Shown one piece after another: positions 1-64,000 of a stretch of 64,000 bases of DNA. The notes beneath the pieces were generated by a model. The model was not told the DNA's origin. It saw only the letters and a list, made by a program, of their open reading frames with translations, and made no database searches. This stretch comes from Nioella nitratireducens (lineage in GTDB: Bacteria > Pseudomonadota > Alphaproteobacteria > Rhodobacterales > Rhodobacteraceae). Location of the stretch: NCBI RefSeq assembly GCF_001879715.1, contig NZ_MNBW01000007.1, positions 124,001 to 188,000 on the forward strand, given 5' to 3'. Positions within the stretch are counted from its first letter, which is position 1, and every line of letters starts with the position of its first letter. The translations under genes were made by a program, and so were the position numbers.

Positions 1-1094
1 AGGACCGCAATAACCTTGAGGGTCACGCCGTCGAGGATGTGATCTGGGGCAACGTCACGCAAGTGGCCGAACAGGGTGCTTGCCTGGCGCGCACCGCCGT
101 GCTGGCCTCGGAGCTGGATGAATCGATCCCGGGCCTCGCCATCAACCGCTTTTGTGCCTCGGGCCTTGAGGCCGTGAACCTCGCCGCCAACCAGGTGCGC
201 GGTGGCGCGGGCAATGCCTATATCGCCGGTGGCGTGGAAAGCATGTCGCGTACCCCCATGGGCATGGATGGCGGCGCGATTGCCGTCGATCCCTCGATTG
301 CCATGGACAATTACTTCGTTCCGCAGGGCATTTCCGCCGACATCATCGCCACCGAATACGGGTTTTCCCGGGATGAGGCCGACGCGCTGGCCGTCGAGTC
401 CCAGAAACGCGCCAAGGCCGCGTGGGACGACAAGCGCTTTGCCAAATCCATCGTGCCGATCGTCGATCAGAACGGCCTGCCGATCCTTGGCCATGACGAA
501 TACATGCGGCCGGGCACCGACATGCAGTCGCTTGGCGGGCTCAAACCCAGCTTCAAGGAAATGGGCGAGGCCATGCCCGGCTTCGATGCCGTGGCGCTGA
601 TGAAATACCCGCATCTGGAACGGATCAACCACATCCACCACGCGGGCAACTCTTCGGGCATCGTCGATGGCGCGGCGGCCATTCTGGTCGGCAACAAGGA
701 ATTCGGCGAGGCCATGGGCCTGAAACCCCGCGCCCGCATCCGGGCCACCGCCAAGATCGGCACCGATCCCACCATCATGCTGACCGGCCCCGTTCCGGTG
801 ACGCAAAAGATCCTGTCCGAAACCGGCATGAGCATCTCGGACATCGACCTGTTCGAGGTGAACGAGGCCTTCGCCGCCGTCGTCATGCGCTTCATGCAGG
901 CCTTCAACGTCGATCCCTCCGTGGTCAACGTCAATGGCGGCTCCATCGCCATGGGCCACCCGCTTGGCGCGACCGGCGCGATGATCCTTGGCACGCTGCT
1001 GGATGAGCTTGAACGCTCTGACAAGGAAACCGGTCTTGCCACGCTCTGCATCGGCTCGGGCATGGGCGCCGCCACGATCATCGAGCGCGTCTGA
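1..1094 (+). CDS. fadA: Acetyl-CoA C-acyltransferase (thiolase), 5' end cut by window
   Basis: This is the thiolytic step of beta-oxidation (3-ketoacyl-CoA plus CoA gives acetyl-CoA and a shortened acyl-CoA). The reading frame is open from the window edge (first full codon at base 3), so the start lies outside. Seen: the nucleophilic cysteine in NRFCASGLEAV near base 153, the NGGSIAMGHPLGATGA histidine block near base 940, and the second cysteine in CIGSGMGAA close to the C-terminus. About 363 residues are visible against roughly 390-400 for the family, so little is missing. The stop overlaps the next start (TGATG). With the FadB-type gene downstream this is a fadA-fadB style operon. Chain-length preference cannot be read from sequence. 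Confidence 0.93.
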   Translation, partial: DRNNLEGHAVEDVIWGNVTQVAEQGACLARTAVLASELDESIPGLAINRFCASGLEAVNLAANQVRGGAGNAYIAGGVESMSRTPMGMDGGAIAVDPSIAMDNYFVPQGISADIIATEYGFSRDEADALAVESQKRAKAAWDDKRFAKSIVPIVDQNGLPILGHDEYMRPGTDMQSLGGLKPSFKEMGEAMPGFDAVALMKYPHLERINHIHHAGNSSGIVDGAAAILVGNKEFGEAMGLKPRARIRATAKIGTDPTIMLTGPVPVTQKILSETGMSISDIDLFEVNEAFAAVVMRFMQAFNVDPSVVNVNGGSIAMGHPLGATGAMILGTLLDELERSDKETGLATLCIGSGMGAATIIERV

Positions 1095-1567
1095 TGCCCA
1101 AGATCGACTTGTCCAAGCTCGCGCCCCGCACCGGCTCCATCTATCCCGCGCCATATGACGCACAGGTGGCGGGGCGGTCCTCGCTTCGCGTGGGCGACGC
1201 AGGCGGGCTGACGCAATTCGGCGCGAATATCGTCATCCTCGCCCCCGGCGCGAAATCCAGCCTGCGCCACTGGCATGTGGAACAGGACGAATTCGTGATG
1301 GTCACGCAGGGCACCTGCACGCTGGTCGATGACTTGGGCGAAACGCCCATGGCCGTGGGCGACTGCGCCACCTTCAAGGCAGGGGACGCCAATGGCCACT
1401 GCTTCGTGAACAACACGGATGACGAGGCCCGCTTCCTCGTCATCGGCACCCGCACAGAAACGGAAACCGCGTATTACAGCGATCTCGACCTGAAGATCAG
1501 CGTCGATACGACCGGTTTCACCTTCACCCGCAAAGACGGAAGCCCGCTCAAGGGAGACGACACATGA
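1094..1567 (+). CDS. Cupin-domain protein
   Basis: A 157-residue single-cupin protein set between the thiolase and the FadB-type gene, overlapping both (TGATG upstream, ATGA downstream), so it is almost surely co-translated with them. The cupin signature is visible as LRHWHVEQDEFVMVTQG (metal-ligand His/His/Glu pattern, residues about 58-74), followed by a second strand set with GDCATFKAGDANGHCFVNN carrying the last histidine. Proteins of this type, similar to the SPO2919-like cupins of roseobacters as I recall them, have no established reaction. Its position suggests an accessory role in acyl-CoA or keto-acid metabolism, but that is inference. A dioxygenase, an isomerase or a sugar-binding role are all possible. 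Confidence 0.85.
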   Translation: MPKIDLSKLAPRTGSIYPAPYDAQVAGRSSLRVGDAGGLTQFGANIVILAPGAKSSLRHWHVEQDEFVMVTQGTCTLVDDLGETPMAVGDCATFKAGDANGHCFVNNTDDEARFLVIGTRTETETAYYSDLDLKISVDTTGFTFTRKDGSPLKGDDT

Positions 1568-3771
1568 CCGATTTCACCATGACCACGGACGCCGACGGCG
1601 TCGCCATCATCACTTGGGATACCCAAGGCAAGAGCATGAACGTGCTCAACCTCGACGCGCTGGAGGAGCTTGACGCCTGCATCGACAGCGCGCTGGCGGA
1701 CGACGCCGTGAAGGGCATCGTCATCACCTCCGGCAAGGAGGGCAGCTTTGCGGGGGGAATGGACCTCAACATCATCTCCCGGATGAAGGACATGGCGGGC
1801 GACAACCCCGCCATGGGCCTCTTTGAGGGCATCATGCACATGCACGAGGTGCTGCGAAAGATCGAGCGTGCGGGCATGGACCCCAAGACCAACAAAGGCG
1901 GCAAGCCGATTGCCTGCGCCATGCCCGGCACCGGGCTGGGGATCGGGCTGGAAATTCCGCTGTCGTGCCACCGCATCTTCGTGGCTGACAACCCCAAGGC
2001 CAAGATCGGCCTGCCGGAAATCATGGTCGGCATCTTCCCCGGCGCGGGCGGCACCACCCGCCTGACGCGCAAGATGGGCGCGATGGCGGCCAGCCCCTTC
2101 CTGCTGGAAGGCAAGCTGAGCGACCCGAAAAAAGCCAAGGCCGCGGGCATCGTGGATGAGGTCGTCCCGGCGGACGGGCTGCTGTCTGCCGCGAAAGACT
2201 GGGTTCTGAACGCCAAGGACGCCGATATCGTCAAACCGTGGGACCAAAAGGGCTACAAGATGCCCGGCGGTGCCCCCTATCACCCGGCGGGCTTCATGAC
2301 CTTCGTCGGCGCCAGCGCCATGGTGCATGGCAAGACCAAGGGCGTCTACCCGGCGGCCAAGGCGCTGCTCTCGGCCGTCTACGAAGGCGCGCTGGTGCCC
2401 TTTGACACCGCGCTCAAGATCGAGGCGCGCTGGTTCACCAACGTGCTGATGAACCCCTCGTCCTCGGCCATGATCCGCAGCCTTTTCGTCAACAAGGAAG
2501 CGCTGGAAAAAGGGGCCAACCGTCCCGACGTGGCCGATGAGACCGTGAAAAAGGTCGGCGTGCTCGGCGCGGGCATGATGGGCGCGGGCATCGCCTATGT
2601 CTCGGCCAATGCCGGGATCGAGGTGGTGCTGATCGACGCCAGGCAGGAGGCCGCCGACAAGGGCAAATCCTATTCCGAAGCAATCCTCGACAAGGGCATT
2701 TCCCGCAAGAAGGTGACGCCCGACAAGAAAGAGCAGGTGCTGGCCCGCATCACCGCGACCACCGACTACGCCGCACTCGCCGGGTGCGACCTGATCGTCG
2801 AAGCGGTGTTCGAAGACCCAGCCGTCAAGGCCGACGTGACCGCCAAGGCCGAGGCCGTGGTCGGCGACGACGCGATCTTCGCCACCAACACCTCGACCCT
2901 GCCGATCACCGATCTGGCCCACGCCAGCAAGCGGCCCGAGCAGTTCATCGGCATCCACTTCTTCAGCCCTGTCGACAAGATGATGCTGGTTGAAATCATC
3001 AAGGGCAAACAGACCGGCAGCCGCGCCGTGGCCAAGGCGCTGGACTATGTGCGCCAGATCCGCAAGACGCCCATCGTTGTCAACGACGCCCGCTTCTTTT
3101 ACGCCAACCGCTGCATCATCCCCTACATCAACGAAGGCATTCGCATGGTGAAGGAGGGCGTGGCCCCGGCGCTGATCGAGAACGCGGCGAAACTGGTCGG
3201 AATGCCGCTTGGCCCGCTGCAACTGGTGGATGAAACCTCGATCGACCTCGGCGTCAAGATTGCCAAGGCCACCAAGGCCGCCATGGGCGACGCCTACCCC
3301 GACGAGGCTGTGGACGAGGTGCTGTTCTGGATGGCGGATGAGGGCCGCTTGGGCCGCAAGTCCAATTCCGGCTTCTACGCCTATGACGACAAGGGCAAGC
3401 GTCAGGGCCTGTGGCACGGTCTGGGCGAACGCTACGCCGTGGCAGACGACCAGCCCGACCTGACCACAGTCCAACACCGCCTGCTCTTCGCGCAGGTGCT
3501 GGAAGCGGTCCGCGCACTGGAAGAGGGCGTGCTGGAAGACATCCGCGAAGGCGATGTCGGCGCGATCCTCGGCTGGGGCTTCGCGCCTTGGTCGGGTGGT
3601 CCCTTTAGCTGGCTCGACATGCTCGGCACGCCCTACGCCGCCGAGCGCTGCGACCAGTTGACCGAAGAGTTCGGCGCACGCTTCACCTGCCCCGACCTGC
3701 TGCGCGAAATGGCCACCAAGACCCAGAGCTTCTACGGCCGCTTCGGCCCGGAAGCCAAGACCGCGGCCTGA
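1564..3771 (+). CDS. fadB: FadB-type multifunctional enoyl-CoA hydratase / 3-hydroxyacyl-CoA dehydrogenase
   Basis: 735 residues, the usual size for the FadB/FadJ alpha subunit, which hydrates enoyl-CoA and oxidises the 3-hydroxyacyl-CoA with NAD. The N-terminal crotonase fold (about 1-190) shows the oxyanion-hole region GSFAGGMDLN and a second block GLPEIMVGIFPGAGGTTRL. The Rossmann domain begins near residue 330 with VGVLGAGMMGAGIAYVS, followed by the catalytic HFFSPVDKMMLVEII segment, and two C-terminal 3HCDH helical domains follow (ANRCIIPYINEG, then GWGFAPWSGGPFSWLD). It overlaps the cupin stop (ATGA), and its 3' end runs 40 bases into the convergent Hint gene. Partner of the thiolase upstream. 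Confidence 0.93.
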   Translation: MTDFTMTTDADGVAIITWDTQGKSMNVLNLDALEELDACIDSALADDAVKGIVITSGKEGSFAGGMDLNIISRMKDMAGDNPAMGLFEGIMHMHEVLRKIERAGMDPKTNKGGKPIACAMPGTGLGIGLEIPLSCHRIFVADNPKAKIGLPEIMVGIFPGAGGTTRLTRKMGAMAASPFLLEGKLSDPKKAKAAGIVDEVVPADGLLSAAKDWVLNAKDADIVKPWDQKGYKMPGGAPYHPAGFMTFVGASAMVHGKTKGVYPAAKALLSAVYEGALVPFDTALKIEARWFTNVLMNPSSSAMIRSLFVNKEALEKGANRPDVADETVKKVGVLGAGMMGAGIAYVSANAGIEVVLIDARQEAADKGKSYSEAILDKGISRKKVTPDKKEQVLARITATTDYAALAGCDLIVEAVFEDPAVKADVTAKAEAVVGDDAIFATNTSTLPITDLAHASKRPEQFIGIHFFSPVDKMMLVEIIKGKQTGSRAVAKALDYVRQIRKTPIVVNDARFFYANRCIIPYINEGIRMVKEGVAPALIENAAKLVGMPLGPLQLVDETSIDLGVKIAKATKAAMGDAYPDEAVDEVLFWMADEGRLGRKSNSGFYAYDDKGKRQGLWHGLGERYAVADDQPDLTTVQHRLLFAQVLEAVRALEEGVLEDIREGDVGAILGWGFAPWSGGPFSWLDMLGTPYAAERCDQLTEEFGARFTCPDLLREMATKTQSFYGRFGPEAKTAA

Positions 3772-4490
3772 GGCCGCTTGGGGGCGCTGGCAACAACGGT
3801 CGGCGCCCCGCCCTTACGCCCGGTCGGGGCCGCGCAAGCACGATCCGCCCGGTCGATGGTCTCAAGATGAATCATCAGCCTGCGCGCCTTTTCCCAGCTT
3901 AGCGCCTTGCAATTGTCCACGATGCTGCGGCGCCCGCAGGCCACTTCCAGGCTCAGCGCATCATGCGCCAGAACATAGGTGCCGCTGCCGGTGCAAATCG
4001 CCTGGGGCTGGTCGAAGGCCAGTTCATAGACCAGGGACTCTGCCGCCGGTTCCACCGGCTTGATCCCGCGATAGCCGTCCAGGGCCTTGACCGGCAGCAA
4101 GACGAACGGATCGCCGGTCATCTTCTCGACCAGATCGCATTCGAAGATCACCGCCTGATGCTGCATCAGGTGCAACACGTCGAGATTGCCCAGAACACCG
4201 GGCGGAATTTCAAACGGCCAATGCTCCAGGCACCGCTCGGCGCGGTTGGTCCACGCCCGGCGCTGGATGACGGCGCGGATTTCCTTCACCCCGTCTTCGA
4301 ACGTCTCCACCAAGGCCCCGGCGGTCAGGTCGCTGGCGGGCACGTCACCATAAGGGGTGCGCACCTGCGTATGTCCCTGCAAGCCAAGCGGCAAGGACGC
4401 GCCGCCAAGGCCACTCATGGCCACGGCCCCCGCCCCGATCGGGGTGACGATATCCTGGTGCAAGAACTGCTTTGTCACGCTCGAGTCCAC
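3732..4490 (-). CDS. Hint-domain protein A
   Basis: A 252-residue protein with the Hint (Hedgehog/intein) fold as used by the Rhodobacterales Hint_2 family: the start block QVRTPYGDVPASDLTAGALVETFEDG (about 41-66), a central strand region and a closing segment with a His/Asp pair (YVLAHDALSLEV, about 177-188). No flanking extein-like domain is present, so self-splicing is not expected; the family's role is unknown. The start is a GTG with no clear Shine-Dalgarno, so it is uncertain. The C-terminal 25 residues repeat a PKRP element and lie over the 3' end of fadB, which may be a low-complexity extension. The neighbour at 4672-5262 carries a second Hint domain. Confidence 0.72.
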   Translation of the reverse strand: MDSSVTKQFLHQDIVTPIGAGAVAMSGLGGASLPLGLQGHTQVRTPYGDVPASDLTAGALVETFEDGVKEIRAVIQRRAWTNRAERCLEHWPFEIPPGVLGNLDVLHLMQHQAVIFECDLVEKMTGDPFVLLPVKALDGYRGIKPVEPAAESLVYELAFDQPQAICTGSGTYVLAHDALSLEVACGRRSIVDNCKALSWEKARRLMIHLETIDRADRACAAPTGRKGGAPTVVASAPKRPQAAVLASGPKRP

Positions 4491-4671
4491 GTTGGTCCAC
4501 GTTTTTTTCAGGCCTGTTATTTCGAGTCAAAATGGTGAAATTGTGAAATTCTGCGAGCGGAATTAATAATCGTTGCATTCCCTGGCCCCAAAGCACTGCA
4601 TTCGCCCGAACACCTTGGTCCAATTCAATAAAAAGACCAGCGCTTCACGCTTGGCACGGTCCCTGGCACAG

Positions 4672-5262
4672 TCACTGCCGGGCCGCGTGCAGCCTTTTGC
4701 GGGCCTCGGCCAATCCAAGCGTCGGCACGTCCACAACGGCCGAGGTCTGCCCCGTCCCCTGCGAACACAGCACATAGGCCCCGCCTGCCACCGCCACCAG
4801 GTGCGGCCGCGCGAACCACAGCTCTGTCACAGGCTGGCGCTGCGCCGGGTCGCACGGCACCACGCCAGCGCATCCGATCATCGCGCGCGCCGGGATCATC
4901 ACCGGCACATCCTCGGCGTCGTCGGTGTCGAACAGCACCGCGTCGTCGGGCAGCAACCGGAAGGTCCGGTCGTTGCCCAGCAGGCCCGGCGCGACCATCA
5001 GCGGCCAGAAATGGCCGGGGCATGTCACCCGGCTGCTGAAGGATGGGCGCCGCGTCACGCGCAACACCGGCAGGAACCCGTCGGAATAGGTCATCACCTC
5101 TTCACCCGGCATCACCTGGCCCGCCGACACCCAGCCGGTTGGCGTCATCACCTCGGTCTCGTCCAGCAGGCCAAAGGCGGAACAGACAGCGCAGCCATCG
5201 GGGTGGCCCCCCGCTTCGCAAAGATGACGTTTCGATTCTGAAAATCGGGCGCGACCAAACAC
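4672..5262 (-). CDS. Hint-domain protein B with N-terminal Cys cluster
   Basis: A 196-residue Hint_2-type protein. The fold start is DETEVMTPTGWVSAGQVMPGEEVMTYSDG (about residues 34-62), followed by RVTCPGHFWPLMVAPGLLG, typical of the family (short loop with His), and a final strand region around residues 145-175. Ahead of the Hint core lies a Cys-rich stretch, C-x10-C-x2-C at residues 15, 26 and 29 with a histidine between, which could bind a metal. The start is GTG 5262, chosen because AGGAGG sits eight bases upstream; a nearby ATG is out of frame. It is transcribed toward Hint protein A, 181 bases away, so the two may be co-transcribed. Function unknown. Confidence 0.75.
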   Translation of the reverse strand: MFGRARFSESKRHLCEAGGHPDGCAVCSAFGLLDETEVMTPTGWVSAGQVMPGEEVMTYSDGFLPVLRVTRRPSFSSRVTCPGHFWPLMVAPGLLGNDRTFRLLPDDAVLFDTDDAEDVPVMIPARAMIGCAGVVPCDPAQRQPVTELWFARPHLVAVAGGAYVLCSQGTGQTSAVVDVPTLGLAEARKRLHAARQ

Positions 5263-5483
5263 CGTTCATCCTCCTGGATGCTTACCAGTCCTGCCGCCCG
5301 GTTTCCGGCGTCCGACACCTGGCACTGTTGCCCGGTCCACCTGTCCAAAAGGATAGGTTTCATCCTTGGGTTGTCAAGTAAAGACAGCGTGACACCGGAC
5401 ATTGCATCCCGGTGATGTTTTTCTTGCACCTACGCCGCCATGTTCCATAGTTCCCCGCGCGACAATCATCGAGAGGAGCGGTC

Positions 5484-7115
5484 ATGGGCTGGATGAAAGA
5501 CGAAACCGGGTTGGAAAAGCGGGCAGCCAACTTTGTGCCGCTGACACCGCTGACCCATCTGCAACGCGCGGCGCTGGTCTTTCCCAAGCACGAAGCGCTG
5601 GTCTACGGCACCTTCCGCAAGACCTATGCCGACTATCACGCCCGTGTCTCGCAACTGGCCTCCGCCCTCGCCGCGCGCGGCATTGCCCCCGGCGACGTCG
5701 TGGCCACCGTCATGCCCAACGTGCCCGCACAGGCCGAGGCGCTTTTTGGCGTGCCCGCCTGCGGGGCAGTGCTGAACACCATCAACACCCGGCTCGACAT
5801 CGGCACCATCAGCTACATCCTCGACCATGGCGAGGCCACGGTGGTGCTGGTCGATACCCAGTTCCTCGGCGCCGTCGAAGAGGCCCTGAAAGAGATGGAG
5901 GCCGAAGCCCTGCCGCTCATCGTCGAGGTGCCCGATGAACAGGCGGGCTACCACGCGTCGGGCCGTCACCTGACATACGAAGACCTGCTGGCCGAGGGCG
6001 ACGCCGATTTTGAATGGATCATGCCCGCCGACGAATGGGAAAGCATCGCGCTCAACTACACCTCTGGCACCACCGGGCGGCCCAAAGGCGTGGTCTACCA
6101 CCATCGTGGCGCCTACCTGATCACGCTCGGCACACCCATCGCGTGGCGCATGACGCTGAACCCGCGCCTGTTGACGATCGTGCCCTTCTTCCACTGCAAC
6201 AACTGGTGCCACACGTGGATGATGCCCGCCCTCGGCGGCACTGTCGTGTGCTGCCGCGACGTGACCGCCAAGGCGATCTATGATGCCATCGCGGACGAGG
6301 GCGTGACCCATTTCGGCGGCGCGCCCATCGTGCTCAATGCCATCGTCAACGCCCCCGACGCCGACCGCCGCGCCTTCGATCACACCGTCGAGGTCTTTAC
6401 CGCAGGCGCGCCCCCCGCCCCGGCGACGCTCGCCGCGATCGAGCCGATGGGCTTCAACGTCACGCAGGTCTATGGCCTGACCGAAACCTACGGCCATGCC
6501 ACCGAATGCGTCTGGAAGGACGAGGATTGGGGCGATCTGGAGCAAGAGCCGCGCGCCGCCATCAAGGCCCGTCAGGGCGTCGCCCTGCCCACCATGGAAC
6601 CCATCGTGGTGATGGATGACGACCTGTGCCCGGTGCCGATGGACGGCCAGACCGTGGGCCAGATCATGATCCGCGGCAATTCGGTGATGAAGGGCTATTA
6701 CAAGAACCCCCGCGCCACCGCCGAGTCTTTCAAGGGCGGCTATTTCCATTCCGGCGATATCGCCGTGCAGCACCCCGACACCTACGTCCAGATCACCGAC
6801 CGCGCCAAGGACATCATCATTTCCGGCGGCGAGAATGTCAGTTCCGTCGAGGTCGAGGGCGCCCTCATGCACCACCCCGCCGTGCTGCTCTGCGCCGTCG
6901 TGGCCAAGCCGGATGAGAAATGGGGCGAAGTGCCCTGCGCCTTCGTCGAGCTCAAGGACGGCGCCGACGCCAGCGAGGAAGACCTGATCGCCTTCGCCCG
7001 CCAGCGTCTGGCCGGCTTCAAGACGCCCAAGCGCGTGGTGTTTCAGGAATTGCCCAAGACCTCGACCGGCAAGATCCAGAAATTCGAACTGCGCAAAGTG
7101 GCGGCCGATCTGTAG
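5484..7115 (+). CDS. AMP-forming acyl-CoA synthetase (medium-chain type)
   Basis: 543 residues of the ANL superfamily, making acyl-CoA from a free acid, ATP and CoA through an acyl-adenylate. Seen: the P-loop-like YTSGTTGRPKGVVYHH at about residue 192, the adenine-binding YGLTETYGH near 330, the hinge region ITDRAKDIIISGGENVSS near 440, and the C-terminal catalytic lysine in TSTGKIQKFELR near 530. A good ribosome site (GAGAGGAG) precedes ATG 5484. It is monocistronic and is followed by a strong GC hairpin. Family members prefer medium-chain or aromatic acids, but the substrate cannot be read here. Confidence 0.88.
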   Translation: MGWMKDETGLEKRAANFVPLTPLTHLQRAALVFPKHEALVYGTFRKTYADYHARVSQLASALAARGIAPGDVVATVMPNVPAQAEALFGVPACGAVLNTINTRLDIGTISYILDHGEATVVLVDTQFLGAVEEALKEMEAEALPLIVEVPDEQAGYHASGRHLTYEDLLAEGDADFEWIMPADEWESIALNYTSGTTGRPKGVVYHHRGAYLITLGTPIAWRMTLNPRLLTIVPFFHCNNWCHTWMMPALGGTVVCCRDVTAKAIYDAIADEGVTHFGGAPIVLNAIVNAPDADRRAFDHTVEVFTAGAPPAPATLAAIEPMGFNVTQVYGLTETYGHATECVWKDEDWGDLEQEPRAAIKARQGVALPTMEPIVVMDDDLCPVPMDGQTVGQIMIRGNSVMKGYYKNPRATAESFKGGYFHSGDIAVQHPDTYVQITDRAKDIIISGGENVSSVEVEGALMHHPAVLLCAVVAKPDEKWGEVPCAFVELKDGADASEEDLIAFARQRLAGFKTPKRVVFQELPKTSTGKIQKFELRKVAADL

Positions 7116-7117
7116 GA

Positions 7118-7147
7118 CGCGGGCGGCGGCGCGCGCCGCCGTCCGCG
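7118..7147 (+). terminator. GC-rich hairpin after the acyl-CoA synthetase
   Basis: Three bases after the stop codon, a 13-bp stem (one G-U pair) with a GCGC loop. It lacks a U-run, so it may act as a Rho-dependent pause site or an RNA-stabilising end rather than as a classic intrinsic terminator. Confidence 0.5.
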
Positions 7148-7182
7148 CCCCGGATGCCGCACCCGCCAAAAACGCCGTTTCC

Positions 7183-7222
7183 GGTGTACAGGGGGTGTAC
7201 GGGGGGTGTACGCCCGGTGCAC
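7183..7222. repeat. Four GGTGTAC-type repeats at exact 11-bp spacing
   Basis: GGTGTAC occurs at 7183, 7194 and 7205, and GGTGCAC at 7216, each separated by four G/C-rich bases. The period is exactly 11 bases, close to one helical turn, so all four units face the same side of the DNA. The array lies about 100 bases ahead of the gene at 7325. It could be a phased protein-binding array or a member of a dispersed intergenic repeat family. Confidence 0.7.
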
Positions 7223-7324
7223 GGGGGGCGACAGGCCGTTTTGGCGGCCCAGGCGCCTCGTGATCAGTTGAGCAAACCGCCCGTATCCGCTAGTCTGGCT
7301 GTCAAAACAGGGCAACCACAGGCA

Positions 7325-8344
7325 ATGACGGCGCTTTCAGAATACGAGCGGCTCGAGACCACGGGCCTGTGGCGCGACACGCCCGACAGCCAGCGCCGAG
7401 AGGTTGTCGTTTCCCTCGGGGACGCCACCCTTGTGATCTATTCGACCTCGGAAACGGCCCTGTCGCATTGGTCGCTTCCAGCCGTTAAGCGGTTGAATCC
7501 GGGGAAACTTCCAGCGTTTTACGCGCCGGATGCAGATGCCGACGAACTGCTGGAACTGACCGATCCCGACATGATCGAAGCGATAGAGCGGGTGCGCACT
7601 GTGATCGAGCGCCGCCGCCCGCATCCGGGGCGTCTGCGGCTCTGGCTCGGGGGGGCGCTGAGCCTTGCGGTGATCCTGATCTGCGTGGTGTGGCTGCCCT
7701 CGGTGCTGATGCGCCAGACGGCGGTTGTCTTGCCCACGGCCAGCCGCGCCGCCATCGGCCAACGCCTTTTGACCGAAATGGCCACCCTGACCGGCCGCCC
7801 CTGCACCGCCCCCGCCGGCCTGACCTCGATGCGCGAATTGGCCACCGGCCTGTTCGGGGCGACCGCTCCCCCGCAGGTCATCGTGCTGCCATCGACCGCG
7901 CAAACAACGGCGCATTTGCCCGGCAATATCCTGGTCGTGAACCGGTCGTTGGTCGAGGACTACGAAGGGCCTGAAGTGCTGGCGGGCTTCCTGCTGGCCG
8001 AGGATCTGCGCCGCCGGGCCGAAGACCCGATCCTGACGCTCTTGCATGCGGCCGGGGTGATGCCAACGATCCGGCTGCTCACCACCGGCGAGATCGACGA
8101 AGCCCATCTGCGCGATCACGCGGCCGCCCTGCTGACCACACCGCCTGCCCCGGTCGACACCACCCGTCTGCTGGCGCGATTTGAGCAGGCCGGGCTCAGC
8201 TCCGAGCCTTATGCCTATGCCATTGATGTATCGGGGGAATCTGTATTGGAGATGATCGAGGCAGACCCGATGCGGGGGCGTTTGCGCGCGCCGCTCCTGT
8301 CCGATCAGCAATGGATCGCGCTTCAGGAACTCTGCGACGGGTGA
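7325..8344 (+). CDS. Single-span membrane protein resembling a decayed M48 peptidase
   Basis: 339 residues. ATG 7325 is the first plausible start; the open frame extends upstream but there it lies over the synthetase gene in another frame and over the repeat array. A cytoplasmic N-terminal part (1-104) is followed by one membrane span (about 105-127) and an external domain. Around residues 199-230 the pattern resembles the M48 peptidase core, where a strand-turn such as GNILVVNRSLVEDYEGPEVLAG would lead into a zinc-binding HExxH helix; here that helix reads LLAEDLRRR and has no histidine pair. If the likeness is real, the protein has lost catalysis. No partner domain is recognised. Convergent with the SPOR gene, 13 bases away. 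Confidence 0.7.
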   Translation: MTALSEYERLETTGLWRDTPDSQRREVVVSLGDATLVIYSTSETALSHWSLPAVKRLNPGKLPAFYAPDADADELLELTDPDMIEAIERVRTVIERRRPHPGRLRLWLGGALSLAVILICVVWLPSVLMRQTAVVLPTASRAAIGQRLLTEMATLTGRPCTAPAGLTSMRELATGLFGATAPPQVIVLPSTAQTTAHLPGNILVVNRSLVEDYEGPEVLAGFLLAEDLRRRAEDPILTLLHAAGVMPTIRLLTTGEIDEAHLRDHAAALLTTPPAPVDTTRLLARFEQAGLSSEPYAYAIDVSGESVLEMIEADPMRGRLRAPLLSDQQWIALQELCDG

Positions 8345-8357
8345 CGGCTGCCCGGAA

Positions 8358-9569
8358 TTATCGCGTGGTGGCGCCGGGATAGCCAAAGCGGCGGGCCTGA
8401 ACCAAGATGCGCCCAAGCAGTTGCGGATCCTCGAAGGGACCGGCCAAGACCAGATAGCCCCTGACCTGCCCCCCGTGTCGCAAACCGCCGAGATGGGTCG
8501 CCAGTCCGCGTTGCTGCAAGGCGCGGCGCGCCGCGTCGGCGCTGTCGCGGTCCGTGAAACGGGCGACCTCGACGAACCGATCGGTGGACGAGACTCGCAC
8601 GACCGGGGTCTCGGGCGCGCTGTCGCTATCGGACACCGCAAGCGTGGGCGTGGAGGAGGCGCGCGTCACCATTGCGGTCCGCGGCACCGGCACCCCATCG
8701 GCTGCCGGGTCGGGTTGGATGGCCACGCGGGGCAGCGTGTTGCTCCAGACCTGCGCCATCTCTGCATTGCCCTGCGGCGTCGCCATGGCCAGCCCGCGAT
8801 AAGCGTTAAGGCGCCCGTCATCCCAAGCCGGGCGATAGCCCTCGGGCACGATCAGCGGCGTCAGGGGCGGGGCCCCGGCACTGGCGGCCGCCCCGGTTGC
8901 TGACGGGGCCGAGGTGGTGATACCGGCGCGGATGGCGGCGGTTCGGATCACCGGTTGTCCGTCGGCAGGATGGATGGCCTGCGGGCCACAACGCACATCG
9001 GCACCACGCATGTAATGCGCTGCGCCGGCGGGCAGACCCTGACAACTGACCATGGCCGGGGCGGCTGGCGTGCGCACTGGCCGCGCGGCGGCGGGCGCTG
9101 GCACTGGCCGCGCGGTCGCGGTCTGCACCGGCTGCGTCGGAGCGGGGGCAGCGGCGGCGATGGTCGGTTGCGGCTGCACCGGTTGAGGTTGTGCCGTTTG
9201 AGGCTGCACGGGGCGCGCCTCGGGCGCGGTGGCAACGGTCACTTGCGGCGCGGCGGGCGCGTCCGGCAAATCCGGTGCCTCGGTCGGCGCGGGACCGGTG
9301 GCGACGCTGACCGGGGCCGCCGCGCCAAAGGTCGGCTGCTGGCCGCAAATCGGCTGACGGTCGCGCGTCACGCGCGGCACCCAGTTGGTCTCGCCCCCAT
9401 AGCCCACGCGGATGAACACGCATCCATTGCTGTCGACATATTGCGCGCCCGAAAACGAAGACGGCGGAAATTCCGCCGGTCCGGACATGGATGCAGTGGA
9501 TTGCGCGCTAGCAGGCGCGCTGAGCACAGCCACAAGGGCCAGCCCCGAGATCGTCCGAAGCAGACGCAT
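8358..9569 (-). CDS. Secreted SPOR-domain protein
   Basis: 403 residues with a Sec signal peptide (MRLLRTISGLALVAVLSAPASA, cleaved near 22). The mature N-terminal part holds a short conserved block with two cysteines (NGCVFIRVGYGGETNWVPRV ... PICGQ). A long Ala/Pro/Gln/Thr linker (about 90-170) follows, then a small Cys-containing segment, and the C-terminal 70 residues form a SPOR domain (VEVARFTDRDSADAARRALQQ ... YLVLAGPFED). SPOR domains bind denuded septal peptidoglycan, so the protein probably works in the periplasm at the division site. The start is ATG 9569 with AAGGGGGG upstream. It is transcribed alone, downstream of the salvage operon on the same strand with a 65-base gap. Confidence 0.85.
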   Translation of the reverse strand: MRLLRTISGLALVAVLSAPASAQSTASMSGPAEFPPSSFSGAQYVDSNGCVFIRVGYGGETNWVPRVTRDRQPICGQQPTFGAAAPVSVATGPAPTEAPDLPDAPAAPQVTVATAPEARPVQPQTAQPQPVQPQPTIAAAAPAPTQPVQTATARPVPAPAAARPVRTPAAPAMVSCQGLPAGAAHYMRGADVRCGPQAIHPADGQPVIRTAAIRAGITTSAPSATGAAASAGAPPLTPLIVPEGYRPAWDDGRLNAYRGLAMATPQGNAEMAQVWSNTLPRVAIQPDPAADGVPVPRTAMVTRASSTPTLAVSDSDSAPETPVVRVSSTDRFVEVARFTDRDSADAARRALQQRGLATHLGGLRHGGQVRGYLVLAGPFEDPQLLGRILVQARRFGYPGATTR

Positions 9570-9634
9570 GACAACCCCCCTTTGGTGTCCCCGAAACAGT
9601 GACAGAGGATCGGGCGGGCGTAAAGGGGGATAGC

Positions 9635-10267
9635 CTATTTCGTGCCGAACATGCGGTCGCCCGCATCCCCTAGTCCGGGAACGATATAACCCTTTTCGTT
9701 CAAGTGGCTGTCCAGTGACGCCGTGACGATCGGAACGTCGGGATGGGCCTCTTGCATACGGGCCACGCCCTCGGGCGCGGCGAGCAGGCAGAGGAAGCGG
9801 ATATTGGTCGCTCCGGCCTGCTTGAGCAGGTCGATGGCCGCGACCGAGCTGTTGCCGGTGGCCAGCATCGGATCGACCGCGATCACCATGCGGTCGCCCA
9901 ACTCGTCCGGCACCTTGAAGTAGTATTGCACGGGCTTCAGCGTTTCCTCGTCCCGGTAGAGACCGACGAAGCCGACCCGCGCCGAGGGGATCAGTTCCAG
10001 CATCCCGTCCAACAGCCCGTTGCCCGCCCGCAGGATCGAAATCAGCGCCAGCTTGCGCCCCGCCAAAACCGGTGCGTCCATTTCCTGCAAGGGCGTCTCG
10101 ATCCGCTTGGTCGTCATCGGCAATTCACGCGTGACCTCGTAGGCCAGAAGCTGGCTGATTTCCCGCAAGAGCTGCCGGAACACGGCAGTCGACGTGTGCT
10201 TTTCACGCATGATCGTCAGCTTGTGCTGGACCAGCGGGTGATCAACGACGGTAAGGTGCTGCATCAT
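9635..10267 (-). CDS. upp: Uracil phosphoribosyltransferase
   Basis: 210 residues, full length. It converts uracil and PRPP to UMP. Seen: the uracil-side loop [15 protein letters not shown] (about 79-93), the PRPP-binding loop [17 protein letters not shown] (about 132-148) and the C-terminal [17 protein letters not shown] typical of Upp. It is the last gene of the salvage operon; its first ATG overlaps the adenosine deaminase stop (ATGA), and a second ATG follows immediately (MMQHL). Together with thymidine phosphorylase and cytidine deaminase upstream it closes the pyrimidine salvage route from nucleosides to UMP. Confidence 0.96.
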
Positions 10268-11241
10268 GTCCCTTTCTCGAGTGTCTTGGCAATCTTGGCA
10301 CGGGTCGCCGCGTCGCAGAAGGCCGCGTCCAGTGCATTCGCGTTGATTTCGGCGAAAATCCCGTCATCCCAGCCGAAGGTATCGGCGAGGCGATCGTATT
10401 CCGTGGCCATCGTGGTGTGGAAGAAGGGCGGGTCGTCGGTGGACACCGTGACCTTCACGCCGCGTTGGCGCAGGGTCTCGATGGGGTGGTCGCGCCACGT
10501 GGGGAATACACCGAGAAACACGTTCGAGCCGGGGCAGCATTCCAGCGTGATCCCGGCCTCGGCGATCTCGTCGACAAGGGCCAGATCGTCAATCGCCTGC
10601 ACCCCGTGGCCGATCCGTTCCACCCGAAGATCGCGGATCGCATCGCGGACGCTTTCCGCCCCGCCCCATTCACCGGCATGAGCGGTCAGGCGCAGCCCCG
10701 CCTCGCGCGCGCAGTCAAAGGCCCACAGATAGTCCTTGGGCCTACCGATCAGTTCATCGCCGGCAATGCCGAAACCGGTGATGAAATCGCCCTTGGTCTC
10801 GGCGGCGCAACGCGCGATCGGCTTGGATTTCTCGGGCCCGAAATGGCGGATACAGGTGATGATGCCGCGCAGGGTGATGCCAAGCTCGGCCTCGGCGGTT
10901 GCCGCCGTCTCCTCTATCGCGTGCAGATATTCCCGCCACGCGCCCACGTCGCCGCCGCCGCAAAAATCGGGGGACAGGAAGGTCTCGGAGTAGACCACCC
11001 CGTTTTCGGCGCTTTCTTCCAGCACCGCGCGGGTCAGGCGGGCGTAATCCTCGGGCGTGGTCAGCACGCTGGTCGCTGCCTCGTAGACCTTCAGGAAGTG
11101 CCAGAAATCCTTGTAGGAATAGCTGCCATCCTCGCGGAAGATGCCGGACAGATCGACATGCTTTTCCTTGGCGATGCCCTTGATGAACGCGGGCGGGGCA
11201 CCGCCTTCGAGATGCAGGTGAAGTTCGATCTTGGGTGTCAT
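10264..11241 (-). CDS. add: Adenosine deaminase
   Basis: 325 residues when started at ATG 11241, which overlaps the phosphopentomutase stop (ATGA) and leads straight into the conserved zinc motif [14 protein letters not shown]; the longer open frame upstream is antisense-like and is rejected. It deaminates adenosine to inosine. Seen: zinc ligands in HLHLEGG, the [11 protein letters not shown] block with the third histidine and catalytic glutamate-like pattern, GHGVQA, and STDDPPFF with the zinc aspartate. Adenine deaminases of the same family share these motifs, so adenine as substrate is not excluded. It sits inside the deoA-deoB-upp operon, so ribose-1-phosphate metabolism is coupled to it. 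Confidence 0.93.
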
Positions 11242-12446
11242 GGAAAGCTCCGCCCCGGTCCCTGTGCTGGCACCCCCAGATGCGCGGCAATGGTGGCCGC
11301 GACATCGGTGAAGGCGCACAGCCCTATCTGCCCGGATTGTGCGCCCTTGCCAAGCACCGGCACCCGTTCGCGGGTGTGGTCGGTGCCGACCCAAGTTGGA
11401 TCGTTGCCATGATCGGCGGTGAAGATCATCAGGTCGTCCGGGCGCAAACGCGCAAGGATCGGGCTGATGGCCGTGTCGAACCATTCCAGATGCCGGGCAT
11501 AGCCCGACACGTCGCGACGGTGGCCGTAGAGGCTGTCGAACTCCACGAAATTGGCGAAGGTCAGGCTGCCGTCTTCGGCATTATCCACGAGGTTCGAGAG
11601 ATGGCCCATCAGGTCCGCATCCGGCCCCTTCGCCACATCGTCGATGCCGCGCATCGAGAAGATGTCGCCGATCTTGCCGACGGCATGGACCTTGCGCCCT
11701 GCCCCCTGGACCCAATCGCACAGCGTCGGCGCCGGCGGTTCGATCGCGTAATCGTGGCGGTTGCCGGTACGGGTGTAGTGGCCGGGGCTGCCCACGAACG
11801 GCCGCGCAATGACCCGTCCAACCTTCATCGCGTGCAGCACCGGGGCCAGCCGCGCGCAAAGGTCGTAGAGCCGGTCGAGGCCGAAGCTTTCTTCATGTGC
11901 GGCGATCTGAAAGACGCTGTCGGCAGAGGTGTAACAGATGGGCCATCCCGTCTGTTGATGCCGCTCGCCCTCGTCCGCGATTATGACGGTGCCCGAGGCA
12001 TGTCGGTTGCCGAGAATGCCGTCGGTCCCCGCAATCGCCTTGACCTTGTCCACGAGGTCCGGCGGAAAGGCCGGATCGGTGTCGGGAAAATAGGTCCAAT
12101 CCCACGGCACCGGCAGCCCGGCCAGTTCCCAATGGCCCGACGGCGTGTCCTTGCCCGCGGAAACTTCGCTTGCCGCCCCCCAGAGGCCCGCCGGGTCTGC
12201 CCCAAGCCCCGGCGCGTCCTGCCCCGAGGCAAGACGCACCACCGCGCCAAGCCCGAGCGCATCGAGCGTGGGCAGGCGCAACGGACCGCTGCGCCCCTTA
12301 TCCGCCCGCCCGGCAGCGCATTCGGCGGCGATATGGGCCAGCGTATTGGCCCCGGTGTCGGGCGTATCGCCATTATAGAACGATCCTGCATCCGGTGCGC
12401 CGCCGCACCCCACGGAATCCATCACCACCAGAAACGCACGCGCCAT
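11238..12446 (-). CDS. deoB: Phosphopentomutase
   Basis: 402 residues, the normal length. It interconverts (deoxy)ribose-1-phosphate and (deoxy)ribose-5-phosphate. Seen: the N-terminal metal and phosphothreonine region MDSVGCGGAPDAG and DTGANTLAHIA typical of the alkaline-phosphatase superfamily, and the C-terminal metal motif FTADHGNDPTWVGTDHTRE (about 340-358). The start overlaps the thymidine phosphorylase stop by one base (TGATG) and its stop overlaps add (ATGA). The gene takes the sugar phosphate released by thymidine phosphorylase into central metabolism. Confidence 0.96.
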   Translation of the reverse strand: MARAFLVVMDSVGCGGAPDAGSFYNGDTPDTGANTLAHIAAECAAGRADKGRSGPLRLPTLDALGLGAVVRLASGQDAPGLGADPAGLWGAASEVSAGKDTPSGHWELAGLPVPWDWTYFPDTDPAFPPDLVDKVKAIAGTDGILGNRHASGTVIIADEGERHQQTGWPICYTSADSVFQIAAHEESFGLDRLYDLCARLAPVLHAMKVGRVIARPFVGSPGHYTRTGNRHDYAIEPPAPTLCDWVQGAGRKVHAVGKIGDIFSMRGIDDVAKGPDADLMGHLSNLVDNAEDGSLTFANFVEFDSLYGHRRDVSGYARHLEWFDTAISPILARLRPDDLMIFTADHGNDPTWVGTDHTRERVPVLGKGAQSGQIGLCAFTDVAATIAAHLGVPAQGPGRSFP

Positions 12447-13753
12447 CAGGCAATCCTTTCCTGAACCAGGGCCGGGGGCGGCACACGCGCATCCGACAGC
12501 CGATAGGCCGCCACGACCCCCTCGGCGGCGCGATGCGCGTCCTCTTCGCTGCGGGCATGGATGCGCGCAAGCGGGCGGTCAGCCTCTACCCTGTCGCCGA
12601 TCCCGGCGATATCGGACAGGCCCACGGCGGGATCAACCGCGTCGCTTTGCACCAATCGCCCGCCGCCCAGATGCACAACCGCCTCGCCAATCGCACGGGT
12701 GTCGATGCTGGCCACGTAGCCGGGCTGACCGGGGTGGATTTCTACCACCACGGGGGCAGCCGGCAGCCGGTCGCGCCAACGGGCCACGAAATCAGACGGG
12801 CCACCAAGCGCCGCGACCATGCGGCCAAACACGTCTGCCGCCCGGCCCGAATTGATCGCGCCATTGATCTTTGCCTCGCCATCCGCCGCGTCCGTTGCCA
12901 GACCGCCAAGCGCCAGCAACTCGCCCCCGAGTGACACCGTGACCTCTCGCAACCGGGGGGCGCCCCCGGTGCCGGTGAGGAGTTCCATCGCTTCGATCAC
13001 CTCCAGCGCGTTGCCCGCGCTGCGCGCCAGTGGCTGGCTCATATCCGTCAGCAACGCGGTGCAGTTGCAACCCGCGCCCTGCGCCGTATCCACCAGCGAT
13101 TGCGCCAGTGCCAGTGCGTCGGCGGGGTCTTCCATGAAGGCGCCAGAGCCGGTCTTGACGTCCAGCACCAGCCCATCGAGCCCTTCGGACAACTTCTTGG
13201 ACAGGATCGAGGCGGTGATCAGGTCGATGCTTTCCACCGTCGCGGTGACATCGCGCACCGCGTAAAGCCGCTTGTCCGCCGGGGCGATTTCGCCAGACGC
13301 GCCGACGATGGCGCAGCCCACCTCTCGCACAACACGCGACAAGTCCTCGTTCGAGACGATGGCCCGATAGCCCGGAATCGCCTCCATCTTGTCGAGCGTG
13401 CCGCCGGTATGGCCCAACCCCCGCCCCGACAGCATCGGAACAAAGGCCCCGCAGGCGGCAAGCGCCGGGGCCAGCGGCAACGACACCGTGTCCCCCACCC
13501 CGCCGGTGGAATGCTTGTCGAGCACCGGACCCGGGACATTCCATGCCAGAACCTGCCCGGTGGCGCGCATCGCATGGGTCAACAGCACCCGCCCTTTGGA
13601 CCCGATGGGCGATTTACAGATGCCCATGGCAAAGGCCCCGGCCTGCGCATCGCTGACCCCGCCGTCGGCCAGACCACGCGCGAACCAGTCATAGGCCTCG
13701 GGGCTCAGTGCCTCGCCCCTGCGAAGCTGTGCCAGAATTGCACGCGCATCCAT
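12446..13753 (-). CDS. deoA: Thymidine phosphorylase
   Basis: 435 residues, matching the family. It splits thymidine or deoxyuridine with phosphate to the free base and deoxyribose-1-phosphate. Seen: the phosphate/nucleoside-binding KHSTGGVGDTVSLPLAPALAA (about 79-99), the SGRGLGHTGGTLDKMEAIPG signature (about 107-126), KTGSGAFME, and the C-terminal barrel-sandwich domain (IHPGQPGYVASIDTRAIGEAVV). It starts three bases after the cytidine deaminase stop. Second gene of the salvage operon. Confidence 0.96.
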   Translation of the reverse strand: MDARAILAQLRRGEALSPEAYDWFARGLADGGVSDAQAGAFAMGICKSPIGSKGRVLLTHAMRATGQVLAWNVPGPVLDKHSTGGVGDTVSLPLAPALAACGAFVPMLSGRGLGHTGGTLDKMEAIPGYRAIVSNEDLSRVVREVGCAIVGASGEIAPADKRLYAVRDVTATVESIDLITASILSKKLSEGLDGLVLDVKTGSGAFMEDPADALALAQSLVDTAQGAGCNCTALLTDMSQPLARSAGNALEVIEAMELLTGTGGAPRLREVTVSLGGELLALGGLATDAADGEAKINGAINSGRAADVFGRMVAALGGPSDFVARWRDRLPAAPVVVEIHPGQPGYVASIDTRAIGEAVVHLGGGRLVQSDAVDPAVGLSDIAGIGDRVEADRPLARIHARSEEDAHRAAEGVVAAYRLSDARVPPPALVQERIA

Positions 13754-13756
13754 GGG

Positions 13757-14149
13757 TCAAGCGCCTTCCATGTGGCTTGCATCGAACGCGCCGGGCAGCA
13801 GGTCGGCCACGGTGGTGCGCAGCATCTTGCCGTCGGTGGTGGCCAGCGTCACAACCACGTCGCCCTTGGCGAATTCCGCCAGTTTCTGTCGGCAACCGCC
13901 GCAGGGCGGCACCGGGCTGGGGCTGTCGGCAATGACGGCGACCTCGGCGATGCGGCTGTCGCCCGCGGCGATCATGACCGCAATGGCCCCCGCTTCGGCG
14001 CAGGTGCCCTCGGGATAGGCCACGTTCTCGACATTGCAGCCAAGATGCAAGTTGCCCTCGGTGCTGCGGATGGCGGCGCCCACCTTGAAGCGGGAATAGG
14101 GAACATAGGCGTTCAGGCGCACGCGCGCGGCGTGGTCGACAAGGGACAT
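13757..14149 (-). CDS. cdd: Cytidine deaminase
   Basis: 130 residues, the size of the homotetrameric bacterial enzyme. It deaminates cytidine and deoxycytidine. Seen: the catalytic glutamate and first zinc cysteine in TCAEAGAI, and the two further zinc cysteines in PPCGGCRQKL. Start at ATG 14149 because GGAGG lies eight bases upstream and the residues just before it are not conserved-looking. First gene of the operon cdd-deoA-deoB-add-upp, so the promoter should lie in the 75 bases between it and the histidine kinase gene. Confidence 0.95.
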   Translation of the reverse strand: MSLVDHAARVRLNAYVPYSRFKVGAAIRSTEGNLHLGCNVENVAYPEGTCAEAGAIAVMIAAGDSRIAEVAVIADSPSPVPPCGGCRQKLAEFAKGDVVVTLATTDGKMLRTTVADLLPGAFDASHMEGA

Positions 14150-14224
14150 GGGGGAAACCTCCGGGCAATTTTGCCCAGTCTGGTCCCGCACCGCCCCGCG
14201 TGCAAGCCTTCCCCGGCGGACAGG

Positions 14225-15739
14225 CTAGGATGCGGCGCGATGTTCGACCTGTGCAATCAGGGCACCAAGGGCATGGTCACAGGTCGAGACCAGCGTCCCC
14301 GCCTCTTGCAACCGCCCCTTATGCGCCGCCGCGTTCAGCGATTCCGCGATCTGCTGCAACCGGTCGGCCCCAACCGCGCCCGCGAGTGAAATCAGGATAT
14401 GGCTTTGCGCGCGGGTCTGAACGGTGTCATTTCCCGCCGTAGCCTGTTTCAACTCTCCCCGGACCGAGCGTAAGTCCTGCAACAAATGCAGGAGGAATTC
14501 CTGCCGTCCGTCCGGCCCGGCGGCTTGCAGGATCGACTCGAACCGGTTTCTGTCGAAGGCCGCCATCGTCGCCTCGGCGTCTGGCCGTGGCTGCGGCGGT
14601 GGCGCGTCGTCCATGCTGCGGCCCACATGGCGGCGGATGGCCTGCCCAAAGGCGCTGACCGAGCGGATCGGCTTGGCAATCACCCCGTCGGCCCCGGCGG
14701 CGTAAATCGCTTCGCGGTTCTCGCGCATGACATAGGCGGTCAGCGCCACCATCGGCGTGTCGAACCCCGGTCGCTGGCGCATCCGGCGCATCACCTCGAT
14801 CCCTGACACGCGCGGCATCTCGATATCCACCAGCGCGATGTTCACCGGGTGGTGTGCCAGCAGGTCGAGCGCCTCTTGCCCGTCGCGGGCCAGCAGCATC
14901 CGGGCTCCCATCCCTTCCAGCATCTGCCGCACGAGGATCTGGTTGGTTTCATTGTCTTCCGCCACCAGAACCGTCAGATCCGACAGGTCCGGGCGGTCGC
15001 CATCCCCCTGACGGCATTCCCACGACTCGCGCGGCAAGCTGAGGGTCACGTCGGCCCCGGCCCCGGCCCGGTTTTCAACCACCAACGCCCCGCCCAGCCC
15101 ATCGGCCAGTTCCTTGGAGATATGCAGCCCCAGCCCGGTGCCGGGACGGTTTTCATTGGTCGGCCGTCCGTCAGGTGTGAACAGCCGGTCAAGGGCTGGT
15201 TTGGAGAACCCGCGCCCCTGATCGCGGACCTGAAAGATCAACGCGTCGGCTTCAAGGCGCACCGACAAGGTCACCCGCCCTCGGTCGCTGAATTTCAACG
15301 CATTGGCGATCAGGTTGCCGAGGATCCGGTCGAGCTTGATCCGTGCCGCCCGTATCCGTTCGGGCACATGGCGATCGACATCCAGCCGGAAGGTCAACCC
15401 TTGTTCGCGCGCGCGGCCCGACCAGCGCATTTCGATCCCGGCCAGAAAACTTCGAAAGTCGAACCCCCGCGACGGAGCAGCCTGCGCGGGCCTGCCGGTG
15501 CTCAGCATCGTGGCCCCGTCGATCAGGTCGGCCAGCGTTTCGCCCGCCACCCGCACCCGGTCGAGCTGGCATTGCAGGTCGGGCGGCACCCGCGCGGGGT
15601 CGATCAAACGCAGGCCGCCGACCACGTCCGAGACCGCCGCGCGGATGTCATGACCGTATAGCCGCAGCGCATCGCGCACCGCGTCGATTTCGGCCATGGC
15701 CGGGCTGTCCCCTGCCCTTGAACGATGGTCTTGCGTCAT
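14225..15739 (-). CDS. Soluble hybrid histidine kinase (ATPase, receiver and Hpt domains)
   Basis: 504 residues from ATG 15739; an alternative start lies nine codons upstream. No membrane span is visible. Order: a dimerisation helix with an unusual H-box (LYGHDIRAAVSD, near residue 30) in place of the common HExRTP; a HATPase domain with N-box LIANALKFSD and G-box PGTGLGLHISKELAD; a receiver domain (LVAEDNETNQILV, phosphoacceptor in LVDIEMPRVSG); and a C-terminal Hpt-like helix bundle with SHILISLAGAVGA in the place of the usual HxLKG. There is no sensor domain, so the input must come from a partner protein. It is adjacent to, and transcribed in the same direction as, the salvage operon, but probably separate. 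Confidence 0.83.
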   Translation of the reverse strand: MTQDHRSRAGDSPAMAEIDAVRDALRLYGHDIRAAVSDVVGGLRLIDPARVPPDLQCQLDRVRVAGETLADLIDGATMLSTGRPAQAAPSRGFDFRSFLAGIEMRWSGRAREQGLTFRLDVDRHVPERIRAARIKLDRILGNLIANALKFSDRGRVTLSVRLEADALIFQVRDQGRGFSKPALDRLFTPDGRPTNENRPGTGLGLHISKELADGLGGALVVENRAGAGADVTLSLPRESWECRQGDGDRPDLSDLTVLVAEDNETNQILVRQMLEGMGARMLLARDGQEALDLLAHHPVNIALVDIEMPRVSGIEVMRRMRQRPGFDTPMVALTAYVMRENREAIYAAGADGVIAKPIRSVSAFGQAIRRHVGRSMDDAPPPQPRPDAEATMAAFDRNRFESILQAAGPDGRQEFLLHLLQDLRSVRGELKQATAGNDTVQTRAQSHILISLAGAVGADRLQQIAESLNAAAHKGRLQEAGTLVSTCDHALGALIAQVEHRAAS

Positions 15740-15867
15740 GTCCCCGCCTGAACCGCCCCGTCTCATGACGCCGTGACAAGGTTAATATTCGGTTAACACC
15801 GTGCGAGAGGGCGCCAAGAGAACCCCGACTGACCCGCGAGGGCCAAGGCGGGCTGCGCCGTTTCACG

Positions 15868-15894
15868 AAAAGGCCGGGCACTGTGGCCCGGCCT
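15868..15894 (-). terminator. Intrinsic terminator after prpE
   Basis: On the minus strand a nine-pair stem (AGGCCGGGC / GCCCGGCCT) with a six-base loop is followed by TTTTC, 27 bases past the propionyl-CoA synthetase stop. Confidence 0.75.
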
Positions 15895-15920
15895 CTCGAC
15901 GTCGCATCTGCACGCCATCC

Positions 15921-17810
15921 CTACCGGGGATAGCCAATCTCTTTCAGCGCCTCGGCGATTTCGTCCAGGATCGCCGGATCGTCGATCGTGGCGGGCATCT
16001 TGAATTCTTCGCCATTTGCGATCTTGACCATGGTGGCCCGCAAGATCTTGCCCGAGCGTGTCTTGGGCAGGCGCTGCACCACGGTGGCAAGCTTGAAGGC
16101 CGCCACGGGACCGATCTGGTCACGCACCAGCTTCACGCAATCCGCAACCACGTCTTCAGCGGCCTTTTGGGTACCCGAATTGAGACACAGGAAGCCCATC
16201 GGCATCTGCCCCTTCAGGGCGTCGGCCACACCGATCACGGCGCATTCCGCCACGTCCGGGTGGCTGGCCAGAACCTCTTCCATAGCGCCGGTGGACAGGC
16301 GGTGGCCCGCAACATTGATGACGTCATCGGTGCGCGCCATGATGTAGAGGTATCCGTCCTCGTCCTTGTAGCCCGCATCACCGGTCTCATAGTACCCGGG
16401 GAAGTGTTCCAGATAGGACTTGAGGAACCGGTCTTCGGCATTCCAGAGCGTCGGCAACGTCCCCGGTGGCAGTGGAAGCTTCGCAGCAATCGCGCCAAGC
16501 TCGCCGGCAGGAAGGGGATGGCCACCCTCGTCGAGGATTTGAACGTCCCAGCCCGGCATCGCAACCGACGGAGAGCCGACCTTGACCGGCAACGCCTCGA
16601 TCCCGAGGGGGTTGCCAGCGATGGCCCAACCGGTTTCCGTCTGCCACCAGTGGTCGATCACCGGAACACCCAGTTTGTCCTGCGCCCAGACAATGGTGTC
16701 GGGGTCGGCACGTTCGCCGGCAAGGAACAGGCTTTCGAGGCTCGACATGTCGTATTTGCCGATCAGGTCACCATTCGAGTCCTCGCGCTTGATCGCGCGA
16801 AAGGCGGTCGGGGCGGTGAAGAGGCACTTGACCTTGTGGTCCTGAATGACGCGCCAGAACGTGCCGGCATCCGGGGTGCCGACGGGCTTGCCCTCGAACA
16901 CGATGGTGGTGCAGCCATAGGTCAGCGGCCCATAGCAGATATAGCTGTGCCCCACGACCCAGCCGACGTCGGACGCGGCCCAGAAGACCTCGCCGGGGTT
17001 CATGTCGTAAAGGTTGCGCATCGTCCAGTTGAGTGCAACCGAATGGCCGCCCGTATGGCGCACAACGCCCTTGGGCTGCCCCGTGGTCCCCGAGGTATAG
17101 AGAATATAGAGCGGGTGGTTGCCCTCGACCAGCACGCATTCCGCCGCTTCCACGCCGTATTGAAAACCATGCCAGTTCACGTCGCGGCCTTCGGTCAGCT
17201 TTGCGACTTCTTGTTCACGCTGGAAGATGACGCAGAAATCCGGCTTGTGCGTGGCCTGCTCAATCGCGCCGTCCAGCAGCGGCTTGTAGTGCACAACACG
17301 GCCCGGCTCCAACCCGCAGGACGCGGCAATGATGCATTTCGGGGTGCAATCGTCGATCCGCACGGCCAGTTCATGCGCGGCAAACCCGCCAAACACCACC
17401 GAATGCACCGCGCCGATGCGGGCACAGGCCAGCATCGCCTCCAGCGCTTCGGGGATCATCGGCATGTAGATGATGACGCGGTCGCCCTTTTCGACGCCCT
17501 TCGCCTTGAGCGCCCCGGCCAGGTTGGCGACGCGGTTGCGCAGCTCGACGAAGCTGATTTCGCGCTTGGAATGGGTAATGGGGCTGTCGTGGATGATCGC
17601 CACCCGCTCGCCATGGCCAGCCTCGACATGGCGGTCGACGGCGTTCCAGCAGGCGTTCAACGTGCCATCAGCATACCATTCATAGAGCGGCGCATTCTCG
17701 TCAAACAGCGCTTTCGACGGCGGGGTGACCCAGTCGATGCCCTCGGCTGCCTTCATCCAGTAGCCTTCAGGGTCAGCTTTGGCTTCGGCCGCAATCTCCG
17801 AATATCCCAT
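15921..17810 (-). CDS. prpE: Propionyl-CoA synthetase
   Basis: 629 residues of the acetyl/propionyl-CoA synthetase branch of the ANL superfamily; it activates propionate to propionyl-CoA. Seen: the N-terminal ACS-type extension (GYWMKAAEGIDWVTPP), the P-loop-like ILYTSGTTGQPKG followed by VVRHTGGHSV, the DHWWQTETGWAI active-site block, and the C-terminal lysine in [17 protein letters not shown], a likely site of regulatory acetylation. PrpE rather than Acs is chosen from the N-terminal and the TGWAIAGNP patterns. Start at ATG 17810 with GGAGGAG upstream. A dyad at 17860-17879 sits in the promoter region. Separated from maeB by a terminator. Confidence 0.88.
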   Translation of the reverse strand: MGYSEIAAEAKADPEGYWMKAAEGIDWVTPPSKALFDENAPLYEWYADGTLNACWNAVDRHVEAGHGERVAIIHDSPITHSKREISFVELRNRVANLAGALKAKGVEKGDRVIIYMPMIPEALEAMLACARIGAVHSVVFGGFAAHELAVRIDDCTPKCIIAASCGLEPGRVVHYKPLLDGAIEQATHKPDFCVIFQREQEVAKLTEGRDVNWHGFQYGVEAAECVLVEGNHPLYILYTSGTTGQPKGVVRHTGGHSVALNWTMRNLYDMNPGEVFWAASDVGWVVGHSYICYGPLTYGCTTIVFEGKPVGTPDAGTFWRVIQDHKVKCLFTAPTAFRAIKREDSNGDLIGKYDMSSLESLFLAGERADPDTIVWAQDKLGVPVIDHWWQTETGWAIAGNPLGIEALPVKVGSPSVAMPGWDVQILDEGGHPLPAGELGAIAAKLPLPPGTLPTLWNAEDRFLKSYLEHFPGYYETGDAGYKDEDGYLYIMARTDDVINVAGHRLSTGAMEEVLASHPDVAECAVIGVADALKGQMPMGFLCLNSGTQKAAEDVVADCVKLVRDQIGPVAAFKLATVVQRLPKTRSGKILRATMVKIANGEEFKMPATIDDPAILDEIAEALKEIGYPR

Positions 17811-17859
17811 GTGGTCTCCTCCACAAATCTCCTGCATTCCCCTGTGTCCTCCCCTACAA

Positions 17860-17879
17860 TTGTATGCCGCACCATACAA
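17860..17879. promoter_or_regulatory. Perfect dyad, candidate operator upstream of prpE
   Basis: TTGTATG, six bases, CATACAA: both 7-base arms match perfectly. It lies 50-70 bases upstream of the prpE start, in a locally AT-richer stretch. This is the place and form expected of an operator for a dimeric repressor or activator, but the regulator is not identified. Confidence 0.5.
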
Positions 17880-17903
17880 AGGGTTTGATTGCCGCAGCCG
17901 CAT

Positions 17904-17934
17904 AAAAAGAGGCCCCTCCGCAGGCGGAAGGGCC
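17904..17934 (-). terminator. Intrinsic terminator after maeB
   Basis: On the minus strand a ten-pair stem (one G-U) with a four-base CCTG loop is followed by TCTTTTT, 25 bases past the malic enzyme stop. Confidence 0.8.
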
Positions 17935-17958
17935 GGTTTGAGCCAACGCGATGCGGGG

Positions 17959-20238
17959 TCAGCCGTAGTGATGCACCGGCGTGCCCGCGAGGGCAGAGAT
18001 GTTGAGCAATCCGCGCGCGGTGATCGACGGGGTCACGATATGGGCCTTGTTGCCCATTCCCATCAGGATCGGTCCCACTTCCAGCCCGTTCGCCTTCATC
18101 TTGAGGATGTTGCGCGTGGCACTGGCGGCATCGGTGCTGGAAAACACCAGGGCATTTGCTGCCCCGTCCAGACGCGAACCGGGGAAGTTGCGGTCACGCA
18201 GGTCCGGGTCCAACGCGGCATCGGCATGCATTTCGCCCTCGTAGCAGAAATCCAGATCCATCCCGTCGAGAATTTCCAGCGCGGCCCGCATCCGGCGACC
18301 GCTGTCGTTATCGAGGTTGCCGAATTGCGAGCTGGAACAGAGCGCGATCCGCGGTGCTATGCCGAAACGGCCCACGTGACGCGCCGCGCCGATCACTGTC
18401 TCGGCGATCTGCTCGGGCGTCGGGACCGCGTGGATATGGGTGTCAGCAATGAAAAGCGGCCCGTCTTCCAGAATGACAAGGCTGAGCGCGCCCACCGGAT
18501 GCAGCCCGTCATGGGCCAGCAGTTGGGTGACATAGTTCAGGTGCCACAGATACTGGCCGAAGGTGCCGCAGATCAGCGAATCCGCCTCGCCTCGATGTAC
18601 TGCCACGGCACCGATGGCCGTGCTGTTGGTGCGCAGGATCGCGCGGGCCAGATCGGGCGTCACGCCCTTGCGCTGCATCTTGTCGAGATAGGTTTGCCAG
18701 TAGTCCCGGTAGCGGCTGTCGCTTTCCGGGTTGATCAGGTCGAAATCGCGGTCGGGCCGGATCGTCAGGCCCGCCCGTTCAATCCGCATCTGCACCACCT
18801 CGGGGCGACCGATCAGGGTGGGCGTGTCGGTCGTATCCTCCAGCATCGCCTGCGCCGCGCGCAGCACCCGCTCATCCTCGCCTTCCGAGAAGACGATCTT
18901 GCGGGTGGCGGTGGATGCCGCCTCGAACACGGGCCGCATCACAAGGGCCGAACGGAACACAGACTGATTCAGCTTTTCCTTGTAGGCCACCAGATCGTCC
19001 AGCGGCCGCGCCGCCACGCCGCTGTCCATCGCCGCCTTGGCCACCGAGGCCGCGACCACGCCGATCAGACGGGGATCGAAGGGTTTGGGAATCAGGTAAT
19101 CCGCGCCGAAAGTCAGTTGCTCGCCCTTGTAGGCGGCGGCGGCCTCGGCGCTGGTGGTGGCACGGGCAAGGGCCGCGATACCCTCGACACAGCCGATCTG
19201 CATCGCGTCGTTGATCTCGGTCGCCCCGACATCCAGCGCCCCACGGAAAATGAATGGGAAACACAGGACATTGTTGACCTGATTGGGAAAATCGCTGCGC
19301 CCAGTGGCGATGATCGCGTCGGGCGCGGCTTCGCGCACCTGATCGGGCAGGATTTCCGGCGTCGGGTTGGCCAATGCGAACACGATGGGGCGCTTGGCCA
19401 TCTTGGCGACCATCCCGGTCGTCAGAACGCCGGGGCCAGAGAGGCCGAGGAACAGGTCGGCCCCCTTGATCACATCGTCAAGCGTCCGCAACGCGCTGGC
19501 CTGCGCGTAGTCGGCCTTTTGCGGGTTCATGTCCTCTTCCCGGCCCTGATAGACCAGCCCGTGAATATCGCACAGCCAGACATTCTCGCGCTTCACGCCA
19601 AGCTTGAGCAGCATGTTGAGGCAGGCTATCCCCGCGGCCCCACCGCCGGTGGACACGACCTTGATGTCCTCGAATTTCTTTTCCGCCAGATGCAAAGCAT
19701 TGGTGGCGGCCGCGCCGACGACAATGGCTGTGCCGTGCTGATCGTCATGGAAAACCGGGATGCCCATCCGCTCGCGGCAGATCTTTTCGACGATGAAGCA
19801 ATCGGGGGCCTTGATGTCTTCAAGGTTGATGGCACCGAAGGTGGGTTCCAGCGCGCAGACGATTTCGGCCAGCTTGTAGGGATCGGGTTCGTTCACCTCG
19901 ATGTCGAAGCAATCGACATTGGCGAATTTCTTGAAGAGCACGGCCTTGCCTTCCATCACCGGCTTGGAGGCAAGCGCACCGATATTGCCAAGCCCCAACA
20001 CCGCCGTGCCGTTGGTGACGACCGCCACAAGGTTGCCGCGCGCGGTGTAGCGCACGGCCTCGGACGGCGTGGCGGCGATCTCGGTGCAGGCCTCGGCCAC
20101 GCCGGGGCTATAGGCGCGGGCAAGGTCGCGACCGTTCGCGAGCGGCTTGGTGGCGCGGATTTCGAGTTTCCCCGGCTTTGGGAATTCATGGTAATCCAGT
20201 GCGCCCTGCCGGAACGCGTCGGTCTTGTCTTCGCTCAT
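17959..20238 (-). CDS. maeB: NADP-dependent malic enzyme with phosphotransacetylase-like domain
   Basis: 759 residues, the long MaeB type. It decarboxylates malate to pyruvate and makes NADPH. Seen: the malic N-domain ([41 protein letters not shown]), the NAD(P) domain ([18 protein letters not shown]) with [12 protein letters not shown] metal ligands, and after about residue 430 a phosphate acetyltransferase-like domain ([15 protein letters not shown] ... [17 protein letters not shown]), which in this family is regulatory and senses acetyl-CoA. ATG 20238 has GGAGG upstream. It is transcribed alone, ending in the terminator at 17904-17934. It supplies pyruvate and NADPH when organic acids are the carbon source. 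Confidence 0.94.
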
Positions 20239-20371
20239 CTGATGGGCCTCCAGGAAACTTGTTTAACGTTGAACTATACTTGGTCGCAAAAAGCAATCCA
20301 TAGGGCGGGACTGTCCCCGTTCGCCCCGATGGCCAGAACGGCCGCACAGGCCCCAGAACCCGCCGGTGCCG

Positions 20372-21139
20372 TCAGGCGAATTGCTCGCGGATCAGCCGCT
20401 CTTCCAGCCCGTGACCGGGATCGAACAGGATACGGTGGCGCACATCCGGTTCGGAACGGATTTCAACCGAGGTGACATTTTCGACCGACCGGCTGTCCGC
20501 ATCCGCCATCACCGGGCGCTTTCGCGGGTCGAGCACCTCGAACCGGACCACCGCGCTGGTGGGCAACAGCGCCCCGCGCCAGCGCCGGGGCCGGAACGCC
20601 GCCATCGCCGTCAACGCCAGAACATCCGAGCCGATGGGCAGGATCGGTCCGTGCGCGGAATAGTTGTAGGCCGTCGAACCCGCCGGGGTGCAGACGAGTG
20701 CGCCGTCGCAAACCAGTTCCTCCATCCGCATCCGGTCATCGACCCAGATCCGCAGCCGCGCCGCCTGCGGCCCTGCCCGCAGCAGGCTGACCTCGTTGAT
20801 CGCCAAGGCCTCGCTGACCTTGCCGTCCGTATCCACAGCCGTCATGTACAATGGGTGGATCACCGCTTCTTCCGCCGACTCCAGTCGCTCGATCAGTTTG
20901 TCTTCGGCATATTCGTTCATCAGGAACCCGACCGTGCCCCGGTTCATCCCGTAGACCGGCGCCTCAAGCGCCTGTGTCCCGTGCAGGGTGGAGAGCATGA
21001 AGCCGTCGCCCCCCAAGGCCACGATCACATCCGCCTCTTCGGGGGGGTGTTGCCCATATTGCGCCGCGAGACGGGCCTGCGCGTCCTGCGCAATCGGGGC
21101 GTCGGAAGCGAGGAAACAGAGATTTCTGGCGGCGGGCAT
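20372..21139 (-). CDS. nadK: NAD kinase
   Basis: 255 residues. It phosphorylates NAD to NADP. Seen: GGDGFML (about 43-49), the NRGTVGFLMN block, NEVSLLRA, and CTPAGSTAYNYSAHGPILP (about 148-166), all diagnostic of the family. Started at ATG 21139; the 19 codons upstream are unlike the family. Divergent from glyA with about 200 bases between. It lies upstream of maeB on the same strand with 133 bases between, which suits NADP supply but need not mean co-transcription. Confidence 0.95.
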   Translation of the reverse strand: MPAARNLCFLASDAPIAQDAQARLAAQYGQHPPEEADVIVALGGDGFMLSTLHGTQALEAPVYGMNRGTVGFLMNEYAEDKLIERLESAEEAVIHPLYMTAVDTDGKVSEALAINEVSLLRAGPQAARLRIWVDDRMRMEELVCDGALVCTPAGSTAYNYSAHGPILPIGSDVLALTAMAAFRPRRWRGALLPTSAVVRFEVLDPRKRPVMADADSRSVENVTSVEIRSEPDVRHRILFDPGHGLEERLIREQFA

Positions 21140-21342
21140 GGCAACTCCGGGGCTTCTGACAGGATCAGTGTTCGCGCGTGACGGTCGGAAACTCAATCCC
21201 GGAATCTTGCGAAAACCCGCCGAAGTTTCCTATCGGGGACGCTGATGAGACGAAATGCGGCGCTTTCCGGGCTTCCACCCACGCGCGCCTTTGGCTAGAT
21301 GCAGCCGGAATATCTCATTGCCTTCACATAGGGAGACAGGCC

Positions 21343-22638
21343 ATGAACGCGCCCCACCGCGACGCTGGTTTCTTCACCGAAACCCTTGCAGACCGCGATC
21401 CGGAAATCTTCGACGCTATCGGCAAGGAACTTGGCCGCCAGCGCAACGAGATCGAGTTGATCGCCTCGGAAAACATCGTGTCCAAAGCCGTGATGCAGGC
21501 GCAGGGCTCGGTGATGACCAACAAATACGCTGAAGGGTATCCCGGTCGCCGCTACTATGGTGGCTGCCAGTTCGTGGACGTCGCCGAAAACCTGGCCATT
21601 GACCGCGCCAAAGAGCTGTTCGGCTGTGATTTCGCCAACGTTCAGCCCAACTCGGGCTCGCAGGCGAACCAAGGCGTGTTTACCGCCTTGCTGCAACCCG
21701 GCGACACAATTCTCGGAATGAGCCTCGACGCGGGCGGCCACCTGACCCACGGCGCCAAGCCGAACCAGTCGGGCAAGTGGTTCAACGCCATCCAGTATGG
21801 TGTGCGCAAGCAGGACAGCCTGATCGACTACGACCAGATCCAGCAGCTTGCCACCGAACATCAGCCCAAGCTGATCATCGCCGGTGGCTCGGCCATTCCG
21901 CGGCAGGTTGACTTTGCCAAGTTCCGCGAGATCGCAGACAGCGTCGGCGCCTACCTGATGGTGGACATGGCCCATTTCGCAGGTCTGGTTGCGGCAGGCG
22001 AGCACCCTTCTCCCTTTCCCTATGCCGACGTGGCCACCACGACCACCCATAAAACCCTGCGCGGCCCGCGCGGCGGCATGATCCTGACCAATGACGAAGC
22101 CATCGCCAAGAAAGTGAACTCGGCGATCTTCCCCGGCATTCAGGGCGGCCCGCTGATGCACGTCATCGCGGCCAAGGCCGTCGCCTTCGGCGAGGCGCTC
22201 CGCCCCGGTTTCAAGACCTATCAAAAGCAGGTGCGCGCCAATGCCGTGGCCCTGGCCGATCAGCTGATGAAGGGCGGTCTCGACATCGTGACAGGCGGCA
22301 CCGACACCCACGTGATGCTGGTTGACCTGCGTCCCAAGGGCGTGAAGGGCAACGCCACCGAGAAGGCGCTCGGACGGGCCCACATCACCTGCAACAAGAA
22401 CGGCATCCCGTTCGACCCGGAAAAGCCGACGGTCACCTCGGGCGTGCGTCTTGGCACCCCCGCCGGCACCACGCGTGGCTTTGGTGAGGACGAGTTCCGC
22501 CAGATCGCCGACTGGATCGTCGAAGTGGTCGACGGGCTGGCCGCCAACGGTGAAGAAGGCAACGCCGCGGTGGAAGAGAAGGTCAAAGCCGAAGTCGAAG
22601 CGCTCTGCGCTCGCTTCCCGCTCTACGACGATCTCTGA
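21343..22638 (+). CDS. glyA: Serine hydroxymethyltransferase
   Basis: 431 residues, normal length. It converts serine and tetrahydrofolate to glycine and methylene-THF. Seen: [14 protein letters not shown], the substrate region [15 protein letters not shown], and the PLP lysine in [14 protein letters not shown] near residue 235. Started at ATG 21343, with AGGGAGA upstream, since the extra open frame before it is not conserved-looking. It ends in a strong bidirectional terminator. No recognised riboswitch was found in the 200-base leader, though the leader is long enough for one. Confidence 0.96.
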
Positions 22639-22655
22639 TCCGACAGCCTGATCCC

Positions 22656-22694
22656 AAAAGCCCCCCGGCCATAGGCGCCGGGGGGCTTTCTTTT
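22656..22694. terminator. Bidirectional terminator between glyA and the nitrilase gene
   Basis: A perfect 13-pair stem beginning AAAGCCCCCCGGC, a seven-base loop, then TTTCTTTT on the plus strand and an A-run on the left giving TTTT on the minus strand. It serves two convergent genes (stops at 22638 and 22712). Confidence 0.9.
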
Positions 22695-22711
22695 GGCTTC
22701 TGCGCCACCCG

Positions 22712-23491
22712 TTACCTTCCTGCCCCAAGCCGCCTCAGCAACCCCGCCCGATCGGCGAGGTAGGGCAACCGCTTGCGCGCGGCACGCACGGACGCCGCAT
22801 CGAGATCGGCCATGATCAGGTCCGGGGCCGTCCCGGCCTCTGCCACGCTCTGTCCCACCGGCCCGACGATCCGGCTGCCGCCGAAATAGCGCAACCCGGC
22901 CTCTTCGCCCGCGTGGTTGGCATAGAGCAGCCAAAGCCCGTTTTCGAACGCCCGCGCGGGCATCACCTGCGTTGACACATTGCCCCATTGATCCGACAGG
23001 GCGGTCGGCACGAACAGCACGTCTGCCCCCGCCAGTGCTGCAGCGCGGGGGCCTTCGGGGAACTCGGCGTCGTAGCAGATGAGAATCGCGCAGCGCAGGC
23101 CGCAGAACTCGAAGACCTCGCAGCCCTTACCTTGTGCAAATCGCCCCGTTTCCGGCCCCGGCGGGATCACCAGCTTGCGGTGGTGGGCCACGGGCCCATC
23201 CGGCCCGATCAATTGCGCAGAATTGAAGACCTGTGCCCCGTCCCGCTCGGCGTAACCATAAAGCACCGCCGTTCCCGTCCGCTTGGCCAAGGCCTGCACC
23301 GCTTGGGCGAATGGCCCTGCGGCGCGCTCTGCCGCTGCCTCCAGCGCGTCCCCTATGTGATAGCCAGCGGCAAAAAGCTCGGGGCACAGGACGACGTCCA
23401 GCCCCTGCCCCGCGATGGCCGCTTCCAGCGCTGCCAACCGGGCCTTTGGCGTCAGGTCCGCTCCGTCGCTCTGCCAGACCCCCGCTTTCAT
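22712..23491 (-). CDS. Carbon-nitrogen hydrolase (nitrilase superfamily)
   Basis: 259 residues with the full Glu-Lys-Cys triad: E38 in VLCPELFAAGY, K106 in HHRKLVIPPG and C139 in LICYDAEFPE. Such enzymes cleave amides, N-carbamoyl compounds or nitriles in the cytoplasm. The start overlaps the stop of the creatinase-like gene upstream (ATGA), so the two are translated together and probably act on successive C-N bonds of one compound. The branch (amidase, carbamoylase or omega-amidase) cannot be fixed by eye. Confidence 0.88.
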   Translation of the reverse strand: MKAGVWQSDGADLTPKARLAALEAAIAGQGLDVVLCPELFAAGYHIGDALEAAAERAAGPFAQAVQALAKRTGTAVLYGYAERDGAQVFNSAQLIGPDGPVAHHRKLVIPPGPETGRFAQGKGCEVFEFCGLRCAILICYDAEFPEGPRAAALAGADVLFVPTALSDQWGNVSTQVMPARAFENGLWLLYANHAGEEAGLRYFGGSRIVGPVGQSVAEAGTAPDLIMADLDAASVRAARKRLPYLADRAGLLRRLGAGR

Positions 23492-24648
23492 GGGCGCTGG
23501 CCCGAATAGAGGATCTCACGCGGGTAGTCGGTCAGATACTCTGCCCCCGTTTCCGTCACCACAATGGAATCCCCGATCCGCCCGCCGCATTGTCGGTCCA
23601 GTGAAATGCCCCCATCCACGGCAAAGGTCATACCGGGTTGCAACACGGTCCTGTCGCCAGCTTTCAACTCCGGCGCTTCCAGATAGCTCATCCCGATGGA
23701 GCGCCCGGTGCGATACCCAGTCTCAAAGCCCCGCGCGCGGTAGACTTGGTTCGCGGCTTCCGCCACGCTTTCCGCCGTCACGCCAGGCCGGATTGCCGCA
23801 ATCGCCGCCTGCTGTGCGTCGATGGCGGCTTGTTGGACCTCGATGGCGACATCGCTGGCATGCTCGATGAAAAACATCCGGTCAAAGCCGAGCTTGTAGA
23901 GCTTGAATTGCGCCATGTTGCAGAAACAGAAATAGACCGGGTCGCCGGGGGCCAGACGCTTTACGCTGGCGCGGCGATGAACCATCGAGGTGTCGCTGCC
24001 CGATTGCATCACTTGCAAGCCCTGAATCATCGGCGAGACGAACGCCTCCCAGCCTCGATCCGTCAGAAACCCCGCCGCCTTGCGCGTGCCTGCGTCGATC
24101 ACCGCGAGCGCGGCTTCGTATTCCGGCCCCCCCGCCGACAACGCCCCATGCGCCGCCCCCATCATCGCGCCTGCGATCTGGCCCGCTTGCCGCATCACCT
24201 CGATCTCGGCGGGCGATTTGATCATCCGCATGGTCCCAAGGACCGGAGAGACATCGGTCAGCTCCGTCTCGGGGCGCTGATCGTCAAACCAGTTTCGCAA
24301 GACGGCAGGCAAGGTGCCCTTTTCGACCGCCACGCGTGGGGAATCGCCGAGAGCCCTGGGCAGCACATTCACCCAGTGGTTGTTGCCCATATCCTCCCAC
24401 GTCACCACGGTCTCGACCCATGTCATCGCTGCCACCATCTCGCTTTCCATGAGCGGCGTGACGATGATGGGATCGGCGTCGGGGCGCACGATCAGCGCGG
24501 TGGGGCGCCCGAACTCGACAGACAAATATCCCCAGAACCCGGCCAGGTAGGCGATGGAGGACTCGTCGGTCAGCAGCGCAACGTCGACACCCGCGGCGGA
24601 AAGGCGATTCTGGAAAGCGGCATGTCTGGAACGGGCTTCGTCGAGCAT
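23488..24648 (-). CDS. M24-fold (creatinase-like) hydrolase without usual metal ligands
   Basis: 386 residues from ATG 24648, which has AAGGGGA upstream; a longer start at a preceding ATG (MGANDKK) is possible. Two domains: a creatinase N-terminal domain (1-135, with AYLAGFWGYLSVEFGRPTALIV) and the pita-bread M24 domain. In metallopeptidases two Asp, one His and two Glu bind metals; here the Asp region reads GDPVYFCFCNMAQFKLYKLG, the His region is TGRSIGMSYLEAPEL, and the last two positions read FAVDGGIS and GRIGDSIVV. Those changes resemble creatinase and related metal-free C-N hydrolases rather than prolidase. Forms an operon with the nitrilase-type gene. Annotators may call it an Xaa-Pro peptidase. 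Confidence 0.8.
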   Translation of the reverse strand: MLDEARSRHAAFQNRLSAAGVDVALLTDESSIAYLAGFWGYLSVEFGRPTALIVRPDADPIIVTPLMESEMVAAMTWVETVVTWEDMGNNHWVNVLPRALGDSPRVAVEKGTLPAVLRNWFDDQRPETELTDVSPVLGTMRMIKSPAEIEVMRQAGQIAGAMMGAAHGALSAGGPEYEAALAVIDAGTRKAAGFLTDRGWEAFVSPMIQGLQVMQSGSDTSMVHRRASVKRLAPGDPVYFCFCNMAQFKLYKLGFDRMFFIEHASDVAIEVQQAAIDAQQAAIAAIRPGVTAESVAEAANQVYRARGFETGYRTGRSIGMSYLEAPELKAGDRTVLQPGMTFAVDGGISLDRQCGGRIGDSIVVTETGAEYLTDYPREILYSGQRP

Positions 24649-24670
24649 CGGTATCCCCTTTTTGTCATTC

Positions 24671-24702
24671 GCCCCCATGGTGTGGGGTTTCACCATGGGG
24701 GC
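24671..24702. promoter_or_regulatory. Perfect 12-bp inverted repeat in leader of the hydrolase operon
   Basis: GCCCCCATGGTG, eight bases, CACCATGGGGGC. It lies 23 bases before the creatinase-like start and 70 bases after the TetR stop, both on the minus strand. There is no adjacent U-run, so it may be an operator or an RNA hairpin rather than a clean terminator. Confidence 0.55.
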
Positions 24703-24772
24703 TTGCCCTTCCGCGTCATTCAACGGTCGCTGCCGAACCATTTCGGGCGCGCCAACACCAGACAAGCGCGTA

Positions 24773-25354
24773 TCAGGCAGAGACGGATTTCCGGACCATG
24801 TCCCAATAGATGCCTTCCACGTCGCTGCGCGCCAGACGCCCGCCTTCACGATACCACGTGTTTACCCCGGTCAGCATGGCGATTATGGCCAGCGTGGCGA
24901 TCTTGGTATCTGCCACGGCAAAGGCACCGCTCGCCTGCCCGGCCCTCAGGATACCCTCCAACTGGTCTTCGTAGCGTTTGCGCAACCCCTCGATCACCGC
25001 GAAATTCTCGGACTCCAGATTGCGCAGTTCCATGTAGGCGATAAAGACCAGTTCGGGCCGGTCGAGGTGGTAACGGATGTGGTGGCGGCAAAACCCCTCC
25101 AACTGCGCGGCGGGCGTCCCCTCCGGCACCTGCCACGACGCCAAGAGATGCTCCATATGTCCCTGCATCAGGTCAAAGAGCAGTGTCTGCTTGTCGGGGG
25201 TGTAGAGGTAAAGCGCCCCGGCCTGCACCCCGACCTCTTTCGCAATCTGGCGCATCGAGACAGCGGCAAAGCCGTGCCGCGCGAACAGGTGCAGCGCCGC
25301 CTCGCGGACCTTGGGGCCAGTGGTTTCGGCATGAGAGCCTTGCTTGCGTGCCAT
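24773..25354 (-). CDS. TetR-family transcriptional regulator
   Basis: 193 residues. The N-terminal HTH is clear: REAALHLFARHGFAAVSMRQIAKEVGVQAGALYLYTPDKQTLLFDLM (about 17-63), the signature TetR layout. The C-terminal ligand domain is rich in aromatic residues (FIAYMELRNL) and of the length seen in regulators of acyl-CoA metabolism such as KstR2-like proteins, an inference only. Divergent from the small lipoprotein gene. The hydrolase operon downstream on the same strand is a possible target. Confidence 0.9.
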   Translation of the reverse strand: MARKQGSHAETTGPKVREAALHLFARHGFAAVSMRQIAKEVGVQAGALYLYTPDKQTLLFDLMQGHMEHLLASWQVPEGTPAAQLEGFCRHHIRYHLDRPELVFIAYMELRNLESENFAVIEGLRKRYEDQLEGILRAGQASGAFAVADTKIATLAIIAMLTGVNTWYREGGRLARSDVEGIYWDMVRKSVSA

Positions 25355-25467
25355 GGGGGCAGGTTAGCGCCCCTGCCGCTATTTGAACAGGTGTTCAATT
25401 CGCCTTCCCGCTGGACCTGCGCGCCCTGCCCGCGCTATCAGGGGGCGTGATCCAACCGGGGGCCGCG

Positions 25468-25722
25468 ATGCGCGTCATACTGATCCTGTCTGTCTTGCTG
25501 GCGTTGACCGCCTGCTCGATCCGCGCGCCGGAACTGGATGCCTCGATCACCGAAACCAGCCGTCAGGCGGACTGGCCACAACTGGTGCCACTCGTCCCCC
25601 TGCTGGCGCAGGCAGAGGCGTTGACGCCCCGCACCGCCGAGGCCGAAGGACGCACACTGCAATGGCGCGCCGCCGACCTGCGCCGCCGCGCTGCGCTTTT
25701 GCGGGCGATTCCCGTCGATTGA
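25468..25722 (+). CDS. Small lipoprotein
   Basis: 84 residues starting MRVILILSVLLALTAC: a lipoprotein signal with the lipobox LTAC and lipidated Cys16. The mature part is about 69 residues, mostly helical and charged (RTAEAEGRTLQWRAADLRRRAALLRAIP), without a known domain. The start chosen is ATG 25468; another ATG lies 21 bases earlier. It is followed after 82 bases by hom. Probably anchored in the outer or inner membrane; role unknown. Confidence 0.75.
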   Translation: MRVILILSVLLALTACSIRAPELDASITETSRQADWPQLVPLVPLLAQAEALTPRTAEAEGRTLQWRAADLRRRAALLRAIPVD

Positions 25723-25804
25723 TGGCGCGTGGCGCGTTGCACCCTTGGGGCATTGCCGCTAACAGGGCGATCAAGACAGACAAGACACAGCCGGAGGATC
25801 TTTC

Positions 25805-27091
25805 ATGACTGAGCCGCTTCGCCTGGGCATTGCCGGGCTTGGCACCGTGGGTGTCGGTGTCGTGAAGATCGTGCAGCAGAAAGCCAACCTGTTGGCGATG
25901 CGCACCGGCCGTCCGGTCACCATCTCTGCGGTCTCGGCACGCGTCCGCGACAAGGATCGCGGCGTCGATATTTCCGGCTACGGCTGGGAGGACGACCCCG
26001 TCGTGCTCGCCACCCGGAACGATGTCGATGTCTTCGTCGAACTGATGGGCGGCTCCGACGGCCCGGCCAAGGCCGCGACCGAAGCCGCGATTGCCGCGGG
26101 CAAGGACGTGGTGACCGCCAACAAGGCAATGCTGGCGCTGCACGGTCAGGCCATGGCCGAAGCCGCCGAGGCCGCAGGTCGCGTGATCCGGTTCGAGGCT
26201 GCCGTTGCAGGCGGAATCCCGGTGGTCAAGGCCCTGACCGAGGGGCTGGCGGGCAACGACATCACCCGCGTGATGGGCGTCATGAACGGCACCTGCAACT
26301 ACATCCTGACGCGGATGCAGTCAGCGGGCCTGTCCTATGACGAGGTGTTCGAAGAGGCCAACCAGCTTGGCTATCTGGAGGCCGACCCAAATCTCGACGT
26401 GGGCGGCATCGACGCCGGGCACAAGCTGGCGCTGCTGTCCTCCATCGCCTACGGCACGCAGGTCGATTTCGACGGCGTGGCGCTGGAAGGCATCGGTCAG
26501 GTCACGATCGAGGATATCAACCAAGCGGCTGAGCTTGGCTTTCGGATCAAGCTTCTGGGCGTCGCGCGGATGACCGGACGCGGGCTGGAACAGCGCATGA
26601 CGCCCTGCCTCGTGCCCGCCAACAGCCCCATCGGCCAACTTGAAGGCGGCACCAACATGGTGGTTCTTGAGGGGGACGCCGTGGGCCAGATCGTCTTGCG
26701 CGGCGCCGGCGCCGGCGAAGGCCCCACCGCCAGCGCTGTTCTGTCAGATGTGCTCGACATCGCGCGCGGCATTCGCCTGTCCACTTTCGGCCAACCCGCA
26801 ACCGGACTGACCAAGGCCAACCGCGCCGCCGTGGCGACCGCAGCGCCCTACTACTTGCGCCTGATGCTGCGCGACAAACCCGGCGCGATGGCCAAGGTCG
26901 CTGCTGTTCTTGGCGACTGCGGGATTTCCATCGACCGGATGCGCCAGCGCAGCCATGGCGGCACCGATGCCCCGGTGCTGATCGTGACCCACAAGGTCGC
27001 CGCACCGTCGCTACAGGATGCGCTTGTCGAACTGCCCAAGACCGATGTTGTCGTGGGCCAACCCGTCGCCTTGCGGATCGAAGACGTCTGA
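25805..27091 (+). CDS. hom: Homoserine dehydrogenase
   Basis: 428 residues, normal for the monofunctional enzyme. It reduces aspartate semialdehyde to homoserine for threonine and methionine. Seen: the NAD(P) motif LGIAGLGTVGVGVV (residues 6-19), the substrate block TANKAMLALHG and EAAVAGGIPVVKAL, the signature MNGTCNYILT, the catalytic LGYLEADPNLDVGGIDAGHK, and a C-terminal ACT domain (YYLRLMLRDKPGAMAKVAAVLGD, from about residue 350) for threonine feedback. A leader with GGAGGATC precedes ATG. Followed by glpX and recJ, an order I know from Rhodobacteraceae. Confidence 0.96.
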   Translation: MTEPLRLGIAGLGTVGVGVVKIVQQKANLLAMRTGRPVTISAVSARVRDKDRGVDISGYGWEDDPVVLATRNDVDVFVELMGGSDGPAKAATEAAIAAGKDVVTANKAMLALHGQAMAEAAEAAGRVIRFEAAVAGGIPVVKALTEGLAGNDITRVMGVMNGTCNYILTRMQSAGLSYDEVFEEANQLGYLEADPNLDVGGIDAGHKLALLSSIAYGTQVDFDGVALEGIGQVTIEDINQAAELGFRIKLLGVARMTGRGLEQRMTPCLVPANSPIGQLEGGTNMVVLEGDAVGQIVLRGAGAGEGPTASAVLSDVLDIARGIRLSTFGQPATGLTKANRAAVATAAPYYLRLMLRDKPGAMAKVAAVLGDCGISIDRMRQRSHGGTDAPVLIVTHKVAAPSLQDALVELPKTDVVVGQPVALRIEDV

Positions 27092-27244
27092 GCAATCGCC
27101 CGAAACAAGAGCAATCATCGTTGTTACATGGCTGAAACGCCGCAAGCGTAAAGGCCGATCGACCCGTGCGGGCGGCTTGTGTGCCGGGGTCTGCGCGGGC
27201 TAGATAGATTTCAACCGGCACAAGAATAAATTGGAAATCCGCTC

Positions 27245-28210
27245 ATGTCGCATCCCACCGATTTCAACGACCGCATGCTTTCGCTCGGCTTGGCCCGCGT
27301 TTCCGAAGCGGCGGCCATCGCATCCGCCACCCTGATCGGACGCGGCGACGAAAAGGCAGCGGACCAGGCCGCCGTGAATGCGATGCGTGACCAGTTGAAC
27401 ATGCTGGACATCGCCGGTGTGGTCGTGATCGGCGAAGGCGAGCGGGACGAAGCGCCGATGCTGTTCATCGGCGAAGAGGTCGGCACCGGCGAAGGCCCTG
27501 CGGTAGACATCGCGCTCGACCCGCTGGAAGGCACCACCCTGACCGCCAAGGACATGCCGAATGCGCTGACCGTGATTGCCATGGGCCCGCGCGGTTCGAT
27601 GCTGCACGCGCCCGATACCTACATGGAAAAGCTGGCCATCGGGCCGGGCTATCCCGAAGGCATCGTGACCCTTGACATGGACCCCGCCACGCGCGTCTCG
27701 GCGCTGGCCAGCGCGAGGGGCTGCCAGCCCTCTGACATCACCGTCTGCATCCTCGAACGCCCCCGGCACGAGCAGATGATCGAAGACGTCCGCTCCACCG
27801 GCGCCGCGATCCGCCTGATCACCGATGGCGACGTGGCGGGTGTCATGCATTGCGCCGAACCCGATATCACTGGCATCGACATGTATATGGGCCGGGGTGG
27901 CGCACCCGAAGGGGTGCTCGCTGCCGCCGCGCTGAAATGCATGGGCGGGCAGATGTATGGCCAGCTCGTTTTCCGCACCGATGATGAACGCGCCCGCGCC
28001 GCCAAGACCGGCATCACCGATCTGGATCGCATTTATTCCCGCGACGAGATGGTGACCCAGGACGTGATCTTCTCGGCCACCGGCGTCACCAACGGCTCGA
28101 TCCTGAGCGGCATCAAGCGCGAAGTCGGCTGGCTGACCACCGAGACCCTGCTGATGCGCTCCAAGACCGGATCTGTGCGGCGCATGGCCTACCGCAACCC
28201 GCGCCGCTAA
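27245..28210 (+). CDS. glpX: Class II fructose-1,6-bisphosphatase
   Basis: 321 residues, normal GlpX length. It hydrolyses fructose-1,6-bisphosphate (often sedoheptulose-1,7-bisphosphate as well) in gluconeogenesis. Seen: the metal-binding GEGERDEAPMLFIGEEVG, the lithium-sensitive phosphatase block DPLEGTTLTAKD, and GGAPEGVLAAAALKCMGGQMYGQL. It starts 153 bases after hom and ends three bases before recJ, so glpX and recJ are co-transcribed. Fits with PEP synthase and malic enzyme elsewhere in the window as gluconeogenic equipment. Confidence 0.96.
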   Translation: MSHPTDFNDRMLSLGLARVSEAAAIASATLIGRGDEKAADQAAVNAMRDQLNMLDIAGVVVIGEGERDEAPMLFIGEEVGTGEGPAVDIALDPLEGTTLTAKDMPNALTVIAMGPRGSMLHAPDTYMEKLAIGPGYPEGIVTLDMDPATRVSALASARGCQPSDITVCILERPRHEQMIEDVRSTGAAIRLITDGDVAGVMHCAEPDITGIDMYMGRGGAPEGVLAAAALKCMGGQMYGQLVFRTDDERARAAKTGITDLDRIYSRDEMVTQDVIFSATGVTNGSILSGIKREVGWLTTETLLMRSKTGSVRRMAYRNPRR

Positions 28211-28213
28211 GGC

Positions 28214-29959
28214 ATGGCTGATGCGTTTCTAGGGGTCGAGCACTCGGTCACGGGCCGCAAATGGGTCGGCCTGTCGCCGGAGCAGGAGCGTCTTTCCGAA
28301 GCCTTGGCACAACAGGCCGACCTGCCGCCCCCCGTGGCCCGCGTTCTGGCGCGGCGCGGGGTTATGCCAGGGGCTGCGCAAAGCTTCCTCGCCCCGGCCC
28401 TGCGCGACCTGCTACCCGATCCGTTGACCCTGAAAGACATGGGGGCAGCCGCCGCGCGGTTCCTGAACGCGGTGACCGCAGGCCAGCGGATTGCCATCTT
28501 CGCCGACTATGACGTGGATGGCGGCAGTTCGGCTGCACTGCTGATTGACTGGCTCCGCCAGATGGGCCGCCCTGCGACGCTCTACATTCCCGACCGGATC
28601 GACGAGGGCTATGGCCCCAACGAACCGGCGATGGAGGCGCTGGCACGCAACCACGACCTGATCATCTGCGTCGATTGTGGAACCCTGTCCCTCGGGCCGA
28701 TCGCGGCGGCCAAGGGGGCCGATGTGATCGTGCTGGACCATCATCTTGGCGGGGCCGAGTTGCCCGACTGTGTGGCCGTGGTGAACCCCAACCGGCTGGA
28801 CGAAGACGGCGCGCTTGGCCACTTGTGTGCGGCAGGCGTGGTCTTCCTGATGCTGGTCGAAGCCAACAGGCGGCTGCGCACCGAGGGCGTGACAGGCCCC
28901 GACCTGATGGCGATGCTCGACCTCGTGGCGCTGGCAACCGTGGCAGACGTGGCGCAACTGACCGGCGTAAACCGCGCCTTTGTCCGGCAAGGTCTGACCG
29001 TGATGGCCCGCCGTCAGCGCCCCGGCCTTGTGGCGCTGGCCGATGTGTCCCGACTCGACCGGGCCCCCGCCGCCTATCACCTCGGCTTCCTGCTGGGGCC
29101 GCGTGTGAACGCGGGCGGGCGGATCGGCAAGGCAGACCTTGGGGCGCGGCTCTTGTCGACGGACAACATGGCAGAGGCGACCAAGCTGGCGAAGCTGCTG
29201 GACGACCTCAACACCGACCGGCGGGAAATCGAGACCCGCGTGCGCGAAGCGGCGCTGGCGCAGGCCGAGGCCCGTGGGCTGGATGCGCCGCTGGTCTGGG
29301 CCGCCGAAGACGGCTGGCATCCCGGCGTGGTCGGCATCGTCGCCAGCCGCCTGAAAGAAGCCACCAATCGCCCCGCCGTCGTCATCGGCTTCGACGGCGA
29401 CGAGGGCAAGGGGTCGGGCCGGTCGATCACCGGCGTCGATCTTGGCGCCTCGATCCAGAAGCTCGCAGCCGAAGGATTGATCACCAAGGGCGGCGGCCAC
29501 CGGATGGCGGCAGGGCTCAGCCTGACGCGCGCGCAACTGGACCCAGCCATGGCCCGGCTGAGCGAATTGCTCGGCAAGCAGGGCGCGGGCGATGCGGGCC
29601 CTGCCGATCTGCGCATTGACGGCCTGCTGATGCCCGGCGGCGCCACGGTCGCGTTGATCGAACACCTCGACGCCGCTGGTCCCTTTGGTGCCGGGGCATC
29701 TGCCCCCCGCTTCGCCTTTCCGGCGCAGACCATTCGTTTCACCAAGCCGGTGGGCGACGGGCACCTGAAACTGAGTGTCTCGGACGGTGGCCCGGTGGTG
29801 CTGGACGCCATCGCCTTCAACGCCCGCGCCACGGGTCTGGCCGACGCGCTGGAGGCCCATAATGGCCGCCCGTTCAACCTTGTCGGCCGCATCGAAGTGA
29901 ACCACTGGAACGGCCGCCAGACAGTGCAATTGCGCCTCGAAGATGCCGCCCCCGCCTGA
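28214..29959 (+). CDS. recJ: Single-stranded-DNA exonuclease RecJ
   Basis: 581 residues. A 5'-to-3' ssDNA exonuclease in recombination, base-excision and mismatch repair. Seen: DHH-family motif I FADYDVDGGSSAALLID (near residue 98), motif III VIVLDHHLGG (near 174), the DHHA1 region (GRSITGVDLGASIQ ... GGGHRMAAG) and a C-terminal OB-like domain ending in NGRQTVQLRLEDA. The first motif reads DVDGGSS, where DVDGxTS is usual. Translation probably coupled to glpX. A weak five-pair hairpin follows the stop. Confidence 0.95.
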   Translation: MADAFLGVEHSVTGRKWVGLSPEQERLSEALAQQADLPPPVARVLARRGVMPGAAQSFLAPALRDLLPDPLTLKDMGAAAARFLNAVTAGQRIAIFADYDVDGGSSAALLIDWLRQMGRPATLYIPDRIDEGYGPNEPAMEALARNHDLIICVDCGTLSLGPIAAAKGADVIVLDHHLGGAELPDCVAVVNPNRLDEDGALGHLCAAGVVFLMLVEANRRLRTEGVTGPDLMAMLDLVALATVADVAQLTGVNRAFVRQGLTVMARRQRPGLVALADVSRLDRAPAAYHLGFLLGPRVNAGGRIGKADLGARLLSTDNMAEATKLAKLLDDLNTDRREIETRVREAALAQAEARGLDAPLVWAAEDGWHPGVVGIVASRLKEATNRPAVVIGFDGDEGKGSGRSITGVDLGASIQKLAAEGLITKGGGHRMAAGLSLTRAQLDPAMARLSELLGKQGAGDAGPADLRIDGLLMPGGATVALIEHLDAAGPFGAGASAPRFAFPAQTIRFTKPVGDGHLKLSVSDGGPVVLDAIAFNARATGLADALEAHNGRPFNLVGRIEVNHWNGRQTVQLRLEDAAPA

Positions 29960-29994
29960 GCCGAAAAAAGTTGTCGGCAGGTTGATTTTACCCC

Positions 29995-30023
29995 TTGCAC
30001 GCCCCCCGGCCTTTTCATAAACA
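29995..30023 (+). promoter_or_regulatory. Promoter for tRNA-Glu
   Basis: TTGCAC at 29995-30000, a 17-base spacer, and TAAACA at 30018-30023. The spacing is ideal, and the tRNA begins about 47 bases after the expected start of transcription. Confidence 0.55.
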
Positions 30024-30076
30024 CCGCCTCACGCCAACGGGATGCGGTTGAACCATCCCCATCGGCGCATCTGAGT

Positions 30077-30151
30077 GGCCCGTTCGTCTATCGGTTAGGA
30101 CGCCAGGTTTTCAACCTGGAAAGAGGGGTTCGATTCCCCTACGGGCTGCCA
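30077..30151 (+). tRNA. tRNA-Glu (anticodon TTC)
   Basis: A full cloverleaf can be drawn. The acceptor stem is GGCCCGT with ACGGGCT (first pair G-U). The anticodon arm is CCAGG-TTTTCAA-CCTGG with anticodon TTC at 30110-30112. The T arm contains GGTTCGATTCC. The discriminator base is G and the CCA end is encoded (30149-30151). Confidence 0.97.
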
Positions 30152-30399
30152 CTTCTCTACAAAAATCTCTCTTGTTCCGGACCTTATCGACTGGAATGCC
30201 CCGTTCCAACGTGCCGCATGCGGCTGGCGGCGCGCACATGGCCGCGTGCCTGAAGCCCCCTGCGCGATCCACAGATCTCTGGCAGGTCTACCGGCATCGC
30301 AGCCGCTTTGCCGCCATCCCAGGGTTCGCACCCCTGCATTGACCCACGTCATTCCCCTGCCTGTGCATCCAGCCCATGCTGGGCAGAGGGAGGATGACG

Positions 30400-32085
30400 A
30401 TGACAGTGGATTCAAACAGCCCCGACCCATGGAAAGAGGCCCGCGCCCTGATTGATGCGCCGGGCGGCAGTGTCAACATCGCGCACGAGGCCGTGGACCG
30501 CCATGTCGCGCAGGGCCACGGCGCCACGGTGGCGATGCTCTGGCTTGGCAAGGATGGCAGCAGGCGCCCGTTGAGCTACGGCGCCCTGTCCGACGCCTCT
30601 GCCCGGATGGCCAATGTGCTGACCGCGCATGGTCTGACCAAGGGCGACAGCGTGTTCGCCCTGATGGGGCGGGTGCCGGATCTCTACATCACAGCCCTTG
30701 GCACGCTAAAGGCCGGCATGGTTTTCACCCCCCTCTTTTCCGCCTTCGGACCGGAGCCGATCCAGACCCGGATGGAAATCGGCAGCGCCAACGTTCTGGT
30801 CACGACAGCGCAACTCTACAGGCGCAAGATAGCGGCGTGGCGCGACCAGATACCGTCCCTCAAACTGGTGCTGATCCTTGGCGACGAGGCCCCCGAAGGC
30901 TGTGTCGCGCTTGACCCGGCGATGGCCGCCGCATCGCCCAGCTTTGAAACCGTGCACACAGAGCCGGAAGACCCGGCGCTGATCCACTTCACCTCTGGCA
31001 CCACGGGCAAGCCCAAAGGCGCGGTGCATGTCCACAACGCGGTCGTCTATCACGCCTTTTCAGGACGCCACGCGCTCGATCTGACGCCCGGCACCATCTA
31101 TTGGTGCACGGCTGATCCCGGCTGGGTCACGGGAACGTCCTACGGCATCATTGCGCCGCTGGTGAACCGGGTCACGATGATCGTGGACGAGGCGGAATTC
31201 GACCTCGACCGCTGGTATGCCACGGTTCAGAACGAAAAGGTCGAGGTCTGGTATTCCGCGCCCACTGCCATCCGGATGATGATGCGATCGGGGGCCGAGG
31301 CTGCCGCGCCCTATGATTTTTCGTCGCTGCGGTTTCTGGCCAGCGTCGGCGAACCGCTGAACCCCGAGGCCGTGATCTGGAGTGAAAAAGTCTTCGGGCA
31401 GCCCTTCCATGACAATTGGTGGCAAACCGAGACAGGCGGCGTCATGATCGCCAACAGGCCGGGCATGGCGGTGCGTCCGGGGTCCATGGGCAAACCCATG
31501 CCGGGGATCGAGGCCGGGATCGTCGAGCACACCGATGCGGGCCTTGAGCCGCTTGGCACCGGCAAGGTGGGGGAACTGGCGCTGCGGCCCGGATGGCCCT
31601 CGATGATGCGGGCCTACCTTCATGAACAGGCGCGCTACGACAAGTGCTTTGCCGATGGGTGGTACCTGTCCGGCGACCTCGCCATGCGCGACGCCGATGG
31701 CTATTTCTGGTTCGTGGGGCGGGCCGATGACCTGATCAAGACGTCGGGCCACCTGATCGGCCCGTTCGAGGTGGAAAGTGCCCTGATCGAACATCCGGCG
31801 GTGGCCGAAGCGGGTGTCATCGGCATTCCCGACGAAACCGCCGGGGAAGTCGTGAAAGCCTATGTCACGCTCAACCCCGGCTATCAGCCCGATGCGACGC
31901 TGGAAAAGGAATTGCGCGGCCACGCCCGCAAGAAACTGGGCCCCGCCGTCGCCCCGCGCGAGGTCATCTTCCGCACCACTCTGCCAAAGACACGCTCGGG
32001 AAAGATCATGCGACGACTTTTGAAGGCACGCGAACTTGGCTTGCCCGAAGGCGACATCTCGACTCTGGAGACCGATGAATCATGA
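30400..32085 (+). CDS. AMP-forming acetyl-CoA synthetase-like ligase (AcsA type)
   Basis: 561 residues from ATG 30400, chosen because GAGGGAGG ends six bases upstream; an ATG six bases earlier has no spacing. It is of the shorter AcsA type (Bacillus-like, about 570 residues). Seen: [16 protein letters not shown], the acetate-pocket block [35 protein letters not shown] and the acetylatable lysine in [14 protein letters not shown]. It makes acetyl- (or another short acyl-) CoA or adenylate. The stop overlaps the fused E1 gene (ATGA), so it is the first gene of a four-gene set with E1, E2 and ACP. Loading the ACP instead of CoA is an untested possibility. Confidence 0.85.
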
Positions 32086-34079
32086 GTAGCGCAACCAAGC
32101 CCCGCCTGAACCGCGACCATGTCTTGTCGCTGCTGTCCGACATGATCCGTGTGCGCAAGTTCGAGGACAAATGCGCCGAGATGTACACTCAGGAAAAGAT
32201 TCGCGGTTTCCTGCACCTCTATGACGGGGAAGAAGCCATCGCTGCCGGGATCATCCCGCTGTTGACCGAGGATGACCGGGTCGTGGCGACCTATCGCGAA
32301 CACGGGCACGCCCTGCTGCGCGGGCTGCCGATGTCGGAGATCATGGCCGAGATGTATGGCAAGATCGAAGGTTGCTCGCGCGGGCGTGGCGGCTCGATGC
32401 ACCTGTTCAACGCAGGGCGCAATTTCTACGGCGGCAATGCCATCGTCGGCGGCGGCCTGCCATTGGCGGGCGGTCTTGCCCTGCGCGACCGGATGGTTGA
32501 CGAGGCCAATGTGACCGCCTGTTTCTTCGGTGAAGGCGCCGTGGCGGAGGGAGAATTTCACGAAACCCTGAACCTCGCCGCCCTGTGGGATCTTCCGGTA
32601 CTTTTTGTGTGCGAGAACAACGGCTACGCGATGGGATCGGCATTAACCCGAACCGAGGCGGAACCCGACATCAGCAAGAAGGCCGGATGCTATGGCATCG
32701 AATCCGTTGAGGTTGACGGCATGGACGTGGTCGCGGTCGAGGCCGCGGCGCGCAAGGCCATCGCCACCATCCGCGAGACGGGGCGGCCGGTCTTTCTGGA
32801 ATGCCGCACCTATCGGTTCCGAGCCCATTCCATGTTCGATGCCCAGCTTTACCGCCCAAAGGACGAGGTTGCGGACTGGCGCAAACGCGGACCGATCGTG
32901 CAGTTCCAGACATGGCTGCTGGACAATAAGCTGATCCACCCCGAAGACGTCGCCCGGATCGAAGCCGAGGCGGACTCGGAGATCGCGCAAGCCGTGGCCT
33001 TTGCCGAGGCGGGCCGACTGGAGCCGCTGGAGATGCTCGACCAGCACGTGCTCGGCCCGCAGCCTGAACCGCCCGCCGCGATATCTCCATCGGGCAAGAC
33101 GGTCGAGATGACCTATCGCGAGGCGATGAAACAAGCGATCCGCGACGCGATGATCCGCGACGACCGCGTTTTCCTGATGGGCGAGGATGTAGGGGCCTAT
33201 GGCGGCTGCTACGCGGTTTCCAAGGGATTGATGGATGAGTTCGGCGAGGCGCGCATTCGGGACACACCCCTGTCGGAATCGGGCTTTACCGGTGCGGGCA
33301 TCGGGGCCGCCGCCGCCGGAATGCGTCCGATTGTCGAGTTGATGACGGTGAATTTCTCTCTGCTGGCGCTCGACGCGATCATGAACACCGCCGCCACGAT
33401 CCGGCACATGTCTGGCGGGCAGTTCGGTGTGCCGGTGGTCATCCGCATGGCGACCGGGGCTGGCAAACAGTTGGCGGCGCAGCATTCCCACAGCCTTGAG
33501 GGCTGGTATGCGCATATTCCCGGCCTCAAGGTTTTGGCTCCGGCCACCGTGGCGGACGCCCGCGGCATGTTGTGGACCGCGCTGCAAGATCCCGACCCGG
33601 TGCTGATCTTTGAAAACGTCATGCTGTACAACCGGGCCGAGCGGATCGACGCCAAGGCTGGCCCGGTCGATATCGCGCGGGCCGCCGTGCGCCGCGAGGG
33701 GCGTGATCTGACCCTGATCACCTACGGCGGATCGCTGTTCAAGACATTGGAAGCCGCCGAGGTCTTGGCCGCCGACGGGATCGACGCCGAGGTGATCGAC
33801 CTGCGCAGCCTGCGGCCGCTGGACGATCATACGATCATGGCCTCGCTCGCCCATACCCGTCGCGCCGTGATCGTGGACGAAGGCTGGCGCAGCGGATCGC
33901 TTGCGGCGGAAATTTCCGCCCGGATCATGGAGCAATCCTTCTGGACCCTCGATGCGCCGGTGGGGCGGGTGTGCTCTGCCGAGGTGCCGATCCCCTATGC
34001 CAAACACTTGGAAGACGCCGCCATTCCGCAGGTGCCCGTCATCGTGGCGATGGCGAAATCGGCCATGGGGCAAGGCTGA
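32082..34079 (+). CDS. Fused alpha/beta E1 component of a 2-oxoacid (or ketose) dehydrogenase
   Basis: 665 residues, with both E1 subunits in one chain. The alpha part (1-330) has [11 protein letters not shown] and the thiamine-diphosphate site [12 protein letters not shown] ... [10 protein letters not shown] (residues 148-185), with Glu where GDG is common. The beta part (about 345-665) has [55 protein letters not shown] and [14 protein letters not shown]. It decarboxylates a 2-oxo substrate, or splits a ketose, and passes the unit to a lipoyl arm. It overlaps the ligase (ATGA) and the E2 gene (TGATG). Pyruvate or acetoin would be the default guess; the ACP downstream raises other options. 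Confidence 0.88.
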
Positions 34080-35284
34080 TGGGACTCTTTTCAATGCCGT
34101 CCCTCGGGGCTGACATGGATGCAGGCAAACTGGTCGAATGGCTGGTGGAACCGGGCGACACGGTCGCGCGCGGGGATATCGTGGCAGTGGTCGAAACCCA
34201 GAAAGGCGCAATCGAGATCGAATGTTTCGAGGCCGGAGTGGTGCAGAACCTTCTGGCCGAGCTTGGTACCGAATTGCCCGTCGGAGCGCCCTTGGCCATG
34301 ATCCTGGCAGAAGGAGAGGCCCCGCCCGCAGACAGCCCCGCCAAAGCGACCGCCCCCTCCCCGCCAGCGCCCCCTGCCGAGGTGACGCCACCCCCCGCCC
34401 CGAGCGCCCCCGTCACAGCGTCTGCCACAAACGCCCCGGTCCCCGCCGTGGCCGCGTCGCCCCCCGCCCCTGACGGCACGCCGCCCAGTTCCCCCGCCGC
34501 CCGTTTGCGCGCCCGCGAGCTAAAGGTCGATCTGGCGACCGTCACCGGCAGTGGCCCGGGCGGCGCGGTGCGGTTGGTGGACGTGGAACGTTTGGCCGGG
34601 GCGCCGCCCGCGCGGTCGCCGCAAGAGGAAATGCGCCGGGCCATTGCGGCCGCGATGACCCGCTCCAAGCAGACCATTCCGCATTTCTACATGTCCCAAA
34701 CGATGGACCTGCATCCGGCCATGACATGGCTGGCCACCCGAAACGAGGGCCGCCCGCCAGCAGAACGCATCCTGCTCGGGGCGCTCTTTGTCCGGGCGAT
34801 GGTGCGCGCGGCAGTCAAGGTGCCCAGCCTCAACGGTCAGGTCAACGAAGACGGGTTCATCGCCTCGGGGCCGGTCCATGCCGGGCTGGCCGTCGCCCTG
34901 CGCGGCGGCGGGCTGGTGGCACCGGCAATCCTTGACGCCGAAACGCTGGATCTTGATGCCACCATGGCCGCGATGCGCGATCTGGTGACGCGCGCGCGCG
35001 CCGGGCGGCTGCGGAACCGTGAAATGACCGAAGGAACGATCACCCTGTCCAGTGTCGGCGAGAGCGGCCCCGAAAGCATGACCGGCGTGATCTTCCCGCC
35101 GCAGGCGGCGCTTGTCGGGATCGGAGCGCCACAAGTGAGGCCATGGGTCATTGGCGACAGCATTCAGCCGCGCCATGTGGTGACCATCACGCTCTCGGCC
35201 GATCATCGCGCCAATGACGGGCGTCAGGCAGCCCGCTTCATCGCCGCGTTCGAATCCCAGCTCTCAGCCCCGGAGGCCCTATGA
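34079..35284 (+). CDS. Lipoyl-dependent E2 acyltransferase
   Basis: 401 residues from ATG 34079 (TGATG overlap with E1). Domains: an N-terminal lipoyl domain (1-78) with the lipoylated Lys42 in VETQKGAIEIE; an Ala/Pro/Thr linker (about 80-138); a small E1/E3-binding domain (ARLRARELKVDLATVTGSGPGGAV, about 143-166); and a CAT-like catalytic core ending with the active-site motif DHRANDGRQAARFI. It receives the acyl unit from E1 and transfers it to CoA, or perhaps to the ACP encoded next. No E3 (lipoamide dehydrogenase) gene is present, so either a shared E3 is used or the chemistry is non-oxidative. Its stop overlaps the ACP start (ATGA). Confidence 0.9.
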   Translation: MGLFSMPSLGADMDAGKLVEWLVEPGDTVARGDIVAVVETQKGAIEIECFEAGVVQNLLAELGTELPVGAPLAMILAEGEAPPADSPAKATAPSPPAPPAEVTPPPAPSAPVTASATNAPVPAVAASPPAPDGTPPSSPAARLRARELKVDLATVTGSGPGGAVRLVDVERLAGAPPARSPQEEMRRAIAAAMTRSKQTIPHFYMSQTMDLHPAMTWLATRNEGRPPAERILLGALFVRAMVRAAVKVPSLNGQVNEDGFIASGPVHAGLAVALRGGGLVAPAILDAETLDLDATMAAMRDLVTRARAGRLRNREMTEGTITLSSVGESGPESMTGVIFPPQAALVGIGAPQVRPWVIGDSIQPRHVVTITLSADHRANDGRQAARFIAAFESQLSAPEAL

Positions 35285-35526
35285 CCCACGCAGACCTACG
35301 CGCCGCTTTTCTGGACACCCTGTGCAATGTCGCCCCCGACATCGACCCCGCGACCGTCGAGGACGACGAGCATATTCAGGATGACCTCGGACTCGACTCG
35401 ATGGACGTTCTCAACCTCGTGACGGCCTTGCACGAAATCCTCGGCGTGGACATACCCGAGGCCGACTACCCCCAGATCGCCACGCCTGCGCAGGCGGTGG
35501 CCTATCTTGCCAAGCGGTTGGGTTAG
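35281..35526 (+). CDS. Stand-alone acyl carrier protein
   Basis: 81 residues of the ACP/PCP family. The phosphopantetheine attachment site is Ser40 in DDLGLDSMDVLNLV. The protein is acidic, with four helices expected and the downstream helix III region VDIPEADYPQIAT. It is not the fatty-acid-synthesis AcpP, which normally sits by fabF and has the GADSLDTVE motif. It overlaps the E2 gene (ATGA) and is the last gene of the set. Its presence implies that an acyl or two-carbon unit is carried on a pantetheine arm, loaded by E2 or by the ligase. Confidence 0.9.
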   Translation: MTHADLRAAFLDTLCNVAPDIDPATVEDDEHIQDDLGLDSMDVLNLVTALHEILGVDIPEADYPQIATPAQAVAYLAKRLG

Positions 35527-35635
35527 AGCGTGGTGCGGTCTTTCGCAATCACGCCCCCCGCTCTAACCTGTTGATGTCGCATGTCCGAGGAACACAAAAC
35601 CGGTTCCCGCTTTTGCACGACATGCTCCAGGCGCG
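35521..35635. repeat. Intergenic palindromic repeat (alphaproteobacterial REP/RIME-like)
   Basis: Perfect 10-base arms GGTTAGAGCG (35521-35530) and CGCTCTAACC (35559-35568) are followed by a second, imperfect dyad centred on AACCGGTT at 35598-35605, with GCATGTCC on the left and GACATGCTCC on the right. The second part matches in style the common palindromic element of rhizobial genomes that ends in GAGCATG. The first arm covers the end of the ACP gene, including its stop codon. It may also form the transcript end. Confidence 0.65.
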
Positions 35636-35639
35636 GCGC

Positions 35640-37262
35640 TCAGTCCTTCAGCAAGATATCGCCATGCGCTTCGCGCAGGTGGGTTTTCAGGACTTTCCCA
35701 GTGCCGCCAAGGGGCAGTTCCTCCACGAAGACCACCCGGTCGGGCACCTGCCAATGGGGCACTTTCCCATCGTAAAAAGCCAATAGTTCAGCTTCCTCTA
35801 CCTCTTGGCCCGGCGCTTTCACCGCCACGATGACCGGACGCTCATCCCATTTCGGATGGCGCGCGGCGATAGCTGCGGCGTTGGCGATGGCGGGATGGGC
35901 GATGGCAATGCCTTCCAGATCCACCGAGGAAATCCACTCGCCGCCCGATTTGATGATGTCCTTGGACCGGTCGCGGATCACGAGATAGCCGTCGCTGTCG
36001 ATGGTGGCGACATCGCCGGTGTCGAACCACCCATCCCGCGTCAGCGCAGTATCGTCCGCCCCGAAATAGCGATCGACGATCCAGTGGCCCCGGATCTGCA
36101 ACTTGCCCTGCGTTTGCCCGTCCCACGGCAGCGCCTCGCCCTCGTCGCCCAAAATCCGCAGGTCAACGCCATAGGGCGGGCGGCCCTGCCCCAGACGCAC
36201 TTTGCGTTTTTCCTCGTCCGACAGCGCCTCGTGTTTGGCCAGAAGCTGGTTCATGGTTCCCAACGGGCTGGTCTCGGTCATGCCCCATGCGTGGATCAAC
36301 TCGACACCATAGCCATCGCGGAACGCGTCGATCATCGACGGCGGCAGGGCCGACCCGCCGACCACTGTCCGTTCAAGGCAGAGATCGGTCACACCCTGTT
36401 CTTTCAACGCCGCCAAAAGGCCCATCCAGATCGTTGGCACCCCGAGGGCCAGCGTCACCTTTTCCGATTGGATCAGGTTCACAAGGCTTGCCCCATCCAG
36501 GTGCGGCCCCGGCAGCACCAGCCGCGAGCCCTGGGCGGCCACCACGTAGGGAACACCCCAGGCGTTGACATGGAACATCGGCACAACCGGCAGAACCGTA
36601 TCGCGCGCCGCGATGGCCAGCCCGTCCACGGTGTTCCCGCCAATCGAATGCAAGACCGTCGAACGATGCGAATACAGCACGCCCTTGGGGTGCCCCGTGG
36701 TGCCGGAGGTGTAGCAAAGCGACGAGGCGCGGGTCTCCTCGAACTGCGGCCATTCATAGCTGTCGTCGCCGGTTTCCAGCAACTCGTCATAGAACAGCAC
36801 CCCGTCGATCAGCCCCGCAGCCTCTTCGTCGCGCGGCCCCATCACCACCACATGGCGCAGGGTGGTCAGCCTGGGCAGTAATTTGGACACCGGCCCGACA
36901 AAGGTGCGGTCGATGAACAGCACCCGATCCTCGGCATGGGTGATCACGTAGATCAGGTTTTCCGGCGACAGGCGCGGGTTGATCGTGTGACAGACCATGC
37001 CGCCGCCAGAAACACCGAAATAGATTTCCAGGTGGCGGCGATTGTTCCAGGCGATGGTGCCGCAGCGGTCATTCTCGGCGATGCCCAGTTTGCCGAGAGC
37101 CGAGGCCAACCGGCGTGCGTTTCGCTCGACCGTGGCCCAGGTGCTGCGCTCAACCCCTCCCGTCGTTTCGACCGACACGACCTCGCCCTGCCCGTGATAG
37201 CGCGCGGCGTGGGTAATGAGGCTAGAAATCAGAAGCGGCTGCTCCATCATCTGTCCGAACAT
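35640..37262 (-). CDS. Acyl-CoA ligase similar to DmdB (3-methylmercaptopropionate-CoA ligase)
   Basis: 540 residues from ATG 37262 with GGGAGGAG upstream. An ANL ligase whose N-terminus (MFGQMMEQPLLISSLITHAA) is close to what I remember of roseobacter DmdB, the enzyme that makes MMPA-CoA from the DMSP demethylation product. Seen: the P-loop-like CYTSGTTGHPKGVLYSH, HAWGMTETSPLG, DRSKDIIKSGGEWISSVDLE and the C-terminal lysine in LGGTGKVLKTHLR. DmdB also accepts medium-chain fatty acids, and close homologues exist with only that role, so the assignment is tentative. Neither dmdA, dmdC nor dmdD is recognised nearby. Convergent with the ACP operon across the palindromic repeat. Confidence 0.8.
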   Translation of the reverse strand: MFGQMMEQPLLISSLITHAARYHGQGEVVSVETTGGVERSTWATVERNARRLASALGKLGIAENDRCGTIAWNNRRHLEIYFGVSGGGMVCHTINPRLSPENLIYVITHAEDRVLFIDRTFVGPVSKLLPRLTTLRHVVVMGPRDEEAAGLIDGVLFYDELLETGDDSYEWPQFEETRASSLCYTSGTTGHPKGVLYSHRSTVLHSIGGNTVDGLAIAARDTVLPVVPMFHVNAWGVPYVVAAQGSRLVLPGPHLDGASLVNLIQSEKVTLALGVPTIWMGLLAALKEQGVTDLCLERTVVGGSALPPSMIDAFRDGYGVELIHAWGMTETSPLGTMNQLLAKHEALSDEEKRKVRLGQGRPPYGVDLRILGDEGEALPWDGQTQGKLQIRGHWIVDRYFGADDTALTRDGWFDTGDVATIDSDGYLVIRDRSKDIIKSGGEWISSVDLEGIAIAHPAIANAAAIAARHPKWDERPVIVAVKAPGQEVEEAELLAFYDGKVPHWQVPDRVVFVEELPLGGTGKVLKTHLREAHGDILLKD

Positions 37263-37346
37263 GGCAATCTCCTCCCAAAGATATTTTTGGGAGCATGACA
37301 TTTTATTCGTGTGTGCCAACAGATGATTTCCAGCGTGGCAAAGACC

Positions 37347-37374
37347 GGCCGGTGCGATCAGGCCGGTGCGATCA
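37347..37374. repeat. Tandem 14-bp duplication at the 3' end of the kinase gene
   Basis: GGCCGGTGCGATCA occurs twice head to tail. The second copy ends with the stop codon of the hybrid kinase (TGA at 37374-37372), so the first copy may be a recent duplication just past it. Confidence 0.6.
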
Positions 37375-39966
37375 GGACAGTGGGTTGTGACCAGCGGCCT
37401 CCAGAACGCCCCACAGGGCCGCTTCCGCCCGGCTGCGGTCGGTGACCAAGGCATTGCGGGCGACTGCAACCTGTTGCGACAAAGCCCCGACCTCTCCTCG
37501 GTTCGCCGCCGCCTCGATGTCGAGCAAGGCATTGTGCACCCCACGCAGGCCAAGCACCGCCGCCGTGCCCGCCAACTTGTGCGCCAACGCGCCCGCACCC
37601 CCTGCCGACCCATGGTGCAAAGCGAGGTCGGCAAGCCCGTCCTCAACCTCTCTCAGGCCGTTGTTCATCGTGTCACGGGTGCCGTCAGGGCCAAGGGCCG
37701 CCATCAGCGAGGCCAGCACCTCGTGCAGCGGATCACCGCCGTACAGCGCAATCGGCTCTGCCGCCTCATCGTTCGACAACAGGGCCGCAAGCCGTGCAAG
37801 CGACAGCGGCTTGACCAGAACATCGGCCATCCCCGCCGCGTGGAACCGCTCGATGTCATCAGGCTGCGCATGGGCGGTCAGCGCCACGATGGGCGTGTCG
37901 GCATTCGGCCCTGCGTGCGACCGGATCAACGCGGTGGCCTGCACCCCGTCGAGATGGGGCATACTGATGTCCATCAGGATCAGGTCGAACGGTCTTTGCG
38001 CGGCCATCTCCACCCCCACCTGCCCGTCGGCGGCCTCGGTGACATGGCACCCAAGCGCGGTCAGCATCTCTCGGGCGACAAGGCGGTTGGTCTCGTTGTC
38101 TTCGACCAACAGGACATCAAGGCCAATCTGATGCGGCACCGCTGAACCTTCGGCGCTGGCCGAGGCCTCGTCCTCGGACCGGTCGGCTTGCGGCAGCCAG
38201 ATCGTCGCGGTGAAGGTCGCTCCGTGGCCCGGACGGCTCTGAACAGCGATATCGCCGCCCATGGTGCGGGCGATACGCCTGGCAATCCCCAGACCCAGCC
38301 CGGTGCCTTCAACCTCTCGACCATAGGAACTGTCGAGCGTCACGAAGTCATCGAAAATCCGCTCATGCTCTCGCTTTGGGATGCCGATCCCGGTATCCCG
38401 AACGGCGAAGGCCACTGCACCCCCGCCGTCTTTCCGCCGGGCGTCGAGGGTGATGGTTCCGTCCTTGGTGAACTTGACCGCATTGGCCACGAGGTTGACC
38501 AGAACCTGCTGCAACCGCACCGCATCACCCACGGCGAACCCAAGGGCCGGTTCGGCCCTGATCCGGATGGTATTTCCCCGCGCATCGGCCTGCACACGCA
38601 GGCTGTCGGCCACATCGGCCAACACGCGGTCGATGGAAAACACCTGCTGCGTCAGAACCGTGCTGCCCGCATCGGTGCGCGAGATGTCGAGCACCGTGTT
38701 GACCTGGTCCAGCAGCATCCGCCCCGAGCGCTCCATCACCTCGACGAAGCGCCGCTGGCGCGGGTCGAGGTCGCTGTCAGCCAACAGTTGCAGACTGCCC
38801 AGAATACCATTGAGGGGCGTGCGCACCTCGTGGCTCATCACCGCAAGCATGTCGGATTTGGCCTTTTCCCCGGCCAAGGCGGTGTCACGCGCCTGGATCA
38901 GTTCTTCGCGCGCCGCCACCCGGTCCGAGATGTCGCGCAAGAAGGTCACGTAGATCCGGCCATCCTCGCTTTCGGCGCTGGACACCGAGAATTCAACGGG
39001 AAAGACGCGACCGGCCTTGTCGACCGCTTGGAATTGCACAAGGCCCTGGTCGACAAAATCGTCGCGGTCGAGGGGGATCTGCCTCCAGCCTTCGGTGCCC
39101 GGCATACGCAAATTGGGCGGCACGATCAGGTCGGCCACCTGTTGTCCTAGAGCCTCGGCACGGGAGTAGCCGAAAAGCGTCTCGGCCGAGTCGTTCATTT
39201 CGGCAATCCGCCCGTCGCGGTCCAACACCAGAACCGCGTCGATGGACGAGGTTACCACCGCGCTAAGGCGGGACTGGGTCTGGCGAATTTCCTCGGTCTG
39301 GCGACGGCGCATGGCCAAAAGCCGCATCAGGGCCAGAACCATCGCGAAAAGGCCCACCACCAGGGCGACCGTGAGATACGCCAAATCCCCTAGCGCGTTT
39401 GCCACGCGCTGTCGTTGGCGGTCGGAGTCCGCCGTAAAGACCCTGACCCCACCGAGCGATACAAGGCGCAGATCGTGCCGCAAGTCAGCCACCGCAGGCT
39501 CCAGTTCGTCCAGCGCCGCCCCGAGTTCGGCATCCCTGCCGTCCACCAGCGGGATCGTGTCCGCCAGAAACCGGTTCACATGATCGAGGGCCTCGGTCAC
39601 CTCGGGCAAGGCACGCATTTCGCGGAACGCAGGCGCGCCTTGCAGGGTCGCCACGCGCGAATAGAACACGTCGAACCGCACCCTCAGCTCTTGCAGTGAA
39701 GCCGCATCGCCGGGCGTGGCCGACTGAACCGCGTTCCAAAGGGTCAGATGCTCGACTTCGGCCTGCGCAAGCGTCCATTGGATACTGTCCGAATTCGCCG
39801 TTGCCAGCGCGTCGATCTCGCGTCGGGCGTCGGCGCTAAGCACCCAGATCAGCACCGCGAAGGCAAAGAGCGTCAGGACAGCAGCCAGATAGGACATCTG
39901 CTCGCGCCCCAGCACCGCAAGGCGCGGCAGCAGCCGCGACGCCCCGAGCCCTCGGGGTCGCCTCAA
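37372..39966 (-). CDS. Membrane hybrid sensor kinase (PAS, HisKA, HATPase, receiver, Hpt)
   Basis: About 864 residues when started at TTG 39966, which overlaps the stop of the gene upstream; ATG 39897 or a TTG at 39996 are alternatives. TM1 lies at about 26-43, then a helical external domain of some 160 residues, TM2 at about 205-228, PAS (SSIDAVLVLDRDGRIAEMN), HisKA with His379 in MSHEVRTPLNG, HATPase with LVANAVKFTKDG and GTGLGLGIARRI, a receiver with Asp666 in LMDISMPHLDG, and Hpt with His796 in AHKLAGTAAVLG. This is the full BarA/ArcB-type phosphorelay in one chain. It follows the secreted SUOX-like gene and faces a LuxR-type regulator, the likely last acceptor. Confidence 0.9.
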   Translation of the reverse strand: MRRPRGLGASRLLPRLAVLGREQMSYLAAVLTLFAFAVLIWVLSADARREIDALATANSDSIQWTLAQAEVEHLTLWNAVQSATPGDAASLQELRVRFDVFYSRVATLQGAPAFREMRALPEVTEALDHVNRFLADTIPLVDGRDAELGAALDELEPAVADLRHDLRLVSLGGVRVFTADSDRQRQRVANALGDLAYLTVALVVGLFAMVLALMRLLAMRRRQTEEIRQTQSRLSAVVTSSIDAVLVLDRDGRIAEMNDSAETLFGYSRAEALGQQVADLIVPPNLRMPGTEGWRQIPLDRDDFVDQGLVQFQAVDKAGRVFPVEFSVSSAESEDGRIYVTFLRDISDRVAAREELIQARDTALAGEKAKSDMLAVMSHEVRTPLNGILGSLQLLADSDLDPRQRRFVEVMERSGRMLLDQVNTVLDISRTDAGSTVLTQQVFSIDRVLADVADSLRVQADARGNTIRIRAEPALGFAVGDAVRLQQVLVNLVANAVKFTKDGTITLDARRKDGGGAVAFAVRDTGIGIPKREHERIFDDFVTLDSSYGREVEGTGLGLGIARRIARTMGGDIAVQSRPGHGATFTATIWLPQADRSEDEASASAEGSAVPHQIGLDVLLVEDNETNRLVAREMLTALGCHVTEAADGQVGVEMAAQRPFDLILMDISMPHLDGVQATALIRSHAGPNADTPIVALTAHAQPDDIERFHAAGMADVLVKPLSLARLAALLSNDEAAEPIALYGGDPLHEVLASLMAALGPDGTRDTMNNGLREVEDGLADLALHHGSAGGAGALAHKLAGTAAVLGLRGVHNALLDIEAAANRGEVGALSQQVAVARNALVTDRSRAEAALWGVLEAAGHNPLS

Positions 39967-40445
39967 TCCATCACCTCCAGCCGGATCAATTGCCAAACGC
40001 TGCGGGCATAGATCACCTCGGTCTGAAAATCCCGATCGCTGTCATAAGGGTAAATCAGCCAGATGGGGCCCATATCCCGCAGGCTCATCGGTTCGCCATC
40101 GCGGTCAAGCGCCAGCAGGGCACCGCCGTCGCGGGCATCCTCCAGCGGAATGTCGATGACGTAGTCATTGATGGCATAAGCCCGGAATCCGCTGTCTCCG
40201 ACGTCAAACATCTCGGCCAGCGCCCTCAGCGGGACACCGCTGAAATGCTGAACCCCGTCGGTCCAGATCGTTGTCGTCTCGATTTCTGCGGTGCCGAGCG
40301 CCTCAAGCGCACTGCGGGTAAAGCCGGTGTCTTCGCCATCGACCGACACCGTCAACAGGATCGGTTCAGAGGCATGAGCCGCTTGCGCGATGACAGCCCA
40401 AAGACAGAGCCCGACCCCCCGGCCCAGTTGTTGAAATACCGTCAT
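39963..40445 (-). CDS. Secreted SUOX-fold-like protein, possible sensor partner
   Basis: 160 residues from ATG 40445, with a Sec signal peptide (GLCLWAVIAQAAHA, cleaved near 27). The mature part resembles the molybdopterin-binding oxidoreductase fold (VSVDGEDTGFTRSALEALG, FSGVPLRALAEM, IPLEDARDGGALLALDRDGEPM, PIWLIYPYDSD), but it has no cysteine at all, whereas catalytic members need one to ligate molybdenum. It is therefore more likely a ligand-binding or sensing protein. It overlaps the hybrid kinase gene, which has its own external domain, so it may feed a signal to that kinase in the periplasm. Confidence 0.75.
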   Translation of the reverse strand: MTVFQQLGRGVGLCLWAVIAQAAHASEPILLTVSVDGEDTGFTRSALEALGTAEIETTTIWTDGVQHFSGVPLRALAEMFDVGDSGFRAYAINDYVIDIPLEDARDGGALLALDRDGEPMSLRDMGPIWLIYPYDSDRDFQTEVIYARSVWQLIRLEVMD

Positions 40446-40706
40446 TCGCTTCCCTTCACCCCGGTGTCGCCCGCCCCGGTTCCTTGAACCCATGTCACCA
40501 GATAGGCCAATTCGGGGGGGCAATCAAATTTATCGCCGTGGCGGGCTGCTTGAATCGCAACGCGAAAAGGGCCGCTGCGATCCGGTTCAGCCACCCGGAC
40601 GGGTCGCGCGCGCCCGACGGCATTGCCGCGCAGGCCGCGGGAAAGGTTTTCATATCCGGCCCAATGCCCTAATTTGCACAGACGGTATCAAAAAACAGGC
40701 AAGACA

Positions 40707-41309
40707 ATGCGCGTTCTTGTGGCGGATGACCACGATCTGGTGCGAGAGACCATCGCCCTTTACCTTCAATCCGAAGGGGTCGAAGACGTGTGCACCGCGC
40801 GCAGTCTGGACGAGGCGATTGCCAAGACTCGCGATACAGGGAATTTCGATCTGACCCTTTTGGACTACCAGATGCCCGGCATGAACGGTCTTGCCGGGCT
40901 CGCCCGGTTGAAAGAGGTCAACAATAACAAGCCGATCGCGCTCTTGTCCGGCAACGCCACGCGCACCGTGGCACGCGACGCGATTGCAGCGGGGGCGGCA
41001 GGCTTCGTTCCGAAAACCCTTGCCGCCAAGGACATGGTGACCGCGATCCGCTACATGGCCGATGGCGGAACCTTCCTGCCGGTCGAGTTCATGACGGCAG
41101 ACGATCCCAAGGCGGTCGCCAATCTGACCCCGCGCGAAACCGACGTTCTGCACGGCCTCTACGAAGGCAAGTCAAACAAGGAAATCGGTCGCGACCTTGG
41201 CTTGCAAGAGGTCACGATCAAGCTGCATGTCAAGACGCTGTGCCGCAAGCTGGACGCCAAGAACCGGACGCAGGCTGCGATGATCGCAAGGGATCGCAAC
41301 CTGCTTTGA
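40707..41309 (+). CDS. LuxR/NarL-type response regulator
   Basis: 200 residues from ATG 40707. Receiver domain 1-120 with VADDHDL, phosphoacceptor Asp53 in LLDYQMPGMNGL, a conserved Thr/Ser position in LLSGNA and Lys in FVPKTL. C-terminal LuxR-type HTH (about 135-195): LTPRETDVLHGLYEGKSNKEIGRDLGLQEVTIKLH. Divergent from the SUOX-like/hybrid kinase operon with 261 bases between, the classic layout of a cognate pair. The longer open frame upstream lacks family features. Confidence 0.92.
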   Translation: MRVLVADDHDLVRETIALYLQSEGVEDVCTARSLDEAIAKTRDTGNFDLTLLDYQMPGMNGLAGLARLKEVNNNKPIALLSGNATRTVARDAIAAGAAGFVPKTLAAKDMVTAIRYMADGGTFLPVEFMTADDPKAVANLTPRETDVLHGLYEGKSNKEIGRDLGLQEVTIKLHVKTLCRKLDAKNRTQAAMIARDRNLL

Positions 41310-41318
41310 TCCGGGGCC

Positions 41319-42248
41319 TCAGCGCCCGAGCGCGGCGTTCAGCCGATCCACCACCTCGGGAATGCGCGCGGGATCGGCCGCGGCCTCGGCCACCGCCGCC
41401 GACAGCGAGTCATGGGCAATTGTCGACAGACCCGAGGCGTCCAAGGCCGCCTGCGCGACCTCGGGATCGAACCCGTCAACCGTAAAGGCTCCGTCCGTGA
41501 CCAGGGCGGGCACGTCGTTCTCGGCTGGTGCCTCGTCTTCCGTGGCCGCCGAGTCCGACATCTCGTCAGGCTCTGCCCGCGCGGCGGCCAGATCGGCCTG
41601 CAACCCGGCGACCTGCGCCTGCAGATCCTCGACTTGCAGGTTCAGGGCCGCATTGCTCGCCAAGGCCGTGTTCAATCGCTCACCGAGCGCCGCAACGCGT
41701 TCCTGCGCGGCGGCACCTTCCTGTGCGCTCAATTGCAGGGTCTCGTTTTCCGCCGTCAGTTCAGCCATTCGCGCCCGCAGCGTCTCAATTTCGGACAGGG
41801 CCGCAGTCCGGGCCTGTTCGGCGGCCAGACGCCCCAGATCGGCGGCGTCACGGTCGCCCTGTGCAGCGTGCAGGGCCGCCTCGGCATTGGCCAGCGCGCC
41901 CTCCAGTTCGACAATCCGTGCCATGGTTTCGGGGCTCGCGGCAGTGGGGACGCGACCCGGGGCCACCGTCACGCAATCCCATTTTCCGGCATCCGGCCCG
42001 CCGCTGACCTGCACCGTCCGGTCTTCGATGACGTAGGTCACGCCACCGCGCGTCAGCGAGAAAAGCCCCTGATCGAGCGCGCCTGGCGCAAGGTCGAAAT
42101 GTTCGACCCGGCCATTGATCGTGCAATCGATCGACAGCCCCCCCGCCCCGGCATCGGACCCGCTTGCAGGTGGCGGGCCAGCCAGCGCGGTCGTCGCCAG
42201 CAAAGTCAAAGGAATGGCAATGGACGTGCGAAAAATAGTGCGGGTCAT
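41319..42248 (-). CDS. Secreted coiled-coil protein
   Basis: 309 residues from ATG 42248. Signal peptide MTRTIFRTSIAIPLTLLATTALA (cleaved near 23). A short globular N-part with two cysteines (LSIDCTINGRVEHFDLAPGALD ... KWDCVTVAPG, about 38-98) is followed by a long coiled coil (about 105-215, heptads such as LEGALANAEAALHAAQ and LRARMAELTAENETL), then an acidic segment and an Ala-rich C-terminal helix region. No enzyme motif is seen. The longer open frame upstream is noise over ppsA. It lies 87 bases after ppsA on the same strand. Confidence 0.75.
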   Translation of the reverse strand: MTRTIFRTSIAIPLTLLATTALAGPPPASGSDAGAGGLSIDCTINGRVEHFDLAPGALDQGLFSLTRGGVTYVIEDRTVQVSGGPDAGKWDCVTVAPGRVPTAASPETMARIVELEGALANAEAALHAAQGDRDAADLGRLAAEQARTAALSEIETLRARMAELTAENETLQLSAQEGAAAQERVAALGERLNTALASNAALNLQVEDLQAQVAGLQADLAAARAEPDEMSDSAATEDEAPAENDVPALVTDGAFTVDGFDPEVAQAALDASGLSTIAHDSLSAAVAEAAADPARIPEVVDRLNAALGR

Positions 42249-42285
42249 GGCAATGCTGACCTCCCCTTTCGAAACACCTGATGGC

Positions 42286-42316
42286 TTCGCCCGCAGGGTC
42301 GATGCTCGCGGGCGAA
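42286..42316. promoter_or_regulatory. Perfect 9-bp inverted repeat between ppsA and the coiled-coil gene
   Basis: TTCGCCCGC, 13 bases, GCGGGCGAA. It lies 19 bases past the ppsA stop on the minus strand. There is no U-run, so it is either a weak terminator or a processing hairpin. Confidence 0.4.
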
Positions 42317-42334
42317 TATGCTTTCCAAGGCTAC

Positions 42335-44734
42335 TCAATCCGGGCCTTTCTGCATAGCCTCTGCCTTGGCCACCTGCGCCTTGACCGCCGCGAAACTGTC
42401 GGGCGTGACCGAGATCGAGTCGATCCCCGCCTCGACCAGAACCCGCGCAAATTCCGGGTTGTTCGACGGGGCCTGACCGCACAGCCCGATCTTGCGCCCC
42501 GCCGCGCGGGCCTTGGCGATCACGGTGCGGATCATCCAGATGACCGCCGGGTCGCTTTCGTCGAAAAGGTCGGCCAAGCGGTCGCTGTCCCGGTCCACGC
42601 CGAGCGTCAGTTGAGTCAGGTCGTTCGAGCCGATCGAAAAGCCGTCGAAGCGCTCGGCGAATTCCTCGGCCCGGATCACGTTGGCCGGAATCTCGCACAT
42701 GACATAGACCTGCAAACCGGCCTTGCCGCGCTCCAGTCCGGCCCCCGCCATGACTGCCAGAACGCCGTCCGCCTCGGCGGGCGTCCGGCAGAACGGGATC
42801 ATCACCGCCACATTGTCGAACCCCATCTCTTCGCGCAGACGCTTTATCGCCCGGCATTCCAGTTCGAAGCCCGGCTGATAGGCCGGATCGGTATAGCGCG
42901 AGGCCCCCCGAAAGCCGATCATCGGGTTCTCTTCCTTTGGCTCGAACGCCCGCCCACCCAACAGGTCGGCATATTCGTTGGTCTTGAAATCGCTCATCCG
43001 CACGATCACCGGATGCGGGTAAGACACCGCCGCGATCCGCGCCAACCCGAGCGCAAGCTGATCCACGAAATATTCAGCCTTGTCCTCGTAACCTGTGGTC
43101 AGCGTCTCGATTTCCGCACGTTCGCCTGCGTCCGTCACCTTGTCGAACTCCAGCAACGCCATCGGATGCACGCGGACCGAGTTGCTGACGACAAACTCCA
43201 TCCGTGCCAGCCCCACGCCCTCGCTCGGCAATCGCCACCAGCGAAAGGCGGCGGCGGGGTTGGCCATGTTGACCATGATCCGCGTGCGGGTTTCCGGCAG
43301 GCTCGACAGGTCCAGATCCTCGACCGAGACCTTGGCCAAGCCCGCATGGACCAGCCCATCCTCGCCCGTGGCGCAGTTGACGGTTACCTCTTGCTGGTCA
43401 TGCAGCACATGGGTGGCGTTGCCTGTGCCGACGATGGCCGGCACGCCCAATTCCCGGCTGACGATGGCCGCGTGCGACGTGCGCCCGCCGTGGTCGGTGA
43501 TGATCGCCGCCGCGCGTTTCATGACCGGCACCCAGTCGGGATCGGTGTTCGAGGTCACCAGGATCGCCCCGTCGACGAACCTGTCGATATCGGCCACGTT
43601 CTCGATCAGGCAGACCTGCCCAACGGCGGCGGCATTGCCGACCGACAGGCCCGTGGTCAGCACCGCGCCCGCGCCACTCACCGAGTAACTGCGCAACGCC
43701 GCCCCCGACAGGCGCGACTCGACCGTTTCAGGCCGGGCCTGAACGATGAACAACTCACCGGTGTCGCCATCGCGTGCCCATTCCATGTCCATCGCACAGC
43801 CGTAATGCCCCTCGATCGTTGCCGCCATCCGCGCCAGCGACAGGATTTCCGCGTCGCTCAGCACCCAGGCCGCGCGCTCAGCCTTCGAGGTCGGCACATT
43901 GCGCACCGGGGCCGGGCCGTCGCTGCCAAGGATCATCTTGATTTCCTTGGCACCACGCCGTTTGCCCACCACGGGGTTCAGGCTCTCGTCGTCCAGAAAC
44001 GGCTTGAACACCTGGTACTCATCCGGGTCCACGGCCCCCTGCACCACGTTTTCCCCCAGACCCCAGGCGGCGTTGATCAGTACCACCTTGTCGAACCCCG
44101 ATTCCGTGTCGATCGAGAACATCACACCCGACCCGCCCGTGTCGGAGCGCACCATGCGTTGCACACCGACCGACAGGGCCACCGACATATGGTCAAAGCC
44201 CTTGACCTCGCGATAGCTGATTGCCCGGTCGGTAAAGAGCGAGGCAAAGCAGCGGCGGCAAGCATCAAGCAGCGCCTCGGCACCGGTAATATTGAGGAAG
44301 GTTTCCTGCTGGCCCGCGAAACTGGCATCCGGCAGATCCTCTGCCGTGGCGGACGAGCGGACAGCCACGGGCAGATCCGCCTGCCCCGCCGCTGTGCTGA
44401 GCGCCGCGTAAGATGTCAGGATGTCCTGGCGGATATCCTCTGGCCAATCGCCCGCGATGATCTCGGCGCGGATGGACGCACCAGCCTTGGCCAGCGGGAT
44501 TTTGCGCGCCTGCCATTTGGCGATGGTCTCGGTGATCCGGTCGGTCAGGCCATTGGCCGTCAGGAACGCCCGGTAGGCCCCTGCGGTTGTGGCAAAGCCA
44601 CCGGGAACAGCGATCCCCTGCCCTGCCAATTCCTGCACCATTTCGCCAAGCGAGCTGTTCTTGCCCCCTACCAGCGCCACATCCGCGCGCCGCAGCGCCT
44701 CGAACCCGATAACGTTCGGATCGGTCGTTGTCAT
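42335..44734 (-). CDS. ppsA: Phosphoenolpyruvate synthase
   Basis: 799 residues, normal length. It makes PEP from pyruvate and ATP. Seen: the N-terminal nucleotide-binding domain (VALVGGKNSSLGEMVQEL, VAVRSSATAEDLPDASFAGQQ), the phosphohistidine swivel domain GGRTSHAAIVSRELGVPAIVG, and the C-terminal PEP/pyruvate barrel with GLCGQAPSNNPEFARVLVEAGIDSISV. Divergent from the small gene at 44872. Works with malic enzyme and GlpX for gluconeogenesis from organic acids. Confidence 0.96.
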   Translation of the reverse strand: MTTTDPNVIGFEALRRADVALVGGKNSSLGEMVQELAGQGIAVPGGFATTAGAYRAFLTANGLTDRITETIAKWQARKIPLAKAGASIRAEIIAGDWPEDIRQDILTSYAALSTAAGQADLPVAVRSSATAEDLPDASFAGQQETFLNITGAEALLDACRRCFASLFTDRAISYREVKGFDHMSVALSVGVQRMVRSDTGGSGVMFSIDTESGFDKVVLINAAWGLGENVVQGAVDPDEYQVFKPFLDDESLNPVVGKRRGAKEIKMILGSDGPAPVRNVPTSKAERAAWVLSDAEILSLARMAATIEGHYGCAMDMEWARDGDTGELFIVQARPETVESRLSGAALRSYSVSGAGAVLTTGLSVGNAAAVGQVCLIENVADIDRFVDGAILVTSNTDPDWVPVMKRAAAIITDHGGRTSHAAIVSRELGVPAIVGTGNATHVLHDQQEVTVNCATGEDGLVHAGLAKVSVEDLDLSSLPETRTRIMVNMANPAAAFRWWRLPSEGVGLARMEFVVSNSVRVHPMALLEFDKVTDAGERAEIETLTTGYEDKAEYFVDQLALGLARIAAVSYPHPVIVRMSDFKTNEYADLLGGRAFEPKEENPMIGFRGASRYTDPAYQPGFELECRAIKRLREEMGFDNVAVMIPFCRTPAEADGVLAVMAGAGLERGKAGLQVYVMCEIPANVIRAEEFAERFDGFSIGSNDLTQLTLGVDRDSDRLADLFDESDPAVIWMIRTVIAKARAAGRKIGLCGQAPSNNPEFARVLVEAGIDSISVTPDSFAAVKAQVAKAEAMQKGPD

Positions 44735-44871
44735 GAAATCCTCCCTCGGGGTGCTCCTTGTCCCCGAACCACGCTAGCCCGGACGCCCCGGTCGGTCATT
44801 GACTCAAGTCATGGCAGCGGTGCGCGGAACCCGTCACACCCGGTAAGCACATCAGCAAGCACAGGTGCCCC

Positions 44872-45219
44872 ATGTCTTCCAACGACCTCGCGTCCCGCAT
44901 CCGCACGGCCCAACAGCTCGACAGGGCCCTGCTGGCAGATATCTGCGTCTCCGCCGCCAAGGTGTTTCCCGACGCGCCAGCCCATGCCGATGTTCTGGAC
45001 GACCCGACAGACGCGATCATGCAGGTCATCACCCGCTGCCTGCCCGGTTGGCACATTCACCTGACCGGCATTGCGAGCGAACCGGACGGACACTGGCGCG
45101 CATCGCTGCGCAGTTCCCAGATCGACGAGGATGACGAGGTTGTCGGGACAGCCATCGGCCCAACCATTCCGCTGGTGCTGGCGCGGGCGCTTTGGGACGT
45201 GGTGGGCAAGTCCGGGTAG
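44872..45219 (+). CDS. Small orphan protein
   Basis: 115 residues without signal peptide or membrane span. Its codon use fits the neighbours. The pattern WHIHLTGIASEPDGHWRASLRSSQ, then an acidic DEDDE, then IPLVLARALWDVV recalls small phage-type ABA-sandwich proteins, but only weakly. Divergent from ppsA with 137 bases between. Not otherwise recognised. Confidence 0.65.
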   Translation: MSSNDLASRIRTAQQLDRALLADICVSAAKVFPDAPAHADVLDDPTDAIMQVITRCLPGWHIHLTGIASEPDGHWRASLRSSQIDEDDEVVGTAIGPTIPLVLARALWDVVGKSG

Positions 45220-45670
45220 GAGGCGACCCGCCTGCCCCGCCCGGCAGACCGGTCCCGTTCGCCGCGGGCGATATCGCATGGTCACGACTTCGCGAAGGTC
45301 GGCCATGCGGGACGAAGCGGGCATTGGTTGCGGGCTGCCTGCGCGGAACCAAGGCCGAAGGCCGCCGCGCATCGCCGGGCTGCCCCCCGGCACGGCGATT
45401 TGGCTGATGCAGGTGGAAGTCGAAAGGTCACACGAACTTGGCTGGGATAAAGTGCCGGCCTTCAAGCTCCAGATCGCCGAACCGCGGCCCGACGCTGCGC
45501 GGCTTGTGACAATTGCCCCAATGGCCTCAAACCGGCCTTGCGGCGGCGCGACGGGAGATCCCACTCGCCAACCCGGCTTGATCGCCAAGGACGGCCCAAA
45601 CCCGCCCTCCGGCGTTCAACCTCGGCCAAGGACCCGGGACGTTCGTCAGGCATGTGGTCTCGGCGCGGCC
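45220..45670. other. No convincing gene (451 bases)
   Basis: Long open frames exist on both strands because of the high GC content, but none has a ribosome site, a recognisable motif or natural composition. It lies between the 3' ends of the small orphan gene and the GlxA-type regulator. I see no clear hairpin with a U-run. It could be a decayed gene. Confidence 0.5.
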
Positions 45671-46675
45671 CTACCCCCGCCCCGCCGTCTGGAACTTGTG
45701 CGGCGAGACCCCGTATTTCTCTCGGAACCGGCGGGAAAAATGGTTGGTCGATTCAAACCCGCAAGAGCTGGCGATATCAGCCACCTTCATGTCCGTTTCC
45801 GCCAGCAGCATTCGTCCCCGCCGCAGGCGCAGGTCGGTCAGGTATTGCTTGGGCGTGGCCTTCACATGCGTCAGGAACAGGCGCTCGATCTGGCGGCGGG
45901 ACACCTTGAACCGGGTCGCGAGATCGTCGAGCGAGATCAGCTCTTCGATGTTCTCTTCCATGTAGCGCAAGATTTGCAGCAATTTGCGATTGCGCGTCCC
46001 GAGCGACGCCGCGCGTGACGATTGCTGCGCCTCTTCCTCGGACCGATGCACCGGGTGCAGGCACATGTTCAATACCGAATGCGACAGGATCGGGCCAAAG
46101 CGTTCGGAAATCAGCCGCAGGAACAGGTCCGTCGCGGACGACCCGCCGCCGCAGGTCACGATGCGATCGTCGATCGCATAAAGCTGGTCGAGCGGCTCCA
46201 GATCGGGAAAGCTCTCGCGGAAGGGGGGCATGTTCTCCCAATGCAGGGTGAAATCGCGGTCCTTCAATATCCCCGCGCGGGCCAACGCATAGGCCCCGGT
46301 GCACAATCCCCCCACCTGATGGCCCATCCGCCAATGTCGCCGCACCAGCCCCGCCACCCGGTCGGTCACCACGGTATCGGGCTCCACCCCCGAACAGACA
46401 AAGAGCGGACCGGTGATCCGGGCATCGTCCAAGGCGCAACTGGCCCCGATCTCGACCCCGTTCGACGCGCGCACCGGCTTGCCGTCCTGGGTAATCATCT
46501 GCCAGCTATAGAGTTTTTGCCCCGTCAACTGGTTCGCTATCCGCAGGGGTTCGATGGCCGAGGTAAAGGCCAGAAGGGACAATTTGGGCAGCAACAGGAA
46601 ACTGATGATTTCCGTTGTCTGTCCGGGGTCCAGATCCACATGGGCCACCCCCTTGGGGATGAACTCGTCGCTCAT
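45671..46675 (-). CDS. GlxA-family (DJ-1/PfpI plus AraC) transcriptional regulator
   Basis: 334 residues from ATG 46675, which overlaps the permease stop (ATGA). The N-terminal domain (1-190) is of DJ-1/PfpI amidotransferase type (ISFLLLPKLSLLAFTSAIEPLRIAN, VGGLCTGAYALARAGIL), and the C-terminal AraC domain has two HTHs (LISLDDLATRFKVSRRQIERLF and KVADIASSCGFESTNHFSRRFREKYG). Family members such as GbdR and CdhR respond to glycine betaine or carnitine. Being the last gene of a betaine-type transporter operon it probably controls uptake and breakdown of the same osmolyte. Confidence 0.9.
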   Translation of the reverse strand: MSDEFIPKGVAHVDLDPGQTTEIISFLLLPKLSLLAFTSAIEPLRIANQLTGQKLYSWQMITQDGKPVRASNGVEIGASCALDDARITGPLFVCSGVEPDTVVTDRVAGLVRRHWRMGHQVGGLCTGAYALARAGILKDRDFTLHWENMPPFRESFPDLEPLDQLYAIDDRIVTCGGGSSATDLFLRLISERFGPILSHSVLNMCLHPVHRSEEEAQQSSRAASLGTRNRKLLQILRYMEENIEELISLDDLATRFKVSRRQIERLFLTHVKATPKQYLTDLRLRRGRMLLAETDMKVADIASSCGFESTNHFSRRFREKYGVSPHKFQTAGRG

Positions 46676-48714
46676 AGGCCCAAGGCCCTCCGCCGTTCTT
46701 CTGCAAAGCCCTGTACGATACGATCGGCAATCAAGGCAAGGATCGCCATCGCAGCCCCCGCCACGATGCCAAGCCCCACATTGGCCGAGCCAAGCGCGAT
46801 ATAGATCGACTGCCCCAGCCCCGTGGTGCCGATCAGCGCGGCAATCACCAGCATGGCAAAGGCGTACAGGATCGTCTGGTTCAGCCCCAGCAGGATCGTC
46901 GGCGCGGCATAGGGCGCGCGGACCTCTTTCATCGTCTGCCACTTGGTGGCACCCGAAGACGTCGCGGCCTCCAGCAATTCGGCCGGTGTCGTCACCAGCC
47001 CATGTCGCGTATAGCGGATCATCGGCACGATGGCATAGGCGATGATCGCCAACAGCGCCGAGAACTCGCCAATCTGGAAGAACATCAAAACCGGGATCAG
47101 GAAAACGAACAGCGGGATGGTCTGCAGCATGTCGCAGACCGGGCGGATCACCGCCCACGCAGTCGCGGACACAGCCGATAGCAGCCCGAGAAGACCGCCA
47201 ACGACCGCGCAGATCAGCACCGCCGCCCCGCAGAGATAGAGCGACAGCAAAGCCCGCTCCCACAGGCCCGCGATGGCGATGAACAAGAGCAGGATCACCA
47301 CCAGCCGCGTCAGCTTCCACCCGCCAGAAACCCACGCAAGCGCGCCCACCCCGACGAAGACCACGGGCCACGGCAATTCGGAAATGCCGGTCTCGAACAC
47401 CCCGGCAAGGATCACCAGCGACGCGCCAAGCGTGATCCGCCCGGTCAGCGCCACGCCCAGGCCGATCAGCCCGGCGACGCCGTAGTAGATCCAGCTCATC
47501 CCAGGGGTCCAGGAAAACCCCCAGGTAAAGGGCAACACCGCGCTGTCGAGCCCGATGCGCAGCGGCAACAGCCCGTAGAACATCGCGTTGTTCTTGATCG
47601 AATCGAGCGTGGCCCCCGCCCCACGGGTGAATTGCGACAGCCCGCTATCCACCGCCTCGACGGTCGGGGCCAGCAGGGCAAAATCACCGGGCGGCGGCAA
47701 CAGCGCCCACGCGGCAATCGCGGCCACCACAGAGACGCCCAGAATGATCCACGAAATCCGCAGATCAAAGCGTTGGCCCGAGGTGGCCATGCGCGCCGAA
47801 ATCCGGTCGATGATGATGGCAAACACCACGATCACCAGACCGGCCAGCAGGCTCTGCCCGAAATTGGCCTGCCGCATTGTCAGCAGCACTTCCCACCCGA
47901 TATCGTCGAAACCACCGATCACGGCGGCGATGATGACCATGCTGAGCGCTGCCATCAGCGCTTGGTTCACGCCGATCATGATCTGGGTCGAGGCCGCCGG
48001 AATCTCGACCTGGATCAGTTGCTGCGCCCGCGTCGCGCCCGCCATGATCCCGGCCTCTTTTACCTCGGCCTCGACCCTTTGCAGGCCAAGCGCCGTGTTC
48101 CGTGCCATCGGCGGCGCGGCGTAGATCGCCGACGCGATCAGGCCCACCACGGGGCCAAACCCGAACAGCAGCAGGAGCGGCGTGAGATAGGCAAAGGTCG
48201 GAACTGTTTGCATCAGGTCGAGCGTCGCCTCGATCCACGGCCGCGCACGCGGGCTTTCGTTCGACCATATGCCAATCAGCAGCCCAAGGATCAGCGCCAG
48301 CGGCACCGACACGAAGACCAGCGCCAAGGTGTTCATCCCCTCGACCCAGTAGCCCGAGATCAGGACGAACCCCAGACCCACGCTGGCCAGTGCCGCCATC
48401 GACAGCCCGCCCGCATACCAAGCCAGCGCCACCGTCGCGCCAAGCACCAGCGGCCACGGTGTTTCCGTCAGCAGCCAGTTGACCCCCGCCATCGGGTATT
48501 CCAGCAGGGCCGAAATCAGCCGCACGCCGGGGCGGATCAGGTCGAACACCCATTCCAACCCGTCCCCGACCCATTGCGTCATAGGCAGGGTCAGCGCATC
48601 CGGCCACCCCGGTAGCCAGTTGGCCGACCGGTCCAGCGCCATGCACAGCGCCCCGACAGCGATCACCAAGAGGGCTGCCCGCGCGCCGGGGGTGAGCCGG
48701 GCTAGCAGGGTCAT
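46672..48714 (-). CDS. Betaine/proline-type ABC transporter permease, two permease units fused
   Basis: 680 residues with around 14 hydrophobic spans. Two copies of the ProW-type permease core are visible: one around residues 130-320 with EAGIMAGATRAQQLIQVEIPAAST and one around 520-670 with EAATSSGATKWQTMKEVRAP, each followed by the short loop that contacts the ATPase. A fused pair replaces the usual homodimer. It overlaps the ATPase gene (ATGA) upstream and the regulator downstream. Inner membrane. Confidence 0.9.
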   Translation of the reverse strand: MTLLARLTPGARAALLVIAVGALCMALDRSANWLPGWPDALTLPMTQWVGDGLEWVFDLIRPGVRLISALLEYPMAGVNWLLTETPWPLVLGATVALAWYAGGLSMAALASVGLGFVLISGYWVEGMNTLALVFVSVPLALILGLLIGIWSNESPRARPWIEATLDLMQTVPTFAYLTPLLLLFGFGPVVGLIASAIYAAPPMARNTALGLQRVEAEVKEAGIMAGATRAQQLIQVEIPAASTQIMIGVNQALMAALSMVIIAAVIGGFDDIGWEVLLTMRQANFGQSLLAGLVIVVFAIIIDRISARMATSGQRFDLRISWIILGVSVVAAIAAWALLPPPGDFALLAPTVEAVDSGLSQFTRGAGATLDSIKNNAMFYGLLPLRIGLDSAVLPFTWGFSWTPGMSWIYYGVAGLIGLGVALTGRITLGASLVILAGVFETGISELPWPVVFVGVGALAWVSGGWKLTRLVVILLLFIAIAGLWERALLSLYLCGAAVLICAVVGGLLGLLSAVSATAWAVIRPVCDMLQTIPLFVFLIPVLMFFQIGEFSALLAIIAYAIVPMIRYTRHGLVTTPAELLEAATSSGATKWQTMKEVRAPYAAPTILLGLNQTILYAFAMLVIAALIGTTGLGQSIYIALGSANVGLGIVAGAAMAILALIADRIVQGFAEERRRALGL

Positions 48715-49751
48715 GACCGGTCCACCTGAAGCGCGGCCGCCAGATCGGACGGATGCACATACCCCGCCATCCGGCCCCGGTCGTCCCAGACAGGCACTGG
48801 TTCATACAGCGACATGCAATTGGCCAGCGCTTCCTCCAGCGTCATGTCCAGACGCAGCTTTGGATCATCCGGCATCTGCGGCGGCGTGTCGGTGTGCAGC
48901 ACGCTGTCGAGACGGGCATGACGCCCCTTGGCCACGTCGCGTGAAAACTCGCGCACGTAATCGTCCACCGGGTTCAGCACGATCTGCGCCGGGGTGCCGA
49001 TTTGCACGATCCGGCCATCGCGCATGATCGCGATGCGGTCGGCCAGCTTCAACGCCTCGGAAATATCGTGGGTGATAAAGACGATGGTCTTGTTGAGCCC
49101 GGACTGGATCTTGAGAAATTCGTCCTGCAACTGCCGCCGTATCAGCGGGTCGAGCGCCGAAAACGGTTCATCCAGAAACCAGGTATCCGGGTTCGCGGCC
49201 AGTGACCGGGCAATACCCACGCGCTGCTTCTGGCCGCCGGACAACTCGCGCGGATAGGCATCCTCGCGGCCGTCCAGCCCGACCATCTCGATGACCTCCA
49301 GCGCGCGCCTGCGCCGTTCAGCCCGCGATTTTCCAAGCATTTTCAGGGGAAAGGCCACGTTCTCGGCTACGGTCATATGCGGGAACAGGCCAAAATGCTG
49401 GAACACCATGCCCAGCTTTTCCCGCCTGAGCTCGATCAACCGCTTGGGGCTGGCGGCAAGGATATCTTCGCCGTCGATCTTCACCGAGCCTGCCGTCGGT
49501 TCGACCAGCCGCGACACGCAGCGGATCATGGTGGATTTACCAGAGCCGGACAGGCCCATGATGACGAACAACTCGCCCTCGCGGACCTCGAAACTGGCGT
49601 CCTGCACGGCGGGGATCAACCCGGACTCGCGCAGGTCCGAGGCGGCATCCGGGGCGGTGTCGTTCCGCCCCAGTGCCTCTTTCAACCGGGCTTTGGCGTC
49701 GGTGCCGAAGACCTGCCAAAGCCCGTCGACCGAGATGGCCGGTGTGCTCAT
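48711..49751 (-). CDS. Betaine/proline-type ABC transporter ATP-binding protein
   Basis: 346 residues. Walker A GLSGSGKSTMIRC, Q-loop VFQHFGLFPHMTVAENVAFPL, signature ELSGGQKQRVGIARSL, Walker B DTWFLDEPFSALDP and a switch histidine in VFITHDIS. The C-terminal 90 residues hold a single CBS-like module (LTLEEALANCMSLYEPVPVWDDRGRMAGYV region), shorter than the paired CBS domains of ProV/OpuA. The N-terminal extension (ISVDGLWQVFG) is typical of the ProV group. Located eight bases after the substrate-binding gene. Confidence 0.92.
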   Translation of the reverse strand: MSTPAISVDGLWQVFGTDAKARLKEALGRNDTAPDAASDLRESGLIPAVQDASFEVREGELFVIMGLSGSGKSTMIRCVSRLVEPTAGSVKIDGEDILAASPKRLIELRREKLGMVFQHFGLFPHMTVAENVAFPLKMLGKSRAERRRRALEVIEMVGLDGREDAYPRELSGGQKQRVGIARSLAANPDTWFLDEPFSALDPLIRRQLQDEFLKIQSGLNKTIVFITHDISEALKLADRIAIMRDGRIVQIGTPAQIVLNPVDDYVREFSRDVAKGRHARLDSVLHTDTPPQMPDDPKLRLDMTLEEALANCMSLYEPVPVWDDRGRMAGYVHPSDLAAALQVDRS

Positions 49752-49759
49752 GGGACGGG

Positions 49760-50713
49760 TTACTCCGTCGCCGCGGCGATCATGGCCGAAATCGCATCGG
49801 CGTGATCCGCGACATAGGCCGCAGCGACATCCTCGACCGCGTCACCGTCCACATCGACCATGCCCATCATCGGTTCCTGCTCGGCGGTGGTCAGTTGGTA
49901 GGCTTGCAGAATCTCGTAGGCGGCGGGCCATTGCTCGGCAAACCCGGACCAGACCGTCTTGAAAATTCGGGAAGGCGGGAAGTCACAGTCGCCGGTCACG
50001 TCCGGGTTCGGGCCCCAGGCCGGATCGGTGTAGCATTCATCGGTGCCTTCGGGCAGATCGACGAATTGCACGTCATAGGCCGAGGCGGCCCAATGCGGCT
50101 GCCAGAACACCATCAACAGTGGCGTGCCGCGCTCGGTCGAGGCGCGCAGTTCCGCGATCAGGGCGCCTTCGGACCCGGCAGGCACCGCGCGGAAGGGCAG
50201 TTCCAGCGCGGCGACGCGGTCGGCGCCGGGGGTGCCCCAGTCAGCGGGATAATCGACAAGACGGCCCTGCGGTACGGTCTCGGCGGTGGCGAATTGCATG
50301 GCGCAATCCTGCAATGCTTCCCACGCAGGCAAACCGGGGCAGATATCGGCCACATGCGCCGGGTAGGCAAACCCTTCGCGGGCGACGAGGCCCAGATCAC
50401 CGATATCCTCGATATTGCCGTCGGCCAAGACATCGTAATACTGGTCGGCCACGTTGGATTCCCAAACCTCCAGCGCACCGGAAATCTCGCCCTCACCGAT
50501 CGCCTGATACATGTTGTAGTAGCCGGCGGTCACATATTCGACCGTATACCCGGCCTGTTCCAGCATCTGACCAGCGATATGCGTGGTCAGGTGCTGGCCG
50601 GTCCATTCGTTGATCGCCAGACGGATCGGTTGGCTGGTATCGCCAAGATCGGCCGCCGAAACCGCGCCAGCCAGCGCGAAGACGGACAGGCCGGACAGAA
50701 ATACAGATTTCAT
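49760..50713 (-). CDS. Betaine/proline-type substrate-binding protein
   Basis: 317 residues from ATG 50713 with GGGAGTG upstream; an N-terminal extension in frame lacks a signal. The Sec signal peptide is MKSVFLSGLSVFALAGAVSAA. The fold is OpuAC-like: INEWTGQHLTTHIAGQMLEQAGY, YYNMYQAIGEGEISGALEVW and a tryptophan-rich block MVFWQPHWAASAYD that would form the aromatic cage for a quaternary ammonium or sulfonium compound. First gene of the operon with ATPase, permease and regulator. Glycine betaine, choline, carnitine or DMSP are all plausible ligands. Confidence 0.9.
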   Translation of the reverse strand: MKSVFLSGLSVFALAGAVSAADLGDTSQPIRLAINEWTGQHLTTHIAGQMLEQAGYTVEYVTAGYYNMYQAIGEGEISGALEVWESNVADQYYDVLADGNIEDIGDLGLVAREGFAYPAHVADICPGLPAWEALQDCAMQFATAETVPQGRLVDYPADWGTPGADRVAALELPFRAVPAGSEGALIAELRASTERGTPLLMVFWQPHWAASAYDVQFVDLPEGTDECYTDPAWGPNPDVTGDCDFPPSRIFKTVWSGFAEQWPAAYEILQAYQLTTAEQEPMMGMVDVDGDAVEDVAAAYVADHADAISAMIAAATE

Positions 50714-50827
50714 TGCAGACACTCCCTGATAGTTTTTTTTGGGCGCAAGATGCGCAGTATCGCCCATTTCACATGGGTTTGGCCCGGATTGCTACCGGAT
50801 ATTGTCGTTTGCGCCAGCCAAGCGCCC

Positions 50828-50847
50828 AAAAGCGCCAGCACCGGCGC
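50828..50847 (-). terminator. Weak intrinsic terminator after the dipeptide-type ATPase
   Basis: On the minus strand GCGCC, six bases, GGCGC followed by TTTT, 32 bases past the ATPase stop and before the betaine substrate-binding gene. The stem has only five pairs. Confidence 0.4.
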
Positions 50848-50878
50848 ATCTTGACCGCGCCACTGCAAGAGCGGCCAA

Positions 50879-52510
50879 TTAGGTCCGATCGCTCAGCACA
50901 TTGGTCAGCCAGTCGGGGTCCATCTCGGGGACCGAGGACAAAAGCAGCTCGGTATAGGGATCGTGCGGCGGCCGGAACATATCCGCCTTCAAGCCCTGTT
51001 CGACAACACGCCCCTCTTTCATCACCACAACATCGTCGGCGATGGCCTTCACTGTCGCCAGATCGTGGGTAATGAACATATAGGCGAGGTCGAACTCCCC
51101 TTGCAGCTTGTCCAACAGCTTCAAAATGCCCTCGGCGACCAGTTGGTCAAGCGCCGATGTGACCTCGTCGCAGATGATGAATTTGGGCTCCGCCGCCAGC
51201 GCACGGGCAATGCCGATCCGCTGTTTCTGTCCGCCCGACAGTTCCGATGGCAGGCGGTCGATATACTCGTCCGGCTCCAGTTCGATCAGGCTCAGCAAAT
51301 CCCGGATGCGGTCGGTCAGTTTGCGCCCCTGCAAGCCCAGATACATCTGCGCAGGCCGCCCGATCAGTTCCCGGATGCGCAGCTTGGGGTTCAGCGCGGT
51401 GTCGGCCATCTGGTAGATCATCTGCGCCTGCCGCAGCTGGTCCCGGCTTCGGCGCCGGTAGTCGGGGGGCAACACCTCGCCATCGAAGCGTATCTCGCCC
51501 TCTCGCGGTGGCAACAGCCCGGTGATGACCCGCGCGGCGGTGGATTTGCCGGACCCTGACTCGCCCACCACAGCAACGGTGCGACGCTGATGGATGTCGA
51601 AACTCACGTCCTTCAGCACATCCACGGTGCCATATCCCGCCGTGATGGACTTGATCGAGACCACGGGCACCGTTCCCTCTGCAACAGGCGGCTGCTCGGC
51701 CCGGGCATAGCTGCGCACGGCCCAAAGCGACTTGGTGTAGTCTTCCCTCGGTTGCGCCAGCATACTGCGCGTGTCGGCCTCTTCGACCTCGTCGCCCCGG
51801 AGCAGAACCTTAATCCGGTCCGCCATCTGCGCCACCACCGCCAGATCGTGGGTGATATAGATGGCCGCCGTGTCGAATTGCTCGACGATGTTGCGGATTG
51901 CCGCCAGAACCTCGATCTGCGTCGTCACATCCAGCGCCGTGGTCGGTTCATCGAAGATGATCAGGTCGGGGCGGCAGGCCATGGCCATCGCCGTCATCGC
52001 CCGTTGCAACTGCCCGCCGGAAACCTGATGCGGATAACGAAAGCCAATCTGTTCCGGGTCCGGCAGTTGCATCCGCCGGTAAAGATCCACCGCATCGTTT
52101 TCCGCCTCGGTCCGGCCCATGACGCCATGCTGCACCGGCGTTTCGCAATATTGGTCCATCAACCTGTGCGCGGGGTTGAAGCTGGCCGCGGCGGATTGCG
52201 CCACATAGGCGATCCGCGCACCGCGCAAGTGGCGCTTCGTGGCTTCGCTGGCCTCGGTCAGGTCGATCCCGTCGAACCGGATTTCCCCGCCCGAGATGCG
52301 ACAGCCATCGCGGGTGAACCCCATGGCGGCCAGCCCGACGGTGGACTTGCCCGCCCCGGATTCCCCGATCAGGCCAAGCACTTCACCCCGATAAAGGTCG
52401 AGGTCGATACCATGGACGATCTCGCCCCATGTGTCGTCGGCGCGGCCCTCGATCCGAAGGTTTCGCATCGTCAGCAGAGGGTCGCGGGTGTCGTTGGAGG
52501 TGTCGGACAT
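50879..52510 (-). CDS. Dipeptide/oligopeptide-type ABC ATPase, two ATPase units fused
   Basis: 543 residues with two complete ABC cassettes in one chain (DppD-DppF like). First: Walker A IGESGAGKSTVG, signature VSGGQLQRAMTAMA, Walker B IIFDEPTTALD. Second: GESGSGKSTAARV, ELSGGQKQRIGIARAL, IICDEVTSALD. It powers the two permeases encoded just upstream; the start lies four bases after the dppC-like stop. Cytoplasmic face of the inner membrane. In the YejF/GsiA-like layout each half gives one nucleotide site. Confidence 0.92.
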   Translation of the reverse strand: MSDTSNDTRDPLLTMRNLRIEGRADDTWGEIVHGIDLDLYRGEVLGLIGESGAGKSTVGLAAMGFTRDGCRISGGEIRFDGIDLTEASEATKRHLRGARIAYVAQSAAASFNPAHRLMDQYCETPVQHGVMGRTEAENDAVDLYRRMQLPDPEQIGFRYPHQVSGGQLQRAMTAMAMACRPDLIIFDEPTTALDVTTQIEVLAAIRNIVEQFDTAAIYITHDLAVVAQMADRIKVLLRGDEVEEADTRSMLAQPREDYTKSLWAVRSYARAEQPPVAEGTVPVVSIKSITAGYGTVDVLKDVSFDIHQRRTVAVVGESGSGKSTAARVITGLLPPREGEIRFDGEVLPPDYRRRSRDQLRQAQMIYQMADTALNPKLRIRELIGRPAQMYLGLQGRKLTDRIRDLLSLIELEPDEYIDRLPSELSGGQKQRIGIARALAAEPKFIICDEVTSALDQLVAEGILKLLDKLQGEFDLAYMFITHDLATVKAIADDVVVMKEGRVVEQGLKADMFRPPHDPYTELLLSSVPEMDPDWLTNVLSDRT

Positions 52511-52514
52511 GGGC

Positions 52515-53438
52515 TTACTCCTTCAGGCCGCTGGCGCGGTGCAGCTGCCAGTCGACGACGAAGTTCACGGAAACGGTCAGCAGCGCGATCGCCCCCGCGG
52601 GCAACAGCGGCGTGATATCTCCGAAGGAAATCAGCGTGGCGTTCTCTTTCACCATCGACCCCCAGTCCGCCATCGGCGGTTGCAGGCCGAGGCCGAGAAA
52701 GCTGAGCGCTGAAATGGCGAGGAAAACGAAACAGAACCGCAACCCGAACTCGGCCACCAGCGGCGCAAGGGCATTGGGCAGGATTTCACGGGTGATCAGG
52801 CGCCACAGCCCCTCGCCCCGCAGCTTCGCGGCCTCGATATAGTCCATCACCACGATATTCAGCGCCACCGACCGCGCCAGACGGAACACGCGGGTCGAGT
52901 CGATCACCGCGATCACAAGGATCAGTGTCGGGATCGACGTGCCAAAGATCGTCAGCAGCAGAAGCGAGAAGATCAGCGCCGGGATCGCCATCAGCACATC
53001 GACGACACGACTGAGGATCTGGTCCAGCCAGCCCCCGACAGTCGCCGCCAGCAGGCCGAGGATCGCGCCGATCAGGAACGCCAACGCCGTGGTGACAAAA
53101 GCGATCCCCACCGTGTTTCGTGCGCCGAAGATCAGACGAGAAAGCATGTCGCGCCCAAGATTGTCGGTCCCCAGCAGGTGGATGTGGTCCCATGGCATGT
53201 ATTCCGGTCCGACGATCTCTCGCTCCGGGAACGGCGCGATCAGCGGGGCGAAAATGGCCACGAAGATGTAAATGACAATCACCAGCATCCCGAACGACGC
53301 GGTCAGCGGCGCGGTGCGCAGTTCCCGCTTGATGGTGTGCGGGGTGGCAACGATAGCCACGGTGCGAAACAGCCAGCCCGCCACGAGGCAGGCGGCAATG
53401 ACGGCGACAGCCCAGAGTAATACGATCAACGGTCCCAT
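52515..53438 (-). CDS. Dipeptide-type ABC permease (DppC-like)
   Basis: 307 residues. The N-terminal part starts with a membrane span (LIVLLWAVAVIAACLVAGWLF), then the OppC-type lead-in and FAPLIAPFPEREIVGPEYMPW, followed by the five-span permease core with LGTDNLGRDMLSRLIFGA and the ATPase-contact helix EAAKLRGEGLWRLITREILPN. The start is ATG 53438. It lies 11 bases after the DppB-like gene. Confidence 0.92.
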   Translation of the reverse strand: MGPLIVLLWAVAVIAACLVAGWLFRTVAIVATPHTIKRELRTAPLTASFGMLVIVIYIFVAIFAPLIAPFPEREIVGPEYMPWDHIHLLGTDNLGRDMLSRLIFGARNTVGIAFVTTALAFLIGAILGLLAATVGGWLDQILSRVVDVLMAIPALIFSLLLLTIFGTSIPTLILVIAVIDSTRVFRLARSVALNIVVMDYIEAAKLRGEGLWRLITREILPNALAPLVAEFGLRFCFVFLAISALSFLGLGLQPPMADWGSMVKENATLISFGDITPLLPAGAIALLTVSVNFVVDWQLHRASGLKE

Positions 53439-53449
53439 ACCCGTCCCCC

Positions 53450-54406
53450 TCAGCGACGATGCACGAGGCGCGGGTTGGACAAGGTCGCCAACACGTCCGC
53501 CGTGAGGTTGAGCAGCACATAGGCCGCCGCGAAAATCAGCGCCACGGCCTGCACCACGGGCATGTCGCGCGCGGCCACACTATCGACCATCAACTGTCCA
53601 AGGCCCGGATAGACGAAGACCACCTCGACCACGACCACCCCGGTGATCAGGTAGGCAAGGTTCAGCGCAATCACGTTGATGATCGGGGCCAGCGCATTGG
53701 GCAGCGCGTGGCGCACGATGACCCGCATGGGCGTCATCCCCTTCAGCCGCGCCATCTCGATATAGGGGCTGGCCAGCAGGTTGATGATCGCCGCCCGCGT
53801 CATCCGCATCATGTGCGCGGTGACCACCAGCGTCAGGGTGATCGCGGGCAGGAAGGTGCGATAGAGCATATCCAGAAAATTCGGGTCGCCGCGGAAATTC
53901 GCCATCGAGGGGAACATGCCGCCCATCCCGGCCAGCCAGAAGATCAGGATATAGGCCACGAAGAATTCGGGGAACGAGATCGACGTCAGGGCCGAGGCGT
54001 TGACGAAACGGTCGAAGAACGAATTGCGGAACAGCGCAGCCAGAATGCCCAGCATCAGCGACAGCGGCACCGCGATGGCGGCGGCGTAAAGCGCAAGGAA
54101 CAAGGTGTTGCCAAGCCGCCCCCCGATCAGGTCGATCACCGGCCGGTGATTGGCCAGCGATGTGCCGAAATCGCCGTGCAGAACGCCCGCAAGCCATTGG
54201 ATGTAGCGGATATGCATGGGCAGATCGAGGCCAAGCTGGCGCCGGATGGCGGCCACGGTTTCGGGTGTCGCGGATTGTCCCAGGAATTCCTGCGCAAAGT
54301 CACCGGGCAAAAGTTCGGTGGCGAGGAAGATCAGAAGCGACACGATGAAAAGCGTCAGAAAGCCAAGGCCCAAACGCTTGAAGACCATTTTCCAGATATG
54401 TGACAT
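53450..54406 (-). CDS. Dipeptide-type ABC permease (DppB-like)
   Basis: 318 residues from ATG 54406, with AGGGGA upstream; an in-frame ATG seven codons earlier is less well placed. Six spans, the usual DppB N-terminal span (RLGLGFLTLFIVSLLIFLAT), the GDFGTSL signature and the contact helix EMARLKGMTPMRVIVRHALPN. Between it and the substrate-binding gene lies the stem-loop at 54464-54489, which should lower its level relative to the binding protein. Confidence 0.92.
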   Translation of the reverse strand: MSHIWKMVFKRLGLGFLTLFIVSLLIFLATELLPGDFAQEFLGQSATPETVAAIRRQLGLDLPMHIRYIQWLAGVLHGDFGTSLANHRPVIDLIGGRLGNTLFLALYAAAIAVPLSLMLGILAALFRNSFFDRFVNASALTSISFPEFFVAYILIFWLAGMGGMFPSMANFRGDPNFLDMLYRTFLPAITLTLVVTAHMMRMTRAAIINLLASPYIEMARLKGMTPMRVIVRHALPNALAPIINVIALNLAYLITGVVVVEVVFVYPGLGQLMVDSVAARDMPVVQAVALIFAAAYVLLNLTADVLATLSNPRLVHRR

Positions 54407-54463
54407 GTGTTCCCCTACAGGCCGCACCCGTCGGGCCCGGCTTGATCCCGTTCAAGACGATTA

Positions 54464-54489
54464 CCCCCCGGACCTTTCGGGCCGGGGGG
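54464..54489 (-). terminator. Stem-loop between binding-protein and permease genes
   Basis: An eight-pair GC stem (CCCCCCGG / CCGGGGGG) with a ten-base loop, ten bases past the substrate-binding stop. No U-run follows, so partial termination or protection of the upstream mRNA from 3' decay is likely. Confidence 0.6.
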
Positions 54490-54498
54490 CTGAGTGGA

Positions 54499-56067
54499 TC
54501 AGGCGAACCACCACCGCTCGGAAATGCGGTGACCGTCATTGCGCCAGTTGGACGCGATCTGGTCGTTATGGGCCAGTGCATCGCTGTAGGCGCCCACATA
54601 GGCCGCGAACATCGGGATGATCGTGCCGCCGTCATTGGCGACCAGATCCTGCATCTCGAAATACATTTCGCGGCGCAGGTCTTCGTTCAGCTCGGCACGG
54701 GCTTCGATGAGAAGCTCGTTGAATCGCTCGTTGCTCCAATAGGACTCGTTCCAAGCCGCGCCTTCGGAATAGGCGGTGGCGAACATCCAGTCTTCCGTCG
54801 GGCGACCACCCCAGTAAGTGCCGCAGAACGGCTTTTGCATCCAGACATTGGACCAGTAGCCATCGTTCGGCTCGCGCACGACATTCAGGTTGATCCCCGC
54901 TTGCGCCGCGGTTTCCGAGTAGAGCACACCCGCGTCGATCGCCCCGGCAAAGGCCGCGTCGGCAAGGTGGATATCCACGTCGAGACTGTCTAGACCGGCT
55001 TGTTGCAGGTAGTAGCGCGACCGATCCGGATCGAACGTCTTCTGTTCCAGTTCGGTGTTGAAGAACCGCTGACCGGGGCTGATCGGGTGATCGTTCCCGA
55101 CCGAGCCATAGCCATTCAGGATCGTATCCACCAGTTGCTGACGGTCGATGGCATATTTCAGCGCCTGACGGACATTGTTGTCGCTGAACGGCGCTTCGCG
55201 GGTATCCATCGGCAGGCCGTAGTGCTGCGAGCCCGTGATCGACAGGACATTGATGCCCGGCGCGCGCTGCATCAGGTGCACCGTGTTCAGGTCAACGGTG
55301 TCGATGTAGTCAACCTGCCCCGAGATAAGGGCGTTCTGACGGGCCGCCGCGTCGTGGATCGCGATCTGCTCCACCCCGTCGAAATAGGCGGCGTTGTCCT
55401 TCCAATATCCGTCATGGCGGGAATAGGTGGCGCTGACACCGAACTCCAGATCGTCGAGCCTGTAGGGGCCGCAACCGTCGGTGGTCATCGGGTCAATGGC
55501 ACCATCGGTCGAGGGCAGGATCGGCAGGTGATAATCCGACATGATGAACGGGAAGTCGGCATTGCCCGATTCCAGCGTGAAGATGACATTCATGCCATCC
55601 GCGCGCATCTCGGTGATGCCTTCCACGATCGGCTTGGCCGCCGAGGTGGAGTCTTCGCCCCGGTGATGGTTGATCGACGCGATCACGTCCTCGGCGGTCA
55701 CGGTGCGCCCGGAATGATACTGCACGCCCGAGCGGATGGTGAAGACCCACTCGGCGGCATCCGCCGACGCTTCCCAGCTTTCCGCGATCTCGGGGCGCAG
55801 CGTGCCATCGGGCATGATCTCGGTCAGGAAGTTGTTGCGGGTATGGGCCTGCAAAATCATGAAGTCGTTTTCCCACGACCCCGGATCGAGCGAGTCGGTG
55901 GTGGACCCGTGCGCCTGACCGATGCGCAGAACGCCGCCTTGCGTCGGCTGGGCCCGTGCCATCCGCGCGCCCATCGGCCCGAGCAATGCCGCGCCACCAA
56001 GCGCAGAGGCCCCTTTCAGAACGCCACGGCGGCTGACGCCACCCGTGAAGAGAGGAGTCTTCGTCAT
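54499..56067 (-). CDS. Dipeptide-type ABC substrate-binding protein, Tat-exported
   Basis: 522 residues from ATG 56067 (CGGAGAAAA upstream). The N-terminus is a twin-arginine signal, GGVSRRGVLKGASALGG, cleaved near ARAQ. The rest has the family 5 solute-binding fold: WVFTIRSGVQYHSGRTVTAEDVIASINHH, DPMTTDGCGPYRL, FSDNNVRQALKYAIDRQQLV. First gene of the operon, followed by two permeases and a fused ATPase. The export of the folded protein by Tat is common in roseobacters. Ligand unknown (peptides, or another amphiphilic solute). Confidence 0.93.
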   Translation of the reverse strand: MTKTPLFTGGVSRRGVLKGASALGGAALLGPMGARMARAQPTQGGVLRIGQAHGSTTDSLDPGSWENDFMILQAHTRNNFLTEIMPDGTLRPEIAESWEASADAAEWVFTIRSGVQYHSGRTVTAEDVIASINHHRGEDSTSAAKPIVEGITEMRADGMNVIFTLESGNADFPFIMSDYHLPILPSTDGAIDPMTTDGCGPYRLDDLEFGVSATYSRHDGYWKDNAAYFDGVEQIAIHDAAARQNALISGQVDYIDTVDLNTVHLMQRAPGINVLSITGSQHYGLPMDTREAPFSDNNVRQALKYAIDRQQLVDTILNGYGSVGNDHPISPGQRFFNTELEQKTFDPDRSRYYLQQAGLDSLDVDIHLADAAFAGAIDAGVLYSETAAQAGINLNVVREPNDGYWSNVWMQKPFCGTYWGGRPTEDWMFATAYSEGAAWNESYWSNERFNELLIEARAELNEDLRREMYFEMQDLVANDGGTIIPMFAAYVGAYSDALAHNDQIASNWRNDGHRISERWWFA

Positions 56068-56965
56068 ATTTTTTTCTCCGCTGTTGTCAGGGTCGTTTTC
56101 GAGACATTTGAAATCTCGGAACAATCTTGTCGGGACAGCACCACCATCGCGGCACACCCCGAATTCGGGCATCGAGGCCCGGTGTCATGAGTGAGTCTTC
56201 CCCGTCTCATGGCGTCAGTCTTACATGGTCAACCCCAATGGAAAACCGGAAATCGACCAGTCCGGGCCATTTTGCGACACCGCCGACTGATCGGCCTGCT
56301 GGCACAACGGCCCATTCTGGCCCGGCAGTGGCGGCTTTCGGCGCCGGAGCCCCTGCGGGGAAACAGGATGTCCCCGGCGCACTGCCAACGGCCGCTGCCG
56401 GATGGACGGACGACTTCGGGCCGGAGGGCATTGGGAAGGATGTGGATAGCTCACCAGGCAACGGTATGCCGGGGATAGTTATTGTAATATTGAAGCTATT
56501 GCGATGATCTTCACCACCAATAGTGCGCTATCTATCAGGTTTAAACTGTTCTTATAATTTGACTATTTTTGATATTAGCCATGAATTCCACTTGCGCGCT
56601 TTAGAGTACGAACATCAAAATATTGAAAGAAAATGTACCGCAAAAACGCACCAAATTCATCCAAATCCCACCCAAAACTCTGCGCTACCCGGCCACCCCC
56701 GTCCCTATCGACCGCCGCCCTGCCGCCCGCCCAAGACCCGACGAAATGATCCTTTGCGGCTGCAGAAACTCTGTCAGGAACAAGTGGGACTGCAAAGGCT
56801 TTTCCCATGTCGAGTCAAAGGGATTCCCCGTGAACATCACCTTGCGTCAAACATTTGATCAAATTTCTTGACGGCGGCCGCCCTCTATCCGGCACGATTT
56901 TCCCCCGCCCCGAAGCCACGGCAGACTCGCGCCCCAACATTCTGAATAAAAATGACTATTCCGGC
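56068..56965. other. 898-base intergenic region with AT-rich island and dyad
   Basis: No convincing gene is present. The right-to-left transcripts on either side end at 56966 and start at 56067, so the operon promoter should lie here. Bases about 56470-56700 are clearly AT-rich against the rest of the window, with runs such as TTATAATTTGAC and TATTTTTGATATTAG. At 56853-56864 there is a perfect palindrome ATTTGATCAAAT flanked by GTCAA and TTGAC. It may hold regulatory sites, a small RNA or a foreign remnant. Confidence 0.5.
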
Positions 56966-57985
56966 TCAGCCCGTCTCATCGAGGATATCGCAGGCCTTGC
57001 GTGCCAGCGGGGCCGCCAAGGCCCCCACTTGCAGCGCCCGATCCGACGACGCATTGCCCTGCAACCCGCGATATTTCACGCCCTGAACGATGGCAGCCAG
57101 CCGGAACAGCCCGAAGACCAGATAGAACGGCCAGTTCTCGATGCCCGGCAGTCCCATCCGCTCGCAATAGCGGGCGACATAGGCCTCTTCCGTCGGCAAC
57201 CCGAGCGCCCGCCGATCCAGCCCCTCCAGCCCGCTCAGCACCGGCCCCGGCGGCATCCGCCACAACATGCATTGATAGGCCAGGTCGGCCAGCGGATGGC
57301 CGAGAGTCGACAATTCCCAATCCATCACCGCGATCAGGCGCGGCGCGTCCGGCGCAAACATCACGTTATCCAGTCGGTAGTCGCCATGCACCAGCGACAC
57401 GCGCCCGTCATCGGTTACCATGTTGGCCCCAAGCCAGTCGATGATCCTCTCCATCTCGGGGATCGCTTCGGTCTCGGTCGCGCGATACTGGCGTACCCAT
57501 GTCGCGTATTGCCGGTCGTAATATCCGCCGGGGCGCCCGAAATCGGCCAGCCCAACGGCCTCCAGATCGACGGAATGGATCGCGGCCAGCACCGCATTCA
57601 TCTGATCGTATATCTCGGCGCGTTCTGCCGGGGCCAGACCGGGCAGCGCCGGGTCCCAGAAAACCCGGCCCTCGACGAATTCCATGACATAGAACATCGA
57701 GCCCAGAACGTTCTCATCCGCACAAAGATGCAGGGCCCGCGCCACCGGCACATCCGTCTGTGCCAACGCCGCCAGCACCCTGAATTCCCGGTCCACCGCA
57801 TGGGCCGACTTCAGCAACTCCCCCGGCGGTTTGCGCCGCAGGACGTAGGTTCCGCTTTCGGCCCGCAGCTTGAACGTCGGGTTGGACTGCCCGTCAGTAA
57901 ACTTCTGCGCCGTGCGCAGCCCCTTGAAGCCCTCAACCGCCCCCTCCAGGTAGCGCCCCAGCGGCCGCAGCTCTGCTTCCTCCAT
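56966..57985 (-). CDS. APH-family phosphotransferase (ACAD10/11- and LvaA-like kinase)
   Basis: 339 residues from ATG 57985, which overlaps the acyl-CoA dehydrogenase stop (TGATG). The fold is of the aminoglycoside-phosphotransferase/choline-kinase type: FTDGQSNPTFKLRAESGTYVLRRKPPG with the ATP lysine region, catalytic loop VHGDYRLDNVMF (about 200) and metal-binding MDWELSTLGHPLADLAY. Kinases of this branch sit next to, or are fused with, acyl-CoA dehydrogenases (human ACAD10/11) and phosphorylate 4-hydroxyacyl-CoAs in 4-hydroxy acid and levulinate breakdown. Two SDR genes lie divergently. Antibiotic modification is unlikely. Confidence 0.88.
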   Translation of the reverse strand: MEEAELRPLGRYLEGAVEGFKGLRTAQKFTDGQSNPTFKLRAESGTYVLRRKPPGELLKSAHAVDREFRVLAALAQTDVPVARALHLCADENVLGSMFYVMEFVEGRVFWDPALPGLAPAERAEIYDQMNAVLAAIHSVDLEAVGLADFGRPGGYYDRQYATWVRQYRATETEAIPEMERIIDWLGANMVTDDGRVSLVHGDYRLDNVMFAPDAPRLIAVMDWELSTLGHPLADLAYQCMLWRMPPGPVLSGLEGLDRRALGLPTEEAYVARYCERMGLPGIENWPFYLVFGLFRLAAIVQGVKYRGLQGNASSDRALQVGALAAPLARKACDILDETG

Positions 57986-59211
57986 CAGACCGGCCCCTTG
58001 TTTCCCGCATGACGGGCCCGCACCAATTGCCGCCCAAGCGCCATCATGTGCACTTGGTCCGGGCCATCGGCAAACCGTATCTGTCTGGCATAGTTGAATA
58101 ATTCCGCCAACGGCGTATCTTGTGTCAGCCCCTTGCCGCCATGGATCTGGATGGCCCGGTCGATCACCGTCTGCGCCATCATCGGCGCCACGATCTTGAT
58201 CGCCGAAATCAAGTCTTTCGCGGCCTTCGCGCCCTCGCGGTCTATCTTGGCGGCGGCTTTCAGCGTCAGCAGCCGCGCCTGTTCGATCTCGCACCAGCTC
58301 TTGGCGATGTCCTCGCGCACAGACTGGTGCTGGCTCAGCTTGCGCCCGAAGGTCTCGCGTTCTTCGACGCGGTCCATTGCCAGATCCAGCGCGCGCTGCG
58401 CCGCCCCCACCAGCCGCATACAGTGGTGAATCCGCCCCGGTCCAAGCCGCCCCTGCGCGATCTCGAACCCCCGGCCCTCGCCAAGCAGCAGGTTTTCCGC
58501 CGGCACCCGCACATCGTCGAACGCGATCTCGGCTTCGCCAAACGGCGCATCGTGATAGCCAAACGTCGTCACGTGGCGCAGGATCTTCACCCCCGGCGTG
58601 TCGCGCGGCACCAGTATCATGCTCTGTTGCTTGTGCCGGTCGGGGTTGTCGGCGTCGGATTTGCCCATGACGATGAAGACGGCGCAGCTCTCGCGCATCC
58701 CGCCGGTGGTGTACCATTTGGTGCCGTTCACCACGTAAGTGTCGCCATCCCGGCGAATTTCAGTGCGGATATTGGTGGCGTCGCTAGAGGCCACGTCGGG
58801 TTCGGTCATCGCAAAGCCGGACCGGATCGTGCCCGCCAACAGCGGTTCCAGCCAGCGGGCCTTTTGCGCCTCTGTGCCGTAGAGCATCAGGGTTTCCATG
58901 TTGCCGGTATCGGGCGCGTTGCAATTGAATATCTCGGGCGACCACCAGACCCGGCCCATGATTTCGGCCAGCGGCGCGTATTCCAGATTGGTCAGGTCGC
59001 CGCCATGTGCCTTGGGTCGAAACAGGTTCCACAGCCCTGCCGCGCGGGCCTTGTCCTTCAGATCATCATAGAAATCGGGGGTGCGGAACAGCGTCTCCGT
59101 GGTCTCGAAATGCCGCGCGAACACCGCCTCGGCGGGATAGATATGCGCCTCCATGAACTCGGTCAGTTGCGCCTGTAGGTCACGCATTTTTTGGGTCGGC
59201 TCGAAATCCAC
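57985..59211 (-). CDS. Acyl-CoA dehydrogenase (partner of the phosphotransferase)
   Basis: 408 residues. GTG 59211 is preferred over ATG 59226, since GGAGGAGAG lies seven bases before the GTG and includes part of the ATG-led segment. FAD-dependent family: FAMTEPDVASSDATNI (flavin and substrate contact), WYTTGGMRESCAVFIVMG, GYHDAPFGEAEIAFDDVRVP, the helical C-domain ERETFGRKLSQHQSVREDIAKSWCEIE, and the closing IQIHGGKGLTQDTPLAELFNYAR. The overall pattern is like ACAD10/11. The usual catalytic Glu position cannot be assigned with certainty by eye. Together with the kinase gene it may oxidise and dephosphorylate 4-phosphoacyl-CoAs. Confidence 0.9.
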   Translation of the reverse strand: MDFEPTQKMRDLQAQLTEFMEAHIYPAEAVFARHFETTETLFRTPDFYDDLKDKARAAGLWNLFRPKAHGGDLTNLEYAPLAEIMGRVWWSPEIFNCNAPDTGNMETLMLYGTEAQKARWLEPLLAGTIRSGFAMTEPDVASSDATNIRTEIRRDGDTYVVNGTKWYTTGGMRESCAVFIVMGKSDADNPDRHKQQSMILVPRDTPGVKILRHVTTFGYHDAPFGEAEIAFDDVRVPAENLLLGEGRGFEIAQGRLGPGRIHHCMRLVGAAQRALDLAMDRVEERETFGRKLSQHQSVREDIAKSWCEIEQARLLTLKAAAKIDREGAKAAKDLISAIKIVAPMMAQTVIDRAIQIHGGKGLTQDTPLAELFNYARQIRFADGPDQVHMMALGRQLVRARHAGNKGPV

Positions 59212-59366
59212 CGCTCTCTCCTCCATCTGTCTCAGGCGCAACGGTGGGTCGCACCGTGCCCCCTGTCAACTCTGCCGTAGTGTCACTCTGGCCCGCCCCG
59301 GAAACCGCTTGCCTTTCGCTTCATGGCGCCTAGCCTTGCCCCATGTCAGACAGGGAGGACCGCGCC

Positions 59367-60140
59367 ATGACCATCACCCCGCATCCGCTTTTCGACCTCT
59401 CCGGCCGCATCGCCCTTGTGACCGGTGCCAGCCGGGGAATCGGCGAAGAGATTGCCAAGATACTGGCCGAGCACGGCGCCCATGTGATCGTCTCAAGCCG
59501 CAAGATCGACGGCTGCACCGCCGTGGCCGAGGCCATCACCCAGGCAGGGGGCAGCGCCGAGGCGTTCCCCTGCCATATCGGCGACATGGACCAGATCGAA
59601 ACGATCTTCGACCATATCGCATCCACCCACGGGCGGCTGGACATCCTGGTAAACAACGCCGCCACCAACCCCTTTTTCGGGCATATCCTCGATACCGATC
59701 AGGCCAGTTTCGAAAAGACGCTGGACGTGAACATCCGTGGTTATTTCTTCATGTCGGTCGCAGCGGGCAAGATGATGCGAGAGCAGGGCAAGGGCGCGAT
59801 CGTCAACACCTCTTCGGTCAACGCGCTGGAACCCGGCGACATGCAGGGCACCTATTCCATCACCAAGGCCGCCGTCGTGAACATGACCCGCGCCTTCGCC
59901 AAGGAATGCGCGCCGCTTGGCATCCGGGTGAATGCCCTTGCTCCGGGCTGGACCCGAACCAAGTTCGCGGGCGCTCTCCTCGAGAGCGAGAAGCACTACA
60001 AGGAGATCATGGCCCGCCTGCCCATCAAACGCCCTGCCGAGCCGTCTGAAATGGCCGGTGCGGTGCTCTACCTCGTGTCCGATGCGGCCAGCTACACCAC
60101 CGGCGAGCTTCTGGTCGTCGATGGCGGGCTGACGATATGA
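59367..60140 (+). CDS. Short-chain dehydrogenase/reductase 1
   Basis: 257 residues from ATG 59367 with CAGGGAGGA seven bases upstream; a longer start at 59343 has no such site. Classical SDR: cofactor motif TGASRGIG (about 18-25), NNAATNP, catalytic Ser in NTSSVNA and YSITK (about 160), plus APGWTRTKFAG. The downstream gene overlaps by ATGA, giving a two-SDR operon divergent from the kinase/dehydrogenase pair. It could oxidise or reduce a hydroxyacyl-CoA. Confidence 0.9.
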   Translation: MTITPHPLFDLSGRIALVTGASRGIGEEIAKILAEHGAHVIVSSRKIDGCTAVAEAITQAGGSAEAFPCHIGDMDQIETIFDHIASTHGRLDILVNNAATNPFFGHILDTDQASFEKTLDVNIRGYFFMSVAAGKMMREQGKGAIVNTSSVNALEPGDMQGTYSITKAAVVNMTRAFAKECAPLGIRVNALAPGWTRTKFAGALLESEKHYKEIMARLPIKRPAEPSEMAGAVLYLVSDAASYTTGELLVVDGGLTI

Positions 60141-60874
60141 TGGGACGGTTCGACGGAAAGGTTGCCCTGATTACCGGCGCCGCCAGCGGCTTCGGGAAAC
60201 TTCTGGCCGAGGCGATGGCAGAGGAAGGCGCGCTGCTGGTCATGGGGGATCGAAACAAGTGGGGCCTGCGCCACGTGGCGCGTGGCCATGTCGCCACCTA
60301 CATGCGCTGCGATGTGACCAGGGAAGACAAGGTTCAGGCGCTGTCCGACCTCGCCATCGAGCAATTCGGCCGCCTCGACATCGCCGTCAACAACGCCGGG
60401 CTTGCGGGCCCGATGAAGCCCCTCACCGAGATCCGCGAGGATGAGTTCGACCTGATCCACGCGGTCAATGCCAAGGGCGTCTTCTTTGGCCTCAAGCACC
60501 AGATCCCCCTGATGCGGGCCGATGGCGGCACGATCCTGAACGTGGCCTCGGTCGCCGGTCTCGGTGCGGCCCCCAAACTGGCCGCCTATGCCGCCGCGAA
60601 ACACGCGGTTGTCGGCCTGACCAAGACCGCCGCCATCGAAGAGGCGCGCAACAACATTCGCGTCAATGCGATCTGCCCATTCTACAGTGACACCCCGATG
60701 GTGACCCAAGGGGCCATGGCCGACAAGCAGGACTTTCTGGCACAGGCCAGCCCGATGAAACGTCTGGGCACGGCGCAGGAAGTGGTGGCGACCATGCTGG
60801 CGCTGCTCGATCCGGCCAACAGCTATCTCACCGGGCAGGCCATCGCCGTCGATGGCGGAGTCACGGCGTACTGA
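60137..60874 (+). CDS. Short-chain dehydrogenase/reductase 2
   Basis: 245 residues, start ATG 60137 overlapping the first SDR stop. Classical SDR: TGAASGFG cofactor motif (about 13-20), NNAGLAG, the catalytic block VASVAGLG and YAAAKHAVV, and a C-terminal SYLTGQAIAVDGG. The glycine motif has Phe where Ile is common. It probably works with SDR 1 on successive or related hydroxyacyl intermediates. Convergent with the polyamine-type transporter operon. Confidence 0.9.
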   Translation: MMGRFDGKVALITGAASGFGKLLAEAMAEEGALLVMGDRNKWGLRHVARGHVATYMRCDVTREDKVQALSDLAIEQFGRLDIAVNNAGLAGPMKPLTEIREDEFDLIHAVNAKGVFFGLKHQIPLMRADGGTILNVASVAGLGAAPKLAAYAAAKHAVVGLTKTAAIEEARNNIRVNAICPFYSDTPMVTQGAMADKQDFLAQASPMKRLGTAQEVVATMLALLDPANSYLTGQAIAVDGGVTAY

Positions 60875-60926
60875 CCCCTGCCGCCTGCGCGTTCCGGCCC
60901 CTCCTTTACAAATCTGCGTAGCACAC

Positions 60927-60953
60927 AAAAAAGGCGGCCCCGAAGGACCGCCC
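60927..60953 (-). terminator. Intrinsic terminator of the polyamine-type transporter operon
   Basis: On the minus strand GGCGGTCC, the stable tetraloop TTCG, GGGCCGCC (one G-U pair), then TTTTTT. It lies 28 bases past the PotC-like stop and is the best-formed terminator in the window. Confidence 0.9.
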
Positions 60954-60980
60954 ATTTCATGACTGTATGTCTGTCGGTGC

Positions 60981-61835
60981 TTACTGAGGGCTCATGCCCC
61001 GCAAACGCTCGGACCGGCGGCGCAGGATTTCGACGGTCGCCAGCAAGACGACCGAGATACTGACCAGGATCGTCGCCGCCGCCAGAATGGTGGGCGAAAT
61101 CTGCTCGCGCAGGCCGGTGAACATCTGCCACGGCAGGGTCTTCTGCCCGGCGGAGCCGACGAACAACACCACCACCACCTCATCGAACGAGGTGATGAAG
61201 GCAAACAGACCACCCGAAATCACGCCCGGCAGAATAAGCGGCATCTGCACCCTGAAAAAGGTTGTTACCGGATCGGCCCCCAGATTTGCCGCCGCCCGCG
61301 TCAACGAGCGGTCAAAGCCCACAAGCGTCGCCGTTACCGTGATGATAACGAAGGGAATGCCCAGTGCCGCATGGGCCAGCACCACGCCCAGATACGTCCC
61401 CTGCAAGCCGATGCGGCTGTAGAAGAAGTACATGCCAGCCGCCGAGATGATCAGCGGGACGATCATCGGCGAGATCAGGATTGCCATGATTGCGCCCTTG
61501 AAGGGTACATGGCTCTGGCTCAGGCCGATGGCCGCCAGCGTGCCGAGCGAAACCGACAGGAACGTCGCCATAGGCGCGATCTTGATCGAGTTCCACAAGG
61601 GCTGCTGCCAGTTGGGGTTGGTGAAGAAATCCCGATAGTGTTGCAGGCTGTAAGCCTCGGGATCCAGCGCCAGCATCCCCGGCGTGAAGGTAAAGAAGTT
61701 CTCGGCGTTAAAGCTCAGCGGGATAATGGTGATGATCGGGGCGATCAGGAAGAAGAAGATTAACCCACAGATCACCCGGAACCCATAGAACCAGATCCGC
61801 TGGCCGGTCGTCGCATAAGGAGGAAGGCTGCTCAT
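60981..61835 (-). CDS. Polyamine-type ABC permease (PotC-like)
   Basis: 284 residues with six spans. Lead-in span IWFYGFRVICGLIFFFLIAPIITIIPLSF, LYSLQHYRDFF-like external strand, and the EAA-type contact region RAAANLGADPVTTFFRVQMPL (about 180-200) as in PotC/YdcV. Five bases after the PotB-like gene. Last gene of the operon, followed by the terminator. Confidence 0.9.
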   Translation of the reverse strand: MSSLPPYATTGQRIWFYGFRVICGLIFFFLIAPIITIIPLSFNAENFFTFTPGMLALDPEAYSLQHYRDFFTNPNWQQPLWNSIKIAPMATFLSVSLGTLAAIGLSQSHVPFKGAIMAILISPMIVPLIISAAGMYFFYSRIGLQGTYLGVVLAHAALGIPFVIITVTATLVGFDRSLTRAAANLGADPVTTFFRVQMPLILPGVISGGLFAFITSFDEVVVVLFVGSAGQKTLPWQMFTGLREQISPTILAAATILVSISVVLLATVEILRRRSERLRGMSPQ

Positions 61836-61840
61836 GATCT

Positions 61841-63397
61841 TTACCCCAGCTTCACGTTGTCGATGCCGACGAGTTTATCGTAGGCCCAGTAGAGGAGCAG
61901 GACCACCGCCAGCAGGATACTGCCAAGCGCGGCCGCGAGGCCCCAGTTCAGTGACGACGAGATGTGATAGGCAATCCGGTTCGAGATGAACGTGCCCGTC
62001 CGGCCGCCGACCAGTTCCGGCGTGATGTAGTAGCCGATGGACAGGATGAAGACGAGGATACACCCCGCACCGATCCCCGGCACCGACTGCGGGAAGTAGA
62101 CCCGCCAAAATGCCGTCCAGTTCGTCGCGCCAAGCGATTTGGCGGCCCGGACATAGGTCGGCGGAATGGTTTGCATCACCGAGTAGAGCGGCAGGATCAT
62201 GAACGGCAACAGGATATGCGTCATGGCGATGATCGTACCGGTCTGGTTGTTGATCAATTGCAATCGGTTGTCATCGGCGACAAGCCCGATCCACACCAGC
62301 ACGTCGTTGATCACCCCTTGTTGCTGCAACAGAACCTTCCACGCCGACGTTCGCACCAAGAGCGATGTCCAGAACGGCAGAAGAACAAGGATCAACAGCA
62401 GGTTCGACACCCGCGTCGGCAGATTTGCCAGCAGGAAGGCGATGGGGTAGCCCAACAGGACGCAACTGCCCATGATGACCATCGACATGAACAGCGTGCG
62501 TTCAAAGAGGGTGACGTAGATGCGCCGGTCCTCGGGCTGCGCGCTGACGCCATCGGCGGTCAACTGCATGTCGATCGCGGTCAGGAAGTAGCCGGGCGTG
62601 TAGCTGGGCGAATAGACCTTGATGGTTTCCATCACCGTCGGGTCCAGCCAGTCCTCGTCCATATCCGCGAACTGGTCGCGCAGCGACACGGACTCGAAAC
62701 CGGCGACTGCATCGGCGGCCGTCGAAAGCAGGGCATTGCTGCCAGAATAGCCAGTGTTGCTGAGGTCACGATATAGCGCCGTGAAAACGAAATCCTCGAT
62801 GTCTTCCTCGGCGGGAACGTCATCGTTCGCGTCGATGGTGATATGAATCCAGGTGTCGAAGGCATCCGACGTTTCCGGCAATGCGGCGCGAATGGCGTCG
62901 TCGTCCATCAGGCCGGTCCAGGTTTCATACTCGGCCCAGGCCGGGTCCAGCGCGGTGAACTGATCGGTGTAGATATCGGTGTCGAAACGTCCCACACCCC
63001 GACCCGCACGGCGGAACATCGAGGACACGCCGGTCAGCTCGTAGTTCAGTCGGCTGCCGACGCGGCTGTGGTTGCGGAACTCGGCCGCTTCGAAAATGTC
63101 ATAGTAGAGCGCGGCGTAGACGTCTTCGCCCGGCGCCTCGTCCGTGTTCGTCCACGTATCCAGCGCGACGACCGTGCGCGGCAGCGTATCGCGGACGATC
63201 TGGTTTTCCACCGAGCGGAACAACATGTCCGCGATCGGGGCGATGAATGTGATGAGAATAAAGATCAGGAGCGGCGCGATCAGCAAGAGCGCCCGGATCT
63301 TCTGGGCCCGAAGCGCGCGGTTGAGGCTCGCTTTCAGGGGGCGCCCGTCCGCGGCCAACACAGGGCCGGAGGGCGTTTGTGCCGTGTTGTCGGTCAT
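61841..63397 (-). CDS. Polyamine-type ABC permease (PotB-like) with duplicated external domain
   Basis: 518 residues, against about 280-420 for most PotB proteins. TM1 lies at about 36-60; then some 230 residues outside the membrane before TM2 near 302. In that loop two similar segments can be aligned by eye: LPRTVVALDTW at 72-82 with EDVYAALYYDI at 91-101, and LPETSDAFDTW at 173-183 with EDFVFTALYRDL at 201-212, followed by DQFTALDPAW and DQFADMDEDW. The permease core follows, with the contact helix VRAAKSLGATNWTAFWRVYFPQSVP. It overlaps the DUF1330 gene (ATGA). Confidence 0.9.
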   Translation of the reverse strand: MTDNTAQTPSGPVLAADGRPLKASLNRALRAQKIRALLLIAPLLIFILITFIAPIADMLFRSVENQIVRDTLPRTVVALDTWTNTDEAPGEDVYAALYYDIFEAAEFRNHSRVGSRLNYELTGVSSMFRRAGRGVGRFDTDIYTDQFTALDPAWAEYETWTGLMDDDAIRAALPETSDAFDTWIHITIDANDDVPAEEDIEDFVFTALYRDLSNTGYSGSNALLSTAADAVAGFESVSLRDQFADMDEDWLDPTVMETIKVYSPSYTPGYFLTAIDMQLTADGVSAQPEDRRIYVTLFERTLFMSMVIMGSCVLLGYPIAFLLANLPTRVSNLLLILVLLPFWTSLLVRTSAWKVLLQQQGVINDVLVWIGLVADDNRLQLINNQTGTIIAMTHILLPFMILPLYSVMQTIPPTYVRAAKSLGATNWTAFWRVYFPQSVPGIGAGCILVFILSIGYYITPELVGGRTGTFISNRIAYHISSSLNWGLAAALGSILLAVVLLLYWAYDKLVGIDNVKLG

Positions 63398-63684
63398 TCG
63401 TGGCCTTCCACTAGGATGATGACACTGTCCGCCGAGGCCCGGCGGATCTCGGCCACTTCCTGATAGTCTGGATCGTAATAGGCGGCTTTGGCGGCTTCGA
63501 AACTGGGAAACTCGATCACCACATGGCGATCGTGGGTTTCGCCTTCAGGCACTTCGGACGTGCCACCCCGAACGAGGAACTTGGCTCCAAGCCGTTCAAG
63601 GATGGGTGTATCTCGGCGGATGTATTCCGGGTAGCTTTCCGGGTCCGTCACGGTGATATGCCCGATGATATAGCCTTTGGGCAT
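63394..63684 (-). CDS. DUF1330-type small protein
   Basis: 96 residues from ATG 63684, which has GGGAGA six bases upstream; an ATG six bases earlier would have no spacing. Ferredoxin-like alpha/beta fold of the DUF1330/EthD superfamily: KGYIIGHITVTDPESYPEYI, FLVRGGTSEVPEGE and VIEFPSFEAAKAAYYDPDYQE are the family patterns. It lies between the binding protein and PotB-like genes of a transporter, an odd place for a small cytoplasmic protein; it may act on the imported compound. Confidence 0.88.
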   Translation of the reverse strand: MPKGYIIGHITVTDPESYPEYIRRDTPILERLGAKFLVRGGTSEVPEGETHDRHVVIEFPSFEAAKAAYYDPDYQEVAEIRRASADSVIILVEGHE

Positions 63685-63721
63685 GGTCATCTCCCTGCCA
63701 GCGCCAGCCGTGTGAAGGGGT

Positions 63722-63747
63722 GGGTGGGCCACGAGACTGGCCCACCC
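63722..63747 (-). terminator. Stem-loop after the substrate-binding gene
   Basis: GGGTGGGCC, eight bases, GGCCCACCC: a perfect nine-pair stem 18 bases past the binding-protein stop. There is no U-run, so partial termination or mRNA end protection is likely. Confidence 0.6.
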
Positions 63748-63764
63748 GAACGTCGCCTAAAAGC

Positions 63765-64000
63765 TTACTGCGACAGCCACGCCTGGAAACGGGCGTCCAG
63801 ATCGTCGCGATAGTCTGCCCACCATTCGTAGTTGTAGAGAATGGTGCGCGTCGCGTTTGCCGGGTCGGTCGGCATGTGCGGACCCATCTCGATGCCCAGG
63901 TCGGCGTGGGTGCCAACCAGCGGAGCCGAGGAGGCGCGGGCCGGGCCGTACGAGATGTACTGGGCCTGGTCAGCCAGACGCTGGGTGTCGGTCGCGAAGC
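63765..64000 (-). CDS. Polyamine-type substrate-binding protein, only C-terminus in window
   Basis: Only the last 77 or so residues are visible, with the stop at 63765-63767. They read like the end of a PotD-type extracellular solute-binding protein: YGPARASSAPLV, then PHMPTDPANATRTILYNYEWW and a final helix RFQAWLSQ. The block around PTDPAN is common at the C-terminus of PotD proteins. It would be the first gene of the operon with DUF1330, PotB-like and PotC-like genes. The ATPase gene is not in this window. Confidence 0.75.
   Translation of the reverse strand, partial: FATDTQRLADQAQYISYGPARASSAPLVGTHADLGIEMGPHMPTDPANATRTILYNYEWWADYRDDLDARFQAWLSQ

Follow-up and report, generated by a model that had tools for sequence, protein, structure and literature searches.

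4-Hydroxy acids originate from lipid peroxidation, from gamma-lactones and from chain-shortened hydroxy fatty acids. The mammalian proteins ACAD10 and ACAD11 were reported as 4-hydroxy acid enzymes in 2024-2025 (available parts of PMC11342911 and PMC12440821), and human ACAD11 makes 4-hydroxy fatty acids digestible. Both are single chains in which the kinase domain precedes the acyl-CoA dehydrogenase (ACAD) domain, and ACAD10 has in addition a HAD domain. According to the accessible sections of PMC11342911, mammalian ACAD10/11 phosphorylate the 4-hydroxy group and then eliminate the phosphate, and Burkholderia orthologues (kinase Q63VL0) were shown to do the same in vitro. These orthologues could stand in for the ACAD10 domains in vitro and are reported to resemble them more closely than the proteins of P. 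putida do; the ACAD10 kinase favours the R form about fourfold. In ACAD11, the phosphate is bound by R626, H634, and R637, residues that the available text of PMC12440821 describes as absent from conventional ACADs. The third described system is the lva operon of P. putida (LvaA-E), which contains a kinase, an SDR, and an ACAD-fold enzyme with, in our reference rows, the same five signature residues as ACAD11; in the reference lva operons, DUF6285 (LvaB type) is located between kinase and ACAD.

In the marine bacterium Nioella nitratireducens, the two halves of ACAD11 are encoded by separate genes beside two SDR genes, one of them a close relative of human DHRS4. Within the window, i.e. the whole 64,000-nucleotide stretch of DNA that was analysed, the sequence and the ORF list place all four genes where the original prediction had put them, an APH-type kinase and an ACAD overlapping by one base and divergent from two overlapping SDR genes:

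56966..57985, minus strand: APH-fold kinase, 339 aa; predicted 4-hydroxyacyl-CoA kinase, ACAD10/11 kinase-domain type
57985..59211, minus strand: ACAD-fold enzyme, 408 aa from GTG; predicted 4-phosphoacyl-CoA eliminase, ACAD10/11 type
59212..59366, no strand: divergent intergenic region, with the presumed promoters of both pairs, by position only
59367..60140, plus strand: SDR1, 257 aa; PRK07035/DHRS4 clade, VSSRK, NADP(H)-type; predicted 4-oxoacyl-CoA reductase
60137..60874, plus strand: SDR2, 245 aa; NAD(H)-type, Asp ending beta-2; predicted 4-hydroxyacyl-CoA dehydrogenase of opposite direction or stereochemistry

The single base common to the ACAD stop codon TGA and the kinase ATG defines the extent of the kinase gene. 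The ACAD ORF as listed begins at TTG 59241, and the later start was taken because the homology of the closest relatives begins at residue 11, corresponding to GTG 59211. For SDR1, homology begins at residue 9 (near ATG 59367) in two of four aligned relatives and at residues 1 and 11 in the others, and ATG 59367 appears likelier than 59343. SDR1 and SDR2 overlap by four bases, and the intergenic region was compared by aligning the window with four Nioella/Alterinioella loci. Pfam domains are APH in the kinase (188.9 bits), the N, M, and C domains of Acyl-CoA_dh in the ACAD, and adh_short/adh_short_C2 in both SDRs. Beside the four genes, no ORF for a CoA ligase or a regulator was found; the neighbours scanned encode ABC transporter parts.

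We consider it probable (roughly 0.6) that the locus represents a bacterial, unfused ACAD10/11-type system which would take 4-hydroxyacyl-CoAs into beta-oxidation, with the SDRs interconverting 4-hydroxy and 4-oxo forms. Judged by homology and conserved active-site residues, the kinase would phosphorylate the 4-hydroxy group of a 4-hydroxyacyl-CoA and the ACAD-fold flavoenzyme would eliminate the phosphate without net oxidation, yielding 2-enoyl-CoA for normal beta-oxidation. That the kinase/ACAD pair carries out this chemistry is, from its sequence, highly probable, and 4-hydroxy acids are its likely substrates. The kinase and ACAD share 42% and 49% identity with the respective domains of mouse ACAD11; PDB matches of the kinase are 3dxp (1.9e-114) and ACAD11 (8v3v, 1e-81), and for the ACAD, ACAD11 ranks first in the PDB (8v3u, 1.6e-125). 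ACAD11 residues R626, R631, H634, R637, and D753 are all identical in the ACAD (R255, R260, H263, R266, and D382). This five-residue signature is missing from all seven Nioella ACAD paralogues examined (of 21 paralogue matches) and occurs in 156 of 209 aligned ACAD rows, which correspond to 146 of the 197 sequences that are distinct, with both window copies counted; the 209 were those of 228 hits that were aligned after a 300-900 aa length filter. D220, N225, and R176 of the ACAD11 kinase correspond to identical D202 (catalytic), N207, and R158, and its metal-binding Asp has a counterpart in D222, which we take to be the metal-binding residue here. An Arg adjoining the alpha-C Glu is found in both kinases, and R86 of the ACAD11 kinase, a CoA contact, falls on F if the one-residue offset fitting the other sites is applied, a placement that is uncertain. 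Genome-wide, there is a single match to the kinase and a single ACAD of the ACAD10/11 type (next best 31%).

Compared with mammalian ACAD10 and ACAD11, the two enzyme activities are thus predicted to be the same, with the kinase D/N/D and ACAD R/R/H/R/D residues kept, but in Nioella there are two genes, ACAD before kinase, without a HAD domain, and SDR genes adjoin the pair. Like the Nioella proteins, the Burkholderia orthologues of the available part of PMC11342911 are unfused bacterial proteins; in Burkholderia arboris, which served as stand-in for the strain of that study, the order is kinase-SDR1-SDR2-ACAD, all in one direction.

The SDRs lead to a further group of relatives. SDR1 passes the NF005446 model (444.5 bits, cut-off 373), and its top PDB matches are human and pig DHRS4, an NADP(H)-dependent carbonyl/retinal reductase. 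In two careful trees with limited outgroups, SDR1, D4-like bacterial SDRs, and human, pig, and worm DHRS4 form one clade with support of 100/99. Fourteen of 20 additional Nioella SDRs passed a glycine-motif and length filter; nine were included in one careful tree and six in the other, which also left out one other SDR and four D4-like rows. The VSSRK motif is common to SDR1 and the mammalian DHRS4s, but DHRS4 itself groups with the D4-like sub-branch rather than with that of SDR1, and pig DHRS4 reaches 228 bits on NF005446, under the cut-off, and scores higher on the broad PRK07231 model (259). As a rule, the motif at the end of beta-2 distinguishes NAD-type from NADP-type SDRs. A Ser-Arg pair ends beta-2 in all 71 SDR1-type rows (44 distinct sequences), and an Asp does so in 21 of 21 close SDR2-type rows (17 distinct) and in 16 of 17 more distant ones (14 distinct); the top PDB match of SDR2 is 7djs. 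The two motifs fit a pair that would interconvert 4-oxo and 4-hydroxy forms and feed an R-preferring kinase: SDR2 might oxidise the enantiomer poorly used by the kinase, and SDR1 might reduce the 4-oxo form to the preferred one, so that racemic 4-hydroxy acids, as well as gamma-lactones and 4-oxo acids, would become available to the cell. We propose these roles of the two SDRs tentatively, as somewhat less probable than not. SDRs as enzymes are promiscuous.

The SDRs could instead be mere neighbours of a kinase/ACAD pair acting on 4-hydroxyacyl-CoA and catalyse another step, such as 3-hydroxyacyl, steroid, terpenoid, or other carbonyl reduction, and gene neighbourhoods bear on this alternative in both directions. 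The same four genes occur in the same order in three Nioella loci, and the same four gene families are found together in other orders in Burkholderia arboris, Alcanivorax, and other Gammaproteobacteria; the arrangement is not due to chance. A kinase is near in 41 of 80 loci found by ACAD, and SDR1 is present in 18 of these 41 versus none of the other 39, which have no kinase nearby and include many short contigs. Of 31 non-Nioella loci retrieved with SDR1, 26 (15 of them from one family) have an APH kinase no more than 4 kb away; the 31 include one locus (49% identity) under the SDR1 anchor threshold. Against this, five of the 31 have no kinase within about 8-9.5 kb on each side, an ACAD of this kind is found in only ten, and SDR1 is nearby in only two of 80 hand-chosen, kinase-anchored family loci, one of them from the same genus. 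Neither kinase nor ACAD was near the D4-like SDR in 11 of 20 neighbourhoods, taken from the upper part of the match list. In two close relatives (L125, L126), the SDR pair is absent while kinase and ACAD are kept between the same flanks, and L127 lacks SDR2; the SDR pair is dispensable. On balance, we regard SDRs of unrelated function as rather unlikely.

Some Rhodobacteraceae, as well as Gammaproteobacteria and Burkholderia, encode a His_Phos_1 protein with the motif RH[GA]QASFG close to the kinase/ACAD pair. It is found in 16 of the 80 ACAD loci, in 20 of the 30 loci anchored on SDR1, and in 22 of the 79 anchored loci of the family; it was rejected as a fifth member of the Nioella locus because its only match in Nioella (38%) sits on another contig. 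PDB entry 9o56 was likewise rejected as the Pseudomonas-like kinase adjacent to SDR1, being a clearly divergent protein (320 bits), and an assignment of PA1829 as a kinase adjacent to SDR1 is suggestive only. The accessible part of PMC10949508 names gene modules for 4-hydroxyvalerate and levulinate, and PA1828/PA1829 are not among the genes named there.

Unlikely as well is an lva-type operon for levulinate, a 4-oxo acid, in which an SDR would reduce levulinyl-CoA and kinase and ACAD would process 4-hydroxyvaleryl-CoA. The chemical logic is the same, an SDR is present, and SDR1 is, barely, the best LvaD match among the Nioella SDRs (149 bits, next 143). However, identity to the lva proteins amounts to 30% for kinase and LvaA (over 234 aa), 34% for ACAD and LvaC, and 39% for SDR1 and LvaD, the reference operons having been picked by gene order rather than from KT2440. 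In the trees, kinase and ACAD are placed outside the LvaA and LvaC clades and SDR1 outside the LvaD clade, which rules out its identification as LvaD. The rows were selected by us from the fetched loci, and the lva-type rows include two DUF6285 loci (L274, L276) without the order kinase-DUF6285-ACAD-SDR. The ACAD groups with ACAD11 in a 40-row clade (SH-aLRT 100) versus the LvaC group at 100, in a quick tree with long branches flagged. A 55-row kinase clade that includes the window kinase excludes the LvaA group at 100; the ACAD11 kinase, a long branch, shares a 37-row set with the window kinase at a support of only 93. A complete lva operon is rejected, the genome being devoid of DUF6285 matches, and no linked ligase, LvaE/F/G, or LvaR was seen beside the genes. 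Furthermore, seven Pseudomonas-like genomes with DUF6285 (five lva-like in gene order) also carry a separate relative of this ACAD, at 58-59% identity. The proposal of a 4-hydroxy acid degradation locus is supported by the specific features of the kinase/ACAD pair; its filing under levulinate is not supported and gives way to the ACAD10/11 branch. The companion idea that a ligase of the window supplies the CoA ester is possible but weak: the AMP-binding enzyme at 5484-7115 shares 49-50% identity with LvaE of an lva operon, yet it is encoded about 50 kb from the locus and is outscored against LvaE by a ligase from a different contig (52%). An antibiotic-type aminoglycoside phosphotransferase adjoining an ordinary acyl-CoA dehydrogenase, to which the APH domain might point, is most improbable in view of the APH(3') equivalog score (27 bits, cut-off 205), the best kinase matches (3dxp and the ACAD11 kinase domain), and the phosphate-binding set of ACAD11 in the ACAD.

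The new aspect of the probable ACAD10/11-type system is that SDR1 is not an LvaD, but belongs to a clade with animal DHRS4 and bacterial SDRs often encoded beside kinase and ACAD. In the bacterial clusters, a third kind of enzyme appears to travel with the kinase/ACAD pair, and this suggests DHRS4 as a possible human partner of ACAD11. Both ACAD11 and DHRS4 have been reported from the peroxisomes of vertebrates, and the available excerpts on DHRS4 list broad carbonyl substrates (retinal, aromatic ketones, alpha-dicarbonyls, 3-ketosteroids) with no mention of 4-oxoacyl-CoA reduction. A bolder and rather doubtful extension is that NADPH-dependent 4-oxo/4-hydroxyacyl-CoA interconversion in the service of the ACAD10/11 pathway might be ancestral to SDR1, the D4-like SDRs, and DHRS4, that SDR1 and the NAD-type SDR2 might form a redox epimerase delivering both enantiomers to an R-preferring kinase, and that DHRS4 might be the missing partner of ACAD11 in vertebrate peroxisomes, handling 4-oxo and S-4-hydroxy acids that arise by lipid peroxidation. 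The kinship of DHRS4 with SDR1, the organelle it is reported to share with ACAD11, and its broad carbonyl substrates in the excerpts available would together offer a direct and cheap test of its role and of how cells may use both enantiomers of 4-hydroxy acids.

The layout of the original prediction, a kinase and an ACAD gene sharing one base and standing divergent from two overlapping SDR genes, was borne out when the coordinates were re-read in the window (host genome, 4.01 Mb):

57985-59211, minus strand: acyl-CoA dehydrogenase-fold protein (ACAD), a predicted 4-phosphoacyl-CoA eliminase; first gene of its pair, one base in common with the kinase gene
56966-57985, minus strand: APH-type kinase, a predicted 4-hydroxyacyl-CoA kinase; second gene of this pair
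59367-60140, plus strand: SDR1, first gene of its pair
60137-60874, plus strand: SDR2, overlapping SDR1 by four bases
53450-56172: family-5 solute-binding protein and permease of an ABC transporter, on one flank of the four genes
60981-63397: two ABC transporter permeases, on the other flank

The closest named relatives found here are three Nioella loci, to which the stretch 56966-60874 is 81.8-81.9% identical at the DNA level. No CoA ligase or regulator adjoining the four genes was seen in a scan of the flanking ORFs and an inspection of the remaining window by eye.

Among all solved structures, the best match of the window ACAD is ACAD11 (8v3u, 1.6e-125), and the kinase matches PDB entry 3dxp first (1.9e-114), followed by the kinase domain of ACAD11 (1e-81). 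Entry 3dxp is titled "putative acyl-CoA dehydrogenase" and most of its length aligns with the window kinase; the title was likely transferred in error from the fused protein of eukaryotes. In ACAD11, the 4-phosphate is held by R626, H634, and R637, the substrate is oriented by R631, and D753 serves as catalytic base (PMC12440821; the PDB numbering is one lower). The window ACAD carries R255, R260, H263, R266, and D382 at these five sites (numbering of the 408-residue protein). Mouse ACAD11 shares all five residues, as does one ACAD per locus in seven DUF6285/lva-type loci (L270-L276). Of the 209 ACAD-like rows collected from the loci, 156 have them (146 of 197 distinct sequences), and they were found in none of the seven Nioella paralogues examined out of 21 paralogue matches. 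In the kinase, D202, N207, and R158 correspond to D220, N225, and R176 of ACAD11; R86 of ACAD11 could not be assigned a counterpart, the numbering offset that fits the other sites leading to an F. Only one kinase match was found in the genome, and the best ACAD after that of the window reaches about 31% identity. Judged by sequence, the two proteins form a clear-cut bacterial representative of the ACAD10/11 kind.

The likeness to the lva operon, the levulinate route of Pseudomonas putida, that had originally been proposed was not supported at this level. Reference operons were picked by gene order in genomes taken to be Pseudomonas and are not KT2440 sequences. One of them (L272) encodes a 353-residue kinase, a 118-residue DUF6285 protein, a 390-residue ACAD, a 255-residue SDR, a ligase-like ORF, a DUF485 protein, and a sodium:solute symporter, with a divergent 653-residue ORF in the position of the regulator, a gene content that agrees with the operon described in PMC6692424. 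Kinase, ACAD, and SDR are ordered around DUF6285 in the same way in L270, L271, L273, and L275, and this order was absent from the DUF6285 loci L274 and L276. Compared with LvaA, LvaC, and LvaD of L271, the window kinase, ACAD, and SDR1 show identities of only 30, 34, and 39%, and kinase and ACAD are 42 and 49% identical to the respective domains of ACAD11. In quick trees with flagged long branches, the window ACAD groups with ACAD11 in a clade supported at SH-aLRT 100, and the LvaC group forms a clade of its own (100). The kinases split in the same way: the clade excluding the LvaA group has a support of 100 and the narrower set that includes window kinase and ACAD11 one of 93.

Seven of the 99 genomes from the genus taken to be Pseudomonas encode a DUF6285 protein, and all seven (G642, G630, G591, G611, G636, G652, and G622) possess, apart from the ACAD at the DUF6285 locus (36-38% identical to that of the window), a second one elsewhere with 58-59% identity; an ACAD with 57-58% was also present in three out of three further genomes that share the family code. 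For LvaC, identities of 62% to ACAD10 and 56% to ACAD11 have been given (PMC11342911), whereas LvaC of an operon recognized by gene order is only 34% identical to ACAD11, which counts against equating the reference operons with that of KT2440; the second ACAD might fit the published values better. Elsewhere in the window, an AMP-binding acyl-CoA ligase (5484-7115) shows about 50% identity to an LvaE of an lva operon. It is the second-best LvaE match in the genome, behind a ligase on contig C16 (52%), and is a possible unlinked activator for 4-hydroxy acids.

Kinase relatives (E<=1e-30) are found in 113 of 198 genomes of the host's family. Among the best 80 of 377 ACAD-found loci, which come from named genomes, include many short contigs and count the Nioella loci, 41 contain the kinase, 18 SDR1, and 11 both SDRs; SDR1 is present in 18 of the 41 with kinase vs. 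none of the 39 without. For the 42 of these 80 loci that span at least 13.1 kb, the numbers are 27, 18, and 11. Two records (L169 and L185), titled as Klebsiella pneumoniae MAGs, encode ACADs of 65-66% identity like other Gammaproteobacteria MAGs, and their titles look mislabelled. Starting from SDR1 (E<=1e-75), matches were obtained in 33 of 398 genomes from the phylum, the window and one same-genus genome included. An APH kinase lies within 4 kb in 26 of the other 31 loci and is absent from 5 (about 8-9.5 kb covered on each side), and an ACAD of the window's kind is present in 10. Fifteen of the 26 belong to a single family (f34, taken to be Pseudomonadaceae); their kinase is more distant (33-37%), and no ACAD of the window's kind is nearby. 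The full four-gene set is rare in the host's own family: 80 chosen kinase loci included 50 with a nearby ACAD and 2 with SDR1, the same-genus locus being counted in these 2. In two close relatives from the Rhodobacteraceae (L125 and L126), kinase, ACAD, and the flanking transporter genes are kept and the SDR pair, corresponding to window positions 59225-60991, is missing; a third (L127) has kept SDR1 and lacks SDR2. Together with the co-occurrence counts, these absences point to kinase and ACAD as the core and to the SDR pair as an accessory that tracks the kinase, and the three loci represent a natural experiment on the need for the SDRs.

NADP(H)-dependent SDRs usually end beta-2 with a Ser-Arg pair, and NAD(H)-dependent ones usually have an Asp at this position. 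The pair is present in 71 of 71 SDR1-type rows (44 distinct), mostly as VSSRK, otherwise as VSSRR, VTSRK, or ISSRR, and the Asp in all 21 close SDR2-type rows (17 distinct) and in 16 of 17 more distant ones (14 distinct). An NAD-driven oxidation of the S-4-hydroxy form and an NADPH-driven reduction yielding the R form would together act as an epimerase supplying an R-preferring kinase; the ACAD10 kinase forms about four times as much product from R- as from S-4-hydroxyhexanoyl-CoA (PMC11342911).

The part that deserves attention is the pairing of kinase and ACAD with the DHRS4 clade. SDR1 clears the cut-off of NCBIfam PRK07035 (444.5 vs. 373), and human and pig DHRS4 are its top two among 739 matched PDB sequences (3.2e-52 and 5.3e-51). 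A gammaproteobacterial locus (L150) encodes a related SDR directly ahead of ACAD and kinase, for which pig, human, and worm DHRS4 are the top three of 706 PDB matches. In two careful trees, DHRS4 joins such D4-like SDRs at 98/86 and 98/90, and the resulting group joins SDR1 at 100/99 in both, with LvaD outside; the joint clade has a support of 94 in a quick tree. The outgroup set was narrow, consisting of further SDRs from Nioella, SDRs of the LvaD type, miscellaneous ones, FabG, and a handful of PDB entries. Against the link, pig DHRS4 reaches 228 bits on PRK07035, which is under the cut-off, and scores higher with the broad model PRK07231 (259). The L150 SDR has matches (E<=1e-58) in 56 of 398 genomes, of which one is an SDR1 orthologue and a few at the weak end (41-45%) probably fall outside the D4-like type. 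In 20 D4-like neighbourhoods taken from these 56, kinase and ACAD both lie within about 9.5 kb in 9 (three family codes) and neither does in 11. In animals, ACAD11 of zebrafish and human carries a PTS1 and DHRS4 is among the PTS1 proteins (PMC8919083), both are included in protein tables of liver peroxisomes (PMC11673421), and ACAD11 has been assigned to peroxisome and mitochondrion and DHRS4 to peroxisome and nucleus (PMC8658024). The passages seen that name both proteins are lists, tables, localisation remarks, and networks, in which a functional link between them was not found.

A histidine phosphatase, annotated under that name in L119 and showing the motif RH[GA]QASFG where read, is repeatedly encoded close to kinase and ACAD:

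L118, 5295-5966
L199, 5240-5920
L233, 12075-12752
L154, 5237-5938
L087, 8388-9035
L119, 5296-5943

ACAD10 contains a fused HAD domain, whereas the phosphatase of the bacterial loci is a separate protein; a phosphatase-type partner may thus be a repeated theme, perhaps repairing stranded 4-phospho products. From the neighbourhood L254 (histidine phosphatase motif, SCP2 protein, kinase, and SDR1), we take PA1829 of Pseudomonas aeruginosa to be a candidate SDR1-adjacent kinase. PA1829, a "putative aminoglycoside phosphotransferase", has been named as an effector gene for the oxylipins 10-HOME and 7,10-DiHOME (PMC6377657). By arithmetic, three rounds of beta-oxidation convert a 10-hydroxy C18 acid to a 4-hydroxy C12 acyl-CoA, and in view of both points hydroxy fatty acids and lactones seem likelier natural substrates than levulinate.
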